A stretch of 60,741 nt of DNA, taken from NCBI GenBank assembly GCA_018402765.1, contig JAGYIE010000006.1, forward strand, positions 1-60,741, in the 5' to 3' direction. The notes beneath the pieces were generated by a model that worked only from the letters and a program-made list of their open reading frames with translations, was not told the origin of the DNA and did no database searches. This DNA comes from Vicingaceae bacterium. GTDB lineage: Bacteria; Bacteroidota; Bacteroidia; Flavobacteriales_E; Vicingaceae. Position 1 is the stretch's first letter. The number at the start of each line of letters is the position of its first letter. A program made the translations under genes and the position numbers. Shown piece after piece: positions 1 to 60,741 of the stretch.

Positions 1-2162
1 TAGATAGTACTGAAATTGTAAATGAAGAGTCTTTGACTGATTTGATTTCAGATGGAGAGGCTTCTGATAGTTTAGGTCAAGGTCAATTGTCTGCTGAAGA
101 GTTTGCAAAAGAGAATCCTCTTTTTGCAGTGTTGACACCTGCTATTTTTCAAAATGAACAAGGGAGCTACAGCCCTGGAGACGGTCCGGTGGTTGGTTTT
201 GCTAGAATTTCTGACACTTCAAAAGTGAATGAGTATTTTAGAATGGAAGCTGTTCAAGCATTGTTCCCCTCTAAGTTAAGACTATTGTGGACTGCTAAAG
301 CTTACGATGAAGCAGAGCAAGTGTTGCAGTTGATTGCAATAAAAGTAAATAACAGAGACGGAAAGGCGCCTCTAGAAGGTGATGTTATCACTGACGCATT
401 TCAAGATTTTAGCCCAATGGGTGGTCGTCCCGAAATTACCATGAAAATGGATGCAGTTGGAGCAAAAGAATGGAAAGCTATCACTAAAAGTAACGTTGGT
501 TCTAGTATTGCGATTGTTCTAGATAACTATGTATATTCATTTCCAAATGTGAATCAAGAAATTTCAGGTGGTGTTTCATCTATTGAAGGTGATTTTACTA
601 TTGATGAGGCTAAATTAATTGCAAATATCTTAAAAGCAGGTAAGTTACCTGCTCCCGCAAGAATTGTAGAAGAAGCTATTGTTGGGCCTTCATTAGGTCA
701 GGAAGCAATTTCTTCAGGTTTGTCATCATTCTTAATCGCATTAGTTATCGTATTGCTTTACATGATTTTTTATTATGGTAAAGCGGGTATTGCTTCTGAT
801 ATTGCTTTGTTAGCTAACTTATTCTTTGTTTTAGGAGTTTTAGCGTCTACGAACATTGCTTTAACATTGCCAGGTATAGCAGGTATTGTTTTAACAATTG
901 GTATGTCTGTTGATGCTAATGTTCTTATTTATGAGCGTATTCGTGAAGAGCTTGCCTCAGGTAAGGGAGCTAGATTAGCAATTGAGGATGGATATAAAAA
1001 TGCATACTCATCTATTTTAGATGCAAACGTTACAACTTTGTTAACAGGTGCTATTTTATGGTTCTTTGGGACAGGGCCTGTAGAGGGGTTCGCTAAGACG
1101 TTAGTGATCGGTATTTTTACTTCTTTGTTCTCTGCAATTTTTATCACTCGATTAATCTTTGCTTGGAGATTAGATAACAAGAAAGATATTAGTGTTTCGA
1201 CTCCTATGACAAAAGGTGCATTCCAAAACTTAGCAATTAAATTTGTTGACAATAGAAAGAAATTTTACATCTTTTCAGGTATTTTGATTTTAATCGGTGT
1301 TGGATCATTCGTAACTAAGGGATTGTCTTATGGGATTGACTTTACAGGAGGTAGAACCTATTTAGTTCGATTTGATCAAGAAGTCAACACAGCTGATGTT
1401 AGAAAGTCGTTAGATAATGCTTTCGTTACAACTGATGGCGTTAATTTATCACCAGAGGTTAAAACGTTCGGAAATGCTGACCAAGTTAAGATTACAACCA
1501 GTTACATGATTGATTCAGAGGCCGCAAACGCAGATGAAGAAGTAGAGTCTAAGCTTGATTCGGGATTGTCTCAAATGGGATTAAAATATGAGATCATGAG
1601 CTCTCAAAAGGTAGGTCCTACTATCGCTGATGATATCAAATCATCTTCTGTTTGGGCGATTTTGTTCTCATTAGTAATTATATTCCTTTACATTGTATTT
1701 AGATTTAGAAAATGGCAATATGGTTTGGGAGCTATTGTAGCTATTTTCCATGATGTATTAATTGTTCTTTCAATTTTCTCAATATTCTATGGTATTTTGC
1801 CGTTCTCATTAGAAATTGACCAAGCATTTATAGCAGCAATTTTAACAGTAGTTGGTTACTCTATTAACGATACAGTAGTTGTTTTCGATAGAATTAGAGA
1901 ATATTTAGGCTTACATAAAAAAGCTCCTATGAATGACACAATCAATAAGGCGTTAAATAGTACTTTAAGCAGAACAATTAATACCTCGTTGAGTACAATA
2001 TTTGTATTATTGATGATATTTATTTTCGGTGGAGAGGTGATTAGAGGTTTTGCATTTGCATTATTAGTAGGTGTTATTGTAGGGACATATTCATCCTTAT
2101 GCGTTGCAACGCCTGTTGTAGTTGACTTAGCAAATAGAGCAGAAAAGAAATTGAATAAGTAA
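1..2162 (+). CDS. secDF: Protein translocase subunit SecDF, 5'-truncated
   Basis: Inner-membrane partner of SecYEG that uses the proton gradient to help pull exported proteins across. The reading frame is open from base 3, so the start lies outside the window; the internal TTG at base 33 is not the real start. What is visible is the end of the SecD periplasmic domain, the SecD membrane domain (with the GMSVDANVLIYERI motif) and a complete SecF half beginning near the YGIDFTGG motif, with a second membrane domain carrying the NDTVVVFDRI motif. SecD and SecF are fused in one chain, the usual Bacteroidota arrangement; roughly the first 300 residues are missing. A hairpin terminator follows. Confidence 0.96.
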   Translation, partial: DSTEIVNEESLTDLISDGEASDSLGQGQLSAEEFAKENPLFAVLTPAIFQNEQGSYSPGDGPVVGFARISDTSKVNEYFRMEAVQALFPSKLRLLWTAKAYDEAEQVLQLIAIKVNNRDGKAPLEGDVITDAFQDFSPMGGRPEITMKMDAVGAKEWKAITKSNVGSSIAIVLDNYVYSFPNVNQEISGGVSSIEGDFTIDEAKLIANILKAGKLPAPARIVEEAIVGPSLGQEAISSGLSSFLIALVIVLLYMIFYYGKAGIASDIALLANLFFVLGVLASTNIALTLPGIAGIVLTIGMSVDANVLIYERIREELASGKGARLAIEDGYKNAYSSILDANVTTLLTGAILWFFGTGPVEGFAKTLVIGIFTSLFSAIFITRLIFAWRLDNKKDISVSTPMTKGAFQNLAIKFVDNRKKFYIFSGILILIGVGSFVTKGLSYGIDFTGGRTYLVRFDQEVNTADVRKSLDNAFVTTDGVNLSPEVKTFGNADQVKITTSYMIDSEAANADEEVESKLDSGLSQMGLKYEIMSSQKVGPTIADDIKSSSVWAILFSLVIIFLYIVFRFRKWQYGLGAIVAIFHDVLIVLSIFSIFYGILPFSLEIDQAFIAAILTVVGYSINDTVVVFDRIREYLGLHKKAPMNDTINKALNSTLSRTINTSLSTIFVLLMIFIFGGEVIRGFAFALLVGVIVGTYSSLCVATPVVVDLANRAEKKLNK

Positions 2163-2181
2163 TTTTTATTTTTTAATAGAT

Positions 2182-2216
2182 AGCCCCGTTCTTCTTCGAA
2201 GGACGGGGCTTTTTTG
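2182..2216 (+). terminator. Rho-independent terminator after secDF
   Basis: Arms AGCCCCGT (2182-2189) and ACGGGGCT (2203-2210), with further pairing in the TTCTTCGAAGG loop region, followed by a run of Ts. It separates secDF from tatA. Confidence 0.9.
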
Positions 2217-2224
2217 TAATTTTG
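2217..2224 (+). promoter_or_regulatory. Bacteroidota -7 promoter element upstream of tatA
   Basis: TAATTTTG fits TAnnTTTG exactly. It starts directly after the secDF terminator and 24 bases before the tatA ATG, giving a short leader. No clear -33 TTG; the upstream position falls inside the terminator. Confidence 0.45.
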
Positions 2225-2240
2225 ATTTTTAAAATCTATA

Positions 2241-2504
2241 ATGATGTTGCAATCTGTTTTGTTGTTTTTTAATATTGGCACACCTGAGTTGTTCGTAATT
2301 ATCTTAGTAATTATTATGTTTTTTGGTTCCAAGAAGATTCCTGAATTGGCAAGAGGTTTAGGGAAAGGCATTAGAGAATTAAAGAACGCTACTTCTGATA
2401 TTCAAGAAGAGATTCGTAAAAGCTCGAATGCAGTCAAAGAAGAAATAGATATAACAAAGGATATCAATAGTAAGCCAAGCTCCTCCAATAACAACTCTAA
2501 ATGA
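2241..2504 (+). CDS. tatA: Sec-independent translocase subunit TatA/TatE family
   Basis: Small 87-residue component of the twin-arginine pore that exports folded proteins. Residues about 10-28 form the single hydrophobic helix, followed by the FGSKKIPELARGLGKG hinge and amphipathic helix diagnostic of the TatA/B family, and a polar Ser/Asn-rich tail. Its short length and tail favour TatA over TatB. No tatC is nearby. The stop overlaps the start of the next gene (ATGA), so the two are co-transcribed. It has its own -7 element just downstream of the secDF terminator. Confidence 0.92.
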   Translation: MMLQSVLLFFNIGTPELFVIILVIIMFFGSKKIPELARGLGKGIRELKNATSDIQEEIRKSSNAVKEEIDITKDINSKPSSSNNNSK

Positions 2505-3442
2505 TCGCTTACTTTTTTCTCGTTGTTGGTTTCTTGTTATTAATTTTTAGTGGAGATATTCTAGTTAAAGGTGCTGTTTCTATAGCTTTGAAATTCCAAT
2601 TATCAACTTTGGTAATTGGGATGACTATTGTTTCATTTGGGACATCTGCTCCTGAATTGCTAGTTAGTATTCAAGCTGCTCTAAGCGGCCACCCTGACAT
2701 TTCTATCGGCTCTGTTGTTGGCTCAAATATTTCGAATATAGCCCTCATTCTTGGTATAACAGCCCTTGTATTTCCTATAGCAGTTTCAAAAGCGACGTTG
2801 CGAGTCGATTGGCCAATGATGATGCTATCAACTTTGCTTTTTACAGTGTTAGTGCTAGACGGTGAGTTGTCTTCGTTGGAGGGTGTTTTATTTTTAGCAT
2901 TCCTATCTGGTTTTATTTGGTGGCTAATTTATTCAAATAGAAAAAGTAATTCTACTCCTTCAATATCTGATGATGTTAATGAAGATGATAAGAAAATTCC
3001 TCTATGGAAAGGTATAGGGTTTGTAGTAATTGGTGCCTTGGGATTGGTTCTTGGTGCAGATTTCATGTTAAAGGGTGCAGTTGATACAGCAAGAGAGTAT
3101 AATGTTTCAGAACGAATTATCGGGCTTACGATTGTAGCTTTTGGAACTAGTTTGCCTGAGTTGATTACTTCTTGTGTTGCAGCATTTCGAAAAGAGGCAG
3201 ATATTTCTATAGGGAACCTTATCGGCTCTAATATTTTTAATATTCTTGCTATTCTTGGAATTACTTCCATTATTCATCCAATATCTGTTTCTGAAAGCAT
3301 TATTAATTCAGATAACTATATTTTATTAGGTATAACTTTTTTTGTTTTTCCATTGATGTATTTCGGTAAGAAATTAAGCAGATTGAAAGGCCTTGTTTTA
3401 GTTCTAGTTTATTTTATTTATCTATTTTATTTAATTTATTAG
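2501..3442 (+). CDS. Calcium/sodium antiporter, YrbG/CaCA family
   Basis: Inner-membrane cation antiporter of 313 residues. The two inverted halves each carry the alpha-repeat signature: SFGTSAPELLVS with GSVVGSNISNI in the first half, and AFGTSLPELITS with GNLIGSNIFNI in the second. These acidic and asparagine-containing segments form the ion-binding site. About ten hydrophobic segments are separated by a short charged loop near residues 146-166. The ATG overlaps the tatA stop, which fixes the start and indicates translational coupling. Ion specificity (Ca or another cation exchanged for Na or H) is a family inference. Confidence 0.92.
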   Translation: MIAYFFLVVGFLLLIFSGDILVKGAVSIALKFQLSTLVIGMTIVSFGTSAPELLVSIQAALSGHPDISIGSVVGSNISNIALILGITALVFPIAVSKATLRVDWPMMMLSTLLFTVLVLDGELSSLEGVLFLAFLSGFIWWLIYSNRKSNSTPSISDDVNEDDKKIPLWKGIGFVVIGALGLVLGADFMLKGAVDTAREYNVSERIIGLTIVAFGTSLPELITSCVAAFRKEADISIGNLIGSNIFNILAILGITSIIHPISVSESIINSDNYILLGITFFVFPLMYFGKKLSRLKGLVLVLVYFIYLFYLIY

Positions 3443-3535
3443 TAATTATTTGGGGGTATCTTGATTAAAAGAGTATTTTTTTGGGTGGTTCTGTCTTAAA
3501 ATTGGGGGGTGTGTTTGTAAAAATATATAATCTTA

Positions 3536-3567
3536 TTGTAATGATGTCAATTTTGTAATTACTTTTG
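3536..3567 (+). promoter_or_regulatory. Promoter of the glutamine synthetase gene
   Basis: TTG at 3536-3538 (-33) and TACTTTTG at 3560-3567 (-7, exact TAnnTTTG), spaced 21 bases, inside the preferred range for Bacteroidota sigma-A promoters. The leader to the ATG at 3595 would be about 20 bases. Confidence 0.65.
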
Positions 3568-3594
3568 TGATTTCATTTACCTCAATAAATTATT

Positions 3595-5787
3595 ATGTCA
3601 ACAGTTCGATTTAAAGCATTAGAGGCAGTAATGTCTCGCGCACCAAAAGAAGTTAACTACCCTTCGGCTAAAGTTTCAGATTACTTTGGATCTCATGTGT
3701 TTGATAGAAATGCAATGAATCAGTATATGCCTAAAGATGTTTTTAAGGCGGTAATTAATTCAATTGAAACCGGAACTAGAGTCGAGCGAAAGATTACTGA
3801 TCTTGTTGCAGCATCAATGAAGTCTTGGGCAATGGAAAAAGGGTGCACTCATTATACGCACTGGTTTCAGCCATTGACTGGCACAACTGCGGAGAAACAC
3901 GATGCCTTTTTTGAACCTTTAAGTGACAATTTAGTTGTAGAGCGATTTGATGGGAATCAGCTAGTACAGCAAGAGCCTGATGCTTCAAGTTTACCAAATG
4001 GCGGTATTCGAAATACATTCGAAGCTAGAGGCTATACTGCATGGGACCCATCATCACCGGCTTTTATTATCGGTAAAACTCTCTGTATTCCTACAATATT
4101 TATCTCTTACACAGGAGAGTCTTTGGATTATAAAATGCCCTTATTGAAAGCATTGAATGCGGTTGATAAAGCTGCTGTTCATGTAAATCAGTACTTTGAT
4201 AAAAATGTAAATAAAGTGATTGCAACTCTTGGCTGGGAGCAGGAGTATTTCTTAGTAGATAGTGCTTTGTTTTATGCTCGTCCTGACTTGGTAACTACGG
4301 GGAGAACAGTTTATGGGCATACACCTGCAAAGGGTCAAGAATTAGAAGATCATTACTTTGGAGCTATTCCAGAGAGAGCTAGTGCATTTATGCGTGAGCT
4401 AGAAGTAGAATGTATGAAGCTTGGTATACCTGTAAAAACAAGACATAATGAGGTTGCACCAAACCAATTTGAGTGCGCCCCTATATTTGAAGAAGCCAAT
4501 TTAGCAGTCGACCACAATCAATTGTTAATGGATATTATGGATCGTGTTGCAAGGAAACATGATTTTAGAGTTTTACTTCATGAAAAGCCATATGCAGGGG
4601 TAAATGGTTCAGGGAAACACAATAACTGGTCATTAAGTACAAATACTGGAGTAAACTTATTAAGCCCTGGAAATACTCCAAAGTCGAATCTTCGATTTCT
4701 AACGTTCTTTATTAATACAATAAAAGCGGTTCATGAATACGCAGATTTATTGCGTTCTTCTATTGCAACTCCTGGAAATGAACATAGATTAGGTGCTAAC
4801 GAAGCTCCTCCTGCTATAATTTCTGTATTTATTGGTTCTCAATTAACCAAGGTACTCAATCATATCGAGGATAAGGTAAGTGAGAATAAGGCGCTCTCTG
4901 CTGATGAAAAGACAGAACTAAAGTTGAATATCGGAAAGATTCCAGAATTGTTATTGGATAATACGGATAGAAATAGAACTTCTCCTTTTGCATTTACAGG
5001 AAATAAATTTGAGTTTAGGGCTGTAGGATCAACTGCTAACTGTGCTAATGCAATGACTGTGATTAATACAATTGTTGCAAAGCAATTAATTGATTTTAAA
5101 ACGGATGTAGATGAATTAATTAGTAAAGGGGATAAAAAAGACGATGCAATATTTAAGATACTTCGACGATACGTCGTCGAATCCAAGAAAATAAGATTTG
5201 AGGGAAATGGCTATGGGGATGAATGGTTAAAAGAAGCTGAGAACAGGGGGTTAAAAAATATTACTTCAGCCCCACACGCTCTTGATGTATTAAAAGAAAA
5301 AAGAATAGCTGAGTTATACGAGAGTCAAGAGGTCTTAACTCATAGAGAGTTAGAAGCTCGTCACGAAATTGCTTTGGATAACTACACCACAATGATTCGG
5401 ATTGAATCTAGAGTTATGGGAGATTTGGCAATTAATCATATTGTCCCAGTTGCAATTAGATATCAAAATATTCTAATAAACAATGTAAAAGGGCTAAAGG
5501 CTATTTTTGGAGAGGCCGATTATAAGAAATCTGCTAAAAATCAGTTGGAAATGATTACCAACATTTCTACTCATATTCAAATAATAACTGAGAATTCCGA
5601 ATTAATGAGAGTAGAAAGAAGGCGCATTAATAATCTGCTTACTGCAGAGGAAAGAGCCAAAGAGTACAGTCTTAAAGTTAAACCTTACTTCGATATTATT
5701 CGGAAAAGTGTTGATAAGCTTGAGTTAATGGTAGATGACGAAATGTGGCCATTACCAAAATATAGAGAGCTTTTGTTTACTAAATAG
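3595..5787 (+). CDS. glnA: Glutamine synthetase type III
   Basis: ATP-dependent synthesis of glutamine from glutamate and ammonium. At 730 residues it is the long GSIII (GlnN) class, not the approximately 450-residue GSI. Visible motifs include GWEQEYFLVD near residue 213 (metal-binding glutamates), the NGSGKHNNWSLST block near 337 (ATP/ammonium site), and TPGNEHRLGANEAPPA. The C-terminal extension with IRIESRVMGDLAINHIVPVA is typical of GSIII. The gene stands alone behind its own promoter, with 152 bases of non-coding DNA upstream. No PII or glutamate synthase gene is adjacent. Confidence 0.97.
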   Translation: MSTVRFKALEAVMSRAPKEVNYPSAKVSDYFGSHVFDRNAMNQYMPKDVFKAVINSIETGTRVERKITDLVAASMKSWAMEKGCTHYTHWFQPLTGTTAEKHDAFFEPLSDNLVVERFDGNQLVQQEPDASSLPNGGIRNTFEARGYTAWDPSSPAFIIGKTLCIPTIFISYTGESLDYKMPLLKALNAVDKAAVHVNQYFDKNVNKVIATLGWEQEYFLVDSALFYARPDLVTTGRTVYGHTPAKGQELEDHYFGAIPERASAFMRELEVECMKLGIPVKTRHNEVAPNQFECAPIFEEANLAVDHNQLLMDIMDRVARKHDFRVLLHEKPYAGVNGSGKHNNWSLSTNTGVNLLSPGNTPKSNLRFLTFFINTIKAVHEYADLLRSSIATPGNEHRLGANEAPPAIISVFIGSQLTKVLNHIEDKVSENKALSADEKTELKLNIGKIPELLLDNTDRNRTSPFAFTGNKFEFRAVGSTANCANAMTVINTIVAKQLIDFKTDVDELISKGDKKDDAIFKILRRYVVESKKIRFEGNGYGDEWLKEAENRGLKNITSAPHALDVLKEKRIAELYESQEVLTHRELEARHEIALDNYTTMIRIESRVMGDLAINHIVPVAIRYQNILINNVKGLKAIFGEADYKKSAKNQLEMITNISTHIQIITENSELMRVERRRINNLLTAEERAKEYSLKVKPYFDIIRKSVDKLELMVDDEMWPLPKYRELLFTK

Positions 5788-5838
5788 ACTGACTTTTACA
5801 GTGTGCCTCTCTTGATGCATGCCGTTTTGTTTACTTCG

Positions 5839-5869
5839 TTGTATCATTAAAAAGAATTGTTTATTTTAG
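5839..5869 (+). promoter_or_regulatory. Putative promoter of the OmpA/PD40 gene
   Basis: TTG at 5839-5841 and TATTTTAG at 5862-5869 (seven of eight positions versus TAnnTTTG), spacer 20 bases, 34 bases before the ATG at 5904. Confidence 0.5.
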
Positions 5870-5903
5870 CACCCACTGTATATTAAAATCTTAATTTACC
5901 TCT

Positions 5904-7943
5904 ATGAACTTTAAAACACTAGCAGGTCTTTTTTTCCTAGCTTCTATTTTTTCTCTGAATCTAAATGCACAAAAAAACTTTTTAGCTGAAGCAGACCATG
6001 CATTGTATAATGAGCAGAAGTACTTTGATGCCATTGAAATGTATAAAAAAGCATACACAAAGGAAAAAGGACGAGATGTAAAAGCTGAAATTATTTTCAA
6101 AATTGCCGAGTCTTATCGTCTAAGTGATCAAGCTGAACAAGCAGAAGTTTGGTATGATAAAGCAATTTTAGCACGTTATAATGACCCGATATCTTATTTA
6201 CACTTGGGGGAGATGAAGAAATTGAATGGTAAATATGATGAAGCCATTGTTCAATTTAAAAAGTACATGGCTGAAATGCCCGAAGATCCCCGAGGTGAGT
6301 TGGGTGTTAAGTCTGCTGAAGAATCACAGAAATGGGTAGACCAACCAACAAAATATATAGTAGAGCCAATGAGTTTGATTAACTCTGAAGGATATGACTT
6401 CTCGCCAACATTCTCTGATAAGAAAAATGAAGAAATAATTTTTACTTCACTAAGAGAAGGCTCCACAGGTTCAGGTGTTTCAGCTGTAACTGGCCAAAGT
6501 TTTGCTGACTTATATGTTTCTACGAGAGATAGAAAAGGAAAGTGGAGTGAGCCTGTTTTAGTAGAAGGTATCAATACCGAAAGTGAGGAAGGTTCTGCTG
6601 TAATGAATCAAAGAAAAAATACCATATACTTCACAAGATGTATGGTCGATAAAAAAGGATATTTTGGTTGTAAAATATATCAGGCAAAAAAGATGGGCCA
6701 AGGATTTGGTCAAGAAGAGGCTATCCCTGTAGGTACAGATAGCACCACTATTGGTCACCCTGCTCTTTCAGCTGATGACAATACATTGATATTTGCAGCT
6801 GATTTGGATGGTGGATTTGGCGGTAAAGATTTATGGTATGTAAAACTAATTTCACGCTCTAAAGGATGGTCAGAGCCTATCAATTTAGGATCAAAAATTA
6901 ATACTTCTGGTGATGAAATGTTTCCATATATCCATGCAGACGGTTCGCTTTATTTTGCATCTAATGGTCTGCCTGGAATGGGAGGGTTAGATATTTTTAA
7001 GGCTGAAGTCATGGGCGAAAACAAATGGGGGAATCCTCTAAATATGAAAGCTCCTATAAATTCAAATGCAAATGATTTCGGTATTATTTTCGATGGTAAT
7101 AATAATAAAGGATACTTTACTACAAGCAGACAAGGGGGAAAAGGAGAGGATGATATCTGGTCCTTTTCAGAGCCACCTTTATTATTTGTTCTTCAAGGGT
7201 TAGTTAAAGATTTAGAGTCAGGTGAGCCTTTAGTTGCGGCTACCGTTAGTTTAGTTGGAACAGATGGATCTACTGCTGAAGCAGAAACTGACGCTGCAGG
7301 TACTTTTGAATTTGCTGATAATGCAGGTAACCCATACATTAATCCCAATACTTCTTATTCTATAGCCGTTAGTAAGCCTGGTTATTTGAATGCGAAAGGT
7401 AAGGAAACTACGGTAGGCCTAGAAGAAAGTAAGCGTTTTGCACACTTATATGAATTACAGCCTATCGCTAAAGATAAGGCGATTAAACTGCCAGATATTC
7501 TTTATGCCTTCAACAGCGCCGATTTAACAGAGCAAGCCAAAGATTCGCTTAATTTCCTATACAATACTTTAGCAGATAACCCAACAATTGTGATTGAACT
7601 ATCCTCTCATACAGATAGCAGAGGTAGTGGAGTTTACAATAAAAAGTTGTCTCAAGCTAGAGCCGAGTCTGCAGTAGCTTTCTTAATATCAAGAGGAATT
7701 GCAGCTGATAGAATGGAGGCTAAAGGTTATGGCAAGGAACGATTATTAATTTCTGATGAAGAAATCAATAAATTACCCACAGAAGAAGAACGAGAGGCTG
7801 CACACCAATTGAATAGACGAACAGAATTTACGGTTTTAAGAACAGATTACATCCCTAAGCCTACAATTCCTGAAGTAGAGTCAGGTGATGAAGATGCTCC
7901 CATAGAAAATGAAGATACACCAACCCCTGAAGGTCAAGAGTAG
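5904..7943 (+). CDS. TPR / PD40 beta-propeller / OmpA-like envelope protein (PorE-like architecture)
   Basis: Secreted 679-residue protein with a cleavable signal peptide (residues 1-22, ending NLNAQ; no lipobox cysteine). Order of domains: TPR-like helices about 25-145; PD40/WD40-type propeller about 155-425 with repeated DFSPTFS, GHPALSADD, DEMFPYIHADGSLYFAS and NDFGIIFDGNN blades; carboxypeptidase-regulatory-like beta domain about 428-515; OmpA/Pal peptidoglycan-binding domain about 525-650 (FNSADLT, SSHTDSRGS, LSQARAESA); then an acidic tail. This order matches PorE, a T9SS-associated peptidoglycan-binding protein, but Bacteroidota carry several paralogues of this design, so T9SS membership is inference. 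Confidence 0.85.
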   Translation: MNFKTLAGLFFLASIFSLNLNAQKNFLAEADHALYNEQKYFDAIEMYKKAYTKEKGRDVKAEIIFKIAESYRLSDQAEQAEVWYDKAILARYNDPISYLHLGEMKKLNGKYDEAIVQFKKYMAEMPEDPRGELGVKSAEESQKWVDQPTKYIVEPMSLINSEGYDFSPTFSDKKNEEIIFTSLREGSTGSGVSAVTGQSFADLYVSTRDRKGKWSEPVLVEGINTESEEGSAVMNQRKNTIYFTRCMVDKKGYFGCKIYQAKKMGQGFGQEEAIPVGTDSTTIGHPALSADDNTLIFAADLDGGFGGKDLWYVKLISRSKGWSEPINLGSKINTSGDEMFPYIHADGSLYFASNGLPGMGGLDIFKAEVMGENKWGNPLNMKAPINSNANDFGIIFDGNNNKGYFTTSRQGGKGEDDIWSFSEPPLLFVLQGLVKDLESGEPLVAATVSLVGTDGSTAEAETDAAGTFEFADNAGNPYINPNTSYSIAVSKPGYLNAKGKETTVGLEESKRFAHLYELQPIAKDKAIKLPDILYAFNSADLTEQAKDSLNFLYNTLADNPTIVIELSSHTDSRGSGVYNKKLSQARAESAVAFLISRGIAADRMEAKGYGKERLLISDEEINKLPTEEEREAAHQLNRRTEFTVLRTDYIPKPTIPEVESGDEDAPIENEDTPTPEGQE

Positions 7944-7965
7944 CGCAATAGGATTTATTACACTG

Positions 7966-8003
7966 AACGTCCCTTTCGTAAACATCCGAAGGGGATGTTT
8001 TTT
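7966..8003 (+). terminator. Rho-independent terminator
   Basis: Thirteen-base arms AACGTCCCTTTCG (7966-7978) and CGAAGGGGATGTT (7987-7999) pair fully with two G-U wobbles, followed by a T run. It ends 11 bases before the purM ATG. Confidence 0.88.
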
Positions 8004-8014
8004 ATTTTATACAC

Positions 8015-9184
8015 ATGAGTAACAAAGAAAGATATGCACAAAGAGGAGTTTCTGCTTCTAAAGAAGATGTTCATACTGCTATAAAAAATGTAGATAAAGG
8101 TTTGTTCCCTCAGGCATTCTGTAAGATTGTACCTGATACGTTAACAGGAAGTGATGATCATTGTATCGTTATGCATGCAGATGGAGCTGGTACAAAGTCA
8201 TCTTTAGCATATGCGTATTGGAAAGAAACAGGAGATATTTCTGTTTGGAAAGGTATTGCACAAGATGCTATAATTATGAATACTGATGATCTTCTATGCG
8301 TTGGTGCTGTTGATAATATCTTATTGTCATCTACTATAGGAAGGAATAAGAATTTAATACCTGGAGAAGTTATTTCTGCGATTATTAATGGCACCGAAGA
8401 GGTGCTAAAAAATTTGAGAAATCAAGGGATTGGTATTACGTCTACAGGTGGTGAAACGGCTGATATAGGTGATTTAGTAAGAACCATTATTGTAGACTCC
8501 ACAGTAACCTGCCGTATGAAGAAGTCTGAGGTGATTTCTAATCATAAGATAAAAGCAGGGAATGTAATTGTAGGTTTAGCTTCTTTTGGGCAAGCTTCCT
8601 ATGAAACCGAATACAATGGAGGAATGGGAAGTAACGGTTTGACTAGTGCTCGACATGATGTGTTTGGCGGAGAAATTAAGAACAAGTATCCGGAGACATT
8701 TGATGCTAGAATACCAGATGAGTTAACCTATTCCGGAACATATAATTTGACCGATCGGATAGATGGGATTTCTATTGATGTTGGTAAATTAGTTTTATCA
8801 CCAACACGAACGTATGCTCCAATTATTAAAAAGATATTGGAGAAATATAAAGGAGTTATTAACGGAATGGTGCATTGCAGCGGTGGGGCACAAACTAAGG
8901 TGCTACATTTTGTCGACAACGTTCATGTAATAAAGGACAATTTATTTGATGTTCCTCCACTCTTTAAATTGATAAAGGAACAGTCTGGTACAGAGTGGAA
9001 TGAAATGTACAAGGTGTTTAATATGGGGCATCGTATGGAATTGTACGTGGATGAAGCTATTGCGAGTGATATTATAACGATATCTAAGACATTTAATGTA
9101 GATGCTCAAATTGTAGGTAGAGTTGAGGCATTTAATGGAAAAAAGTTAACAATCAAGAGCGAGTTCGGAGAATTTATATATTAA
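8015..9184 (+). CDS. purM: Phosphoribosylformylglycinamidine cyclo-ligase (AIR synthase)
   Basis: ATP-dependent ring closure of FGAM to aminoimidazole ribotide in de novo purine synthesis. The 389-residue protein starts [13 protein letters not shown] and shows the AIR synthase landmarks: [12 protein letters not shown], the [16 protein letters not shown] metal/ATP region, [11 protein letters not shown] and the C-terminal half with [11 protein letters not shown] and [12 protein letters not shown]. It is the divergent Bacteroidota form, longer than the roughly 345-residue enterobacterial enzyme. Only 5 bases separate it from prfA, and it heads the operon with prfA and pyrF. I see no purine riboswitch upstream. 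Confidence 0.9.
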
Positions 9185-9189
9185 AAGCT

Positions 9190-10272
9190 ATGAGCAATTT
9201 ATTGCAAAAATTACAATCGATAAAGGAGCGTTGGGAAGAAGTTTCCCAGCTTATCGTAGATCCTGAGATAATTTCAGATATGGATCGATATGTAAAACTG
9301 AATAAAGAATATAAAGATCTGGAGGTTTTCGTTCAAACACATGACGAATACAAAAATGTACTAGATAATATCGAGTCATCAAGAGAAATAATCTCCAAAG
9401 AGAAGGACGAAGAGTTTCGTGAAATGGCGAAAATGGAGTATGATGAATTGATAGAAAGAAGAGATGCCCTCGAAGAGGAAATCAAAGTTATGCTAATCCC
9501 CAAAGATCCTGAAGATTCTAAGAATGTAATTGTAGAAATAAGAGGTGGTACAGGAGGCGATGAGGCAGCTATTTTTGCAGGAGATTTATACAATATGTAT
9601 ACGCGATTTATTCAAAATAAGGGATGGAAATTCGAAGTACTTTCGATGAATGAGGGCACTTCTGGTGGATTTAAAGAAGTTTCATTTAGTGTTAGTGGTG
9701 ATGATATTTATGGAACCTTAAAATATGAATCTGGAGTGCATCGCGTTCAGCGAGTTCCTCAAACAGAAACTCAAGGACGGGTTCATACCTCTGCTGCTAC
9801 AGTGGCTGTTTTACCCGAAGCTGACGAAGTAGATATTAATTTAAACATGTCTGATATTAAAAAAGATACTTTTAGATCCTCAGGAGCAGGTGGGCAGCAC
9901 GTAAACAAAACAGAATCTGCAGTTCGCCTAACTCACTTGCCTACTAATACCGTAGTGGAGTGTCAGGAAGGGAGAAGTCAAATTAAAAACTATGCTCAAG
10001 CACTTACAGTGCTTCGTTCAAGGTTGTACGAAAAAGAGCTTGCGATTAAAAATGCAGAACGAGCAGAGCAGAGGAGAACGCTGGTTTCTTCAGGCGATCG
10101 ATCTGCTAAAATTAGAACGTATAATTACCCTCAAGGAAGAGTAACTGATCATAGAATAAACTTGACATTATATAATCTGGATGCTATAATTAATGGTGCT
10201 TTAGATGAGGTTAATGATGCGCTAAAAATGGCAGAGAATACAGAAAAAATGAAAGAAGGATCAATCGACTAA
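9190..10272 (+). CDS. prfA: Peptide chain release factor 1
   Basis: Terminates translation at UAA and UAG. Length 360 is standard. The catalytic GGQ lies at 234-236 ([14 protein letters not shown]), and the codon-recognition PxT tripeptide at 190-192 reads PQT in [14 protein letters not shown], where E. coli RF1 has PAT. The N-terminal third is the expected helical domain. Absence of the RF2 SPF tripeptide and of an internal frameshift assigns it to RF1. Sits tightly between purM (5 bases) and pyrF (3 bases). Confidence 0.97.
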
Positions 10273-10275
10273 TCA

Positions 10276-11097
10276 ATGAATAGAGCTGAATTAATAGAAC
10301 AGATTAAGCAAAAGCGTAGTTTTTTATGTGTAGGATTAGATGCCGACATAGAAAAAATTCCTGCTCATTTAAAAGAATTAGAAGATCCTATCTTTGAGTT
10401 TAATAAAGCAATTATAGATGCGACAAAAGATTATTGTGTAGCGTATAAACCCAATATTGCTTTTTACGAAAGCCTAGGAAGCAAAGGGTGGATTAGCTTG
10501 GAGAAAACGTTGGCTTATATCCCAAAAGATATTTTTACGATTGCCGATGCAAAAAGGGGTGATATTGGAAATACATCAATACTATATGCTCGAGCATTTT
10601 TTGAGCACATGAACTTTGATTCGATAACAGTAGCTCCATATATGGGCAGTGACTCTGTACTTCCATTTTTAACTTACAAGAATAAATGGGTTATTTTATT
10701 GGCATTGACTTCTAATGAAGGAGCATTAGATTTTCAATTCATGACTTCTAATTCGTCAGGTTTGAAATTGCATGAAAAAGTTATTTTGAAAGCAAATACT
10801 TGGGGAAATAAAGACAATTTAATGTTTGTAGTCGGTGCAACTAGGCCTGAAATGCTTAAAGCAATTAGGAAAATTGCTCCTGATAACTTTTTGCTTGTTC
10901 CCGGTGTAGGAGCGCAAGGCGGAAATTTAGAAGAGGTCGCTAAAAACGGAATGAATAAAGAATGTGGTTTGTTGATTAATTCTAGTAGGGCAATTATTTA
11001 TGCCGACAGCACAGAGAATTTTGCTGAAGTAGCCAAAGAGCAAGCTAGAAAGCTACAAGAAGAAATGAAAATTTACTTAGATAGCTTCGGTATATAA
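10276..11097 (+). CDS. pyrF: Orotidine 5'-phosphate decarboxylase
   Basis: Last step of UMP synthesis. The 273-residue length and [11 protein letters not shown] motif (catalytic D91-K93 and the following Asp) mark the type 2 enzyme family common in Bacteroidota and Actinobacteria. Other landmarks: [14 protein letters not shown] at the N-terminus, [11 protein letters not shown], and the phosphate-binding [11 protein letters not shown] near the C-terminus. Three bases after prfA. Pairing a purine and a pyrimidine gene with a release factor in one operon may tie nucleotide supply to translation, which is inference. Confidence 0.96.
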
Positions 11098-11108
11098 TTT
11101 TAAACGTC

Positions 11109-12383
11109 ATGAAAGAAGACTTTCTTCATTATTGCTGGAAATATCAATATTTCAAACCTGAAGAATTACTTACTTCTAATGGCGAGTCAATTGTTGTGAA
11201 GTCTGCCGGAATTCATAATACAAATTCAGGCCCTGATTTTCTAAACGCTCGATTGATTATTGGAGATAAAGAATGGGCAGGTAATGTTGAAATTCACATC
11301 AATAGCTCAGATTGGTATAAACATAAACATCAATCTGATAAATCGTATGATAGCGTTATCTTACATGTAGTTTTTAAATATGATGCTGAAGTTCTGCTAT
11401 CTGATGATTCAGTTATACCTACTTTAGAGTTGAATAGGTTGATTTATTCGGAAGCTTTTGATAATTATCAAAATCTATTAAATGAAACGGATTGGCTAGC
11501 TTGTAAAAATAGTGTAGCTAAATTAGACCAATTTACAGTAAATAATTGGTTAGATCGTTTGATAATTCAACGCTTAGAAAATAAGGTAGTTGCTATAGAA
11601 GAAGTGTTAAAACAAACGAATGGCGATTGGGAAAGAGTTTTTTATATTTGGTTAGCTAAGTATTTTGGTTTTAAAGTAAATAGCGAGGCCTTTTATCAAT
11701 TAGCTTTAAATATTCCTTTTCAACTCTATTCGAAATATGATAATTTGTTTCAAATAGAGGCATTGCTTTTTGGTCAGGCAGGTTTATTGGAGAAAAATTT
11801 TGTTGACAATTATCCCATTGCGCTTCAAAAAGAATTTCGATTCCTAGCGAAAAAACACCAGATGTATAAAATGGATGGCAGTAATTGGAAGTTTCTCCGA
11901 TTACGACCAGCTAATTTCCCAACGATTCGTCTATCACAATTTGCGCGTTTAATCTGGTCAAACAAAAAGTTGTTTTCAATAGTGCTGTCAGCAAAATCAG
12001 TGAATGAGTTGGTTGAACTACTAGAAACAGAAGCATCTGACTATTGGTCAAGTCACTTTTTATTCGATAAGCCCTCAAAAATAAATAAGTACACAAAACT
12101 GGGTGTTTCTGGAAAAAGAATTTTACTAATTAATACAGTATTACCTTTTATGTTTGCTTATGGCAAGTCTATTGATAATGTCAATTTATGCGATCAAGCA
12201 TTAAAGTTATTAGAAGAGCTTCCTTCAGAAAGAAACAATATCACTGACCATTTTAAGTTGTACGATATTCAATCAAGTAATGCATTTTTTTCCCAAGCTT
12301 TAATAGAACTAAGTACCAATTATTGTAAAACTAAAAATTGTTTAAATTGTGCTATCGGAAATCAACTAATAAAAAAACAATAA
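11109..12383 (+). CDS. DUF2851 family protein
   Basis: A 424-residue cytoplasmic protein with no signal peptide or membrane segment. I recognise the DUF2851 family from the opening EDFLHYCWKYQYF and the following HNTNSGPDFLNARL and WAGNVEIHINSSDWYKH blocks. The C-terminus ends in a small cysteine cluster (CKTKNCLNCAIGNQL), which could bind a metal. The function of the family is not known to me. Last but one gene of the purM-prfA-pyrF operon; its stop overlaps the next start (TAATG). Confidence 0.85.
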   Translation: MKEDFLHYCWKYQYFKPEELLTSNGESIVVKSAGIHNTNSGPDFLNARLIIGDKEWAGNVEIHINSSDWYKHKHQSDKSYDSVILHVVFKYDAEVLLSDDSVIPTLELNRLIYSEAFDNYQNLLNETDWLACKNSVAKLDQFTVNNWLDRLIIQRLENKVVAIEEVLKQTNGDWERVFYIWLAKYFGFKVNSEAFYQLALNIPFQLYSKYDNLFQIEALLFGQAGLLEKNFVDNYPIALQKEFRFLAKKHQMYKMDGSNWKFLRLRPANFPTIRLSQFARLIWSNKKLFSIVLSAKSVNELVELLETEASDYWSSHFLFDKPSKINKYTKLGVSGKRILLINTVLPFMFAYGKSIDNVNLCDQALKLLEELPSERNNITDHFKLYDIQSSNAFFSQALIELSTNYCKTKNCLNCAIGNQLIKKQ

Positions 12384-12616
12384 TGATGAAAAAAATTCAA
12401 GAGCTTTTCGAGCGCAACTTTTTTGGAGTTTGCGAATGGTGGGGGAATAAACTTGGAATTAAGATTTCTCGAATACGTTTATTCTTCATTTATTTCTCTT
12501 TTATTTCTGTTGGAATATCTTTTTTCGTTTACCTGACAATGGCTTTTATTTTAGAGCATAAGGAATTATTTAAAAGCGTTTTTACATCTAAAAAAACAAA
12601 TATTTGGGATTTATAA
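12383..12616 (+). CDS. PspC domain protein
   Basis: Small 77-residue membrane protein. The ATG at 12383 overlaps the previous stop codon and removes an implausible 15-residue N-terminal extension, so I choose it over the upstream in-frame start. Residues roughly 10-65 resemble a PspC domain: the FGVCEWWGNKLGIKISRIRLFFIY block followed, within that fold, by a hydrophobic segment ending FVYLTMAFILE. PspC proteins of proteobacteria act in envelope stress with PspA and PspB; no such partner is nearby, so the role here is unknown. Confidence 0.8.
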   Translation: MMKKIQELFERNFFGVCEWWGNKLGIKISRIRLFFIYFSFISVGISFFVYLTMAFILEHKELFKSVFTSKKTNIWDL

Positions 12617-12659
12617 TTCCGAGATTTATTTAATATATAAATAGAAAAAGATACCTCAA

Positions 12660-13568
12660 TTGAAGAAAATACTAATTACAGGTAGCAATGGGCTTTTAGG
12701 ACAAAAAATAGTTCATAATATTCTTTCAAAAAGAAAAGATTCCTACGAGCTATTAGCTACATCTAAGGGAAGGAATCGAATTTCTCTTCGAACGGGTTAT
12801 AAATATGCCACTTTAGATATTTCAAATGCTAAAGAAGTAGAAGGGTTGTTTAGTAAATTTCAGCCGGATGTAGTTATTAATACGGCGGCCATGACCAATG
12901 TGGATGAATGTGAGGAGAAAAAGGAGCTTTGCCGTGTTTTGAATGTTAATTCGGTATTGAATTTAATTCGTTCTTCTAAGATGGTTAATGCGCATTTAAT
13001 TCATCTTTCTACTGATTTTATATTTGATGGTGAAAACGGTCCATACTCAGAATACGATACTGCTAATCCATTAAGTTTTTACGGTCAATCAAAATACGAT
13101 GCAGAGAAGCGAATACAAGAAAGTGATATTTCTTGGAGTATTGTCAGGACTATAATTGTTTACGGGGTTGGTGAAAAATTGAGTCGATCAAATATTGTTT
13201 TATGGGCAAAAGAAGCACTTGAAAAAGAACAGTTGCTAAGAATTGTAAACGATCAGTTTAGGTCACCAACACTAGCAGAAGATCTTGCAGAAGGTTGCTT
13301 GTTAATTGCAGACAAGCAGAAGAAAGGCATTTTTCATATTTCAGGAAAAGATTTAATGAGTATTTTAGAATTGGTAAAACGGGTTGCTAAATACTTTAAT
13401 CTTTCCACTTCAGGAATCTCAGAAACATCTTCTAACGCATTAAGCCAAACGGCTAAGCGTCCACCTAAAACTGGCTTTATATTAGATAAAGCTTATAATG
13501 AGTTAGGTTACAGTCCTCATGCTTTTGAAGAAGGTCTTCGAGTTTTAGAAGCGCAGCTAAAAGCATAA
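12660..13568 (+). CDS. SDR-family sugar nucleotide reductase, RmlD-like
   Basis: 302-residue Rossmann-fold protein of the dTDP-4-dehydrorhamnose reductase type. The NAD(P)-binding GSNGLLG (residues 8-14) begins only seven residues from the start, which supports a TTG start at 12660; no ATG is available in frame upstream. VINTAAMTNVDECE and the catalytic Y141-x3-K145 pair (YGQSK) are RmlD-like. No other dTDP-rhamnose genes are nearby, so the substrate is unknown; several Bacteroidota paralogues with this fold are uncharacterised. Confidence 0.85.
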   Translation: MKKILITGSNGLLGQKIVHNILSKRKDSYELLATSKGRNRISLRTGYKYATLDISNAKEVEGLFSKFQPDVVINTAAMTNVDECEEKKELCRVLNVNSVLNLIRSSKMVNAHLIHLSTDFIFDGENGPYSEYDTANPLSFYGQSKYDAEKRIQESDISWSIVRTIIVYGVGEKLSRSNIVLWAKEALEKEQLLRIVNDQFRSPTLAEDLAEGCLLIADKQKKGIFHISGKDLMSILELVKRVAKYFNLSTSGISETSSNALSQTAKRPPKTGFILDKAYNELGYSPHAFEEGLRVLEAQLKA

Positions 13569-13576
13569 AAAAACAA

Positions 13577-13584
13577 TATATTTG
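13577..13584 (+). promoter_or_regulatory. -7 promoter element upstream of the symporter gene
   Basis: TATATTTG matches TAnnTTTG exactly, 32 bases before the ATG at 13617. No convincing TTG at the -33 position. Confidence 0.45.
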
Positions 13585-13616
13585 TTACAATTAGAATATT
13601 AAAAACCCCACCATAC

Positions 13617-15689
13617 ATGTTGAGATTATTATTATTATTCATTACTTCTATTTTACTTATTGCAAATGTAGCTGCTTCAGAATTAAAGGTTTCTTTCACC
13701 GTTGTGAATCCAACTGTTGAAATAAATGATGGTGAAGCCAGAGTGACCGTTAAAGGAGGGGTTCCTCCTTATTCGTATAAATGGAATAAAGAAAGCATTA
13801 AATTAACCTCTGATATCGCGACAGGGCTAACTGAAGGTGAAGAATTTAATGTAGAGGTTAAAGATTCATTTGGACAAGTGGCTATGGTTGCAGGTATTGT
13901 TCCTGCTAAATCAGTACCTGAGTATTTAAATTCTTTTGTAAAACCTTTGGTGGGTGTCATGAGTGATATTCTCTTTTGGGATCCTTTTTCTGAATTAGGG
14001 ATTTATGACCCTGTAGTTTATGCCGATCTAAAAAATGTAAAAGCTCCTGGTTGGACAGACCCAGAGGTAGTTAAGATCACGCTAAAAAAGTGGAAAGTTC
14101 AAGAAGGATCCATTGTTAAGAAAGGAGACTTAATCGCAATTGTTTCGCAAGATAATTCTAATGACTTAGAAGTATTCGCTAATGCCGATGGAAAGTTAAG
14201 ACAAAATACCAAAGAGGGAAATGTGATTTTTGATGCTAATAACATTAATGACATTATAGCTGTAGGTGCTGAAAATATGGCTTCTATCATTTATAATCAT
14301 CCGCAACCAGTCCTACACCCGAATGGAACCATTCAAGAAAAAGGCATCCCATTTATTGTCGTATGGTTGGTGCTAGGGGCAATATTCTTTACCATTAGAA
14401 TGAAGTTTATTAATATCAGGGGTTTTAAACACGCAATTCAGCTGGTTCAAGGAAAATTTACAGATCCAAGTAAGCAAGAAGAAGGGGAGGTTTCTCATTT
14501 TCAAGCATTAACAACAGCTTTGTCAGGAACTGTTGGCTTAGGGAATATTGCAGGTGTCGCAGTAGCGATTACCCTTGGAGGACCCGGAGCAACTTTCTGG
14601 ATGATTATAGCAGGATTGATTGGCATGGCAAGTAAGTTTACCGAATGCACATTAGGTGTTAAGTACCGAATAATGGGCAAAGATGGAGACGTATCAGGAG
14701 GGCCAATGTATTATTTGAGTGAAGGTTTGAAAAGAAAAGGATATCCTAAGTTAGGAAAGGTGCTTGCTGTTTTGTTTGCAATCCTATGCGTTGGCGGTTC
14801 TTTCGGTGGTGGTAATATGTTTCAAGCAAATCAAGCATTTGCTCAACTTTCAGGAGAGTTCTCAAGCCTAGAAGGGATGGGATTTTGGTTTGGATTAGTA
14901 CTCGCCCTATTGGTAGCCATTGTAATCATAGGAGGGATCAAGAGTATTGCAAAAGTTACTGATAAAATTGTTCCTTTTATGACTGGAATTTATGTATTAT
15001 TCGCCTTAATAATCATCGGAATAAATTTCTCAAATGTTGGGGACGTGTTTTATGAAATTTATGAAGGCGCATTTAATTCTCCTGCTATTAAAGGTGGTGT
15101 AATTGGTGTTTTAATAGTTGGATTTCAAAGAGCTGCTTTCTCAAATGAGGCAGGTGTAGGTTCTGCATCTATTGCACACTCCGCATCCAAAACAAATGAA
15201 CCTGTAAGTGAAGGAATCGTTGCATTGTTGGAGCCATTTGTTGATACAGTTTTAGTATGTACAATGACTGCTTTAGTTCTGGTTTTTACCGGCTTTGCAG
15301 ATGGCACAACAGGTCTAGAAGGGTCAGAGTTAACTTCGGCCGCTTTTGGATCAGTGTTCCCTTGGTTTTCCTTGATACTTGTAATCGCCATTTTTCTCTT
15401 TGCGTTTTCTACAATGATTTCTTGGTCTTATTACGGACTAAAAGCATGGACATATCTATTTGGCGCAAGTAAAAAAGTTGAGAATCTATATAAGTTTATA
15501 TTTTGTGTGTTTATTGTTATCGGTTCATCTATTGGTTTAGGCGCTGTGCTTGATTTCTCAGATTTAATGATTCTCGGAATGGCTTTTCCGAATATCTTAG
15601 GCTTATTAATTCTTTCTAAAGAAGTTCGACTAGATATGAATTCTTACTTCAAAAGAATTAAATCAGGTGAAATTAAACGATTTAAGTAG
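13617..15689 (+). CDS. Alanine:cation symporter (AGCS family) with large periplasmic N-terminus
   Basis: 690-residue inner-membrane transporter. Residues about 245-690 are a complete AGCS (AlsT/DagA-type) sodium:alanine symporter: [17 protein letters not shown] at the first helix, [27 protein letters not shown] and [17 protein letters not shown]. The first 240 residues are extra: a signal peptide (1-20), an SprB-repeat-like beta domain about 24-95 with [11 protein letters not shown], a conserved-looking [14 protein letters not shown] segment near 120-132, and a biotinyl/lipoyl-like fold about 138-215 ([16 protein letters not shown]). The lipoyl-like part lacks an obvious MK or DK modification site. 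Substrate class is inferred from the family. Confidence 0.9.
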
Positions 15690-15732
15690 TTCTGTGTTTT
15701 AAAAATCAGTATTTTAGGGTTTTTAAGCCCTA

Positions 15733-16692
15733 ATGAGAAAACAAATACAAGATTTTTTTACTTTTTCTTCCGGTGAGAAAGCAGGAATTTTTACCCTTTC
15801 TGTTATCATTTTATCGTTAATAGGTATGTTGTTCTTTACCGAACAAATTAATAATGCATTGTTGCCAAGTAAAGAAGAAATTAGATTATTAAAGAGTCAG
15901 TTTCAGCAAGAGTTAGAAGAATTTAAAAGGGCGGACTCTTTAAGAAGATGGAATGAAAAAAGGGAAGAGATTATTTTTGCTCAAGTTACGGATACTTTAA
16001 TTGACAAATCCAATATAACCAATACGCCTACTTTCAATCCAAACGACTTTACGCTAGAATTAGGAAGTTTAATTGGACTTTCTGAAAAACAATCTCAATC
16101 AATACTTAACTATATACATAAAGGTGGTCTATTTAGGAAGAAGGAAGACTTTAAAAAAATGTATGTCATTTCTTCAGAAAAATACGAGGAATTGGAACCT
16201 TATATCTTATTACCTGATAAATTTGATCCAAAGAATCAAATGGAAAATAATTCTAATATTCCCAAAGTAAAAGAAACCAAACCGTACCCGAACATAATCG
16301 CAAACCTCAATGTCGCAGATTCGGCAACATTGGTACGAGTGAAAGGTATCGGACCGTTTTATGCTAAATCTATTGTTAAATACAGAGATGAATTGGGTGG
16401 CTTTGTATCAAAAAAACAATTACTTGAAATTTATGGAATGGATGAAGAGCGCTTTATTAAGTTAGATTCATTACTCATACTTCCGATTAAAGATCCTTAT
16501 CGAAAAATTAACGTTAATACAATTACCATTGATGAATTAAAGAAACATCCGTACTTTGATTGGAATTTATCCCGATCTTTAGTCAACTATAGAGAGAATC
16601 ATGGTAAATTTAAATCAATTGAGGACTTAAAGAAATTGAGGTTGATTGACGCTGAATTATATCGTAAAATTGCACCTTATATAACGCTTTAA
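15733..16692 (+). CDS. Helix-hairpin-helix protein, ComEA-like
   Basis: 319-residue protein with one N-terminal membrane helix (about 18-35) and several helix-hairpin-helix units outside it: one near 105-160, one near 190-245 (LNVADSATLVRVKGIGPFYAKSI, of which VKGIGPFYA is the hairpin) and one near 257-315. ComEA-type HhH pairs bind DNA non-specifically during uptake, but membrane-anchored HhH proteins of Bacteroidota are not all competence factors, so only DNA binding is inferred. It is 2 bases from apt and probably co-transcribed with it. Confidence 0.8.
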   Translation: MRKQIQDFFTFSSGEKAGIFTLSVIILSLIGMLFFTEQINNALLPSKEEIRLLKSQFQQELEEFKRADSLRRWNEKREEIIFAQVTDTLIDKSNITNTPTFNPNDFTLELGSLIGLSEKQSQSILNYIHKGGLFRKKEDFKKMYVISSEKYEELEPYILLPDKFDPKNQMENNSNIPKVKETKPYPNIIANLNVADSATLVRVKGIGPFYAKSIVKYRDELGGFVSKKQLLEIYGMDEERFIKLDSLLILPIKDPYRKINVNTITIDELKKHPYFDWNLSRSLVNYRENHGKFKSIEDLKKLRLIDAELYRKIAPYITL

Positions 16693-16694
16693 GA

Positions 16695-17222
16695 ATGCTA
16701 GAAGATAAAATTAAAAATACCATCCGCGATGTGATTGATTTTCCGAAAGAAGGAATTATTTTTAAGGATATAACTCCTATTTTAGAAGATGTGAGATTAA
16801 CTTCAGAAATCACCGATGCACTTGTTCAAAAAAGTAAAATGCTACAACCGGATGCAATCGTAGGTATAGAAAGTCGCGGATTCTTTTGGGGCATTTTAAT
16901 GGCGCAGAGTTTAGGAGTTCCTTTTATTCCCGTTCGTAAAAAGGGAAAACTTCCATACAAGACTATTTCCTATAAGTACGATCTAGAATATGGCTCCGCT
17001 GAAATAGAAATGCATGAAGATGCAATCTGCGAAGGTATGAATGTTTTGATTCATGACGATTTATTAGCAACAGGGGGAACTGCAATGGCTGCCGCTGAGT
17101 TAGTAAATTCACAAAATGCAAATGTTGTTGGATTTACATTTTTAGTAAATCTTACATTTTTAGAGGGAAACAAGCGTCTAAAACCTTATACAAATAACAT
17201 AATAAGCCTAGTAAACTATTAA
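16695..17222 (+). CDS. apt: Adenine phosphoribosyltransferase
   Basis: Purine salvage: adenine plus PRPP to AMP. The 175-residue length is typical. Landmarks are IRDVIDFPKEGIIFKDITP at the N-terminus, AIVGIESRGFFWG, VPVRKKGKLPYKT-type flexible loop (here IPVRKKGKLPYKT), and the PRPP-binding LIHDDLLATGGTAMAA around residues 118-130. Starts 2 bases after the HhH gene and precedes the acyl-CoA dehydrogenase by 12 bases. Confidence 0.97.
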   Translation: MLEDKIKNTIRDVIDFPKEGIIFKDITPILEDVRLTSEITDALVQKSKMLQPDAIVGIESRGFFWGILMAQSLGVPFIPVRKKGKLPYKTISYKYDLEYGSAEIEMHEDAICEGMNVLIHDDLLATGGTAMAAAELVNSQNANVVGFTFLVNLTFLEGNKRLKPYTNNIISLVNY

Positions 17223-17234
17223 AAATAGAATCGA

Positions 17235-18374
17235 ATGAATTTTGAGTACAATGAAAACCAAAAGATGATTGCGGACATGATTCGCGATTTTGCTGACGCC
17301 CATATTCGTCCTGATATGATGAAATGGGACGAAAGTCAAGAATTTCCGATCCATATATTTAAAGAGTTAGGTAAACTTGGATTGATGGGTGTTTTAGTTC
17401 CGACTAAATATGGAGGCTCAGGTTTTACTTATGACGAGTACGTTACCGCTATATCAGAGCTTTCTAAAGTATGTGGGTCTATAGGTCTTTCTGTTGCCGC
17501 CCATAATTCTTTATGTACAGGTCATATTATGGCTTTTGGTAATGAGGAACAAAAGCAAAAGTATTTACCAAGACTTGCAACCGCAGAGTTTATTGGAGGG
17601 TGGGCGTTAACTGAACCGAATACAGGTTCAGATGCAATGCGAATGAAATGCACAGCTATTGAAGATGGAGATGATTATGTAATCAATGGAACAAAATGTT
17701 GGATTACTCACGGGAAGAGTTCAGATGTTGTTGTAGTTATAGTTAGAACAGGAGATTTACTTGATTCTCATGGAATGACAACATTTATAGTCGATAGAAG
17801 TAATCCTGGGCTAAAAGCCGGAAAAAAGGAAGATAAGCTTGGAATGCGAGCATCAGAAACTGCAGAAGTTATCTTTGACAATTGCAGGGTGTCAAAATCA
17901 GCAATTTTAGGAAATGTCGGTGATGGATTTATACAGGCCATGAAAATATTAGATGGTGGTCGAATTTCTATTGCAGCCTTGGGTTTAGGTATTGCAAAAG
18001 GAGCATATCAGGCCTCAGTAAAGTATTCTAAAGAACGAGAGCAATTCGGCAAACCAATTTCAGATTTTCAAGCTATTGCATTTAAAATTGCAGATATGGC
18101 AACTGAAATAGAGGCAGCAGAATTGTTAATCTATCATTCTGCAGATCTAAAAAATAGAGGTCAAAAGATGACTAAAGAGTCTGCAATAGCAAAATATTAT
18201 TCTTCAGAAATTGCCGTTAAAATCGCTACTGATGCGATTCAAGTTTTTGGCGGATATGGCTACACTAAAGAGTTTCCCGTAGAGAAATTTTATAGAGATG
18301 CTAAACTGTGTACGATTGGAGAAGGCACCTCTGAGATACAAAAACTAGTTATTTCAAGAGAAATTTTGAAGTAG
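17235..18374 (+). CDS. Acyl-CoA dehydrogenase
   Basis: FAD-dependent alpha,beta-dehydrogenation of an acyl-CoA. At 379 residues with a catalytic glutamate at E363 in GEGTSEIQ, it matches short/branched-chain acyl-CoA dehydrogenases. FAD-binding blocks WALTEPNTGSDA and WITHGKSSDV, the ReQFGKPISDFQAI region, and IQVFGGYGYTKEFPVEK are all present. It probably feeds electrons to an ETF not encoded here. The exact chain length cannot be told from sequence. Last gene of the HhH-apt run. Confidence 0.95.
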   Translation: MNFEYNENQKMIADMIRDFADAHIRPDMMKWDESQEFPIHIFKELGKLGLMGVLVPTKYGGSGFTYDEYVTAISELSKVCGSIGLSVAAHNSLCTGHIMAFGNEEQKQKYLPRLATAEFIGGWALTEPNTGSDAMRMKCTAIEDGDDYVINGTKCWITHGKSSDVVVVIVRTGDLLDSHGMTTFIVDRSNPGLKAGKKEDKLGMRASETAEVIFDNCRVSKSAILGNVGDGFIQAMKILDGGRISIAALGLGIAKGAYQASVKYSKEREQFGKPISDFQAIAFKIADMATEIEAAELLIYHSADLKNRGQKMTKESAIAKYYSSEIAVKIATDAIQVFGGYGYTKEFPVEKFYRDAKLCTIGEGTSEIQKLVISREILK

Positions 18375-18405
18375 TTGTTTTATTATTAAAAAATAGCTAC
18401 TTTTG
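18375..18405 (+). promoter_or_regulatory. Promoter of rpsU
   Basis: TTG at 18375-18377 immediately after the preceding stop codon, and an exact TAnnTTTG (TACTTTTG) at 18398-18405, spacer 20 bases. Leader of roughly 25-30 bases to the rpsU ATG. Confidence 0.7.
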
Positions 18406-18424
18406 TGCTCCAATTAAATTTAAT

Positions 18425-18432
18425 AAAAAGGA
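18425..18432 (+). promoter_or_regulatory. Shine-Dalgarno sequence of rpsU
   Basis: AAAAAGGA differs at one base from the anti-SD complement AGAAAGGA and lies 6 bases before the ATG. Nearly all other genes in this window have no SD, so this one stands out. It fits the reported control of rpsU by bS21 in Flavobacterium. Confidence 0.6.
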
Positions 18433-18438
18433 TTTACG

Positions 18439-18630
18439 ATGATTATAGTTCCTGTAAAAGAAGGAGAAAACATTGAGAGAGCGCTTAAAAAGTTCAAGAA
18501 GAAATTTGATAAAACTGGCGTTGTTAAAGAGTTAAGAGAGCGTCAACAATTTGACAAACCTTCTGTGACCAATAGACAGCAAAAGTTAAAAGCGATCTAC
18601 AAGCAGCACTTGCAGCAAGAAGAGGCATAA
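18439..18630 (+). CDS. rpsU: 30S ribosomal protein S21 (bS21)
   Basis: 63-residue basic ribosomal protein that sits by the 3' end of 16S rRNA in the 30S subunit. Sequence MIIVPVKEGENIERALKKF, then KFDKTGVVKELRERQ, is characteristic, with a basic C-terminus. It has its own promoter and an SD-like leader, while its neighbours lack SDs. In Bacteroidota bS21 helps hide the anti-SD of 16S rRNA, so ribosomes short of bS21 would favour this message: a likely autoregulatory loop (known for Flavobacterium, inferred here). A long hairpin follows the stop. Confidence 0.97.
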   Translation: MIIVPVKEGENIERALKKFKKKFDKTGVVKELRERQQFDKPSVTNRQQKLKAIYKQHLQQEEA

Positions 18631-18655
18631 GCCGTACTTGTTTTAGATATATCTT

Positions 18656-18719
18656 AAAGAGATATAGTCTTTATTAAAACTAAATCATAATTTAGTAATA
18701 AAGCTATATCTCTTTTTTT
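18656..18719 (+). terminator. Long terminator hairpin between rpsU and xerC
   Basis: Outer arms AAAGAGATATAG (18656-18667) and CTATATCTCTTT (18704-18715), then CTTTATTA (18669-18676) with TAATAAAG (18696-18703), then an inner CTAAAT/ATTTAG hairpin; one bulged T. The T run ends at the base before the xerC ATG (18720). Confidence 0.88.
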
Positions 18720-19598
18720 ATGCTCGATATTTTTTTAGATTATCTTAAAAATGAAAAACGGTTTTCGAATAATACGATAGTCGCTTATGAAAATGACATC
18801 AATCAATTTAATGAATTTTTAAGAGAATTCTATGAATTGAATGATAAATTGGAGCAAGTTGACCCTTTTCACCTTAGATCTTGGTCTGTTTATTTGATAG
18901 ATTTAGGGAGTTCTGCCAGGACAGTAAATAGAAAGCTGACAAGTCTAAAATCATTCTATAAATTTCTTTTATCTAGAAGGATAATCGACATAAATCCTGC
19001 ATCCATATTGAAAGGCCCCAAGATTTCTAAGAGGCTGCCTAGTTTTGTTTCAGAAAATGAGCTTCTTCAATTATTTGACAATTTTACTTTTGATGATGAA
19101 TTTGAAAATCGACGTAATCGGTTAATGATTGAACTGTTTTATGCAACAGGGATTCGATTGTCTGAGTTAGTAAACTTAAAGCATGGTGATATTTTATGGG
19201 GAGAATCCGCGATAAAAGTGCTAGGTAAGAGGAATAAAGAGCGAATTATACCTATTTACAGATCATTGCAGATTGATTTAAGAGATTATGTAACCACTTT
19301 TTTAGACAACCAAGGAAATATACCTTTCGTTTTTTTAACAAAAAAAGGGTCAAAAGTATATCCTAAGCTTGTTTATAGAGTTGTTAATACTTACCTTAGT
19401 GGAGTAGCATCAAGCGAAAAGAGGAGTCCCCACGTAATGCGACACACATTTGCGACACATTTATTAAATAATGGTGCAGACCTAAATACAATTAAGGAAT
19501 TGCTGGGTCATACAAGTCTTTCAGCGACGCAAGTATACACTCATAATTCTATTGAAAAGCTAAAAAAAATATATCAACAAGCTCATCCAAGAGCATAA
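18720..19598 (+). CDS. xerC: Tyrosine recombinase XerC/XerD family
   Basis: Site-specific recombinase that resolves chromosome dimers at dif. All six catalytic positions are present in the 292-residue protein: R146 (TGIRLSEL), K170 (LGKRNK), H238 and R241 (HVMRHTFATH), H264 (LLGHTS) and nucleophile Y273 (QVYTH). The N-terminal SAM-like DNA-binding domain covers about 1-90. Lying in a core-gene block with no integrase-type neighbours or attachment repeats argues for a housekeeping Xer protein. The ATG directly follows the T run of the rpsU terminator, so transcription must come from read-through or an internal start. Confidence 0.93.
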   Translation: MLDIFLDYLKNEKRFSNNTIVAYENDINQFNEFLREFYELNDKLEQVDPFHLRSWSVYLIDLGSSARTVNRKLTSLKSFYKFLLSRRIIDINPASILKGPKISKRLPSFVSENELLQLFDNFTFDDEFENRRNRLMIELFYATGIRLSELVNLKHGDILWGESAIKVLGKRNKERIIPIYRSLQIDLRDYVTTFLDNQGNIPFVFLTKKGSKVYPKLVYRVVNTYLSGVASSEKRSPHVMRHTFATHLLNNGADLNTIKELLGHTSLSATQVYTHNSIEKLKKIYQQAHPRA

Positions 19599-19609
19599 AC
19601 TAATATAAT

Positions 19610-19912
19610 ATGGATGTAAAACTTAATGTTAGATCAGTACATTTTGACGCAGATCAGAAGTTGGTCAATTTTATTCAAGAGAAAATTAATAAGCTAAGTC
19701 AATTTTTCGATAAAATAATCGAAGCTGATGTGTATCTGAAGTTAGAAAATGGGCCAAGTGCAGATAATAAAACAGTAGAAATACGATTATATATCCCCGG
19801 TAACGATTTATTTGCAAAGAAGACATCAAAATCTTTTGAAGAATCTACTGACGAAACTACAGAGGCGCTTCGCAGGCAAGTAAAGAGGCGCAAGGAAAAA
19901 GAGAGGGGATAA
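19610..19912 (+). CDS. hpf: Ribosome hibernation promoting factor / RaiA family
   Basis: 100-residue short-form HPF/RaiA that binds the 30S decoding region and inactivates ribosomes in stationary phase. The N-terminus VRSVHFDADQKLVNFIQEKINKL and the beta strand region with EADVYLKLEN are typical, and the C-terminus ends in a basic RRQVKRRKEKERG tail. It lacks the C-terminal dimerisation domain of long HPF. Eleven bases downstream of xerC; a terminator follows before the tRNA cluster. Confidence 0.92.
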   Translation: MDVKLNVRSVHFDADQKLVNFIQEKINKLSQFFDKIIEADVYLKLENGPSADNKTVEIRLYIPGNDLFAKKTSKSFEESTDETTEALRRQVKRRKEKERG

Positions 19913-19936
19913 TTTAGGCTTTTTAGATATCTAAAT

Positions 19937-19965
19937 AGTGTGCTTTTAAGCGCACTTTTTTTTTT
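19937..19965 (+). terminator. Terminator after hpf
   Basis: GTGTGC (19938-19943) pairs with GCGCAC (19950-19955, one G-U), loop TTTTAA, followed by ten Ts. Confidence 0.88.
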
Positions 19966-20011
19966 GTTTAAAAAAAAACAAAAAAACCTTTTTCAATAAA
20001 TAAATCTTTTT

Positions 20012-20019
20012 TACATTTG
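20012..20019 (+). promoter_or_regulatory. -7 promoter element of the tRNA-tuf operon
   Basis: Exact TAnnTTTG (TACATTTG), 60 bases before the first tRNA and just after the hpf terminator. The -33 region is T-rich but lacks a clear TTG. Confidence 0.6.
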
Positions 20020-20078
20020 CAGACCTTTTTGGGGGGATGTATAAAATACATTTTTCAAAAGGAATTAAATTCCGAAAA

Positions 20079-20152
20079 GCCGGTGTAGCTCAGTTGGCCA
20101 GAGCAGCTGATTTGTAATCAGCGGGTCGTGGGTTCGAATCCCTCCACTGGCT
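20079..20152 (+). tRNA. tRNA-Thr (anticodon TGT)
   Basis: 74-base cloverleaf. Acceptor GCCGGTG pairs with CACTGGC (one G-T), anticodon loop TTTGTAA gives TGT, T-arm has GGGTTCGAATCCC-type pairing. CCA is not encoded. First of four tRNAs in front of tuf. Confidence 0.95.
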
Positions 20153-20184
20153 CACGTTTTTTGAATATTGAAAAATTAAGTGTT

Positions 20185-20267
20185 GGGGGGATACTCAAGC
20201 GGCCAACGAGGACAGACTGTAAATCTGTTGGTGTACACCTTCGCAGGTTCGAATCCTGCTCCCCCCA
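20185..20267 (+). tRNA. tRNA-Tyr (anticodon GTA)
   Basis: 83-base class II tRNA with a long variable arm. Acceptor GGGGGGA pairs with TCCCCCC, anticodon stem ACAGA/TCTGT with loop CTGTAAA. CCA not encoded. Confidence 0.96.
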
Positions 20268-20284
20268 CAAAAAAACGATTAAAA

Positions 20285-20358
20285 GCGGGAGTAGCTCAGC
20301 TGGCTAGAGCATCAGCCTTCCAAGCTGAGGGTCGCGGGTTCGAATCCCGTTTCCCGCT
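20285..20358 (+). tRNA. tRNA-Gly (anticodon TCC)
   Basis: 74-base tRNA. Acceptor GCGGGAG with TTCCCGC (one G-T), anticodon stem TCAGC/GCTGA, loop CTTCCAA giving TCC. CCA not encoded. Confidence 0.95.
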
Positions 20359-20372
20359 CTTTTAATCCTTTA

Positions 20373-20444
20373 GCCGGTGTAGCTCAGGGGTAGAGCGTTT
20401 CCTTGGTAAGGAAGAGGTCAGGGGTTCAATTCCCCTCATTGGCT
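20373..20444 (+). tRNA. tRNA-Thr (anticodon GGT)
   Basis: 72-base tRNA. Acceptor GCCGGTG with CATTGGC (two G-T pairs), anticodon loop TTGGTAA giving GGT. With the TGT species upstream it covers the threonine codons by wobble. CCA not encoded. Confidence 0.95.
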
Positions 20445-20509
20445 CGAGATAGGAAAGTTTTTTTAAATAAGTAATAAATAAAGTTAATAATCTAAACAAG
20501 CAATAAGTC

Positions 20510-21697
20510 ATGGCTAAAGAAACATTTGATAGATCCAAGCCGCACGTAAACATCGGTACTATTGGTCACGTTGACCACGGTAAAACTACTTTGACTGCTG
20601 CAATTACTGCAGTGTTGGCAAAGAAAGGTTTTTCTGCTGCTAGAGATTTTGCATCTATCGATAACGCACCGGAAGAAAAAGAAAGAGGTATTACAATTAA
20701 CTCTTCACACGTAGAATATCAAACTGCTAACAGACACTACGCTCACGTAGATTGCCCTGGTCACGCGGATTACGTTAAAAACATGGTTACAGGTGCTGCT
20801 CAGATGGACGGCGCTATATTAGTAGTAGCTGCTACTGATGGTCCAATGCCACAAACAAGAGAGCACATCCTTCTTGCACGTCAGGTTGGTGTTCCTTCTA
20901 TCGTTGTTTTTATGAACAAAGCGGATATGGTAGATGATCCTGAATTGTTAGAATTAGTAGAAATGGAAGTTAGAGACCTATTAAGCTTTTACGAGTTTGA
21001 TGGGGATAATACTCCTATAATTATCGGTTCTGCATTAGGTGGTCTAAATGGAGAAGCTCAGTGGGAAGAGAAAATTATGGAATTAATGGATGCTGTTGAT
21101 AGCTTCATTCCAATCCCACCGCGTGAAGTTGATAAGCCATTTATTCTACCTGTAGAAGACGTATTCTCTATCACAGGTAGAGGAACAGTAGCAACAGGTA
21201 GAATCGAGACCGGAGTAATTAACTCTGGTGATGAGGTTGTGATTATCGGTATGGGTGCTGAAAACAAAAAATCAACCGTTACTGGCGTTGAGATGTTTAG
21301 AAAGATTTTAGATAGAGGTGAAGCTGGTGATAATGTTGGTTTATTGTTAAGAGGTATTGAGAAGTCGGATATTAAGAGAGGTATGGTTATTGCTCGTCCT
21401 GGAACAATTACTCCTCACACTGAATTCACTGCAGAGGTATACATCTTGAAGAAAGAGGAAGGTGGACGTCATACTCCATTCCATAATAAATACCGTCCTC
21501 AGTTTTATGTTAGAACAACTGACGTAACTGGAGAAATCTTTTTAGAGGAAGGTAGAGAAATGGTAATGCCTGGTGATAACGTATCTATTACTGTTAAATT
21601 AATTGCACCTATCGCTTTGAACAAAGGTTTAAGATTTGCAATTAGAGAAGGTGGTAGAACTGTTGGAGCAGGTCAGGTTACTGAAATCTTAGTTTAA
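20510..21697 (+). CDS. tuf: Elongation factor Tu
   Basis: GTPase that brings aminoacyl-tRNA to the ribosome. The 395-residue protein has all G-domain motifs: GHVDHGKTT (P-loop), DCPGHADY (G3) and NKAD (G4), followed by the two beta-barrel domains ending [18 protein letters not shown]. It follows four tRNA genes, the conserved Bacteroidota layout, and is separated from tRNA-Trp by a stem that may be a processing or attenuation site. Confidence 0.98.
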
Positions 21698-21717
21698 TTA
21701 CTAAATAGATTTACATC

Positions 21718-21752
21718 AAGAAAGGTGTCCCGCATAGCGTGATACCTTTCTT
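21718..21752 (+). terminator. Stem-loop between tuf and tRNA-Trp
   Basis: Arms AAGAAAGGTGTC (21718-21729) and GATACCTTTCTT (21741-21752) pair over 12 bases with one G-U. The following sequence (GACTTTATAATT) is only a weak T run, so partial termination or an RNA processing site are both possible. Confidence 0.6.
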
Positions 21753-21772
21753 GACTTTATAATTATAGGCCT

Positions 21773-21845
21773 ACGGGTGTAGCTCAATTGGTAGAGTAGT
21801 GGTCTCCAAAACCATTGGCTGGGAGTTCGAGTCTCTCCACCCGTG
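21773..21845 (+). tRNA. tRNA-Trp (anticodon CCA)
   Basis: 73-base tRNA. Acceptor ACGGGTG with CACCCGT, anticodon stem GTGGT/ACCAT with loop CTCCAAA giving CCA. It sits directly before secE, as in many bacteria. Confidence 0.96.
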
Positions 21846-21860
21846 CAAAAAGAATTAAAC

Positions 21861-22052
21861 ATGTCAAAAATTAGAACATATATCGAAGAATCTACGGATG
21901 AGCTTTTTAATAAGGTCTCATGGCCGACTTGGAGCGAACTTCAAAGTAGTGCATTAGTAGTAATGGTTGCAGCTGTAATTATTTCTCTTTTGATTTTTGT
22001 GATGGACTCTTCATTCAGTAGTATTATGGAGTTCATATATAAGATGTTTTAA
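21861..22052 (+). CDS. secE: Preprotein translocase subunit SecE
   Basis: 63-residue single-span subunit of SecYEG. I choose the ATG at 21861; an in-frame GTG at 21843 lies inside the tRNA-Trp 3' end and is unlikely. YIEESTDELFNKVSWPTWSEL is the cytosolic amphipathic part, of which KVSWPTW is the family signature, and residues about 33-54 form the membrane helix. Upstream of nusG, as usual. Confidence 0.95.
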   Translation: MSKIRTYIEESTDELFNKVSWPTWSELQSSALVVMVAAVIISLLIFVMDSSFSSIMEFIYKMF

Positions 22053-22058
22053 TTTATT

Positions 22059-22064
22059 GGAGGG
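22059..22064 (+). promoter_or_regulatory. Strong Shine-Dalgarno sequence of nusG
   Basis: GGAGGG ends 7 bases before the nusG ATG. This is a near-perfect anti-SD complement in a window where most starts have none. Confidence 0.65.
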
Positions 22065-22071
22065 TTAGAAA

Positions 22072-22623
22072 ATGAGCGAGAGTACTAAAAAGTGGTACGT
22101 TGTAAGAGCGGTAAGCGGTAAAGAGAAAAAAGTTAAATTGCATATTGAAGATGAAATCTCAAGATTGGGTTTGTCTGAATATGTAACGCAAGTGCTTATT
22201 CCTACTGAGAAAATTTACCAGATCAGAAAGGGTAAAAAAATTAGTAAAGAAAGAAGTTTTTTTCCAGGTTACATCTTAATTGAAGCAGATTTAGTTGGTG
22301 AGGTGCCTCACGTTATTAAAAATGTTAACAATGTAATTGGCTTTTTAGGAGCAGAGAAGGGCGGAGATGCAGTTCCATTGAGAATGGTAGAAGTAAATCG
22401 CATTCTTGGTAAAGTTGACGAGTTGGCTGAGAGTGATGAAGAGTTAAATATACCTTTCATAGTTGGTGAATCAATCAAAGTAATTGATGGTCCTTTTAAT
22501 GGTTTTAATGGAACAATTGAAGAGATCAATGAAGAGAAAAAGAAACTAAAGGTTATGGTTAAGATTTTCGGTAGAAAACAACCTTTAGAACTAAGTTTTC
22601 TCCAGGTAGAAAAAGAATCTTAA
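22072..22623 (+). CDS. nusG: Transcription termination/antitermination factor NusG
   Basis: 183-residue factor binding RNA polymerase and linking it with Rho or the ribosome. The NGN domain spans about 5-110 (KWYVVRAVSGKEKKVK, SFFPGYILIEADL) and the KOW domain about 128-180 (IKVIDGPFNGFNGTIEE). The unusual GGAGG leader fixes the ATG at 22072 and suggests different translational control from its neighbours. First gene after secE in the secE-nusG-rplKAJL-rpoBC series. Confidence 0.97.
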   Translation: MSESTKKWYVVRAVSGKEKKVKLHIEDEISRLGLSEYVTQVLIPTEKIYQIRKGKKISKERSFFPGYILIEADLVGEVPHVIKNVNNVIGFLGAEKGGDAVPLRMVEVNRILGKVDELAESDEELNIPFIVGESIKVIDGPFNGFNGTIEEINEEKKKLKVMVKIFGRKQPLELSFLQVEKES

Positions 22624-22647
22624 TAGTACACAATAAAGAAGACTAAG

Positions 22648-23085
22648 ATGGCTAAAGAAGTAAGTGGTTTAATTAAGCTACAAATTAAAGGAGGGGCAGC
22701 AAATCCATCTCCACCCGTAGGTCCTGCATTAGGAGCCAAAGGAGTAAATATTATGGAGTTTTGTAAGCAGTTTAATGCTAGAACTCAAGATAAATCAGGC
22801 AGAGTTGTACCTGCTGTAATTACAGTTTATGCTGATAAATCTTTTGATTTTGTTATTAAAACAGCGCCTGCACCTATTCAGTTATTAGAAGCTGCTAAAG
22901 TTAAGTCAGGTTCTCCAGAGCCGAATAGAAAGAAAGTTGCATCTGTAACTTGGGATCAGGTAAGAGCTATCGCAGAAGATAAGATGGAAGATCTTAACGC
23001 TTTTAAAATTGAGTCAGCTATGTCAATGGTAGCAGGAACTGCTAGGAGCATGGGATTAACAGTTAAAGGTACAAGACCTTTCTAA
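22648..23085 (+). CDS. rplK: 50S ribosomal protein L11
   Basis: 145-residue protein of the GTPase-associated centre on 23S rRNA. N-terminal [21 protein letters not shown] and the C-terminal RNA-binding domain ending [15 protein letters not shown] are textbook L11. The proline-rich [10 protein letters not shown] hinge is intact. Co-transcribed with rplA. Confidence 0.98.
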
Positions 23086-23113
23086 TAAAGTTAAGAAAAG
23101 AAAAGATTTAGAG

Positions 23114-23803
23114 ATGGCGACATTAACAAAAAATAGAAAAGCAGTAGACGCAAAACTTGATAAGAATAAAACATATTCTTTATCAGAAGCTTCTTCATTA
23201 GTAAAAGAAATAACTTTTACAAAATTTGATGCTTCAGTAGATTTAAACATCCGATTGGGTGTGGATCCTAGAAAAGCGAATCAAATGGTAAGAGGAACTG
23301 TTTCTTTACCCCATGGTATCGGTAAAACGGTTAAAGTTTTAGCATTGGTTTCTCCTGATAAAGAAGAAGAAGCAAAAGCTGCGGGTGCAGACTACGTTGG
23401 TCTGGATGAGTATATCGAAAAGATCAAAGGTGGATGGACTGATATTGATGTTATCATCACTATGCCTAGTGTTATGGGTAAAGTAGGTGCTTTAGGTCGT
23501 GTTTTAGGACCAAGAGGTTTGATGCCTAATCCAAAATCAGGCACTGTTACTATGGATGTAGCAAAAGCTGTTACTGAAGTTAAGGCAGGTAAGCTTGATT
23601 TTAAAGTTGATAAATACGGAATTATTCATTCAACTATTGGTAGAGTTTCTTTTGATGCAAAGCAGTTAGCTGAAAATGCTAAAGAGTTTATCCAGACAGT
23701 TAATAAATTGAAGCCAGCCGCTGCAAAAGGAGTATATCTTAAGGGTATTGCTATGTCAAGCACCATGAGTCCTGGAATTCAATTGGATCCAAAAGATTTA
23801 TAA
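23114..23803 (+). CDS. rplA: 50S ribosomal protein L1
   Basis: 229-residue L1-stalk protein. [27 protein letters not shown] is split-domain L1 sequence, and [18 protein letters not shown] is the family signature. L1 represses its own L11-L1 message in E. coli; I did not identify the corresponding operator here. Confidence 0.98.
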
Positions 23804-23833
23804 GAATAATAAAATTAATTCAACCGAAAGGCG

Positions 23834-24355
23834 ATGACTAGAGAAGAAAAAGTTAGCATAGTTAATGAGCTTTCAGATAAGCTTAACCAATCTAGTGTAT
23901 TTTACTTAGCAGATATTGCTGAGTTAGATGCCCAAAGTTCTTCAAAACTTAGAAGATTGTGTTTTAACAAACAAGTATCTCTTCATGTTGTGAAAAATAC
24001 CTTATTAAAAAAGGCATTAGAGCAAGCTGATGGAGAGTATGAGGAGTTATATGCTGTATTAAAAGGTAATACCTCAATTATGTTTGCGGAGACAGGTAAT
24101 GTTCCTGCAAAATTAATTAAGGATTTTAGAAAGAAAGCTGAAAAGCCTGCTTTAAAAGGAGCTTTTATTGATTCTGCAATATTTATTGGAGACAATCAAT
24201 TAGAGACTTTAACACAAATTAAATCTAAGGAAGAGGTTATTGCAGATGTTATTGCATTGCTTCAATCTCCTGCTAAAAATGTTCTTTCTGCGCTTCAGTC
24301 AGGTGGAACTACAATCGCAGGCTTAGTGAAGACATTAAGTGAAAAGGCAGAATAA
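23834..24355 (+). CDS. rplJ: 50S ribosomal protein L10
   Basis: 173-residue base of the L7/L12 stalk. N-terminal REEKVSIVNELSDKL and the VKNTLLKKALEQ segment are typical, and the C-terminal helix (about 130-170) is the platform that binds L7/L12 dimers. Only 30 bases separate it from rplA, too short for the long L10 leader seen in enterobacteria. Confidence 0.97.
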   Translation: MTREEKVSIVNELSDKLNQSSVFYLADIAELDAQSSSKLRRLCFNKQVSLHVVKNTLLKKALEQADGEYEELYAVLKGNTSIMFAETGNVPAKLIKDFRKKAEKPALKGAFIDSAIFIGDNQLETLTQIKSKEEVIADVIALLQSPAKNVLSALQSGGTTIAGLVKTLSEKAE

Positions 24356-24409
24356 ATGTGTACGCACTCAATCCAAATAATAAAAATTTAAATAATAAAA
24401 AGTAGTAAA

Positions 24410-24787
24410 ATGGCGGATTTAAAAGCACTTGCTGAAGAGTTGGTAAACTTAACAGTAAAAGACGTAAATGAGTTAGCAGGTATTCTTAAAGATGAGTACG
24501 GTATTGAGCCAGCTGCAGCAGCAGTTGCAATAGCAGGTCCAGCAGGCGGTGACGCAGGCGAAGTTGCAGAAGAGAAAACAGAATTTGATGTAATCTTGAA
24601 AGCAGCGGGTGGGTCTAAATTAGCAGTAGTTAAATTAGTTAAGGAATTAACTGGTTTGGGTCTTAAAGAAGCAAAGGAATTAGTTGATAGTGCACCAAAA
24701 GCATTGAAAGAAGGTGTTTCTAAAGACGAAGCTGAGTCATTGAAAACTTCATTAGAAGAGGCAGGAGCAGAAGTTGAGCTTAAGTAG
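24410..24787 (+). CDS. rplL: 50S ribosomal protein L7/L12
   Basis: 125-residue acidic stalk protein that recruits translation GTPases. N-terminal dimerisation domain (about 1-35), Ala/Gly-rich hinge ([16 protein letters not shown]), and the C-terminal domain with [21 protein letters not shown] hairpin lies between this gene and rpoB. Confidence 0.98.
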
Positions 24788-24813
24788 TATAGCTCAACAA
24801 TATAATATTTAAG

Positions 24814-24851
24814 GTTTAGACCCGGCTTTATAGTTGGGTCTAAACCCTTTT
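24814..24851 (+). terminator. Hairpin between rplL and rpoB, possible attenuator
   Basis: Perfect 10-base arms GTTTAGACCC (24814-24823) and GGGTCTAAAC (24836-24845), then CCTTTTG. The T run is short, so partial termination is more likely than a full stop. E. coli has an attenuator in the same gap. Confidence 0.65.
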
Positions 24852-24889
24852 GTCGTTTATATCTATTATTAACTAATCATTTTTCCAAA

Positions 24890-27800
24890 ATGATGAATCC
24901 AGCAGTCTCTAATAAGAAGCAAGGGAGAATTAGTTTTGCTTCCATCAAAAATAAATTAGAATATCCCGATTTCTTGGATATCCAATTGAAGTCTTTTAAA
25001 GATTTCTTCCAATTGGAAACTAATCCTGAGAATAGAGAAGAAGAAGGTTTATTTAAAGTATTTAGTGAGAATTTCCCGATTACTGATGCGCGTAACCAGT
25101 TTGTTTTAGAATTTTTAGATTACTTTGTTGATCCTCCACGATATACTATTGAAGAATGTATTGAACGTGGATTAACCTACAGTGTTCCTTTGAAGGCTAA
25201 GTTAAAACTTTATTGTACAGATCCTGAACACGAAGACTTCGAAACCATTGTTCAAGATGTATACTTAGGAACCATACCTTATATGACACCGAAAGGTACT
25301 TTTTGTATCAATGGCGCTGAACGTGTAATTGTATCGCAACTACACAGATCTCCTGGTGTTTTCTTTGGACAGAGTCGTCATGCGAACGGCACAAAATTGT
25401 ACTCTGCTAGAGTTATACCTTTTAAAGGATCGTGGATAGAATTTGCAACTGACATTAATAATGTTATGTATGCATATATTGATAGAAAGAAGAAATTACC
25501 TGTAACCACTTTGCTGCGTGCAATTGGCTATGAGTTTGATAAAGATATACTAGATATTTTTAACTTGGCTGATGAAATTAAAGTTAGTAAGGCCGGTCTT
25601 AAAAAAGTATTGGGAAGAAAACTTGCAGCCCGTGTTTTGAAGACTTGGGTGGAAGATTTCGTAGATGAAGATACCGGAGAAGTGGTGTCTATAGAACGAA
25701 ATGATGTTGTTATTGATCGTGAAACTATTTTAGATAAGGAGCACATTGATGCTATTGTTGATTCAGGTTCTAAGACCATTATTCTTCATAAAGAGGATGT
25801 AAACTCTGCAGATTTTGCCATTATATACAACACGCTACAGAAAGATCCGTCGAACTCTGAAAAAGAGGCAGTAGAGCATATTTATAGACAGCTTCGAAAT
25901 TCTGAGCCGCCTGATGAAGAAACTGCAAGAGGAGTTATAGATAAATTATTTTTCTCTGAGAATCGTTATGATTTAGGAGAGGTTGGTCGATATAGAATCA
26001 ATAAGAAATTGAATTTAGATATTGATGCTGAAATTAAAATTTTATCAAAAGAAGATATTATTTCAATTATAAAGTATTTAATTGAATTGATCAATTCAAA
26101 GGCTGATGTAGATGATATCGATCACTTGAGTAATAGACGTGTTCGCACAGTAGGTGAGCAATTGTACAGTCAATTTGGTGTGGGTCTTGCAAGAATGGCT
26201 AGAACTATTAGAGAGCGAATGAACGTTAGAGATAACGAAGTTTTTACTCCTGCCGATTTGATTAATGCGAAGACGCTTTCTTCTGTGATTAATTCATTTT
26301 TTGGTACGAACCAGCTTTCTCAGTTTATGGACCAAACAAATCCACTTGCTGAGATAACTCATAAGAGAAGAATGTCTGCTCTAGGACCTGGCGGTCTTTC
26401 AAGAGAAAGAGCAGGTTTTGAAGTTCGAGATGTCCATTACACCCACTACGGTCGTTTATGTCCAATTGAAACTCCTGAGGGTCCAAACATTGGTTTGATT
26501 TCGTCATTATGCGTTTACGCTAAAGTGAATAGATTAGGATTTATTGAAACTCCATACCGCAAGGTTGCGAATAGTAAGGTAGATCTAGATCCTGAAAATG
26601 TAATCTATTTAAGTGCTGAAGAAGAAGATGAGCAAACTATCGCTCAAGCAAATGCTCAAATCGATGAAAAAGGAACGTTCCTAACCGAAAGAGTTAAATC
26701 TCGTTTAGAGGGTGATTTCCCTGTTGTAGAGCCTAGTGAGTTATCATTAATGGATGTTTCACCAAATCAAATTGCATCTATTGCTGCATCATTGATTCCA
26801 TTCTTGGAGCATGATGATGCAAACAGAGCATTGATGGGATCTAACATGCAACGTCAAGCTGTTCCTTTAATGGTGCCACAAGCTCCTATAGTAGGTACAG
26901 GTCTTGAAGAGCGTATTGCCATAGATTCAAGAGTTTTAATAAATGCTGAAGGGGATGGTACCGTAGAGTATGTAGATGCTCGTACGATTTCTATTAAGTA
27001 TGATAGAACTGATGAAGATAAGTTAGTTAGCTTTAATGAAGATGTTAAAACTTACAACTTAATTAAATATCAAAAAACAAACCAAAGTACAACGATCAGC
27101 TTGCGCCCAATCGTAAGAAAGGGAGAAAAGGTTAAAAGAGGTCAAGTACTTTGTGAAGGATACGCCACCGAAGGCGGTGAGTTAGCTTTAGGTAGAAACC
27201 TAAAAGTTGCTTTCATGCCTTGGAAAGGGTATAACTTTGAGGATGCAATTGTAATTTCTGAGAAAGTAGTTCGTGAGGATGTATTTACTTCAGTTCATAT
27301 TGAAGAGTTTGTACTTGAAGTGCGTGATACGAAAAGAGGTCTTGAAGAATTAACTGCAGATATCCCAAATGTAAGTGAGGAAGCAACTAAAGACCTTGAT
27401 GAAAATGGTCTTATTAGAGTTGGAGCTGAAGTTAAGGAAGGCGATATACTAATCGGTAAGATTACTCCAAAAGGCGAAACTGATCCAACTCCTGAAGAGA
27501 AATTACTAAGAGCAATTTTTGGGGATAAAGCTGGTGATGTGAAAGATGCTTCTTTAAAAGTTTCACCATCTGTAAAGGGTGTTGTTATCGATAAGAAATT
27601 GTTTGAAAGAGCAATAAAAGATAGAAAAGCTAGAGCTGAAGAAAAAGTTGTCTTAGAGAAGCTAGATATTGAAATGGAAAAAGAACTTATGGTTCTTAAA
27701 GACCGTTTAATCGATAAGTTATATTCTATTGTAAATGGAAAGACTTCTCAAGGTGTTTTTGATTTCTATAAGGAAGAAAAAATAGCTAAAGGAACCAAGT

Positions 27801-28720
27801 TTACTCAGAAGATTTTAGCTGGTATTGATGATTTTAGCCATATTGATCCAAATAACTGGACTACTCAAGATGAGTTAAATGTTTTAATCAAGAGATTATT
27901 ACACAACCATAATTTAAAAGCAACTGAGATTCAAGGATTGTATAAGCGCAAGAAATATGCAATTACAATTGGAGATGAATTACCAACCGGCATTGTGAAG
28001 TTGGCTAAAGTATACCTTGCAAAAAAACGTAAGTTGAAAGTAGGGGATAAAATGGCTGGACGTCATGGTAATAAAGGTATAGTTGCTAAGATTGTTAGAG
28101 CTGAAGATATGCCATTTTTAGAAGACGGAACTCCTGTAGATATCGTATTGAATCCACTAGGTGTGCCATCTCGTATGAATCTTGGTCAGATTTACGAAAC
28201 CGTTTTAGGTTGGGCAGGTGAGAAGTTAGGATTGAAATTTTCAACTCCAATTTTTGATGGTGCTACCTTAGATCAAATCAATGATTATACAGATCAGGCA
28301 GGAATTCCAAGAAATGGTAGGACTTACCTTTATGATGGAGGTACGGGAGAACGTTTTCACCAGCCGGCTACAGTAGGTATTATTTACATGCTGAAATTAG
28401 GTCACATGGTTGATGACAAAATGCACGCAAGGTCTATTGGGCCTTACTCATTAATTACGCAACAACCATTGGGTGGTAAAGCTCAATTTGGAGGTCAGCG
28501 TTTTGGAGAGATGGAAGTTTGGGCACTTGAAGCATTTGGTGCAGCGAATATCCTGCAGGAAATTTTGACCATTAAGTCAGATGATGTAATGGGAAGAGCA
28601 AAAGCTTACGAAGCAATTGTTAAAGGTGAAAATATGCCAACTCCTGGTATTCCGGAGTCATTTAACGTATTGCTGCATGAATTAAGAGGATTAGGATTGA
28701 ACATCACTTTAGGAGAGTAA
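24890..28720 (+). CDS. rpoB: DNA-directed RNA polymerase subunit beta
   Basis: 1276-residue beta subunit of core RNA polymerase. The rifampicin pocket reads [19 protein letters not shown] then [13 protein letters not shown]; the Asp, His and Ser that most often mutate to resistance have the sensitive residues. [17 protein letters not shown] and [21 protein letters not shown] near the C-terminus are standard. The first Met is doubled (ATGATG), either may be used. Separated from rpoC by 77 bases holding a small hairpin. Confidence 0.98.
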
Positions 28721-28727
28721 TCTCCTG

Positions 28728-28750
28728 AAGTGGTTGTTATCCACTTTTTT
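28728..28750 (+). terminator. Small hairpin between rpoB and rpoC
   Basis: AAGTGG (28728-28733) and CCACTT (28741-28746) with a 7-base loop, ending in six Ts. Terminator-shaped but with only a 6-bp stem, inside an operon, so probably partial. Confidence 0.5.
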
Positions 28751-28797
28751 ATTTGTAGGCTTATTTTATGTATTAACAACTATTCAACTTAAAGAAT

Positions 28798-31700
28798 ATG
28801 GCTTTTAAGAGAGAACAAAAAACACAAGGTAATTTTAATAAAATTACTATCAGTTTAGCTTCACCCGAGATGATTTTGGAATCATCAAGTGGTGAGGTAC
28901 TCAAGCCTGAAACGATTAATTATCGTACTTATAAACCGGAAAGAGATGGTCTTTTTTGTGAAAGAATCTTTGGACCGGTTAAGGATTGGGAATGCCACTG
29001 TGGAAAATATAAAAGAATACGTTACAAAGGTATTGTTTGTGACAGATGTGGTGTAGAAGTTACTGAAAAGAAAGTACGAAGAGAGCGTATGGGGCACATT
29101 TCATTGGTGGTTCCTGTAGCGCACATTTGGTATTTCAAATCGTTACCAAACAAAATTGGTTACCTACTAGGGTTACCAACAAAAAAATTAGATACTATCA
29201 TCTATTATGAAAGATATGTAGTAGTTCAAGCAGGTAATGTTAAGAATGCTCTAGGAGAGGAATTGCAATATCTGGACTTTTTGACGGAAGAAGAGTATTT
29301 AGATATTTTAGATAACTTACCAAAGGAGAATCAATATTTAGATGAAAACGATCCAAATAAGTTTATTGCTAAAATGGGAGCCGATGCTCTTTATGAATTA
29401 TTAAAGCGATTAGATCTTGATGGATTATCTTATGATTTGCGCCATAAAGCAAATCATGAAACTTCTCAGCAACGCAAGAATGAAGCATTGAAAAGACTTC
29501 AAGTTGTAGAGTCGTTCAGAAATGTTGCTGAGGGAATTGAGAATCGTCCCGAATGGATGATTGTTAAAGTTGTACCTGTTATACCGCCTGAATTACGTCC
29601 GTTAGTTCCGTTAGATGGTGGTCGATTTGCAACGTCAGATTTAAATGATTTGTACCGAAGAGTAATTATTAGAAATAACCGTTTAAAACGTTTATTAGAA
29701 ATAAAAGCTCCTGAAGTTATTTTGAGAAATGAAAAGAGAATGCTTCAAGAGGCAGTTGATTCATTATTAGATAACTCAAGAAAGTCAAGTGCAGTTAAGA
29801 CTGACTCTAATAGAGCTTTAAAATCGTTATCTGATAGTTTGAAAGGTAAGTCAGGGCGTTTTCGTCAAAATTTACTTGGAAAACGTGTGGATTATTCTGG
29901 TCGTTCAGTTATTGTAGTTGGACCAAGTTTACAGCTTCACGAATGTGGTTTGCCTAAGGACATGGCGGCTGAGTTATATAAGCCTTTTGTTATTCGCAAA
30001 CTAATAGAAAGAGGTATCGTTAAGACAGTAAAGTCTGCTAAGAAAATAGTTGACAGAAAAGATCCTGTTGTTTGGGATATTCTTGAAAACGTATTGAGAG
30101 GTCATCCGGTATTACTTAACCGTGCTCCTACATTGCACAGGTTAGGAATCCAGGCTTTTCAACCAAAATTGATTGAAGGAAAAGCTATTCAATTGCACCC
30201 ATTGGTTTGTTCTGCATTTAACGCTGATTTCGATGGTGATCAAATGGCTGTTCACTTACCTTTAGGTAATGCAGCAATATTGGAGGCGCAGATGTTAATG
30301 CTTTCTTCACATAATATTTTGAATCCTGCGAATGGTTCGCCAATTACTGTTCCTTCTCAGGATATGGTGCTTGGATTGTATTACTTGACCAAAGAGCGAT
30401 ATTCTGAAGGTGACTTAATTATTAAAGGCGAAGGAAAAACGTTTTATTCTCCTGAAGAGGTAATTATAGCCAATAACGAAGGTCGTTTAGATATTCATGC
30501 AAAGATCAAAGTTAGAATTAAGGATAAGGGTGAAATTAAAATTATAGATACTACTTGCGGTAGAGTAATTTTTAACCAAGTAGTTCCTGAAAGTGCTGGA
30601 TATATTAATGAGTTGTTAACTAAGAAGTCGCTAAGAGACATTATTGGTAATATTCTTAAAGAAGTTGGAACATCAGCAACAGCCAAGTTCTTAGATGATA
30701 TCAAAACCATTGGTTATGATATGTCATTCAGAGGAGGTTTATCATTTAATTTAGGAGATGTAATCATCCCTAAAGAGAAAGATGAATTAATGGAAAAAGC
30801 AGCAGGTCAAGTTCAAGAGGTTTGGGATAACTATAACATGGGTTTCATTACAAATAATGAGCGGTATAACCAAATTATTGATATTTGGACACATACAAAT
30901 ACTAGATTAACAAATACAGTTATGGACCGATTGAAAACCGATAACCAAGGTTTCAACTCAGTTTATATGATGTTTGATTCAGGTGCAAGAGGTTCTAAAG
31001 AGCAGATTCGTCAGCTTTCCGGAATGAGAGGATTGATGGCTAAACCCCAGAAATCAGGATCTTCTGGTCAGGAAATTATTGAAAATCCAATTCTTTCTAA
31101 TTTTAAAGAAGGTTTGTCTATTCTTGAGTACTTTATTTCTACTCACGGTGCTCGTAAGGGTCTTGCAGACACGGCTTTGAAAACGGCTGATGCTGGTTAC
31201 TTAACTCGTCGTTTGGTTGATGTTTCTCAAGATGTGGTAATTACTGACGAGGACTGCGGTACACTTAGAGGGGTTCAAATTTCAGCATTGGTTAAAAGTG
31301 ATGAAATTGTAGAATCTTTATATGATAGGATTCTAGGTAGAACGACTGTTCATGATATCTTCCATCCAAATACTGGAGATTTAATTATCGAGTCCGGCGA
31401 AGAAGTTACCGAAGAAATTGCAAAAATTATTGATGAGTCTCCGATTGAAGAGTTGGAAATGCGCTCTGTATTAACTTGTGAACTGAAAAGAGGTGTATGT
31501 TCTAAGTGCTACGGAAGAAGCTTGTCTTCAGGTAGAATGGCACAAAGAGGAGAGTCTGTAGGTGTAATTGCAGCACAATCTATTGGAGAGCCTGGAACTC
31601 AACTTACATTAAGAACTTTCCACGTAGGAGGTACGGCATCAAAAATTGCTGATGAATCTCGTATTGAAGCGAAGCATGACGGTATCATTGAAATAGATGA

Positions 31701-33084
31701 ATTAAAAACTGTCGAAGGCGAGAACAAGGACGGTAAAAAAGTTCAAATTGTAATTGGTCGTTCAGCTGAAATGAGATTAGTTGATGCCAAAACAGGAATA
31801 GTGTTAGCAACTTCAATTATCCCATACGGATCATTACTTTATGAGATTGAAGGAGCTACTGTGAAAAAAGGAGACTTGATTTGCGAGTGGGATCCATATA
31901 ACGCAGTAATTGTTGCTGAGTTTAAAGGTAAAATTGTTTTTGAAAATCTTATTGCAGGAGTTACATATAAAGAAGAGTCTGATGAGCAGACTGGATTTAG
32001 AGAGAAAGTAGTTACTGAAAATAAGGACAAGAAAAACGTTCCTGAAATTAAGATTGTCAACAAGAAAGGAGATGTACTTAAAACATACAACTTACCGGTA
32101 GGTGCACACATTTCTATTGATGAAGGTGATGAGATCGAAACAGGTAAGATCTTGGTGAAAATTCCAAGAGTGTCAGGTAAGTCAGGTGATATTACAGGGG
32201 GTCTTCCTAGAGTAACGGAGTTATTCGAGGCAAGAAACCCATCGAACCCTGCTGTTGTAACTGAAATTGATGGTATTGTTTCATTCGGTAAAATTAAGAG
32301 AGGTAACAGAGAAGTTATTGTAGAGTCAAGAACTGGAGAGGTTAAAAAGTATTTGATCAATCTATCTAAGCATATCTTGGTACAAGAAAATGACTTTGTA
32401 AGAGCCGGTAGTTCTTTATCAGACGGTGCAATAACTCCTGCTGATATTTTGGCGATTAAAGGTCCTACACAAGTACAAGAGTATATTGTGAATGAGGTAC
32501 AGGAAGTTTATAGGCTGCAAGGTGTAAAAATTAATGATAAGCACTTTGAAGTTATCGTAAGACAAATGATGCGTAAAGTTGTTATTCAAGATCCAGGTGA
32601 TACTCGTTTCTTAGAAAAGCAAATAGCAAACAAGACGGAATTTATGGAAGAGAACGATTGGATCTTCGGTAAGAAATATGTTGAGGATGCAGGAGATTCA
32701 GATGTATTACGTCAGGGGCAAATTGTAACTCCTCGTAAGTTAAGAGAAGAAAATTCTCGACTTAAGAGAGCGGATAAGAAGTTAGTTGTTGCTAGAGATA
32801 CAATGGCTGCAACTTCTAGTTCAATCTTACAAGGTATTACACGAGCATCCCTACAAACAGAAAGCTTTATTTCTGCTGCATCGTTCCAAGAGACGACTAA
32901 AGTGTTAAACGAAGCTGCAGTTAGCAGTAAAGTAGATCACTTAATGGGATTAAAAGAAAACGTTATCGTTGGACACTTAATTCCTGCTGGAACAGGTCTT
33001 AAAGCTTATCAAGATGTTGTGGTAGGGTCTAAAGCAGAATATGAAAAATTAACTTCAGCGAAAGAAGTAACTGAAGAAGCATAA
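28798..33084 (+). CDS. rpoC: DNA-directed RNA polymerase subunit beta'
   Basis: 1428-residue catalytic partner of rpoB. The N-terminal zinc finger has C66, C68, C81 and C84; the catalytic Mg-binding loop [12 protein letters not shown] starts near residue 475 (Asp 477, 479, 481). The second zinc site ([14 protein letters not shown]) precedes [19 protein letters not shown], the bridge/trigger region. A large sandwich-barrel insertion follows (about 985-1130), usual for this phylum. Seventeen bases upstream of the DUF3467 gene. Confidence 0.98.
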
Positions 33085-33101
33085 TTAAAAACAAGACAAC
33101 G

Positions 33102-33413
33102 ATGAGTGATGAAGTGAAGAATGATAAACTTAATATTGAGTTAAGTGAAGAAATGGCTGAAGGACAGTATTCTAATTTAGCTATTATTAGTCACTCTAGT
33201 TCGGAGTTCGTATTTGATTTTATTAAGATTATGCCTGGGATGCCCAAGGGTAAGGTGAAAAGCAGGGTGCTAATGACTCCTCAGCATGCAAAAAGGTTGT
33301 TTAGAGCGTTAAATGATAATATTGTAAAATATGAATCGCAACTTGGTAAAATTACCGAGGGAGAACAACCTAACTTTCCAATGAATTTTGGAGGACCTAC
33401 AGGAGAAGCTTAA
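33102..33413 (+). CDS. DUF3467 family protein
   Basis: 103-residue cytoplasmic protein recognised as DUF3467 from the LSEEMAEGQYSNLAIISHS and HAKRLFRALNDNIVKYES blocks. Function unknown. It sits 17 bases after rpoC and before a strong terminator, so it is transcribed with RNA polymerase; this position seems conserved in Bacteroidota and may hint at a transcription or translation role (inference). Confidence 0.88.
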   Translation: MSDEVKNDKLNIELSEEMAEGQYSNLAIISHSSSEFVFDFIKIMPGMPKGKVKSRVLMTPQHAKRLFRALNDNIVKYESQLGKITEGEQPNFPMNFGGPTGEA

Positions 33414-33432
33414 TTTGTTATACCAACAACTT

Positions 33433-33472
33433 AAAATGGGGTTTGTGAATATTCACAAACCCCATTTTTTTT
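33433..33472 (+). terminator. Strong palindromic terminator closing the rpoBC operon
   Basis: An 18-base arm from 33433 is followed at once by its exact complement (33451-33468), then eight Ts on the plus strand. The other strand carries four Ts, so it may also stop transcription from the convergent patatin gene. Confidence 0.93.
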
Positions 33473-33514
33473 ATAATGTATAGTAGCACTATTTTTATGT
33501 GAATTCGGCAGTTA

Positions 33515-35794
33515 TTATTCTAATGCCTTTTTATTAAAAAGTATGTAGCCAAAGTGTATTAAGAATTTATATTGATTAACTGTATTATCGTAATAGTTAA
33601 ATGATGCAGCAATAGGACCTATTCGTGTGGTATAAACAGCCGTCGCAGTTCCTAAGAAATCTCTTATTGAAAGCTCTTCTCCATATCCCGCAGACTTGTT
33701 GTTATTAATAATCTCTTGAAAAGGTTGGAATACATATGCTTCAACACGTAAATCTAATCTTTTGGTAAACGAGTATATAGATTTCAATCCTACAGCACCA
33801 TAAGAATGCGTCCTGTATCGATACTGGAAAAGGGTCGCCATCTCAGGTATTGGCTGAAATGAAGGAGCCAAAAGCACTGTAGCCGTATAATTATTAAAGA
33901 AAGGTTGATTGGTTGAAATGAACTCTAATTGGCCTCCTAGCTTAAATTTACTTTTCTTAAAAAAATAATTTTGATACCTAAATCGAACTTCAAACCACTC
34001 CCTCCTCGATATAACCTTTTCAGATTCTAATGATGTTGAGCCTGGAATATTTTTCTCATCTCCGTAAACCCATCTAGCTTTTAGTTCAAGCTTGCTTCCT
34101 TCTTTCGCAAATTGTTTTTGATCTAAAGTACTTCTCGTATATTCAAGATATGGGCTAAAGCCCCTAAATCTATTAATATCTGCTGTATCTGTTCTAAGAA
34201 AACTATTGTCTTGATAATATTCATTTTCTAGTTCAAAAAAGGTGGAGCCAAGCTCAAATTTACCTTTAAACCTAACAGGAGTTCCAACTTTAAAGTCTAT
34301 AAAGTTTTCGTGGTTGATTAAATACGATGGATTTACATCTTCTAAGATTGTTGTTGAAGAATTAAAGAAATCCCATTTACTTGCAGTGTAGCTTAACTCT
34401 GTGTAAATCGGTAACTTGTTCGGGAATTCTAAACGTCCTCCTAACTTAGCAGAACTATGTAGCTTTCCAAAGTAAGTGTTTCCGCTTACAATAAGGTTGT
34501 TTTTTCGCATTCTAGTGTATCTAAGGCCAACATAGCCTGTATTTATGGGTCTTGTGGAAATAATACCTCCAAATTCAGCCTGAAAGCTTTTCTCTTTTTT
34601 AATTTTCAATTCAAGGTTATAATATCCTGAGGCCGAATCTAACTTTGCAATAGGATAAATTGATTTAATGCCTCTATCTGAAAGTAAACGCATATAAGAC
34701 TGCTCTAATTTGTCGAACTCAAAAAAAGATTTATTCTTTAAAGCACGGCTAAAAATATAGTTGGTTTGTTGCTCTTCTATTCCTGTTATAGAAACATGCC
34801 TAAAGCGTAATAAATTTTGTTTATTGTTAAAGTCCTCTCTCATTTTTTCTAAATAAGCCTTTGTTCTAAAATCTTTTATATTTGCCTTTATTGAGTCAAT
34901 ACTTTTAAGTGCAGATTTATATCCTTCTTGGATTGCATTGTAATTCTGATCAAAATCTAACAGTGTAATTTCATTTACTTCTGGTTCTATTATAATCCCT
35001 TCAGCACATTCAATACTGTAATTTGACTCTTTACTTAACATACTTTTTATTTGAGATACTAAGTTGTCTTCTGAGGGCGATGCATCTTTTCTAGAAACAT
35101 TACTTCCTATAACATAATCCGGCATGAAATCGTGATACATAATATCAGATGGGAAGTTATTGTATAGTCCTCCGTCAAATAAAATTTTATCATTGTATTT
35201 AATGGGAGATAGATAAAAAGGGTATGCCATTGATGCTCGAACTGCTGTAGCTAAGTCGCCGTTGTAAAATGGATACTCCTTTCCATTTGTGATGTCAGCC
35301 GCGATACAACGAAATGGAATCATTAAGCTGTCAAAGTTGTATTTTGCTGCTGCTGATGGAGAAGCAAATAATTTCATTAGCCCAAAATCAATAGGTACTG
35401 ATGAAACAAAGCTAATGGGCAGATTTGTTTCAAATAGCGTATCAAGATTGAAGTCAATATTTACAATTTCTGCCGTTGGGTCTTCTTCTTTATAAAAAAA
35501 CAGGTACTTCTCTAATGGAACACCATTTGACCATTCAATAAACTCATCAGAAATAAAAAGGGCTTCAATTTCGCTTGGTGTTTTACCTGAAGCATATAAT
35601 GCACCGACTAAAGCCCCAATGGAAGTTCCTGTAATGTAGTCTATTGGGATATTGTTTTCTTCTAGAGCTTTTAATACGCCGATGTGCGCTGCACCACTTG
35701 CACCCCCACCACTTAATACAACGCCTACTTTTTGCCCATAGGTTAATAAAGGGAGAAAAAGGAATAATGTTAAAATTCTGTATACCTGAGGCAT
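33515..35794 (-). CDS. Patatin-like phospholipase with outer-membrane barrel (PlpD-like)
   Basis: 759-residue surface lipase candidate. Signal peptide 1-20; patatin domain about 22-300 with oxyanion GGGASG (29-34), nucleophile Ser58 in GTSIG and catalytic Asp207 in DGG; a POTRA-like domain about 330-402; then a BamA/Omp85-type beta barrel of about 350 residues ending in alternating aromatic strands. This three-part order is that of type Vd autotransporters (PlpD of Pseudomonas), where the barrel exports the lipase. Lipid substrate unknown. Convergent with the rpoBC operon. Confidence 0.9.
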   Translation of the reverse strand: MPQVYRILTLFLFLPLLTYGQKVGVVLSGGGASGAAHIGVLKALEENNIPIDYITGTSIGALVGALYASGKTPSEIEALFISDEFIEWSNGVPLEKYLFFYKEEDPTAEIVNIDFNLDTLFETNLPISFVSSVPIDFGLMKLFASPSAAAKYNFDSLMIPFRCIAADITNGKEYPFYNGDLATAVRASMAYPFYLSPIKYNDKILFDGGLYNNFPSDIMYHDFMPDYVIGSNVSRKDASPSEDNLVSQIKSMLSKESNYSIECAEGIIIEPEVNEITLLDFDQNYNAIQEGYKSALKSIDSIKANIKDFRTKAYLEKMREDFNNKQNLLRFRHVSITGIEEQQTNYIFSRALKNKSFFEFDKLEQSYMRLLSDRGIKSIYPIAKLDSASGYYNLELKIKKEKSFQAEFGGIISTRPINTGYVGLRYTRMRKNNLIVSGNTYFGKLHSSAKLGGRLEFPNKLPIYTELSYTASKWDFFNSSTTILEDVNPSYLINHENFIDFKVGTPVRFKGKFELGSTFFELENEYYQDNSFLRTDTADINRFRGFSPYLEYTRSTLDQKQFAKEGSKLELKARWVYGDEKNIPGSTSLESEKVISRREWFEVRFRYQNYFFKKSKFKLGGQLEFISTNQPFFNNYTATVLLAPSFQPIPEMATLFQYRYRTHSYGAVGLKSIYSFTKRLDLRVEAYVFQPFQEIINNNKSAGYGEELSIRDFLGTATAVYTTRIGPIAASFNYYDNTVNQYKFLIHFGYILFNKKALE

Positions 35795-35812
35795 TTGGTT
35801 ATATTATTAGAA

Positions 35813-35820
35813 TAAAGGTA
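35813..35820 (-). promoter_or_regulatory. Putative -7 element of the patatin gene
   Basis: Reads TACCTTTA on the minus strand, seven of eight positions versus TAnnTTTG, 18 bases before the start codon. No clear -33. Confidence 0.3.
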
Positions 35821-35851
35821 TTAAAATTTTACATGTACTTTAAACCGCTTA

Positions 35852-36619
35852 TCACAATAAGGAGTTTAGGTATTCTTTTACTTTATAAATACGACTACCA
35901 TACCAAGAAAAAGCTTCTCCATCGACTAATCTTACCTTAATCGTTGGAAACTGCTCTTGTAAGGTTTTTAAGTGAGTTTCTTTAAATGGGAATGGTTCAG
36001 AAGAAAGTAATAATTCATCAGGGGAAGTGCTGATAATTTCTCCTTTTGTAAGTAGAGGATATCTTTCTTTAGATTTTAGACAATTTTCAAACCCCACCCT
36101 ATTCATAATATGCGAAATGAAAGTATCTCCACCAACACTCATATAGGGCTCATTCCAAATTAGATAAATCGCACTTTTCTTTTTCTCGACGTTATGAGGT
36201 AGGCTGTTATTAATTTTTACTGCTAAATCTCTTGCTTCTCGCTTTCTATTACAAATCATTCCGATATCTTGAATAAGTTTGAGTAAGTCTTCAATATTTT
36301 TTACATCAGAAATATACGTTGGAAAGAATTTAGCAATAGACGCTATTTCTTCTCTTGAGTTTTCTTCCTGGTTGGCAATTACCAATTCAGGATTCAATGA
36401 GAATATTCGATCTGCTTTTACATTTTTTGTTCCACCAACGACTACTTTTTCTTTTCTAAGTAATTCAGGATGTACACAAAACTTAGTAACACCTGTAAGT
36501 TCGGTATTTAGGTTCATATCCCATATTAGCTCACTTAGCGACGGGACTAATGATACAATGCGTTTGGGAGGTTCCTCAAAAGTGAGTAGCCTGCCCATTT
36601 GATCTTTTAATTGCATCAT
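35852..36619 (-). CDS. BtuF-like helical-backbone metal/cobalamin-binding protein, no signal peptide
   Basis: 255-residue protein of the ABC-transporter periplasmic binding fold (Pfam PF01497 type): PPKRIVSLVPSLSELIW at the N-terminus, NPELVIAN, and the central backbone helix followed by the VGGDTFISHIMNRVGFEN block. Normally such proteins are exported, but this one starts MMQLKDQMGRLLTF directly at the fold, with only 9 bases to the preceding gene, so there is no room for a signal peptide; it should be cytoplasmic. No ABC permease or ATPase is adjacent. Co-transcribed with the cystathionine beta-synthase-like gene. Confidence 0.85.
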   Translation of the reverse strand: MMQLKDQMGRLLTFEEPPKRIVSLVPSLSELIWDMNLNTELTGVTKFCVHPELLRKEKVVVGGTKNVKADRIFSLNPELVIANQEENSREEIASIAKFFPTYISDVKNIEDLLKLIQDIGMICNRKREARDLAVKINNSLPHNVEKKKSAIYLIWNEPYMSVGGDTFISHIMNRVGFENCLKSKERYPLLTKGEIISTSPDELLLSSEPFPFKETHLKTLQEQFPTIKVRLVDGEAFSWYGSRIYKVKEYLNSLL

Positions 36620-36628
36620 TCTAACTGC

Positions 36629-37993
36629 TTATTTCAATGAATCAATCACATCATGGATTGTAATGATATGAGATACACCTACTGCGTCCTTAATAAGTAC
36701 GGCTCTATTGTTTTTGTCAATTAATTTAGAAACGTCTTCAATTGTTGAATTAGCCTCAACAAATGGATATGCTTTACCCATCACTGTGCTTACCTTGTCC
36801 TCTCCAATTTTGGGATTATTGATTAAGGCAGCATACAACTCCGTATCGTTTATAGAACCCACAAAGTGTCCTTCTTCGTTTATAACAGGAACTTGTGAAA
36901 TGTTAAATTTAGTTAATACTGCGATAGCTTCAGAAATAGAATGATTTTCATGAACAGTTACCAATGTTTTATCTTTATGATTTTTAATTAAATCTAAAGC
37001 TCGTGCTTTATCTTTATCTAAAAACCCTCGATCTCTCATCCAATCATCATTGAATATTTTACCTACATATCTAGAGCCATGATCATGAAAAATTACGACT
37101 ACTACATCTTTGGGAGTTAACTCATTTTTTAACTGAATAAGACCTGCAACAGCACTTCCTGCTGAATTTCCCATAAAGAGTCCTTCTTCACGTGCTAACC
37201 TTCTAGTCATTAGCATACCATCCTTATCAGTCACTTTCTCAAATTTATCGATAAGGTCAAAGTCAACATTTTTAGGTAAGATATCCTCTCCGATTCCTTC
37301 TGTTAAATAGGAATAGATTTCATTCTCATCAAATAGACCTGTTTCATGGTATTTTTTAAATACGGAACCATAGGTGTCAATTCCCCATATTTTAACATTA
37401 GGGTTTTGCTCTTTCAGGTATTTAGCCGTTCCTGAAATTGTTCCTCCTGTTCCAACACCTACGACTAAATGCGTAATTTTTCCATCGGTTTGTTCCCATA
37501 TCTCAGGACCTGTTTGCTCATAATGAGCAGTTCTATTTGATAAGTTGTCGTATTGATTTGGATAAAACGAATTCGGAATGTCCTCATTTAATTTCTTGGC
37601 TACAGAATAATAAGATCTCGGATCATCAGCAGATACATTTGTAGGCGTTACAATTACTTCTGCACCCATTGCTCTTAAAATATCTATCTTTTCTTGTGAT
37701 TGCTTGTCTGCCATGGTACAAATTAATTTATATCCTTTGGCAATTGCCGCTAGCGCAAGCCCCATACCGGTATTTCCTGAAGTTCCCTCAATAATGGTCC
37801 CACCTGGCTTTAGAAGACCAGCTTTTTCAGCATCTTCTACCATTTTTAGTGCCATTCTATCTTTAGTTGAGTGACCTGGATTAAATGTTTCTACTTTAGC
37901 TAGAACTAAAGCTGAAACGTCTTCTACTGTTTTGTTTAGTTTTACAAGTGGAGTATTTCCAATTGTTTCAATTATATTATTGAAGTACTTCAT
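36629..37993 (-). CDS. Cystathionine beta-synthase-like PLP enzyme with CBS pair
   Basis: 454-residue fold-type II PLP enzyme. I choose the ATG at 37993 (MKYFNNIIETIGNTPLVKLN); an in-frame ATG seven codons upstream is less likely. PLP lysine K44 (GHSTKDR), substrate loop GTSGNTGMGLA, phosphate-binding GVGTGGTISG. The C-terminal third is a tandem CBS domain pair (about 335-454), as in eukaryotic and some bacterial CBS. It may make cystathionine or cysteine from serine or O-acetylserine plus a thiol or sulfide; the exact reaction is uncertain. It leads an operon with the BtuF-like gene. Confidence 0.9.
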   Translation of the reverse strand: MKYFNNIIETIGNTPLVKLNKTVEDVSALVLAKVETFNPGHSTKDRMALKMVEDAEKAGLLKPGGTIIEGTSGNTGMGLALAAIAKGYKLICTMADKQSQEKIDILRAMGAEVIVTPTNVSADDPRSYYSVAKKLNEDIPNSFYPNQYDNLSNRTAHYEQTGPEIWEQTDGKITHLVVGVGTGGTISGTAKYLKEQNPNVKIWGIDTYGSVFKKYHETGLFDENEIYSYLTEGIGEDILPKNVDFDLIDKFEKVTDKDGMLMTRRLAREEGLFMGNSAGSAVAGLIQLKNELTPKDVVVVIFHDHGSRYVGKIFNDDWMRDRGFLDKDKARALDLIKNHKDKTLVTVHENHSISEAIAVLTKFNISQVPVINEEGHFVGSINDTELYAALINNPKIGEDKVSTVMGKAYPFVEANSTIEDVSKLIDKNNRAVLIKDAVGVSHIITIHDVIDSLK

Positions 37994-38017
37994 AACCGTT
38001 TTCTTTTTTATCAATTA

Positions 38018-38025
38018 CAAAAGTA
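38018..38025 (-). promoter_or_regulatory. -7 promoter element of the cystathionine beta-synthase-like gene
   Basis: TACTTTTG on the minus strand, exact TAnnTTTG, 24 bases before the chosen start. This supports the downstream ATG at 37993, since the alternative start at 38014 would leave almost no leader. Confidence 0.55.
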
Positions 38026-38076
38026 TCATTTAATTGCCCCATTAAGAAGTGAAAACGAAGCTTATTTTAGCTAGAT

Positions 38077-39300
38077 TTAGTCAAATTTAACTGCCTTAGC
38101 AGGCGTTATTTTCGAAATTATTAAAGAAGGAATTACGAGTATAGCAACGCTAATTAATAGTGTGCCAATGTTTAGAACTATTACCTCAATCGGATTAATT
38201 TCAATTGGGACCTGATCAATATAGTAAGCATCTTTATCAAGTTTAAAAACTTTAAATTGTTGTTGGATTATACAGAAAGAAATCCCAATTAGATTACCCC
38301 AAAACAAACCAACTGCAATTAAATAAGTTGCACTGTATAAAAAAATTCGTCTAATACTCAAGTTGTTTGCGCCTAATGTTTTTAGTATCCCGATCATATT
38401 GGTTCGCTCTAATACCATTATAAGCAGTGCAGAAATTATGTTTATTCCTGCAACCAATAACATTAAAATTATGATGACCAATACATTAATGTCTTGAAGT
38501 TCGAGCCAGTTGAAAATATCAGCTCTAGCAGTTCTTATACTTGTAGAGATAAAGTTATAGCCAATGTTGTGGTAAATAAATTCATCTACTTCCTCTAACT
38601 GATCGAAATCATTAATTGAAACTTCAAAACCTGTCACCAGGTTATCTGACCAATTATTTAGTTTTTGAATGTGCTTAATATCTCCAACAACATACAGCTC
38701 ATCCATTTCGCTAAACCCTGTATTGTAAATCCCTGCAATTGTAAATTTTCTAATTCTTGGTGGTTCTTGAATAAAATACATTCGAATATTATCACCAATT
38801 TCAAGATATAATTTATTAGCGATGTGTTCTGAAATTAGAATACTATCATTTCGGATACTATCAGTAATACTTATTTTATGGCCTTTGACTAAATTGTGAT
38901 TAAAGAAGCTCCAATCATAATCACTTCCCACACCTTTTAATACTACTCCATAAATGTCATTTTCAGTTTTTATAATTCCGCCTTTTGTAGCAAAAACTTG
39001 AATATTGTTTACTCCTTTGTGGTTCTTAATGATGGGTAGAAACTCTTGATTTCGATCTATTGGCTTAGGATCTAGTTGATTTTGGGTGTTAAAAGAAGTA
39101 ATGGTTGTATGTGCTCCAAAACCCACAATTTTATTTCGTATTTCTGTCTGAAATCCATTCACAACTGCCATTGAAATAATCATTACGGCTACACCTAAAG
39201 CAATGGCTAAAATGGAAATACGTATGATAGGTGCCGAAAAACGATTATCTTCGTTGTTGCCTTTAAGAATTTTTCGGGCTGTAAATAGTTCGAAATTCAA
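38077..39300 (-). CDS. ABC transporter permease, FtsX/LolE family
   Basis: 407-residue inner-membrane protein. One N-terminal helix (about 26-49), a large periplasmic MacB-type domain (about 50-265), then three C-terminal helices (about 270-297, 317-342, 373-397) with the LERTNMIGILKTLGANNLSIRRI coupling segment. This is the LolC/LolE topology: lipoprotein release or other periplasmic work driven by a separate ATPase, which is not encoded here. Divergent from the NamZ-like gene with a 32-base gap. Confidence 0.87.
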   Translation of the reverse strand: MNFELFTARKILKGNNEDNRFSAPIIRISILAIALGVAVMIISMAVVNGFQTEIRNKIVGFGAHTTITSFNTQNQLDPKPIDRNQEFLPIIKNHKGVNNIQVFATKGGIIKTENDIYGVVLKGVGSDYDWSFFNHNLVKGHKISITDSIRNDSILISEHIANKLYLEIGDNIRMYFIQEPPRIRKFTIAGIYNTGFSEMDELYVVGDIKHIQKLNNWSDNLVTGFEVSINDFDQLEEVDEFIYHNIGYNFISTSIRTARADIFNWLELQDINVLVIIILMLLVAGINIISALLIMVLERTNMIGILKTLGANNLSIRRIFLYSATYLIAVGLFWGNLIGISFCIIQQQFKVFKLDKDAYYIDQVPIEINPIEVIVLNIGTLLISVAILVIPSLIISKITPAKAVKFD

Positions 39301-39316
39301 TTGAATGTGTTTGTTA

Positions 39317-39324
39317 CAAATGTA
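39317..39324 (-). promoter_or_regulatory. -7 element in the divergent FtsX/NamZ spacer
   Basis: TACATTTG on the minus strand, exact TAnnTTTG, 16 bases before the permease ATG. On the plus strand TGTGTTTG (39306-39313) matches seven of eight positions, so both genes may fire from this 32-base spacer. Confidence 0.4.
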
Positions 39325-39332
39325 ATAATAAG

Positions 39333-40574
39333 ATGATACGATTTAAGCTACGCGCTTTTTTATACCTGGTTTTTTTATATCCTTTACTTTTAAGTCACTT
39401 GGCTTGTGTGAGTAGTGAAACTAATCGTTATCCTACTACTGAGTCAAATGACTTTGCTTTGGATGATCCGAACTTGGTTCTTGGAGCTGAGGGGTATGCT
39501 TCTTATTTACCTGCTCTGAAAGGTAAAATGGTCGGATTGGTTGGTAATCATGCTACTTTAGTAAACGATTCCCACTTGGTAGATATTTTACTAAATAAAG
39601 GTGTGAATATAACGAAGCTTTTTAGTCCTGAGCATGGGTTTAGGGGCGATGCAGATGCAGGAGAAAAGGTAAGTTCTTCTAAAGATAAAAAAACGGGATT
39701 ACCCATCTTCTCACTGTATGGGAAAGATAAAAAACCATCTGACGAAATGCTTTTAGGTATTGAAATGATGGTGTTTGATTTACAAGATGTGGGTGCGCGA
39801 TTTTACACGTATATATCTACACTTCATTATGTGATGGAGGCTTGTGCTGAAAATAATATTCCAGTAATAGTATTGGATCGGCCTAATCCAAATGGATATT
39901 ATATAGATGGACCCATTTTAGAAAAGGAGTTTACTTCATTTGTTGGTATGCATCCGATTCCGGTGGTACACGGCATGACGATGGGAGAATATGCTAAAAT
40001 GATTAATGGTGAAAAATGGTTAGGAAGTGGGATGCAGTGTAGTCTAACTGTTGTTAAGATAGAGAATTACGATCACAATTACCATTATGAATTACCTGAA
40101 AAACCATCACCTAATCTACCGAATATGGATGCTATTTATTTGTATCCATCTTTATGCTTTTTTGAAGGCACACCGGTATCTGTCGGCAGAGGGACAGATC
40201 AACCCTTTCAGCAATTTGGACATCCATCTTTTATGCTTTACTCATACACCTTTACACCTAAACCCATGTTTGGTGCAAAAGAGCCAAAGTTAAATGGAGA
40301 AAACTGTTACGGAAGAATATTAATAGCTGATGCTGAACGGCTAAAAAAAGAAGGGCAGTTGGATTTACAATGGCTAATTGATGCCTATAACTATTACCCT
40401 AAAAAAGAGGCTTTTTTTACCTATTTTTTTGAATTATTGGCAGGAACAAAGCAGTTGCAACAGCAAATAGAAGCTGGGATGAGCGCACAAGAAATACGTG
40501 CTACTTGGCAGGCTGATTTAGAACGATTCCAAAAAGAGGTGAGAAGAAAGTATTTGTTGTATGGAGATTTTTGA
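39333..40574 (+). CDS. DUF1343 / NamZ-like exo-beta-N-acetylmuramidase, probable lipoprotein
   Basis: 413-residue exported protein. Signal peptide 1-24 followed by Cys25 (SHLAC, an imperfect lipobox). The DUF1343 (NamZ) family signature is clear: VGLVGNHATLV, LFSPEHGFRGDADAGEKV, SLYGKDKKPSDEML, FDLQDVGARFYTY and EGTPVSVGRGTDQPFQQFG. NamZ cleaves terminal N-acetylmuramic acid from peptidoglycan fragments, so a role in cell-wall recycling is likely. No MurNAc transporter or MurQ gene is nearby. Confidence 0.9.
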   Translation: MIRFKLRAFLYLVFLYPLLLSHLACVSSETNRYPTTESNDFALDDPNLVLGAEGYASYLPALKGKMVGLVGNHATLVNDSHLVDILLNKGVNITKLFSPEHGFRGDADAGEKVSSSKDKKTGLPIFSLYGKDKKPSDEMLLGIEMMVFDLQDVGARFYTYISTLHYVMEACAENNIPVIVLDRPNPNGYYIDGPILEKEFTSFVGMHPIPVVHGMTMGEYAKMINGEKWLGSGMQCSLTVVKIENYDHNYHYELPEKPSPNLPNMDAIYLYPSLCFFEGTPVSVGRGTDQPFQQFGHPSFMLYSYTFTPKPMFGAKEPKLNGENCYGRILIADAERLKKEGQLDLQWLIDAYNYYPKKEAFFTYFFELLAGTKQLQQQIEAGMSAQEIRATWQADLERFQKEVRRKYLLYGDF

Positions 40575-40678
40575 TAGGATTTGGATTCAGAACCTAGGAC
40601 TGTAAGTTTTCCATAAAAGAGCAATAATTTTATAATTAGCTCGACAGGTATTTATCCTACAGTATTATTTTATAAATC

Positions 40679-43084
40679 CTACCTAATTAAAAAAACATTC
40701 CCACTTTTAGAAACGTTTTGGCCATCAATAAATCGCAAGTCGAGGGTATAAAAGTAGGTTCCTGTACTTGCTTTATTTCCATTTTTTAATCGTCCATCCC
40801 AAGGGATATTTTCAGATTCGTAAACCAACACGCCCCAACGATTAAAAATTGAATAGTTGATCTGAATAATGTCTTTACCAAAAGGCTCAAAGAGGTCATG
40901 GATACCATCCCCATTTGGGCTAAACACGTTAGGTATTCCATAATTTGAGCGGAGAATGGTGATGGTTTTCGACGTGTCAAAAGCACATCCTTCATCAGAT
41001 GTTACACTTAAACTAACTTCATATACATTGGGATAGCGATAAGCATAATTAAAACTATCTTTTCGGATGATGTCTCCATTTCCCATATCCCAAATCGGAG
41101 TTCCCTTTGGATTAGAAAGATTCAGGAAAGTAATCGCTTCATTCGTAAAGGTAATGCTATCTGAAAGCGAGAAATTCACCGCTGTTTCTGGATGAAATGT
41201 CACATGAATGGTATCGATAGCAGTATCACAAGTGTTTCCCGCAATTAATTGGTAAACTCCTGCTGATGTAATCAAAATAAAAGGAGTCGTTTCATTAGTT
41301 GACCATTGGTAAACGTCGAATCCATTTTGTCCAATTAGTAGAGAGTCTCTTGGGCAAATGACGGTGTCATTTCCTAAGTTTAGTAGCGGCAATTGTGGCT
41401 GTAAAACTTGTATAGAATCTCTAAATACAGAACAGCTATCGAATGACTCCAGCCAATAGATACCAGGTTGATTTACGGTTATGGCTCTTTTGGACTCACC
41501 ATTTGACCATCTGTAGTTCAATAGATTACTAGCTGCTGCTAAGGTAATGGAATCTCCTGTGCATAAAATAGTATCGTTGCCAATGGAGAAGGTAATGTTT
41601 GAAGTGTAGCTAACATCAATTGAATCAATTAAGGTATCGCATGCTGAAAGTACTTTAAGCCAATAAGTGCCTGATTGAGTAATGTTAATAGTTTTGGAGG
41701 TGTCACCCGTCGACCATAAGTATGCATCAAAACTAGAAGTAGAATTCCCTAAGGTTAATATAGTACCTGCGCAAAGTGCAGTGTCATTACCTAATTTTAG
41801 TAATCCTCGATTTTTGGTATAGCTGCATAAGGTAGCGCTAGCATAATTAAGTAAAGAATCTTTATAGGTTTCGGGAATTAAGTTGATATTCGTGTTGGTG
41901 ATAGTTAAAGGAGTAGCATCATCGGATATGGTAGTGGTGTCAATGGTGTAATTTACTTGAATTAATGAGTCAGAGCAGTTTTGTAATGCTAAGGAGTCAT
42001 TGATTTTGCCAATAATGAGTTGTGGGAAAGTATTCAGTTGGTTAACTCCCGAATACAACAGTGATCCATAGTTATCTGCAGTTATGCTCGATATAGAAAT
42101 TCTAGAATATAACGGATCGATGTTCAAATCCTTGAACTCAACCACCGTACCCGTGTTAGTATTTATTTCTAAAGTCGTTCCTTGATTTCCATTGTCGTAT
42201 TGACCTGTAAAAAGTACATTTCCGTTGTTTTTTAAGGTAGCGTCATTGACTAAGAAAGTATTAAAGTTGATGATGTTCCATTTAACGGCTCCTTCTTTAT
42301 CTAGCATTAAAAAATTAATCGGCAGCGCAGAAGAATTTGTAAGCGAAGCGAATACATAACCACTATCATTTTCTATTCCTTTCATGGGATTAAAACGACC
42401 ATTTAGTGTCTTTTTCCATTCTATATTTCCAAATTGGTTCACTTTTATAAAGCTATTTGACATGGTATAAAGTGCTCCGTTATCCCTTGTAGCGAGCATA
42501 AACCCATATTGCGAAGAATGAAAATCATATAGCTTGTACCAGATAATGGTTCCATCGCTGTTTAGTTTCAGTAACGTTGGTCTGCTAGCAGGACCCGGGG
42601 TAGTAATGTCGTAATTGATATAGATATAATATTCATTATTGGAGTTCACAGAAAGACTATAAGTAAGTGAGCTGAGATTGCTCGTATTTGTTTGGTATTT
42701 ATTAAAGAAATTAACTGAGCCACTTTCCGCCATACTAATCAAATAAGGTTCTCTTACATTTCCATCATCAAAATAACCAGTTATTAAAGTATTGTTGGCT
42801 AAATCTACGGTGCTTTCAACTAATCTCATTCTCCGCTGATGAGTAATTTGTTTACTCCATATTACTTCACCACAAGCGGTATATTGAATGACTTCCATTG
42901 CGTTATTATTTTGAAAATCTGCTGTTGAGGTAACGACTGTTATCCTTCCATCAGATAACGTATGAATGCTCGGGCTTCCTGCATTTATGTTATTAAGGTT
43001 GGTGCTTTCCTTTAAAAAAAGATCTTGCCCAAAGCAGAATAAAGAAGAAAGGCATAATAAGAGCAACCAAAATAATGATTTCAT
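40679..43084 (-). CDS. T9SS-secreted protein with Ig-like repeats, PKD and type B sorting domain
   Basis: 801-residue surface or secreted protein. Signal peptide 1-20; residues about 25-365 look like a beta-propeller-type domain with recurring strand-turn units; three Ig-like repeats start at about 431, 501 and 570, each opening LGNDT or IGNDT and containing a WSTG/WSNG-type strand; a PKD-like domain about 632-712; then the CHU_C/type B T9SS signal from NVFSPNGDGIHD (719-730) through FNRWGVLVYES to the last residue. Likely exported by PorSS/T9SS and anchored or released. Ligand unknown. Confidence 0.9.
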   Translation of the reverse strand: MKSLFWLLLLCLSSLFCFGQDLFLKESTNLNNINAGSPSIHTLSDGRITVVTSTADFQNNNAMEVIQYTACGEVIWSKQITHQRRMRLVESTVDLANNTLITGYFDDGNVREPYLISMAESGSVNFFNKYQTNTSNLSSLTYSLSVNSNNEYYIYINYDITTPGPASRPTLLKLNSDGTIIWYKLYDFHSSQYGFMLATRDNGALYTMSNSFIKVNQFGNIEWKKTLNGRFNPMKGIENDSGYVFASLTNSSALPINFLMLDKEGAVKWNIINFNTFLVNDATLKNNGNVLFTGQYDNGNQGTTLEINTNTGTVVEFKDLNIDPLYSRISISSITADNYGSLLYSGVNQLNTFPQLIIGKINDSLALQNCSDSLIQVNYTIDTTTISDDATPLTITNTNINLIPETYKDSLLNYASATLCSYTKNRGLLKLGNDTALCAGTILTLGNSTSSFDAYLWSTGDTSKTINITQSGTYWLKVLSACDTLIDSIDVSYTSNITFSIGNDTILCTGDSITLAAASNLLNYRWSNGESKRAITVNQPGIYWLESFDSCSVFRDSIQVLQPQLPLLNLGNDTVICPRDSLLIGQNGFDVYQWSTNETTPFILITSAGVYQLIAGNTCDTAIDTIHVTFHPETAVNFSLSDSITFTNEAITFLNLSNPKGTPIWDMGNGDIIRKDSFNYAYRYPNVYEVSLSVTSDEGCAFDTSKTITILRSNYGIPNVFSPNGDGIHDLFEPFGKDIIQINYSIFNRWGVLVYESENIPWDGRLKNGNKASTGTYFYTLDLRFIDGQNVSKSGNVFLIR

Positions 43085-43125
43085 ATGGGGTAGACGAATG
43101 ATTTATAAAATGGTTGTTTAAACTT

Positions 43126-43161
43126 AAAAAGCCTATTTCAATTTAATGAAATAGGCTTTTT
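43126..43161 (-). terminator. Terminator of the aminotransferase gene
   Basis: Perfect 15-base arms (43126-43140 and 43147-43161) around a 6-base loop; read on the minus strand the distal arm ends in five Ts. The A-rich other arm makes it work in both directions, between two genes on the same strand. Confidence 0.88.
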
Positions 43162-43174
43162 AAAGGATTTATTC

Positions 43175-44368
43175 TTATCTATTTTTATAAGCAGCCAATC
43201 CTTTTTCTAGGCAGACAACTGCTTTTTTCAGCTTCTCAATTTTTAAAACATAAGCTAATCTAACTTCGTTCATTCCGCTGCCAGGCGTAGAATAAAAACC
43301 ACTAGCTGGAGCCATCATTACTGTTTCTCCATGGTAATCAAATGACTCTAACATCCATTGGCAAAAATGACCTGCATCTTCTACAGGTAGCTTAGCAACA
43401 GCATAAAAGGCGCCGCCCGGTTTCGGGCAAAAAACCCCTTCAATCGCATTTAATCCATCAACCAACACATCTCTTCTATGCACATATTCAGTAATTACCT
43501 CATCAAAATAACTTTGGGGCGTATTTAATGCTGCTTCAGAAGCAACTTGGCCTAAAGAAGGTGGACTTAATCTCGCTTGTGCAAATTTCATGGCTGTTGC
43601 CATTAATTCTTTGTTGCGGCTAATCATTGCGCCAATTCTAACGCCACACATACTGTAACGTTTAGATACAGAATCTACGACCACTACATTTTGCTCAATA
43701 CCTTTTAAATTTAGTACTGAGTGGTGTACATTGTTATCGTAACAAAACTCACGATATACTTCATCAGCAAATAAAAACAAATCATGTTTCTTAACGATGT
43801 CTCTTAATGCCTCAAGCTCCTCTAATGAATATAAATAACCCGTTGGATTACCCGGATTGCATATTAGTATAGCTTTTGTTTTTTCTGTAATATTCTTTTC
43901 AAACTCCTCAATTGGAGGTAACGCAAATCCGCTTTCTATCGATGAAGCTATTGGTTTTACAACAACACCTGCAGTAGTAGAAAAGCCATTATAGTTTGCG
44001 TAAAATGGCTCAGGAATAATTACTTCGTCTCCTGGATTTAAACAACTCATAAACCCAAAGATCAATGCTTCAGAACCTCCTGTGGTAACAATGATATCGT
44101 CGTGGCTAATACCTTTGCTTATTCCATCGTAATACTGTGCTAGACCTTTTCTATAGCTTTCATGTCCTGCAGAGTGGCTATATTCGATAACTTTTGGCTC
44201 ATAATTTTGAACAGCTTTCAAAGCAACCTCAGGAGTTGCGATATCAGGTTGGCCAATATTTAATTGGAAAATTGTTTTTCCTTGTGCTTTTGCTTTTTCA
44301 GCAAACGGCACCAATTTTCTAATCGGTGATTCGGGCATCTGCTGCCCTCTATTAGATATCTGAGGCAT
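43175..44368 (-). CDS. PLP-dependent aminotransferase, class I/II (aspartate aminotransferase-like)
   Basis: 397-residue cytoplasmic transaminase. PLP lysine K236 in SVSKRYSMCGVRIG; PLP-binding NPGNPTG at 171-177 and ADEVYREF at 201-208; substrate carboxylate-binding arginine in NEVRLAY near the C-terminus. The N-terminal SPIRKLVPFAEKAKAQGK and IGQPDIATPEVAL are of the AspC/Aat subgroup. The amino donor cannot be fixed from sequence alone. Own terminator downstream. Confidence 0.92.
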   Translation of the reverse strand: MPQISNRGQQMPESPIRKLVPFAEKAKAQGKTIFQLNIGQPDIATPEVALKAVQNYEPKVIEYSHSAGHESYRKGLAQYYDGISKGISHDDIIVTTGGSEALIFGFMSCLNPGDEVIIPEPFYANYNGFSTTAGVVVKPIASSIESGFALPPIEEFEKNITEKTKAILICNPGNPTGYLYSLEELEALRDIVKKHDLFLFADEVYREFCYDNNVHHSVLNLKGIEQNVVVVDSVSKRYSMCGVRIGAMISRNKELMATAMKFAQARLSPPSLGQVASEAALNTPQSYFDEVITEYVHRRDVLVDGLNAIEGVFCPKPGGAFYAVAKLPVEDAGHFCQWMLESFDYHGETVMMAPASGFYSTPGSGMNEVRLAYVLKIEKLKKAVVCLEKGLAAYKNR

Positions 44369-44390
44369 AATTTATCGTTTAAATTTGGTG

Positions 44391-44398
44391 CAAAATTG
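44391..44398 (-). promoter_or_regulatory. Putative -7 element of the aminotransferase gene
   Basis: CAATTTTG on the minus strand, seven of eight positions versus TAnnTTTG, 22 bases before the ATG. Weak without a -33 match. Confidence 0.3.
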
Positions 44399-44436
44399 AA
44401 CATTATTTCCCTTATTTCGAAATCAAAATAGGCCAT

Positions 44437-44466
44437 AAAAAAGCGCCTTGGTGAAACCAAGACGCC
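44437..44466 (-). terminator. Terminator of the DUF1573 gene
   Basis: GCGCCTTGGT (44443-44452) and ACCAAGACGC (44456-44465) pair over 10 bases with one wobble, loop GAA; the minus-strand product ends in six Ts. Confidence 0.9.
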
Positions 44467-44503
44467 CTAGATAAAAATAAGTTATTCGCAGTAACTTAAT
44501 TTA

Positions 44504-44953
44504 TTAATTTTCTACAGGACCTGCAGGTGCAGCTTTCTCTGGAGTAGTTTGAACATCTTTAACTGTACCTTTAATTCTTAATACAGTAGTTGGATTTTTT
44601 GAGTTTGATGTTACTGTCACTGACTTGTTAATTGGTCCAACACGATCAGTAGCATATTTTACTTTGATTGATCCTTTTTCACCAGGTTTGATTGGTTCTT
44701 TTGGCCAAGATGGAACTGTACATCCACATGAACCTCTAGAATTAGAGATAATTAATGGCTGATCACCTGTGTTGGTAAAAGTAAATTCTCTTTCGCCGTT
44801 TGCATATCTTTCAATCGTACCGTAGTCAATTACTTCTGAATCAAAGGTTAATTCCGGACCATCGCCATCTGTAGCTTTCATAGTTCCGTTTTGTGCGTTT
44901 ATTGCAAATATTGAGCTAATCAATATTCCAAATAAAATAAGACTTTTTTTCAT
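44504..44953 (-). CDS. DUF1573 domain secreted protein
   Basis: 149-residue exported protein. I choose the ATG at 44953 (MKKSLILFGILISS, signal peptide to INAQ); an in-frame ATG nine codons upstream would put charged residues before the signal. The rest is one DUF1573 beta-sandwich of the ASPM/SPD-2/Hydin type: FDYG-like VIDYGTIERY, FTFTNTGDQPLIISN, SRGSCGCTVPSWP. Such proteins are common and abundant in Bacteroidota; function unknown. Confidence 0.88.
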   Translation of the reverse strand: MKKSLILFGILISSIFAINAQNGTMKATDGDGPELTFDSEVIDYGTIERYANGEREFTFTNTGDQPLIISNSRGSCGCTVPSWPKEPIKPGEKGSIKVKYATDRVGPINKSVTVTSNSKNPTTVLRIKGTVKDVQTTPEKAAPAGPVEN

Positions 44954-44977
44954 GGTTTGTTGTTTTTTGAATATTGT

Positions 44978-44985
44978 CAAATTTA
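44978..44985 (-). promoter_or_regulatory. -7 promoter element of the DUF1573 gene
   Basis: TAAATTTG on the minus strand, exact TAnnTTTG, 24 bases before the ATG at 44953, which supports that start over the upstream one. Confidence 0.55.
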
Positions 44986-45296
44986 GAGATAAAATATCCT
45001 TCCTAAAATCCTTTAACGTTTCATTAACATTTTTTTATGGGTGAATGAATGAATTGTGCAGTGAAATATAAAGTCGTTGAATAATTTTAAGTGCCCATTA
45101 ATACAATTTTAGTTCTTCGATTGATTTCATTGCAAATGAAATACAATCGTTTCAATAGGAACAAAAAACTAAATACAGATTAAATAAGTTATAAAAGAAT
45201 AGTAAAAATTGCCGATTAATTTATTCAATACGCCCTTAATTGCCAAACTCTCCCGCACATTTAAAAAAATCGTTAGAATAGGACAATTGGAATTGA
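44986..45296. other. Intergenic spacer between DUF1573 gene and valS
   Basis: The full gene-free gap is 44954-45338 (385 bases). Apart from promoter elements at its two ends, I find one hairpin, ATTTCATT-GCA-AATGAAAT at 45124-45142 (8-bp perfect stem), with no T run. I see no T-box-like leader for valS, no tRNA, and no conserved small ORF. Confidence 0.5.
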
Positions 45297-45304
45297 TAAA
45301 TTTG
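45297..45304 (+). promoter_or_regulatory. -7 promoter element of valS
   Basis: TAAATTTG, exact TAnnTTTG, 35 bases before the ATG. The -33 position has TTAG rather than TTG. Confidence 0.55.
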
Positions 45305-45338
45305 CAAATCAATTGTTAATCTCAAGAAAACCCTATTA

Positions 45339-47966
45339 ATGGAAATTTCAAAAGCATATAACGCAATAGAGTCGGAGAAGAAGTGGTACAGCTACTGGAT
45401 GGAACAGAATTTTTTTCATTCAGAGCCAGACGAAAGAGAGGCGTATACCATCGTAATTCCTCCTCCAAATGTTACCGGTGTTTTACATATGGGCCATATG
45501 TTGAACAATACCATTCAAGATGTATTGGTGAGAAGAGCGCGTATGTTGGGTAAAAATGCTTGTTGGGTTCCGGGTACAGATCATGCTTCTATTGCTACTG
45601 AAGCTAAGGTGGTTGATAAATTAAAAAAACAAGGAATCAATAAATCTGACCTTTCTAGAGAGGAGTTTTTAAAACACGCTTGGGAATGGACAGAAGAATA
45701 CGGTGGCACTATATTGAGTCAGCTAAAACGATTAGGCGCTTCTTGTGATTGGGACCGTACCCGATTTACCATGGAAGATGATTTGTCTGCTGCGGTTCAG
45801 GAGGTATTTATTGATTTGTTCACTAAGGGATTAATCTATAGAGGAGTTAGAATGATCAATTGGGATCCTGCTGCTCAAACAGCGCTTTCTGATGAAGAAG
45901 TAGTTCACAAAGAAGTAAATTCAAAGTTTTACCATATCCAATACCAAGTTGAAGGTAGTGATGAGTTATTGACAATTGCAACTACGCGACCTGAGACTAT
46001 TTTGGGGGATACCGCCATTTGTGTTAACCCAAACGATCATCGATACATGCATTTAAAAGGTAAAAAAGCAATTGTACCTTTAATTGGTAGAGTGATCCCG
46101 ATTATTCAGGATGAATATGTAGATGTAGAATTTGGGACAGGCTGTTTGAAGGTAACTCCTGCGCATGATATTAATGACTATGAATTAGGAATTCGCCATA
46201 ATTTACAAAGCATTGACATTTTAAATGATGATGGTACTTTGAATGAAGCGGCGCAATTATATATCGGTGAGGATCGATTTGACGTAAGAAAACAAATTGC
46301 GAAAGACTTAATGGAACGGGGTGCTTTAATTAAAGAGGAAGACATCCAAAATAAAGTAGGTTTTTCTGAAAGAACCAATGCAGTTATCGAACCTAAATTA
46401 TCGATGCAATGGTTTTGTAAAATGAAAGAAATGGCTGTGCCTGCGTTGGATAAAGTAATGGATGATACCATCAAATTTTATCCTGCAAACACAAAAAACA
46501 CCTACAAGCATTGGATGGAAAACATCAAAGATTGGTGTGTTTCGCGTCAATTGTGGTGGGGCCATCAAATACCTGCTTTTTACTTTGGTAATGGAGCCAA
46601 TGATTATGTGGTTGCTGCGACTGAAGAGTTAGCATTGGATTTGGCAAAGGAGAAGTCAGGAAATGCAGGGTTAACTGTTGCTGATTTACGACAAGATGAG
46701 GATTGCTTAGATACCTGGTTTTCTTCATGGTTGTGGCCAATTTCTGTTTTTGACGGATTCAAAAATCCTGATAATAAAGAGATCAACTATTATTACCCAA
46801 CCAATGATTTAGTAACTGCGCCTGAGATTATGTTCTTCTGGGTAGCGCGCATGATTATGGCGGGTTATGAATACACGGATTTACCTCCATTTAAAAATGT
46901 TTATTACACTGGTATCGTTCGGGATAAACAAGGACGAAAAATGTCTAAATCTTTAGGTAATTCACCAGACCCAATTGAACTCATTGAAAAGTACAGCGCC
47001 GATGGTGTTCGTATTGGGATGTTGTTCAGTTCGCCTGCAGGAAACGATTTATTGTTTGATGAAAGTTCATGCGAGCAAGGAAGAAACTTTAGTAACAAAA
47101 TTTGGAATGCGTTCCGATTGGTAAAAGGTTGGGAGATTGCAGGCATTGAACAACCGGAGAGTTCTAAAAAAGCAATTGAGTGGTTTGACCATAAATTAAA
47201 TGAGACATTAATAACGATTGAAGATCATTACGGGAAATTCCGTATGTCTGATGCATTAATGTCAACTTATAAGCTGGTTTGGGATGAGTTCTGTTCTTGG
47301 TATTTGGAGATGATTAAACCTGCTTATCAGCAGCCAATTGATAGCGCTACTTTTGATGCAACGATTGTGAATTTTGAACGAATCTTAAAAGTGATTCATC
47401 CATTTATGCCATTTATCTCTGAAGAGTTGTGGCACTTAATTTCAGATCGAGAAGAAAAGGATTGCTTGATAGTAGCGCAATGGCCGGCTATTGCAACTCC
47501 TGATGAAAAGCTATTAGCTGATTTTGATTACACCAAAGAGATCGTTTCTGCAATTAGAAACTTTAGAAAATCGAAAAATATTCCAAATAAAGATGCCATT
47601 CAATTAAAAGTAAAATTGAATGATACTTATAATAAGTCATTCGATTCTGTTTTGACGAAGTTAGCTAACGTAGAAGAGCTGGAATTTGTTTCTGATAAAG
47701 TAGATGAAGCAATGTCGATGGTAATCGGGAAAAATGAATTCTTCATCCCTGTATCGGGAGCTATAGATGTAGAAGCGGAAAAAGAAAAGATTCAGAAAGA
47801 GTTAGACTATACCAAAGGTTTTATGAAAGGTGTGGAGAAGAAGTTGAGCAACGAACGATTTGTGAGTAACGCTCCTGAATCAGTTGTAGCCATTGAGAAG
47901 AAAAAAATGGATGATGCTAAAGCTAGAATTGTTGTTTTGGAAGAGCAACTGGCGAATTTGGGGTAG
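45339..47966 (+). CDS. valS: Valyl-tRNA synthetase
   Basis: 875-residue class I synthetase charging tRNA-Val, with an editing domain. HIGH motif is H50-MGH ([13 protein letters not shown]), KMSKS is at 534-538 ([14 protein letters not shown]), and the CP1 editing region includes [20 protein letters not shown]. The C-terminal arm (about 810-875) is the coiled coil expected of ValS ([13 protein letters not shown]). Its own promoter and terminator make it monocistronic. Confidence 0.98.
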
Positions 47967-47994
47967 AACTTTAATTATTAAGGATTAATTTTTG

Positions 47995-48015
47995 AATTGC
48001 TCTGCAATTCTTTTA
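47995..48015 (+). terminator. Terminator after valS
   Basis: GAATTGC (47995-48001), loop TCT, GCAATTC (48005-48011), then four Ts. Compact and perfect. Confidence 0.75.
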
Positions 48016-48269
48016 GTTAGCCAATTAATGTGTGATAGAAGTTATTTCGCTTTGATGTTAGATTTATTCTTAACGAAGCCTCTGTTCCCTTTGTGGAGAG
48101 AAGATAAAAGTCGTTCGTTTTGCTTTAGTCGCAATTAAGAAAGTTTTGATAGACCATTAAGCAGTTCTATTAGAGAATTTTTACCCAATTATTTTTTAAA
48201 TATTATTAATAGTATTTTAACTTCCATCAATTGAATTTCAATTTACTTTGCATGATTATATAATGTGCT
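48016..48269. other. Intergenic spacer between valS and ppk1
   Basis: The gap between genes is 47967-48269 (303 bases). After the valS terminator it is AT-rich and I see no gene, tRNA or repeat. TTACTTTG at 48243-48250 is a seven-of-eight match to the -7 element about 20 bases before the ppk1 ATG. Confidence 0.4.
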
Positions 48270-50345
48270 ATGGCAAAGAAGGATTGGGAATATCAAAATA
48301 GAGAAATTAGTTGGCTATCGTTCAATGAGCGAGTACTGCAAGAGGCTATGGATCCGAATGTTCCATTGTTAGAACGTATGCGATTTTTAGGTATTTATTC
48401 TAATAACCTAGATGAATTTTTTAGAGTCCGTGTCGCTACAATAAGTCGTATGATCGACTATGGGAAGAAAGCTATTCCTTTATTAGGATATGACCCTAAA
48501 TTAACGCTCAAAGAAATTTTGCACATCAACAGGCAACAAATGTTGCTGTTTCAAGAAACGTATAAGGAGTTAAAACGATTATTAGCTAATCAAGAGATTT
48601 TTCTCTTAGATGAAAATGAACTGTCTGCAGAACAGGGGGAACAAGTGACCAATTACTTTAGAAATCATGTTCGACCATCTTTGGTGCCTTTAATGATTGA
48701 AGATAAGCGTCCATTTCCTACATTAAATGGAAAGGGGATTTATTTTGCAGTTAAATTATATAATGGTGACGGGGCTTCTAAAAAAGAAGTTCAGTATTCG
48801 ATTATTGAAATTCCTTCTCAAGTTATTTCTCGTTTTTATTTATTGCCGGAAGAAGACGGTAAAAAGTATATTATTCTTCTGGATGATGTTATTCGTTATT
48901 GCTTAGAAGAAATATATGCCATTTTTGAATATGAAAAAGTTGAAGCGTACACGATTAAGTTTACTCGAGATGAAGAGCTTGACATGGAAGATAATGTATC
49001 TGTAAGTTTAATTGAAAAGCTAGAATCTGGAATAAAGGCACGTAAGCGTGGGGATACAGTTCGATTTGTATATGATAGAACCATGCCCCAAGATTTATTA
49101 GACTTTCTGCTTTCAAACAATGCGATAGAAGAAGAGGATAATATTGTTGCCGGTGGACGCTATCACAATTTTAAAGATTTTATTGATTTCCCTGTTATTG
49201 GCGCAAAGCGACTAAGATACAAGCCACTTCCTGCTGTTAAACACAAATACTTAGAAAGTCATGTAAGCCTCTTTATGGCCATAAAAGAAAGGGATATTTT
49301 ACTTTCATACCCATATCAATCATTCAACTATGTGATTGACTTGCTACGTGAAGCCGCTATCGATCCTAAAGTTCGTTCGATAAAAATTACATTGTATAGA
49401 GTCGCAAAAAACTCTAAAGTGATTAATGCGCTTATTAACGCAGCTAAAAATGGTAAAGCCGTAACTGTTATTGTGGAGTTGCAAGCAAGATTTGACGAAG
49501 AAAATAATATTTACTACGCCAATAAATTGCAAGAAGAAGGCATAAAAGTAAATTTTGGTATTGCAGGTTTAAAAGTGCACACTAAAATAATATTAATACG
49601 AAGAAAAGAAGCAAATAAGAATGTGTATTACGCGCACATTGGGACAGGTAACTTTAATGAAAAGACTTCAGAAATTTATTGTGATCACTCTTTTTTAACT
49701 GCAAATACAAAGATTACTAATGAAGTCAAAAAAGTATTCGCTTTCTTTAAGGATAATTATAAAAGACACGTTTTTAGATACTTATTAGTTAGTCCATTTA
49801 ATACTCGTCGTCAGTTTATTAAATTAGTAAAAACTGAAATAGCAAATGCCGAGGCTGGCCTTCCTGCTGGTGTCACCATAAAAGTGAACAATCTAAATGA
49901 TGAAGAAATGGCAAATGTATTGTATGAAGCCAGCGAAGCAGGAGTGAAAGTAAATCTGATAGTTAGAAGTATTTGCAATGTAATACCACAGCAGTCATAT
50001 AGTAAAAATATACATGCTATAAGTTTAGTAGATCGCTTACTAGAGCACTCTCGAGTTATGGTTTTTACCAATGGAGGAGATGCCAAAGTTTATATAGGTT
50101 CCGCCGATTGGATGACGCGTAATATTGATAGAAGGGTAGAGGTAACGGTTCCTATTTTTGACCCTACGATTAAGCAAGAGTTAATAGATATGATCGATAT
50201 TCAACTTAAAGACAATACAAAATCTAGAGTTTGGAACGCTGATTTATCAAACACTTATGTGGTTACAGGTTCTGATAAAGAAGTAAGGGCGCAAATAGCT
50301 ACACATGAATACTTTAAGAAGAGATTAGAAACAAAGAAATTCTAG
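48270..50345 (+). CDS. ppk1: Polyphosphate kinase 1
   Basis: Reversible synthesis of inorganic polyphosphate from ATP. 691 residues, four-domain PPK1. Opening NREISWLSFNERVLQEA is diagnostic. The autophosphorylated histidine is H437 (KVHTKIILI), and the second active-site histidine is H593 (LLEHSRVMVF); HIGTGNFNEKTSEIYCD follows the first. The downstream Ppx/GppA gene provides the opposing activity. About 100 bases separate the two. Confidence 0.97.
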   Translation: MAKKDWEYQNREISWLSFNERVLQEAMDPNVPLLERMRFLGIYSNNLDEFFRVRVATISRMIDYGKKAIPLLGYDPKLTLKEILHINRQQMLLFQETYKELKRLLANQEIFLLDENELSAEQGEQVTNYFRNHVRPSLVPLMIEDKRPFPTLNGKGIYFAVKLYNGDGASKKEVQYSIIEIPSQVISRFYLLPEEDGKKYIILLDDVIRYCLEEIYAIFEYEKVEAYTIKFTRDEELDMEDNVSVSLIEKLESGIKARKRGDTVRFVYDRTMPQDLLDFLLSNNAIEEEDNIVAGGRYHNFKDFIDFPVIGAKRLRYKPLPAVKHKYLESHVSLFMAIKERDILLSYPYQSFNYVIDLLREAAIDPKVRSIKITLYRVAKNSKVINALINAAKNGKAVTVIVELQARFDEENNIYYANKLQEEGIKVNFGIAGLKVHTKIILIRRKEANKNVYYAHIGTGNFNEKTSEIYCDHSFLTANTKITNEVKKVFAFFKDNYKRHVFRYLLVSPFNTRRQFIKLVKTEIANAEAGLPAGVTIKVNNLNDEEMANVLYEASEAGVKVNLIVRSICNVIPQQSYSKNIHAISLVDRLLEHSRVMVFTNGGDAKVYIGSADWMTRNIDRRVEVTVPIFDPTIKQELIDMIDIQLKDNTKSRVWNADLSNTYVVTGSDKEVRAQIATHEYFKKRLETKKF

Positions 50346-50407
50346 TTTTAAACAGTTATTTGTGCTAAACTTTTGGAGTTTTCTTACCTCCAAAGTTATA
50401 ATGTGCT

Positions 50408-50415
50408 TACTTTAG
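50408..50415 (+). promoter_or_regulatory. Putative -7 element upstream of the Ppx/GppA gene
   Basis: TACTTTAG, seven of eight positions versus TAnnTTTG, 37 bases before the TTG start. No -33 TTG at the expected distance. Confidence 0.3.
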
Positions 50416-50444
50416 AAAAATCTATAAATTAAAACGTTTTACTA

Positions 50445-51332
50445 TTGAGATTTGCTGCTATTGATATCGGTTCTAATGCTATTCGTTTATTGTTTAGTAA
50501 TGTGTACGAAACAGCTTCAGGACCTATTATTAAGAAAGCATCGCTGATTAGAATACCGATTCGATTGGGAGAAGACTCTTTTAATCTTAATAAGATAACG
50601 GAGGAGAAAGTAGGAAAGCTTATTAAAAGCATGCAGGCATTTAGAAATTTAATGGAAGCCTATGATGTAATTTCATACAAAGCATGTGCAACCTCTGCAA
50701 TGCGCGATGCTAAAAATGGTCCTGAGGTAATCAAACAAATTTTTAAGGAATCTGGAGTTCAACTGCACATTATAGACGGAGAATCAGAAGCGCAGCTAAT
50801 TTTCGAAACCCATATAGCTGAATCTTTAGATCCTTCTAAGAATTATCTCTACATGGATGTAGGTGGCGGAAGCACGGAGTATACCTTCTTTAAAAACGAA
50901 GAGCGGATATGGTCGAGGTCCTTTGATATTGGCACTATTCGTTTAAGAGATAACTTGGTTAAAAAAGGGGTAAAAGAAGAAATGGATGAGTGGCTCAAAG
51001 AAATGGGCAAAAAGTATCATCCGGAGTTGGTTATAGGCTCAGGAGGGAATATTAATAAGTTATTTAAAATGAGTGGTCTTGCGAGTATGAAGATCATGAG
51101 TAATACAAAAATTAAGCAATTGAAAGAGTTTTTAGAAAGCCATTCTCTTGAAGAACGAATCGAAAAACTTGGCCTACGGCCTGACAGAGCTGATGTGATT
51201 ATCCCTGCAGCAGAATTATTTCTAAATACATTAAAACAGGCAAAAGTCTCCGGAGTTTTAGTGCCTAAAGTTGGTTTGGCCGATGGAATAATTCACCAAT
51301 TATATCAAGAATACAAATTAGATCAGAAGTAA
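50445..51332 (+). CDS. Ppx/GppA phosphatase family protein
   Basis: 295-residue ASKHA-fold exopolyphosphatase/guanosine pentaphosphatase. FAAIDIGSNAIRLLF (phosphate-1 motif) begins at residue 3, so the TTG at 50445 must be the start; no ATG lies upstream in frame. The second phosphate motif is YMDVGGGSTEYTF and a third glycine-rich motif is VIGSGGNINKLF. It has only the catalytic core and lacks the C-terminal HD-like domain of long Ppx. Adjacent to ppk1, so polyphosphate turnover is the likeliest role. Confidence 0.92.
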   Translation: MRFAAIDIGSNAIRLLFSNVYETASGPIIKKASLIRIPIRLGEDSFNLNKITEEKVGKLIKSMQAFRNLMEAYDVISYKACATSAMRDAKNGPEVIKQIFKESGVQLHIIDGESEAQLIFETHIAESLDPSKNYLYMDVGGGSTEYTFFKNEERIWSRSFDIGTIRLRDNLVKKGVKEEMDEWLKEMGKKYHPELVIGSGGNINKLFKMSGLASMKIMSNTKIKQLKEFLESHSLEERIEKLGLRPDRADVIIPAAELFLNTLKQAKVSGVLVPKVGLADGIIHQLYQEYKLDQK

Positions 51333-51337
51333 TTTCT

Positions 51338-52084
51338 ATGAAGTTTTGGATTGTTATCATTTTCTCAATAATCTATTTACCTCTTTTTTCTCAAATTGTA
51401 AATATTGAAGATCAGCGCGCAAAAGATAGTGAAGAAGGCCTTAGTGGGCAAGCTGACTTTAATTTTAATATCAATAAAAATACTAGCGTGCTCTATCAAC
51501 TTGGGAATAGGGTTCAAGCGAGATATCGTAAGGATAGCAATATTTGGCTCTTTTTTAATGAACTCAATATAGTTAAAACCGATGAGGAGTCTTTTGTTAA
51601 CGATGGCTTTCAACATTTGCGCTATAATAAAGTGATCAATAAAGGATTTAGACTAGAAGCATTTACCCAAAGTCAATATAACGGTATACAGCGAATCGAT
51701 TGGAGATATTTATTAGGCGGAGGTGGTCGATTTACTCTTTTTAATTCGGACTCATTGTCCATAAATTTTGCTACACTTTTTATGTATGAATATGAGGATG
51801 GTAGTGGCGATTTGGGTGTAGAGCATGCCTTGAGAATGAGTAATTATCTATCTTTTAAAATTGATATTACTAAAAATACACGGGTAAGCAGTACGATCTA
51901 TTATCAGCCAAAGGTATGGAAGTTTAAGGATTATAGAGTTTCTAATGAGTCTGCATTTACAATTAATGTAAGTGAGAAATTAACACTCAAAATAATCTAC
52001 AATATTTTGTATGATTCAAAACCTGCCCTTGAGGTTCCTGAAACTATTTACACACTTAGAAATGCAATTTCTTACACCTTTTAG
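51338..52084 (+). CDS. DUF481-like outer membrane beta-barrel protein
   Basis: 248-residue exported protein with a signal peptide (1-18, ending LPLFSQ). The rest is alternating strands typical of a small outer-membrane barrel; the C-terminal YDSKPALEVPETIYTLRNAI then SYTF with terminal Phe is very like DUF481 (YdiY-type salt-induced protein). Six bases downstream of the Ppx/GppA gene and probably in its operon. Its stop overlaps that of the convergent hemG gene by 4 bases. Function unknown; assignment to DUF481 is by eye. Confidence 0.7.
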   Translation: MKFWIVIIFSIIYLPLFSQIVNIEDQRAKDSEEGLSGQADFNFNINKNTSVLYQLGNRVQARYRKDSNIWLFFNELNIVKTDEESFVNDGFQHLRYNKVINKGFRLEAFTQSQYNGIQRIDWRYLLGGGGRFTLFNSDSLSINFATLFMYEYEDGSGDLGVEHALRMSNYLSFKIDITKNTRVSSTIYYQPKVWKFKDYRVSNESAFTINVSEKLTLKIIYNILYDSKPALEVPETIYTLRNAISYTF

Positions 52085-53448
52085 CCGACAATAGATTTTG
52101 CTGCTAAAACGCCTTTCTTAACTGAATCGGCCACTGAAACACCATGGATGTAGTTGCCGATAACTTGATAGGTTGGGTTTTCTTTTCTAAAAAACAATTC
52201 TTCTTTTATAAGCTCCTCATGTCCAAGGTTATATTGAGGAATTCCCTTTTCCCATTTGATGTAGTTAACTAATTCAGGTTCTCCTGAAATATCCATGGCT
52301 TCTGCTAGTTCTTCTTTTATTTTGCTGATCAGTTCTTCTTGAGGTAATTGGGTTAGTTCTGGAGACCTAGATCCACCTATGATTACTGCGAATAAATCCT
52401 TTTCAGCAGGTGCATTGTGAGGAAAAAAACGATTGATAAACAAAATTCCTAAATAGCTTTTTTTCTCCAATACCCGCGTTAAAATGCCAAAGCCTGGTGT
52501 TTGATTCTTTACGTGAGATTTATGGTATCCTAAATGAATGGAAACAGTAGGAGCATAATGTACTTTTTTTAATTCTTCGCTAAAGTTACCATAGCTGTTA
52601 TTCCATAAATTGGCTTCTGCATATGCAGGTAAACTGCTAATGATATAATCGACTTCTAATTGGTGCGATTGCCCATTTTGTGAATACGAAATTTGATAGC
52701 TATTCGGTAATTTTTGAATTGAATTTACTGTAGCATTTAGTTGCAATCGATTACCAAGTTTTGAATGGACAAGTTCAGGAATAGTTTTTAATCCACCTTT
52801 GAAGCTAATCATCTTTTGCTTGGGCAACTCTTGTTGACGCGGATCTGCTTTTTTAGTTCTCATGGATTTGATTAACCCTTTAATGATACTGCCGTGATTT
52901 TTTTCAGCCTCCCAAAGTGCTTTCATGGAATATTTGGCACTCATTTTTTCTGGATCGCCTGCATAGATGCCTGTTACAAAAGGATCAATTACATTATCGA
53001 ACAGGGAAACACTAAATCTACGCTTACAGAACGAAGCCAATGATTCATCTTCTTTGTTCGTGATTGCTTTTCGGAAAGGTTCTTTTACTAACGTTGCAAT
53101 TCCGCTCCAACCAATAATTTTATTTCCAAACAAATTTCCCGGTCCTGATGGCAGCGCCTCAGGCTTTTTGCCCATTAAGATAAATCTATTTTTTGCAGCT
53201 TCGTTTTCTGGGTAAATGATTGAATCGATAAGATTTAGGTCTTTCAGTAAATCTAAAAATTCAGGGTTGTTGAGCATAACCGAATTAGGACCCATTTCTA
53301 ATTGATAACCTTCTTTGGAAATGGTATTCATTAACCCACCTACCTGATTGGCTTTTTCTAGTACAGTTAGCTCAATATCTTCTCGAATTAAAAAATTAGC
53401 AGCACTTAATCCACTAATTCCTGCACCTAAAACTGCTACCCTTTTCAT
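52081..53448 (-). CDS. hemG: Protoporphyrinogen oxidase
   Basis: Oxygen-dependent HemY/PPOX-type flavoenzyme of 455 residues making protoporphyrin IX. FAD-binding GAGISGLSAANF at 8-19, the LEKANQVGGLMNT ribose-binding strand, GPNSVMLNN, DPFVTGIYAGDPEKMSA, and the C-terminal VIGNYIHGVSVADSVKKG are characteristic. Sits near hemN on the same strand, but a 182-base spacer with repeats separates them. The stop codon overlaps that of the convergent barrel gene. Confidence 0.93.
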   Translation of the reverse strand: MKRVAVLGAGISGLSAANFLIREDIELTVLEKANQVGGLMNTISKEGYQLEMGPNSVMLNNPEFLDLLKDLNLIDSIIYPENEAAKNRFILMGKKPEALPSGPGNLFGNKIIGWSGIATLVKEPFRKAITNKEDESLASFCKRRFSVSLFDNVIDPFVTGIYAGDPEKMSAKYSMKALWEAEKNHGSIIKGLIKSMRTKKADPRQQELPKQKMISFKGGLKTIPELVHSKLGNRLQLNATVNSIQKLPNSYQISYSQNGQSHQLEVDYIISSLPAYAEANLWNNSYGNFSEELKKVHYAPTVSIHLGYHKSHVKNQTPGFGILTRVLEKKSYLGILFINRFFPHNAPAEKDLFAVIIGGSRSPELTQLPQEELISKIKEELAEAMDISGEPELVNYIKWEKGIPQYNLGHEELIKEELFFRKENPTYQVIGNYIHGVSVADSVKKGVLAAKSIVG

Positions 53449-53531
53449 TTTAATAATTTATTTTTATCTATCAAGTTGTTTCAAAACAATTATAAATACG
53501 TTTGGTTAAAATTTAGTAAACCACTAAGCCA

Positions 53532-53548
53532 TGCCTGCGGAAGGCAGG
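53532..53548. repeat. Small palindromic element (imperfect)
   Basis: CCTGC (53534-53538) and GCAGG (53544-53548) with loop GGAAG, G/C-rich in an AT-rich spacer. Resembles the short dispersed palindromes common in Bacteroidota intergenic DNA. Confidence 0.6.
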
Positions 53549-53583
53549 AACACAAAGAAAATTCAATCTTATCAAAACAACGA

Positions 53584-53595
53584 TGCCGGTAGGCA
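53584..53595. repeat. Second small palindrome, same sequence type
   Basis: TGCC-GGTA-GGCA, a 4-bp stem sharing the TGCC...GGCA core of the element at 53532-53548. Confidence 0.5.
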
Positions 53596-53599
53596 AGAG

Positions 53600-53627
53600 T
53601 AATTAACCATTAATAATTAACCATTAA
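53600..53627. repeat. Tandem repeat, two perfect 14-base copies
   Basis: TAATTAACCATTAA occurs at 53600-53613 and again at 53614-53627, ending three bases before the hemN stop codon on the opposite strand. AT-rich; it could contribute to hemN termination or be a fossil of slippage. Confidence 0.8.
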
Positions 53628-53630
53628 CAC

Positions 53631-54995
53631 CTATATCGTCATCGAGAACAATTGTGTCTGTGGTTTATTTCGAATTAATCGTACATCAAAAGCCATACAA
53701 ATATTTCGGATAAACGGCTTGCCTGCCTCGGTTACTTTTAAGCTCTTATCACCTAACGCTAAAAAGCCATCCTCAATTAATTCAGTTAATCTAGGGATGC
53801 ATTCATCAATAATTTCATGATAATTGTCCTCTTTAGCCCAAGACGTTTCATAGTGACACATAATATCTAAAATATGTCTTCTAATCACTAAATCTTCTTC
53901 AGTTAATTGATGACCCCGAAAGATTGGAATACGATCTTCTTCTAGAATTTTATAGTACTCTTCAACCGTTTTCACATTCTGCCCAAAAGCATACCAACTA
54001 TCACTAATAGACGATACTCCTAAGCCAATCATTAATTGTGTTTTAGAGGCAGAATACCCCATGAAGTTTCGATGTAACTCCTTGTTTTTCATCGAAACGT
54101 ACATATTGTCAGTTTCTAGTGCAAAGTGATCCATCCCGATTTCTTTATACCCTGAATCTAAAAGTAATTGATAACCAATTTCATATAATTCCCGTTTTTC
54201 GTCATCTTTTGGAAGGTCCGCTTCGTCATATCCGCGCTGTCCGTTTCCTTTAATCCATGGCACATGAGCATAGCTATAGTAGGCAATTCTATCTGGCTTT
54301 AATTCTCTAACCTTGTCAATGGTATCAATAATACTATCTTTAGTTTGATGCGGTAATCCATAAACTAAATCAAAACTGGTAGACGTGTAACCTGCTGCTC
54401 GAGTATTTTTCGTCACCTCTTTAACTACTTCAAAAGGCTGTATTCTGTTTATTGTTTTTTGAACCTTTGGATCAAAATCTTGAACTCCGTAGCTTGCTCT
54501 ATTGAAGCCTAGCTCATGCATTACCTTTAAATGTTCAATTTTTGTATTGTTGGGATGGCCTTCAAAACTATACGAATGATTTTCTGGAATTATTCCTTTG
54601 GAAGTAAGTCCTAAAATTAATTTCCTCAAGCTATTCGGACTAAAAAAGGTTGGAGTGCCACCACCAAAATGGATTTCACTAATAATCGGCGTTTCACCTA
54701 ATAGAGCTAAGTATAAATCCCACTCTTTAAGAACCGCCGTAATGTATGGGTCTTCAACTTTGTGATTTTTTGTAATTCGTTTATTACAACCACAAAACGT
54801 GCACAAGCTTTCACAAAATGGCAAATGCACATAAAGGCTAATGCCTTCTTTTGCGTTGCTTTCTTTGAATGACAGCTTAACAGAGTTTTCCCAAGCATCT
54901 TGACTTATGCCTTTATCATCCCAGTATGGGACAGTTGGATAAGAAGTGTAACGAGGTCCTGGAATGTTATATTTTGATATAAGCGATTGAGCCAT
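53631..54995 (-). CDS. hemN: Oxygen-independent coproporphyrinogen III oxidase
   Basis: Radical SAM decarboxylase converting coproporphyrinogen III to protoporphyrinogen IX without oxygen. 454 residues. IPGPRYTSYPTVPYW at the N-terminus is the true HemN signature (not the HemW relatives), and the cluster motif is C61-x3-C65-x2-C68 with C70 (CESLCTFCGC). Further HemN landmarks are HFGGGTPTF and SFEGHPN. Its product feeds HemG encoded next door. Has its own -7 element. Confidence 0.96.
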   Translation of the reverse strand: MAQSLISKYNIPGPRYTSYPTVPYWDDKGISQDAWENSVKLSFKESNAKEGISLYVHLPFCESLCTFCGCNKRITKNHKVEDPYITAVLKEWDLYLALLGETPIISEIHFGGGTPTFFSPNSLRKLILGLTSKGIIPENHSYSFEGHPNNTKIEHLKVMHELGFNRASYGVQDFDPKVQKTINRIQPFEVVKEVTKNTRAAGYTSTSFDLVYGLPHQTKDSIIDTIDKVRELKPDRIAYYSYAHVPWIKGNGQRGYDEADLPKDDEKRELYEIGYQLLLDSGYKEIGMDHFALETDNMYVSMKNKELHRNFMGYSASKTQLMIGLGVSSISDSWYAFGQNVKTVEEYYKILEEDRIPIFRGHQLTEEDLVIRRHILDIMCHYETSWAKEDNYHEIIDECIPRLTELIEDGFLALGDKSLKVTEAGKPFIRNICMAFDVRLIRNKPQTQLFSMTI

Positions 54996-55018
54996 AATAA
55001 TTCGTTGTTTTGATGCGC

Positions 55019-55026
55019 CAAATTTA
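55019..55026 (-). promoter_or_regulatory. -7 promoter element of hemN
   Basis: TAAATTTG on the minus strand, exact TAnnTTTG, 23 bases before the ATG. Confidence 0.55.
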
Positions 55027-55197
55027 CGAAGAAAGGAAGACTATGGTCGATTGATCATGAAAAGTCTTTTTTGATTTAACTTCTATTGGCAAATTGAAAC
55101 AATTTAAACGTTAGATGGATTTGTTTTTTATTCCATAAACTGCATTAGTTTTATGAAACAACGCTTATTTTCGCTTTAGACTAAGACTTGAAAAGTG

Positions 55198-55205
55198 TAA
55201 ATTTG
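55198..55205 (+). promoter_or_regulatory. -7 promoter element of icmF
   Basis: TAAATTTG, exact TAnnTTTG, 21 bases before the ATG at 55227. Confidence 0.55.
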
Positions 55206-55226
55206 CAATCTTAAAAATTTCATAGA

Positions 55227-58200
55227 ATGATAGACGCAAAACCATATACCCCAAAAAATAAAGTTAGAATTGTTACTGCAGCCTCTTTGTTTGATGGACA
55301 TGATGCAGCCATCAACGTAATGCGAAGAATTATACAAGCAACAGGCGTTGAGGTTATTCATTTAGGTCATGATAGAAGTGTTCAGGAAGTAGTAGATACT
55401 GCTATTCAGGAAGATGCAAATGCTATTGCCATGACTTCTTATCAAGGAGGTCACGTCGAGTATTTTAAATATATGCGTGATCTATTAGTAGAGAATGGAG
55501 CAGGACACATCAAGTTGTTTGGTGGTGGAGGTGGAGTAATTCTTCCTGAAGAAATCAAAGAACTACATGAGTATGGTATTGAACGCATCTATTCTCCTGA
55601 TGATGGTCGTTCTATGGGACTGCAAGGGATGATTAACGATTTGGTTGAGCGCTCTGACTATCCGACAGGAAAGGACATTACCGATGAAATAGAGCATCTA
55701 AAATCAAAAAAATCAACGGCAATAGCTCGATTAATTTCAGCAGCAGAAAACTTCCCTGAAGAAAGTAAAGAAGTGTTAGCTAAAGTTCACGAAATGGCTT
55801 CTAAGGTTAAGACACCTATTTTAGGTATTACCGGAACTGGTGGAGCTGGAAAATCTTCTTTAGTAGATGAATTGGTTCGTCGTTTTTTATTAGACTTTGA
55901 AAATAAAACGATTGCGATTGTATCGGTGGATCCATCTAAAAGAAAAACCGGAGGAGCATTATTAGGCGATAGAATTCGAATGAATGCCATTAAAAATGAT
56001 CGTGTGTACATGCGCTCTTTGGCTACCCGTCAGTCGAATTTAGCTTTATCTAAATATGTTGCTGAAGCAGTTTCTATTTTAAAGGCTGCTGAATACGATT
56101 TAATAATTCTTGAAACGTCTGGTATTGGTCAGTCAGACACTGAGATAACAGACCACTCTGATGTGAGTTTGTATGTAATGACACCCGAGTTTGGAGCAGC
56201 TACTCAATTGGAAAAGATTGATATGTTGGATTTTGCGGATTTAGTTTCTATTAATAAATTTGATAAACGTGGTGCACTAGATGCATTGAGAGACGTAAAA
56301 AAACAATTCAGACGCAATCACTTGTTATGGGAAGCAGACGATAAGGATATTCCTGTTTTTGGAACCATTGCTTCTCAATTTAATGATCCTGGGATGAACC
56401 AATTGTACCGATCAGTAATGCATAAAATTGACGAGGTAACGACTGCAGGTCTTAAATCAAATTTGGCAATTACTGATGAAATGTCCGAGAAGATTTTTAT
56501 TATTCCTCCAAGCCGTGTTCGTTATTTGTCAGAAATTTCTGAGAACAATAGAAGCTACGATAAATGGGTAGAAGAGCAAGCAAATGTAGCAGAACAACTT
56601 TATGGTTTGTACAATTCTATTGAAACGATTAAAAACTCTTCTATGGACGATAAAGATCGTTTAGTGAAAGGTTTACAAGAGTCGTTTGAAACCGTAAAAT
56701 TGGAGTTAGACCCTAAAAATTGGCTGTTGCTGGAAGAGTGGGAAGCAAAAAAAGATAAATATAAGCAACCAATCTTCTCTTTTAAAGTAAGAGATAAGGA
56801 GCTGAAAATAAAAACACACACAACATCATTGTCCCAGTCTGAGATACCGAAAGTGGCCTTGCCAAAGTACCGTTCTTGGGGGGATATTTTGAAATGGAAC
56901 TTACAAGAAAACGTTCCCGGAGAGTTTCCATACACTGCAGGTTTGTTTCCATTTAAGCGAGAGGGAGAAGACCCTACGAGAATGTTTGCAGGCGAAGGGG
57001 GCCCTGAAAGAACTAACAGAAGGTTTCATTATGTGTCTCTTTCTATGCCGGCAAAGCGTTTATCAACTGCATTTGATTCGGTAACCTTGTACGGAAATGA
57101 TCCGGCTTATCGTCCTGATATTTATGGAAAAATTGGAAATGCTGGTGTTTCTATTTGCTGCTTGGATGATGCTAAGAAGTTGTACTCTGGGTTTAATTTA
57201 TCAGATCCGATGACCTCTGTTTCTATGACCATTAATGGGCCTGCTCCGATGCTGTTAGGCTTCTTTATGAATGCAGCAATTGATCAGCAATGCGAATTTT
57301 ACATCAAAGAAAATGGTTTAGAAAAGGAAATTGAAGCAAAAATTGCTAAAATTTATAAAGACAAAGGGACTGCTAGGCCAAAATATCAGGGAGAATTGCC
57401 TGAAGGTAACGACGGTCTAGGTTTAATGCTACTTGGGGTTACAGGAGATCAAGTATTGCCTGCGGATGTATATGCAGAGATTAAAAAGTCAACTTTAACC
57501 AAAGTTAGAGGTACAGTTCAAGCGGATATTTTAAAAGAGGATCAGGCACAAAATACCTGCATATTCTCTACGGAATTTGCTTTGCGATTAATGGGTGATG
57601 TACAAGATTATTTCATTCGAGAGAATGTTCGTAATTTCTATTCAGTTTCTATTTCAGGATATCATATCGCAGAAGCTGGAGCAAATCCAATTACTCAACT
57701 GGCCTTTACAATTGCCAATGGGTTTACGTATGTAGAATACTATTTAAGCCGAGGAATGGACATCAATAAATTCGGTCCAAACTTATCCTTTTTCTTCTCT
57801 AATGGAATTGATCCTGAGTATGCCGTAATTGGTCGTGTTGCACGGAGAATTTGGAGTAAGGCATTGAAAAATAAATATGGAGCGAATGCTAGAGCGCAAA
57901 TGTTGAAGTATCATATTCAGACTTCAGGTCGGTCATTGCATGCTCAGGAGATTGATTTTAATGATATTAGAACAACATTACAAGCACTTTATGCGATTTA
58001 TGACAACTGTAATTCATTGCATACCAATGCATATGATGAGGCGATTACAACGCCTACAGAAGAAAGTGTAAGAAGAGCTATGGCGATACAGTTAATTATT
58101 AATCGTGAGTTAGGACTTGCTAAAAATGAGAATCCACTTCAAGGATCTTTTATCATCGAAGAGTTAACTGACTTGGTAGAAGAAGCTGTTCTTTTAGAGT

Positions 58201-58607
58201 TTGATCGAATTACGGAAAGAGGTGGTGTTCTTGGAGCTATGGAAACCATGTATCAGCGCAGTAAAATACAAGAAGAAAGCTTGTATTACGAGGGATTGAA
58301 GCATTCAGGTGAGTTTCCAATAATTGGCGTAAATACCTTCTTAAGTTCTAACGGATCACCCACAGTATTGCCGAGGGAAGTAATTCGTGCCACGAAAGAA
58401 GAAAAGGAATATCAGATAGAAATGCTAGAAGCTTTACAAAGTAAAAATGCGGATAGATCGGAGAAGTTGTTGCGCGAATTACAAGAAAAGGCAATTGCAA
58501 ACGAAAACCTTTTTGAGGAATTAATGGAAGTAACTAAATACTGTTCTTTAGGTCAAATAACAGCCTCACTGTTTAATGTAGGTGGTCAATATCGACGAAA
58601 TATGTAA
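55227..58607 (+). CDS. icmF: Fused isobutyryl-CoA mutase IcmF (B12 domain, MeaB-like GTPase, mutase)
   Basis: 1126-residue adenosylcobalamin enzyme that interconverts isobutyryl-CoA and n-butyryl-CoA (and related acyl-CoAs). Order: B12-binding domain about 12-140 ([24 protein letters not shown]), a MeaB-type G-protein chaperone about 190-430 with P-loop [12 protein letters not shown] near 200, a linker, and the TIM-barrel mutase from about 540 with [18 protein letters not shown] near 568. All three parts are continuous with no frameshift. The FPFKR segment is IcmF-like rather than a classic methylmalonyl-CoA mutase, but substrate preference needs biochemistry. Confidence 0.93.
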
Positions 58608-58772
58608 AGCTAAATCTATCAGTACCATTATTTTTTTTATAAGTATAAAATTTGAATAGTTAAATCATGTACCAAAGTAATTTCAAAACTGAAAATTGTT
58701 GATTTATACCAATTTTTAAGTGATTTAAATAAAAGAAGTTATTTATTAGCTTAGATAAAAAATCAATTATAA

Positions 58773-59212
58773 ATGGGAAGAATATGTTTATTGCATGCTT
58801 TCTTTTTGCTATCGTTTGGTACTTTTTTTGGATAAGAAAACATCTTCGGCAAGTGGAAAACAATAGATGAGCAAACTAGCAAGCCTCGGTCAATTTTATA
58901 GTTGTATAAAAAGGATGAGATGGATTATGGTAAAGTGTTCAAATGTTTTCTTAATTCAGGAGAATCTGAGCATCTAACTTGTATTGGTATAAGGGAAATT
59001 TATAAAATCAACCCATCATAGGGATGATTATTATAACCGATGTGGAATTTGATGAAAAAGATCAAGAGTGGGAAGGATGCGAGATTTTAGATCCGGATTC
59101 AGGGCAAACCTATGATTGCGAAATGTGGTTAGATATCGGCCAACTAAATGTTAGGGGATACCTTTCTTTATTTTTTAGAACGCAAATTTGGGTAAGAGCA
59201 ACTACTAACTAG
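58773..59212 (+). pseudogene. Decayed DUF2147 family secreted protein
   Basis: Frame 1 from ATG 58773 reads a signal peptide (MGRICLLHAFFLLSFGTFFG), TAA at 58833-58835 where Gln (CAA) would fit, then ENIFGKWKTIDEQTSKPRSI, TAG at 58899-58901 where Glu (GAG) fits, then LYKKDEMDYGKVFKC and onward to LTCIG near 58988. There the frame shifts; the next frame reads YKGNL, TAA at 59003-59005 (Lys AAA expected), NQPIIGMIIITDVEFD, EWEGCEILDPDSG, and LNVRGYLSLFFRTQIWVRA to the stop at 59210. The reconstructed protein of about 146 residues is a complete DUF2147 domain with WKTID and WLDIGQLNVRGY blocks. Only the 62-codon tail from 59024 remains as an open frame. The 3' end overlaps the convergent methyltransferase gene by 8 bases. 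Confidence 0.82.
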
Positions 59213-59819
59213 GTTGCTTTTGATAAACAGCGCTATAAATGAAGTTTTTGTAGAATAGTTTGATAGCTTGCTCCTTGAGATGAGTCTTTTCGAAAGCTTC
59301 AGCATAATTTTCAATCTTATCAGATTCTATTTTTGTAGTTATTTTCAGAAAAAAAAACATTACTTGCTCGATTAACTTTTGATAGGTTGTTTTGGGTTGC
59401 TTGAAGTCGGCAACTAACCAAACGCCTTCTGCTATTAGAAGGGTTTCTAGTGTCTCAATTATTCTGTCTCGTTTTTCAGAAGAAAATAGATCCAAAAAAA
59501 AGAAGGTAATTACAGCATCGTATTTTTTATTTGGAATTGAATGCTCATTACCGACTATAAAATTGACCAAATCATTTGGGCTGATTTTTTTAGCGTTTTC
59601 AATCATTTTTTCAGATTGATCTATAAAATCAATTTTCAGTTGCGGCTTTAGTCTATAAATTAATTTCAATACGTTGCCATTTCCACCCCCGATAAAAAGA
59701 AGATGGCCACGACTTGGTAGTTGAGCAATATATTCTGCTTGAGCATTATCTATATGTTTTCCAAAAACTATTCTTACTAAGAATTGATAATAGTTTGCAA
59801 TAGCGTTATAATTATTCAT
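59205..59819 (-). CDS. Class I SAM-dependent methyltransferase
   Basis: 204-residue cytoplasmic protein with a Rossmann methyltransferase fold: motif I LLFIGGGNGNVL (41-52, GxGxG), acidic ribose-binding IDFIDQSEKMIENAK at the second strand, and motif IV YDAVITFFFLDLF. The C-terminal third is lysine-rich and unlike known subfamilies I can name; substrate unknown. Separated from the next upstream gene by 39 bases containing a weak hairpin, so both may share a transcript. Confidence 0.82.
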   Translation of the reverse strand: MNNYNAIANYYQFLVRIVFGKHIDNAQAEYIAQLPSRGHLLFIGGGNGNVLKLIYRLKPQLKIDFIDQSEKMIENAKKISPNDLVNFIVGNEHSIPNKKYDAVITFFFLDLFSSEKRDRIIETLETLLIAEGVWLVADFKQPKTTYQKLIEQVMFFFLKITTKIESDKIENYAEAFEKTHLKEQAIKLFYKNFIYSAVYQKQPS

Positions 59820-59826
59820 AATAAAA

Positions 59827-59850
59827 TGCTCCTTTGAAAATCAAAGAGGC
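59827..59850 (-). terminator. Weak hairpin between two minus-strand genes
   Basis: CTTTGA and TCAAAG arms (59832-59846) with flanking partly paired CTC/GAGG, followed on the minus strand by ATTTTATTATG. Could be a weak terminator of the coiled-coil gene. Confidence 0.35.
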
Positions 59851-59858
59851 GAGTATAA

Positions 59859-60545
59859 TTAATTAATGCCTTGTTTTTTTGTTTTTATATTTTGTAGTTT
59901 GCTGTCGGTCTCACTAATTTTTTTATCTAATTCTTTTGCCTCTTGTTTTTTCTTCTTTAATTCTTCTGCCTTATCGCTATTTTCTTTCCTCAATTTCTCG
60001 ATTTCTTTTTTATTGTCTTCGATGTCATCAGTTAAATCCTCGATATCATCAACTAACTTCTTTTTGTCTTTTGTAAAACCGCTATAAACATCAACGGCAT
60101 TATCAAACTTTTCTTCATAATAGTTAATTAGGTATTCTTTTAAAAAGCTATTAAATATCATTCGCATACCTGCAAATGCTTTGGCATCATTCTGAGGAGT
60201 AATGTATAAGTCGTATCCTTTTCTAGCAAATAAACTCATTTGTGTTCCTTCATTTTTGTCTTCCTTGAATTTAGCATACAGGTCAATTTGCACATCTGTT
60301 ATTTCTGCTATTTTTTGAGCTTTAACTGCATAAAAATCGCCACTTCGCTTTAGTTTGATTCCGTGATTACTCTTTAAGTATTTCTGAAATGCCTTACGAG
60401 TATCTTTCGGACTAGGCGAAATGTCCGCTTCTAATGATAGTTGACTCTTTTCTTTATGATAAACTGTAGACGCTATAATGGTGTACGTTTGTGCACTCAA
60501 TACAATTGTACTTAGTGAAAATGCTAATGTTATAATTGATTTCAT
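59859..60545 (-). CDS. Secreted coiled-coil protein of unknown function
   Basis: 228 residues from the ATG at 60545 (MKSIITLAFSLSTIVLSAQ, a clear signal peptide; an in-frame ATG 15 codons upstream would bury it). The first half (about 20-150) is a compact soluble domain with no motif I recognise; the second half (about 155-225) is a highly charged coiled coil with heptad-like KKKQEAKELDKKISE and IEDLTDDIEDNKKEIEKL. No Cys for lipidation. Neighbours give no function. Upstream on the minus strand, TTG at 60588-60590 and AATATTTG at 60559-60566 form a near-consensus promoter. Confidence 0.75.
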   Translation of the reverse strand: MKSIITLAFSLSTIVLSAQTYTIIASTVYHKEKSQLSLEADISPSPKDTRKAFQKYLKSNHGIKLKRSGDFYAVKAQKIAEITDVQIDLYAKFKEDKNEGTQMSLFARKGYDLYITPQNDAKAFAGMRMIFNSFLKEYLINYYEEKFDNAVDVYSGFTKDKKKLVDDIEDLTDDIEDNKKEIEKLRKENSDKAEELKKKKQEAKELDKKISETDSKLQNIKTKKQGIN

Positions 60546-60558
60546 AAATGTGTTTTGA

Positions 60559-60590
60559 CAAATATTTGAAATTATTGGACCAAAAATCAA
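60559..60590 (-). promoter_or_regulatory. Putative promoter of the coiled-coil protein gene
   Basis: Minus strand: TTG (60588-60590) and AATATTTG (60559-60566, seven of eight versus TAnnTTTG), spacer 21 bases. Fits the start at 60545. Confidence 0.45.
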
Positions 60591-60741
60591 GGCTCTTTAT
60601 TTCAGTAGTTTAATAATTTAAATTTTTAGGAAATGTAGAAATATTTATACAAACTAGATACTTTTTCATTGTTGTCCGATTAAAATTTCGAATTGAAAAC
60701 AAGTGCTAATTATAATGATGTCCCTTGAATTTTTGTTTTTT

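Follow-up and report, generated by a model that had tools for sequence, protein, structure and literature searches.

A broken DUF2147 gene downstream of icmF in a Vicingaceae bacterium

INTRODUCTION

In PMC10600179, a DUF2147 protein of Treponema pallidum is tabled beside HP1028, a lipocalin, as a structural match; HP1028 of Helicobacter pylori is treated in PMC9570263 and PMC5956850, and DUF2147 is mentioned in PMC10057207. A profile built from the B-type DUF2147 proteins described below reaches the HP1028 structure (PDB 4INN, lipocalin fold) with an E value of 0.26, which is not significant. By analogy, one might guess that DUF2147 proteins are secreted binders of small ligands. Our literature search found nothing on the DUF2147 locus itself.

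Nearer comparisons are offered by intact B-type genes in the sister genome G001 and 13 other family genomes, which have the DUF2147 domain and the G-K-W-x-T-I-D start in common with the copy described here. These relatives are single open reading frames (ORFs) with a C-x2-C motif and a third cysteine, whereas our copy is broken: its reading spans the whole PF09917 (DUF2147) model but carries stops and a frame change. In G001, the neighbourhood of the B-type gene is also the same as that of the broken copy.

RESULTS AND DISCUSSION

In-frame stops and a frame change in the DUF2147 gene

The window, meaning the whole stretch of DNA that was analysed, is 60,741 bases long and is the complete contig C13 from a draft genome of 3.1 Mb. 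Features around the locus are collected in Table 1.

Table 1. Coordinates of features in and around the DUF2147 locus of the window
Feature	Position	Strand	Evidence
icmF, fused isobutyryl-CoA mutase/GTPase, intact	55227..58607	+	NF045497, 1768 bits (cut-off 1500); 96.8% identical to G001
165-bp spacer; G001 has a gene for a predicted 282-aa lipoprotein there	58608..58772	+	
DUF2147 pseudogene (B-type), plausible ATG to terminal TAG	58773..59212	+	PF09917, 83.7 bits; tblastn E 3e-31
In-frame stop TAA, firm	58833..58835	+	Frame of 58773
In-frame stop TAG, firm	58899..58901	+	Frame of 58773
Interval within which the frame change can be placed	58983..59009	+	Break-point scan; comparison with G047
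TAA of the downstream frame, disabling only when the frame change comes before it	59003..59005	+	Break-point scan
62-codon ORF, C-terminal tail of DUF2147, ATG start, no sign of use	59024..59212	+	
Methyltransferase gene, intact, convergent	59205..59819	-	PF08242, 36.8 bits (cut-off 30); syntenic in G001
Coiled-coil-like gene	59859-60590	-	

The original prediction of a broken DUF2147 gene at this place is borne out by two types of search. A joined reading, following the frame of 58773 and then that of 58784 with X for the stops and the broken codon, matches PF09917 with a score far over the 27 bits set as its curated cut-off (E 1.8e-23, model positions 1 to 112), and the DUF2147 protein of G001 finds both pieces by tblastn in two frames, with 44% identity across 66 residues for the N-terminal piece and 57% for the C-terminal piece. 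The C-terminal piece exceeds the PF09917 cut-off by itself (69.7 bits, E 4e-19; 69.3 bits in the genome scan), and the N-terminal piece by itself has no Pfam match at E<=1. Judged by these scores, the DUF2147-like reading is far beyond chance.

Where does the frame change lie? Across the 44-base stretch 58980-59023, the window has one base fewer than its relatives, and downstream of it the frame of 58784 carries the reading on to the TAG at 59210-59212. We slid the break-point along this stretch and scored each resulting reading against 14 intact relatives. The protein fit is almost flat for break-points from 58983 to 59007 (21.7 to 24.3) and lower beyond, while nucleotide identity favours an early break-point (26 versus 21 of 44 bases against G001, and 22 to 23 versus 19 against G047). 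Break-points from 59004 onward leave the TAA at 59003 outside the reading. The frame change predicted near 58988 is therefore present, with a place that may be anywhere between about 58983 and 59009, and the three predicted nonsense codons become two or three: two are firm, and the third is conditional on an earlier frame change. A restored signal peptide and a full domain had also been predicted; the domain is there from end to end, and the signal peptide is no more than plausible, being to the eye a hydrophobic stretch with one arginine that aligns poorly to G001. The argument that each stop is one base from a codon fitting the family carries little weight, since several common codons lie a single base change away from any stop codon. 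No terminator-like site was found within 58500-59400, and no Rfam family matches across 54900-60741.

An intact counterpart at the same place in the sister genome

An intact copy is present in G001, a sister genome of the same genus but another species (99% complete). There, icmF is followed by an ORF of 282 aa whose start resembles that of a lipoprotein (labelled LP282, the lipobox being judged by eye), an intact DUF2147 gene, and then the same two minus-strand genes as in the window. The G001 DUF2147 gene, between icmF and the methyltransferase gene, encodes 145 aa without stops and scores 113.5 bits. The remaining genome of the genus (69% complete) has no DUF2147 match. In the window, the end of the methyltransferase gene overlaps the end of the pseudogene by 8 bp. 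Relatives found by IcmF protein similarity are mostly Bacteroidota, the best at 90% over the IcmF query.

Forty ORFs from three stretches of G001 were compared with the window. Half of them match, and 19 of these 20 are open in a single frame, the DUF2147 gene alone being broken; among the open ones, one meets a stop upstream of the start of the window ORF. The 20 unmatched ORFs comprise 17 that fall past the contig end and 3 that are missing from the window, including LP282. This comparison bears directly on sequencing or assembly error, under which the gene would be intact in the organism. Although the locus does lie 1.5 kb from the contig end of a draft genome, we consider such error very unlikely: at least three lesions fall within 440 bp, against 19 of 19 other matched genes open; both genes between DUF2147 and the contig end are open; the assembly is 99.78% complete in 16 contigs; and errors would not produce the excess of missense change described next.

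Loss of constraint and age of the decay

Changes specific to the window outnumber those specific to G001 by 36:2, 29:4, 34:6, and 27:5 in DUF2147 with four outgroups, compared with 16:30, 17:30, and 17:23 in the adjacent methyltransferase and 6:5, 9:2, 8:2, and 5:1 in IcmF, which has likewise changed slightly faster on the window side. The sequence comparisons thus indicate that selective constraint on the DUF2147 remnant has been lost. Loss of function, as originally predicted, is well supported because a Pfam match, an intact syntenic copy in G001, and relaxed evolution relative to intact flanks come together; the predicted recency holds relative to the species split only.

The window copy keeps 26 of the 32 residues that are invariant in 14 intact relatives, with similar shares in the C-terminal part (18 of 22 testable) and the N-terminal part (8 of 10). 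If the frame change is early, the six changed residues include one cysteine of C-x2-C: the B-type cysteines C71, C74, and C117 (G001 numbering) are invariant in 13 aligned intact sequences, and on this reading only the second is missing from the window copy. Missense change alone is no proof of death, because the intact gene of G047 has lost a similar share, missing 7 of 39 otherwise invariant residues in a leave-one-out comparison; eight relatives miss none.

Could the 62-codon C-terminal ORF be retained as a small functional protein? It is open from its ATG and has kept most of its testable invariant residues, but the N-terminal part keeps a like share, the product would lack the domain's first half as well as the signal peptide, and no promoter-like site was found on the strand of this ORF, making such retention extremely unlikely. 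Recoding, by which stops read as amino acids and a programmed frame change would yield a full protein, could account for a whole domain being readable across the lesions, yet it requires both TAA and TAG as sense codons plus a frame change within one gene, when the other 19 matched genes terminate at ordinary stops, G001 has a plain ORF, and residues invariant among relatives are lost; we regard its probability as next to nil.

In a neutral simulation started from the G001 gene (transition bias of 2 and 36% G+C, both chosen by us), two to three stops together with six missense changes are likeliest at 0.1 substitutions per site, and roughly ten times less likely at 0.04 or 0.2. The stops and missense changes therefore agree with about 0.1 neutral substitutions per site. 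The dN/dS ratio is uninformative because synonymous sites between the window and G001 have reached saturation, both in the pseudogene and in the 19 neighbour genes; this measure was rejected, with omega meaningless and codon-model branch lengths at their ceiling. Differences between the remnant and G001 amount to 0.33, 0.23, and 0.58 at codon positions 1, 2, and 3 (120 codons). Positions 1 and 2 are less changed than position 3, indicative of long purifying selection after the species split and before the loss. In the protein tree, the branch leading to the window copy measures 0.72 changes per site when left free and 0.93 with G001 forced as sister (G001 branch, 0.06 and 0.10, respectively). 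Its length exceeds what 0.1 neutral substitutions per site would yield, which suggests that faster, relaxed evolution preceded the stops or that the age is underestimated.

Tree placement

Two of our trees place the window copy with G047 (82% and 79% support), and another places it with G047 plus the dead copy of G049 (96%). Its highest identity is to G001 (53%). Forcing G001 as sister does not make the likelihood significantly worse (AU test, P = 0.20), and in a tree without G047 the window copy joins G001 at 61%. The grouping with G047 may be long-branch attraction. Synteny favours G001 as the counterpart, and the tree is doubtful given its long branches; the pseudogene call is independent of this placement.

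DUF2147 copies elsewhere in the family and class

DUF2147 copies were sorted by us into A-type and B-type according to higher identity, and divergent copies in G032 and G033 fit neither. The window genome carries an intact A-type copy on contig C1 (123 bits), which is 34% identical to the G001 protein. This paralogue (L156, G000:C1:46000-57000) lies between a 168-aa and a 373-aa ORF, both without a Pfam match at E<=0.01. Among 46 family genomes, the A-type is found in 8, an intact B-type in 14, and both in 1 (G047). Mutual exclusion of the two types was considered and rejected, since 1 genome with both, versus 2.4 expected by chance, falls short of significance, and related genomes do not count as independent cases.

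A second B-type remnant was found in G049 (minus strand of contig C100, L153:3843-4265), with 8 stops and flanked on both sides by intact genes; in G047 the same neighbours enclose an intact B-type gene. Both remnants contain multiple stops, but that of G049 is more decayed and belongs to another genus and another neighbourhood. One TAA was flagged in the match of G022, which extends 15 bases past the ORF start used, and we take this TAA to be upstream of the gene. In a search of the class, 75 of 395 genomes matched, with no internal stop among the matches listed; of the 30 loci listed, 3 were already known. Intact DUF2147 copies are the rule, and the family has seen at least two decays, barring a single one common to both dead copies.

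Within genus g22, the B-type gene follows methylmalonyl-CoA mutase genes in 8 of the 9 genomes with an intact copy (L140-L147), directly adjoining them in five genomes and separated from them by a single ORF in the other three (Pfam check on two); the G001 gene is close to icmF. A functional link between B-type DUF2147 and B12-dependent acyl-CoA mutases is nevertheless not claimed: in the wider class, none of 27 further loci, among the matches listed, has a mutase match within 1.5 kb, and 80 named icmF loci have no DUF2147 match. In G012, G021, and G022 (L148, L149, and L151), the B-type gene follows a pair of GTPase genes, presumably era and der. Separately, four tandem near-identical ORFs of ~113 aa lie on the minus strand of G022 (L151:6881-8299), perhaps a repeat array rather than genes.

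Absence of the neighbouring lipoprotein gene

The DUF2147 locus of the window also lacks LP282, an addition to the earlier account. The G001 copy of LP282 matches no family above cut-off and has no Pfam match at E<=0.01. Strong matches to it occur in 10 of the 46 family genomes, including G001, and in all 10 the gene follows icmF in the same orientation, with ~0.7 kb separating the two in G010. The matches in G046 fall in two frames, and that copy may be broken. In the window genome, the one match is weak (24% identity, E 2.4e-4) and falls in a different gene, and no LP282 remnant was found in the 165-bp spacer, where the best of six frames reaches an E of 0.13 on the opposite strand. LP282 is thus gone from the window lineage.

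Probable course of the decay and what it means

We are highly confident that the window holds a DUF2147 pseudogene produced by ordinary decay in a lineage that lost LP282. In the order of events that we infer, the ancestor of the genus would have had icmF, LP282, DUF2147, and the convergent methyltransferase gene, as G001 still does. The window lineage would then have lost LP282 without leaving a trace, and DUF2147, by then unneeded, would have gathered nonsense codons, two at the least, together with a frame change and numerous missense changes. Its present product would be at most a short truncated peptide. A likely cause would be dispensability, perhaps by way of the intact DUF2147 paralogue elsewhere in the genome.

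A bolder possibility, improbable in our judgement, is that LP282 and the C-x2-C DUF2147 form a small envelope-side module, which disappears as a whole and is no longer needed when the other DUF2147 type is present. The idea arises because a single family genome has both types intact, and in the window genome the A-type is alive and the B-type dead.

For annotation, an ORF caller would report here a 62-aa fragment with a DUF2147 match, when a working copy is absent from this place. Beyond annotation the significance is small, this being ordinary gene loss. If the link to LP282 or to the second DUF2147 type were true, it would offer a handle on the role of the uncharacterised DUF2147 domain.
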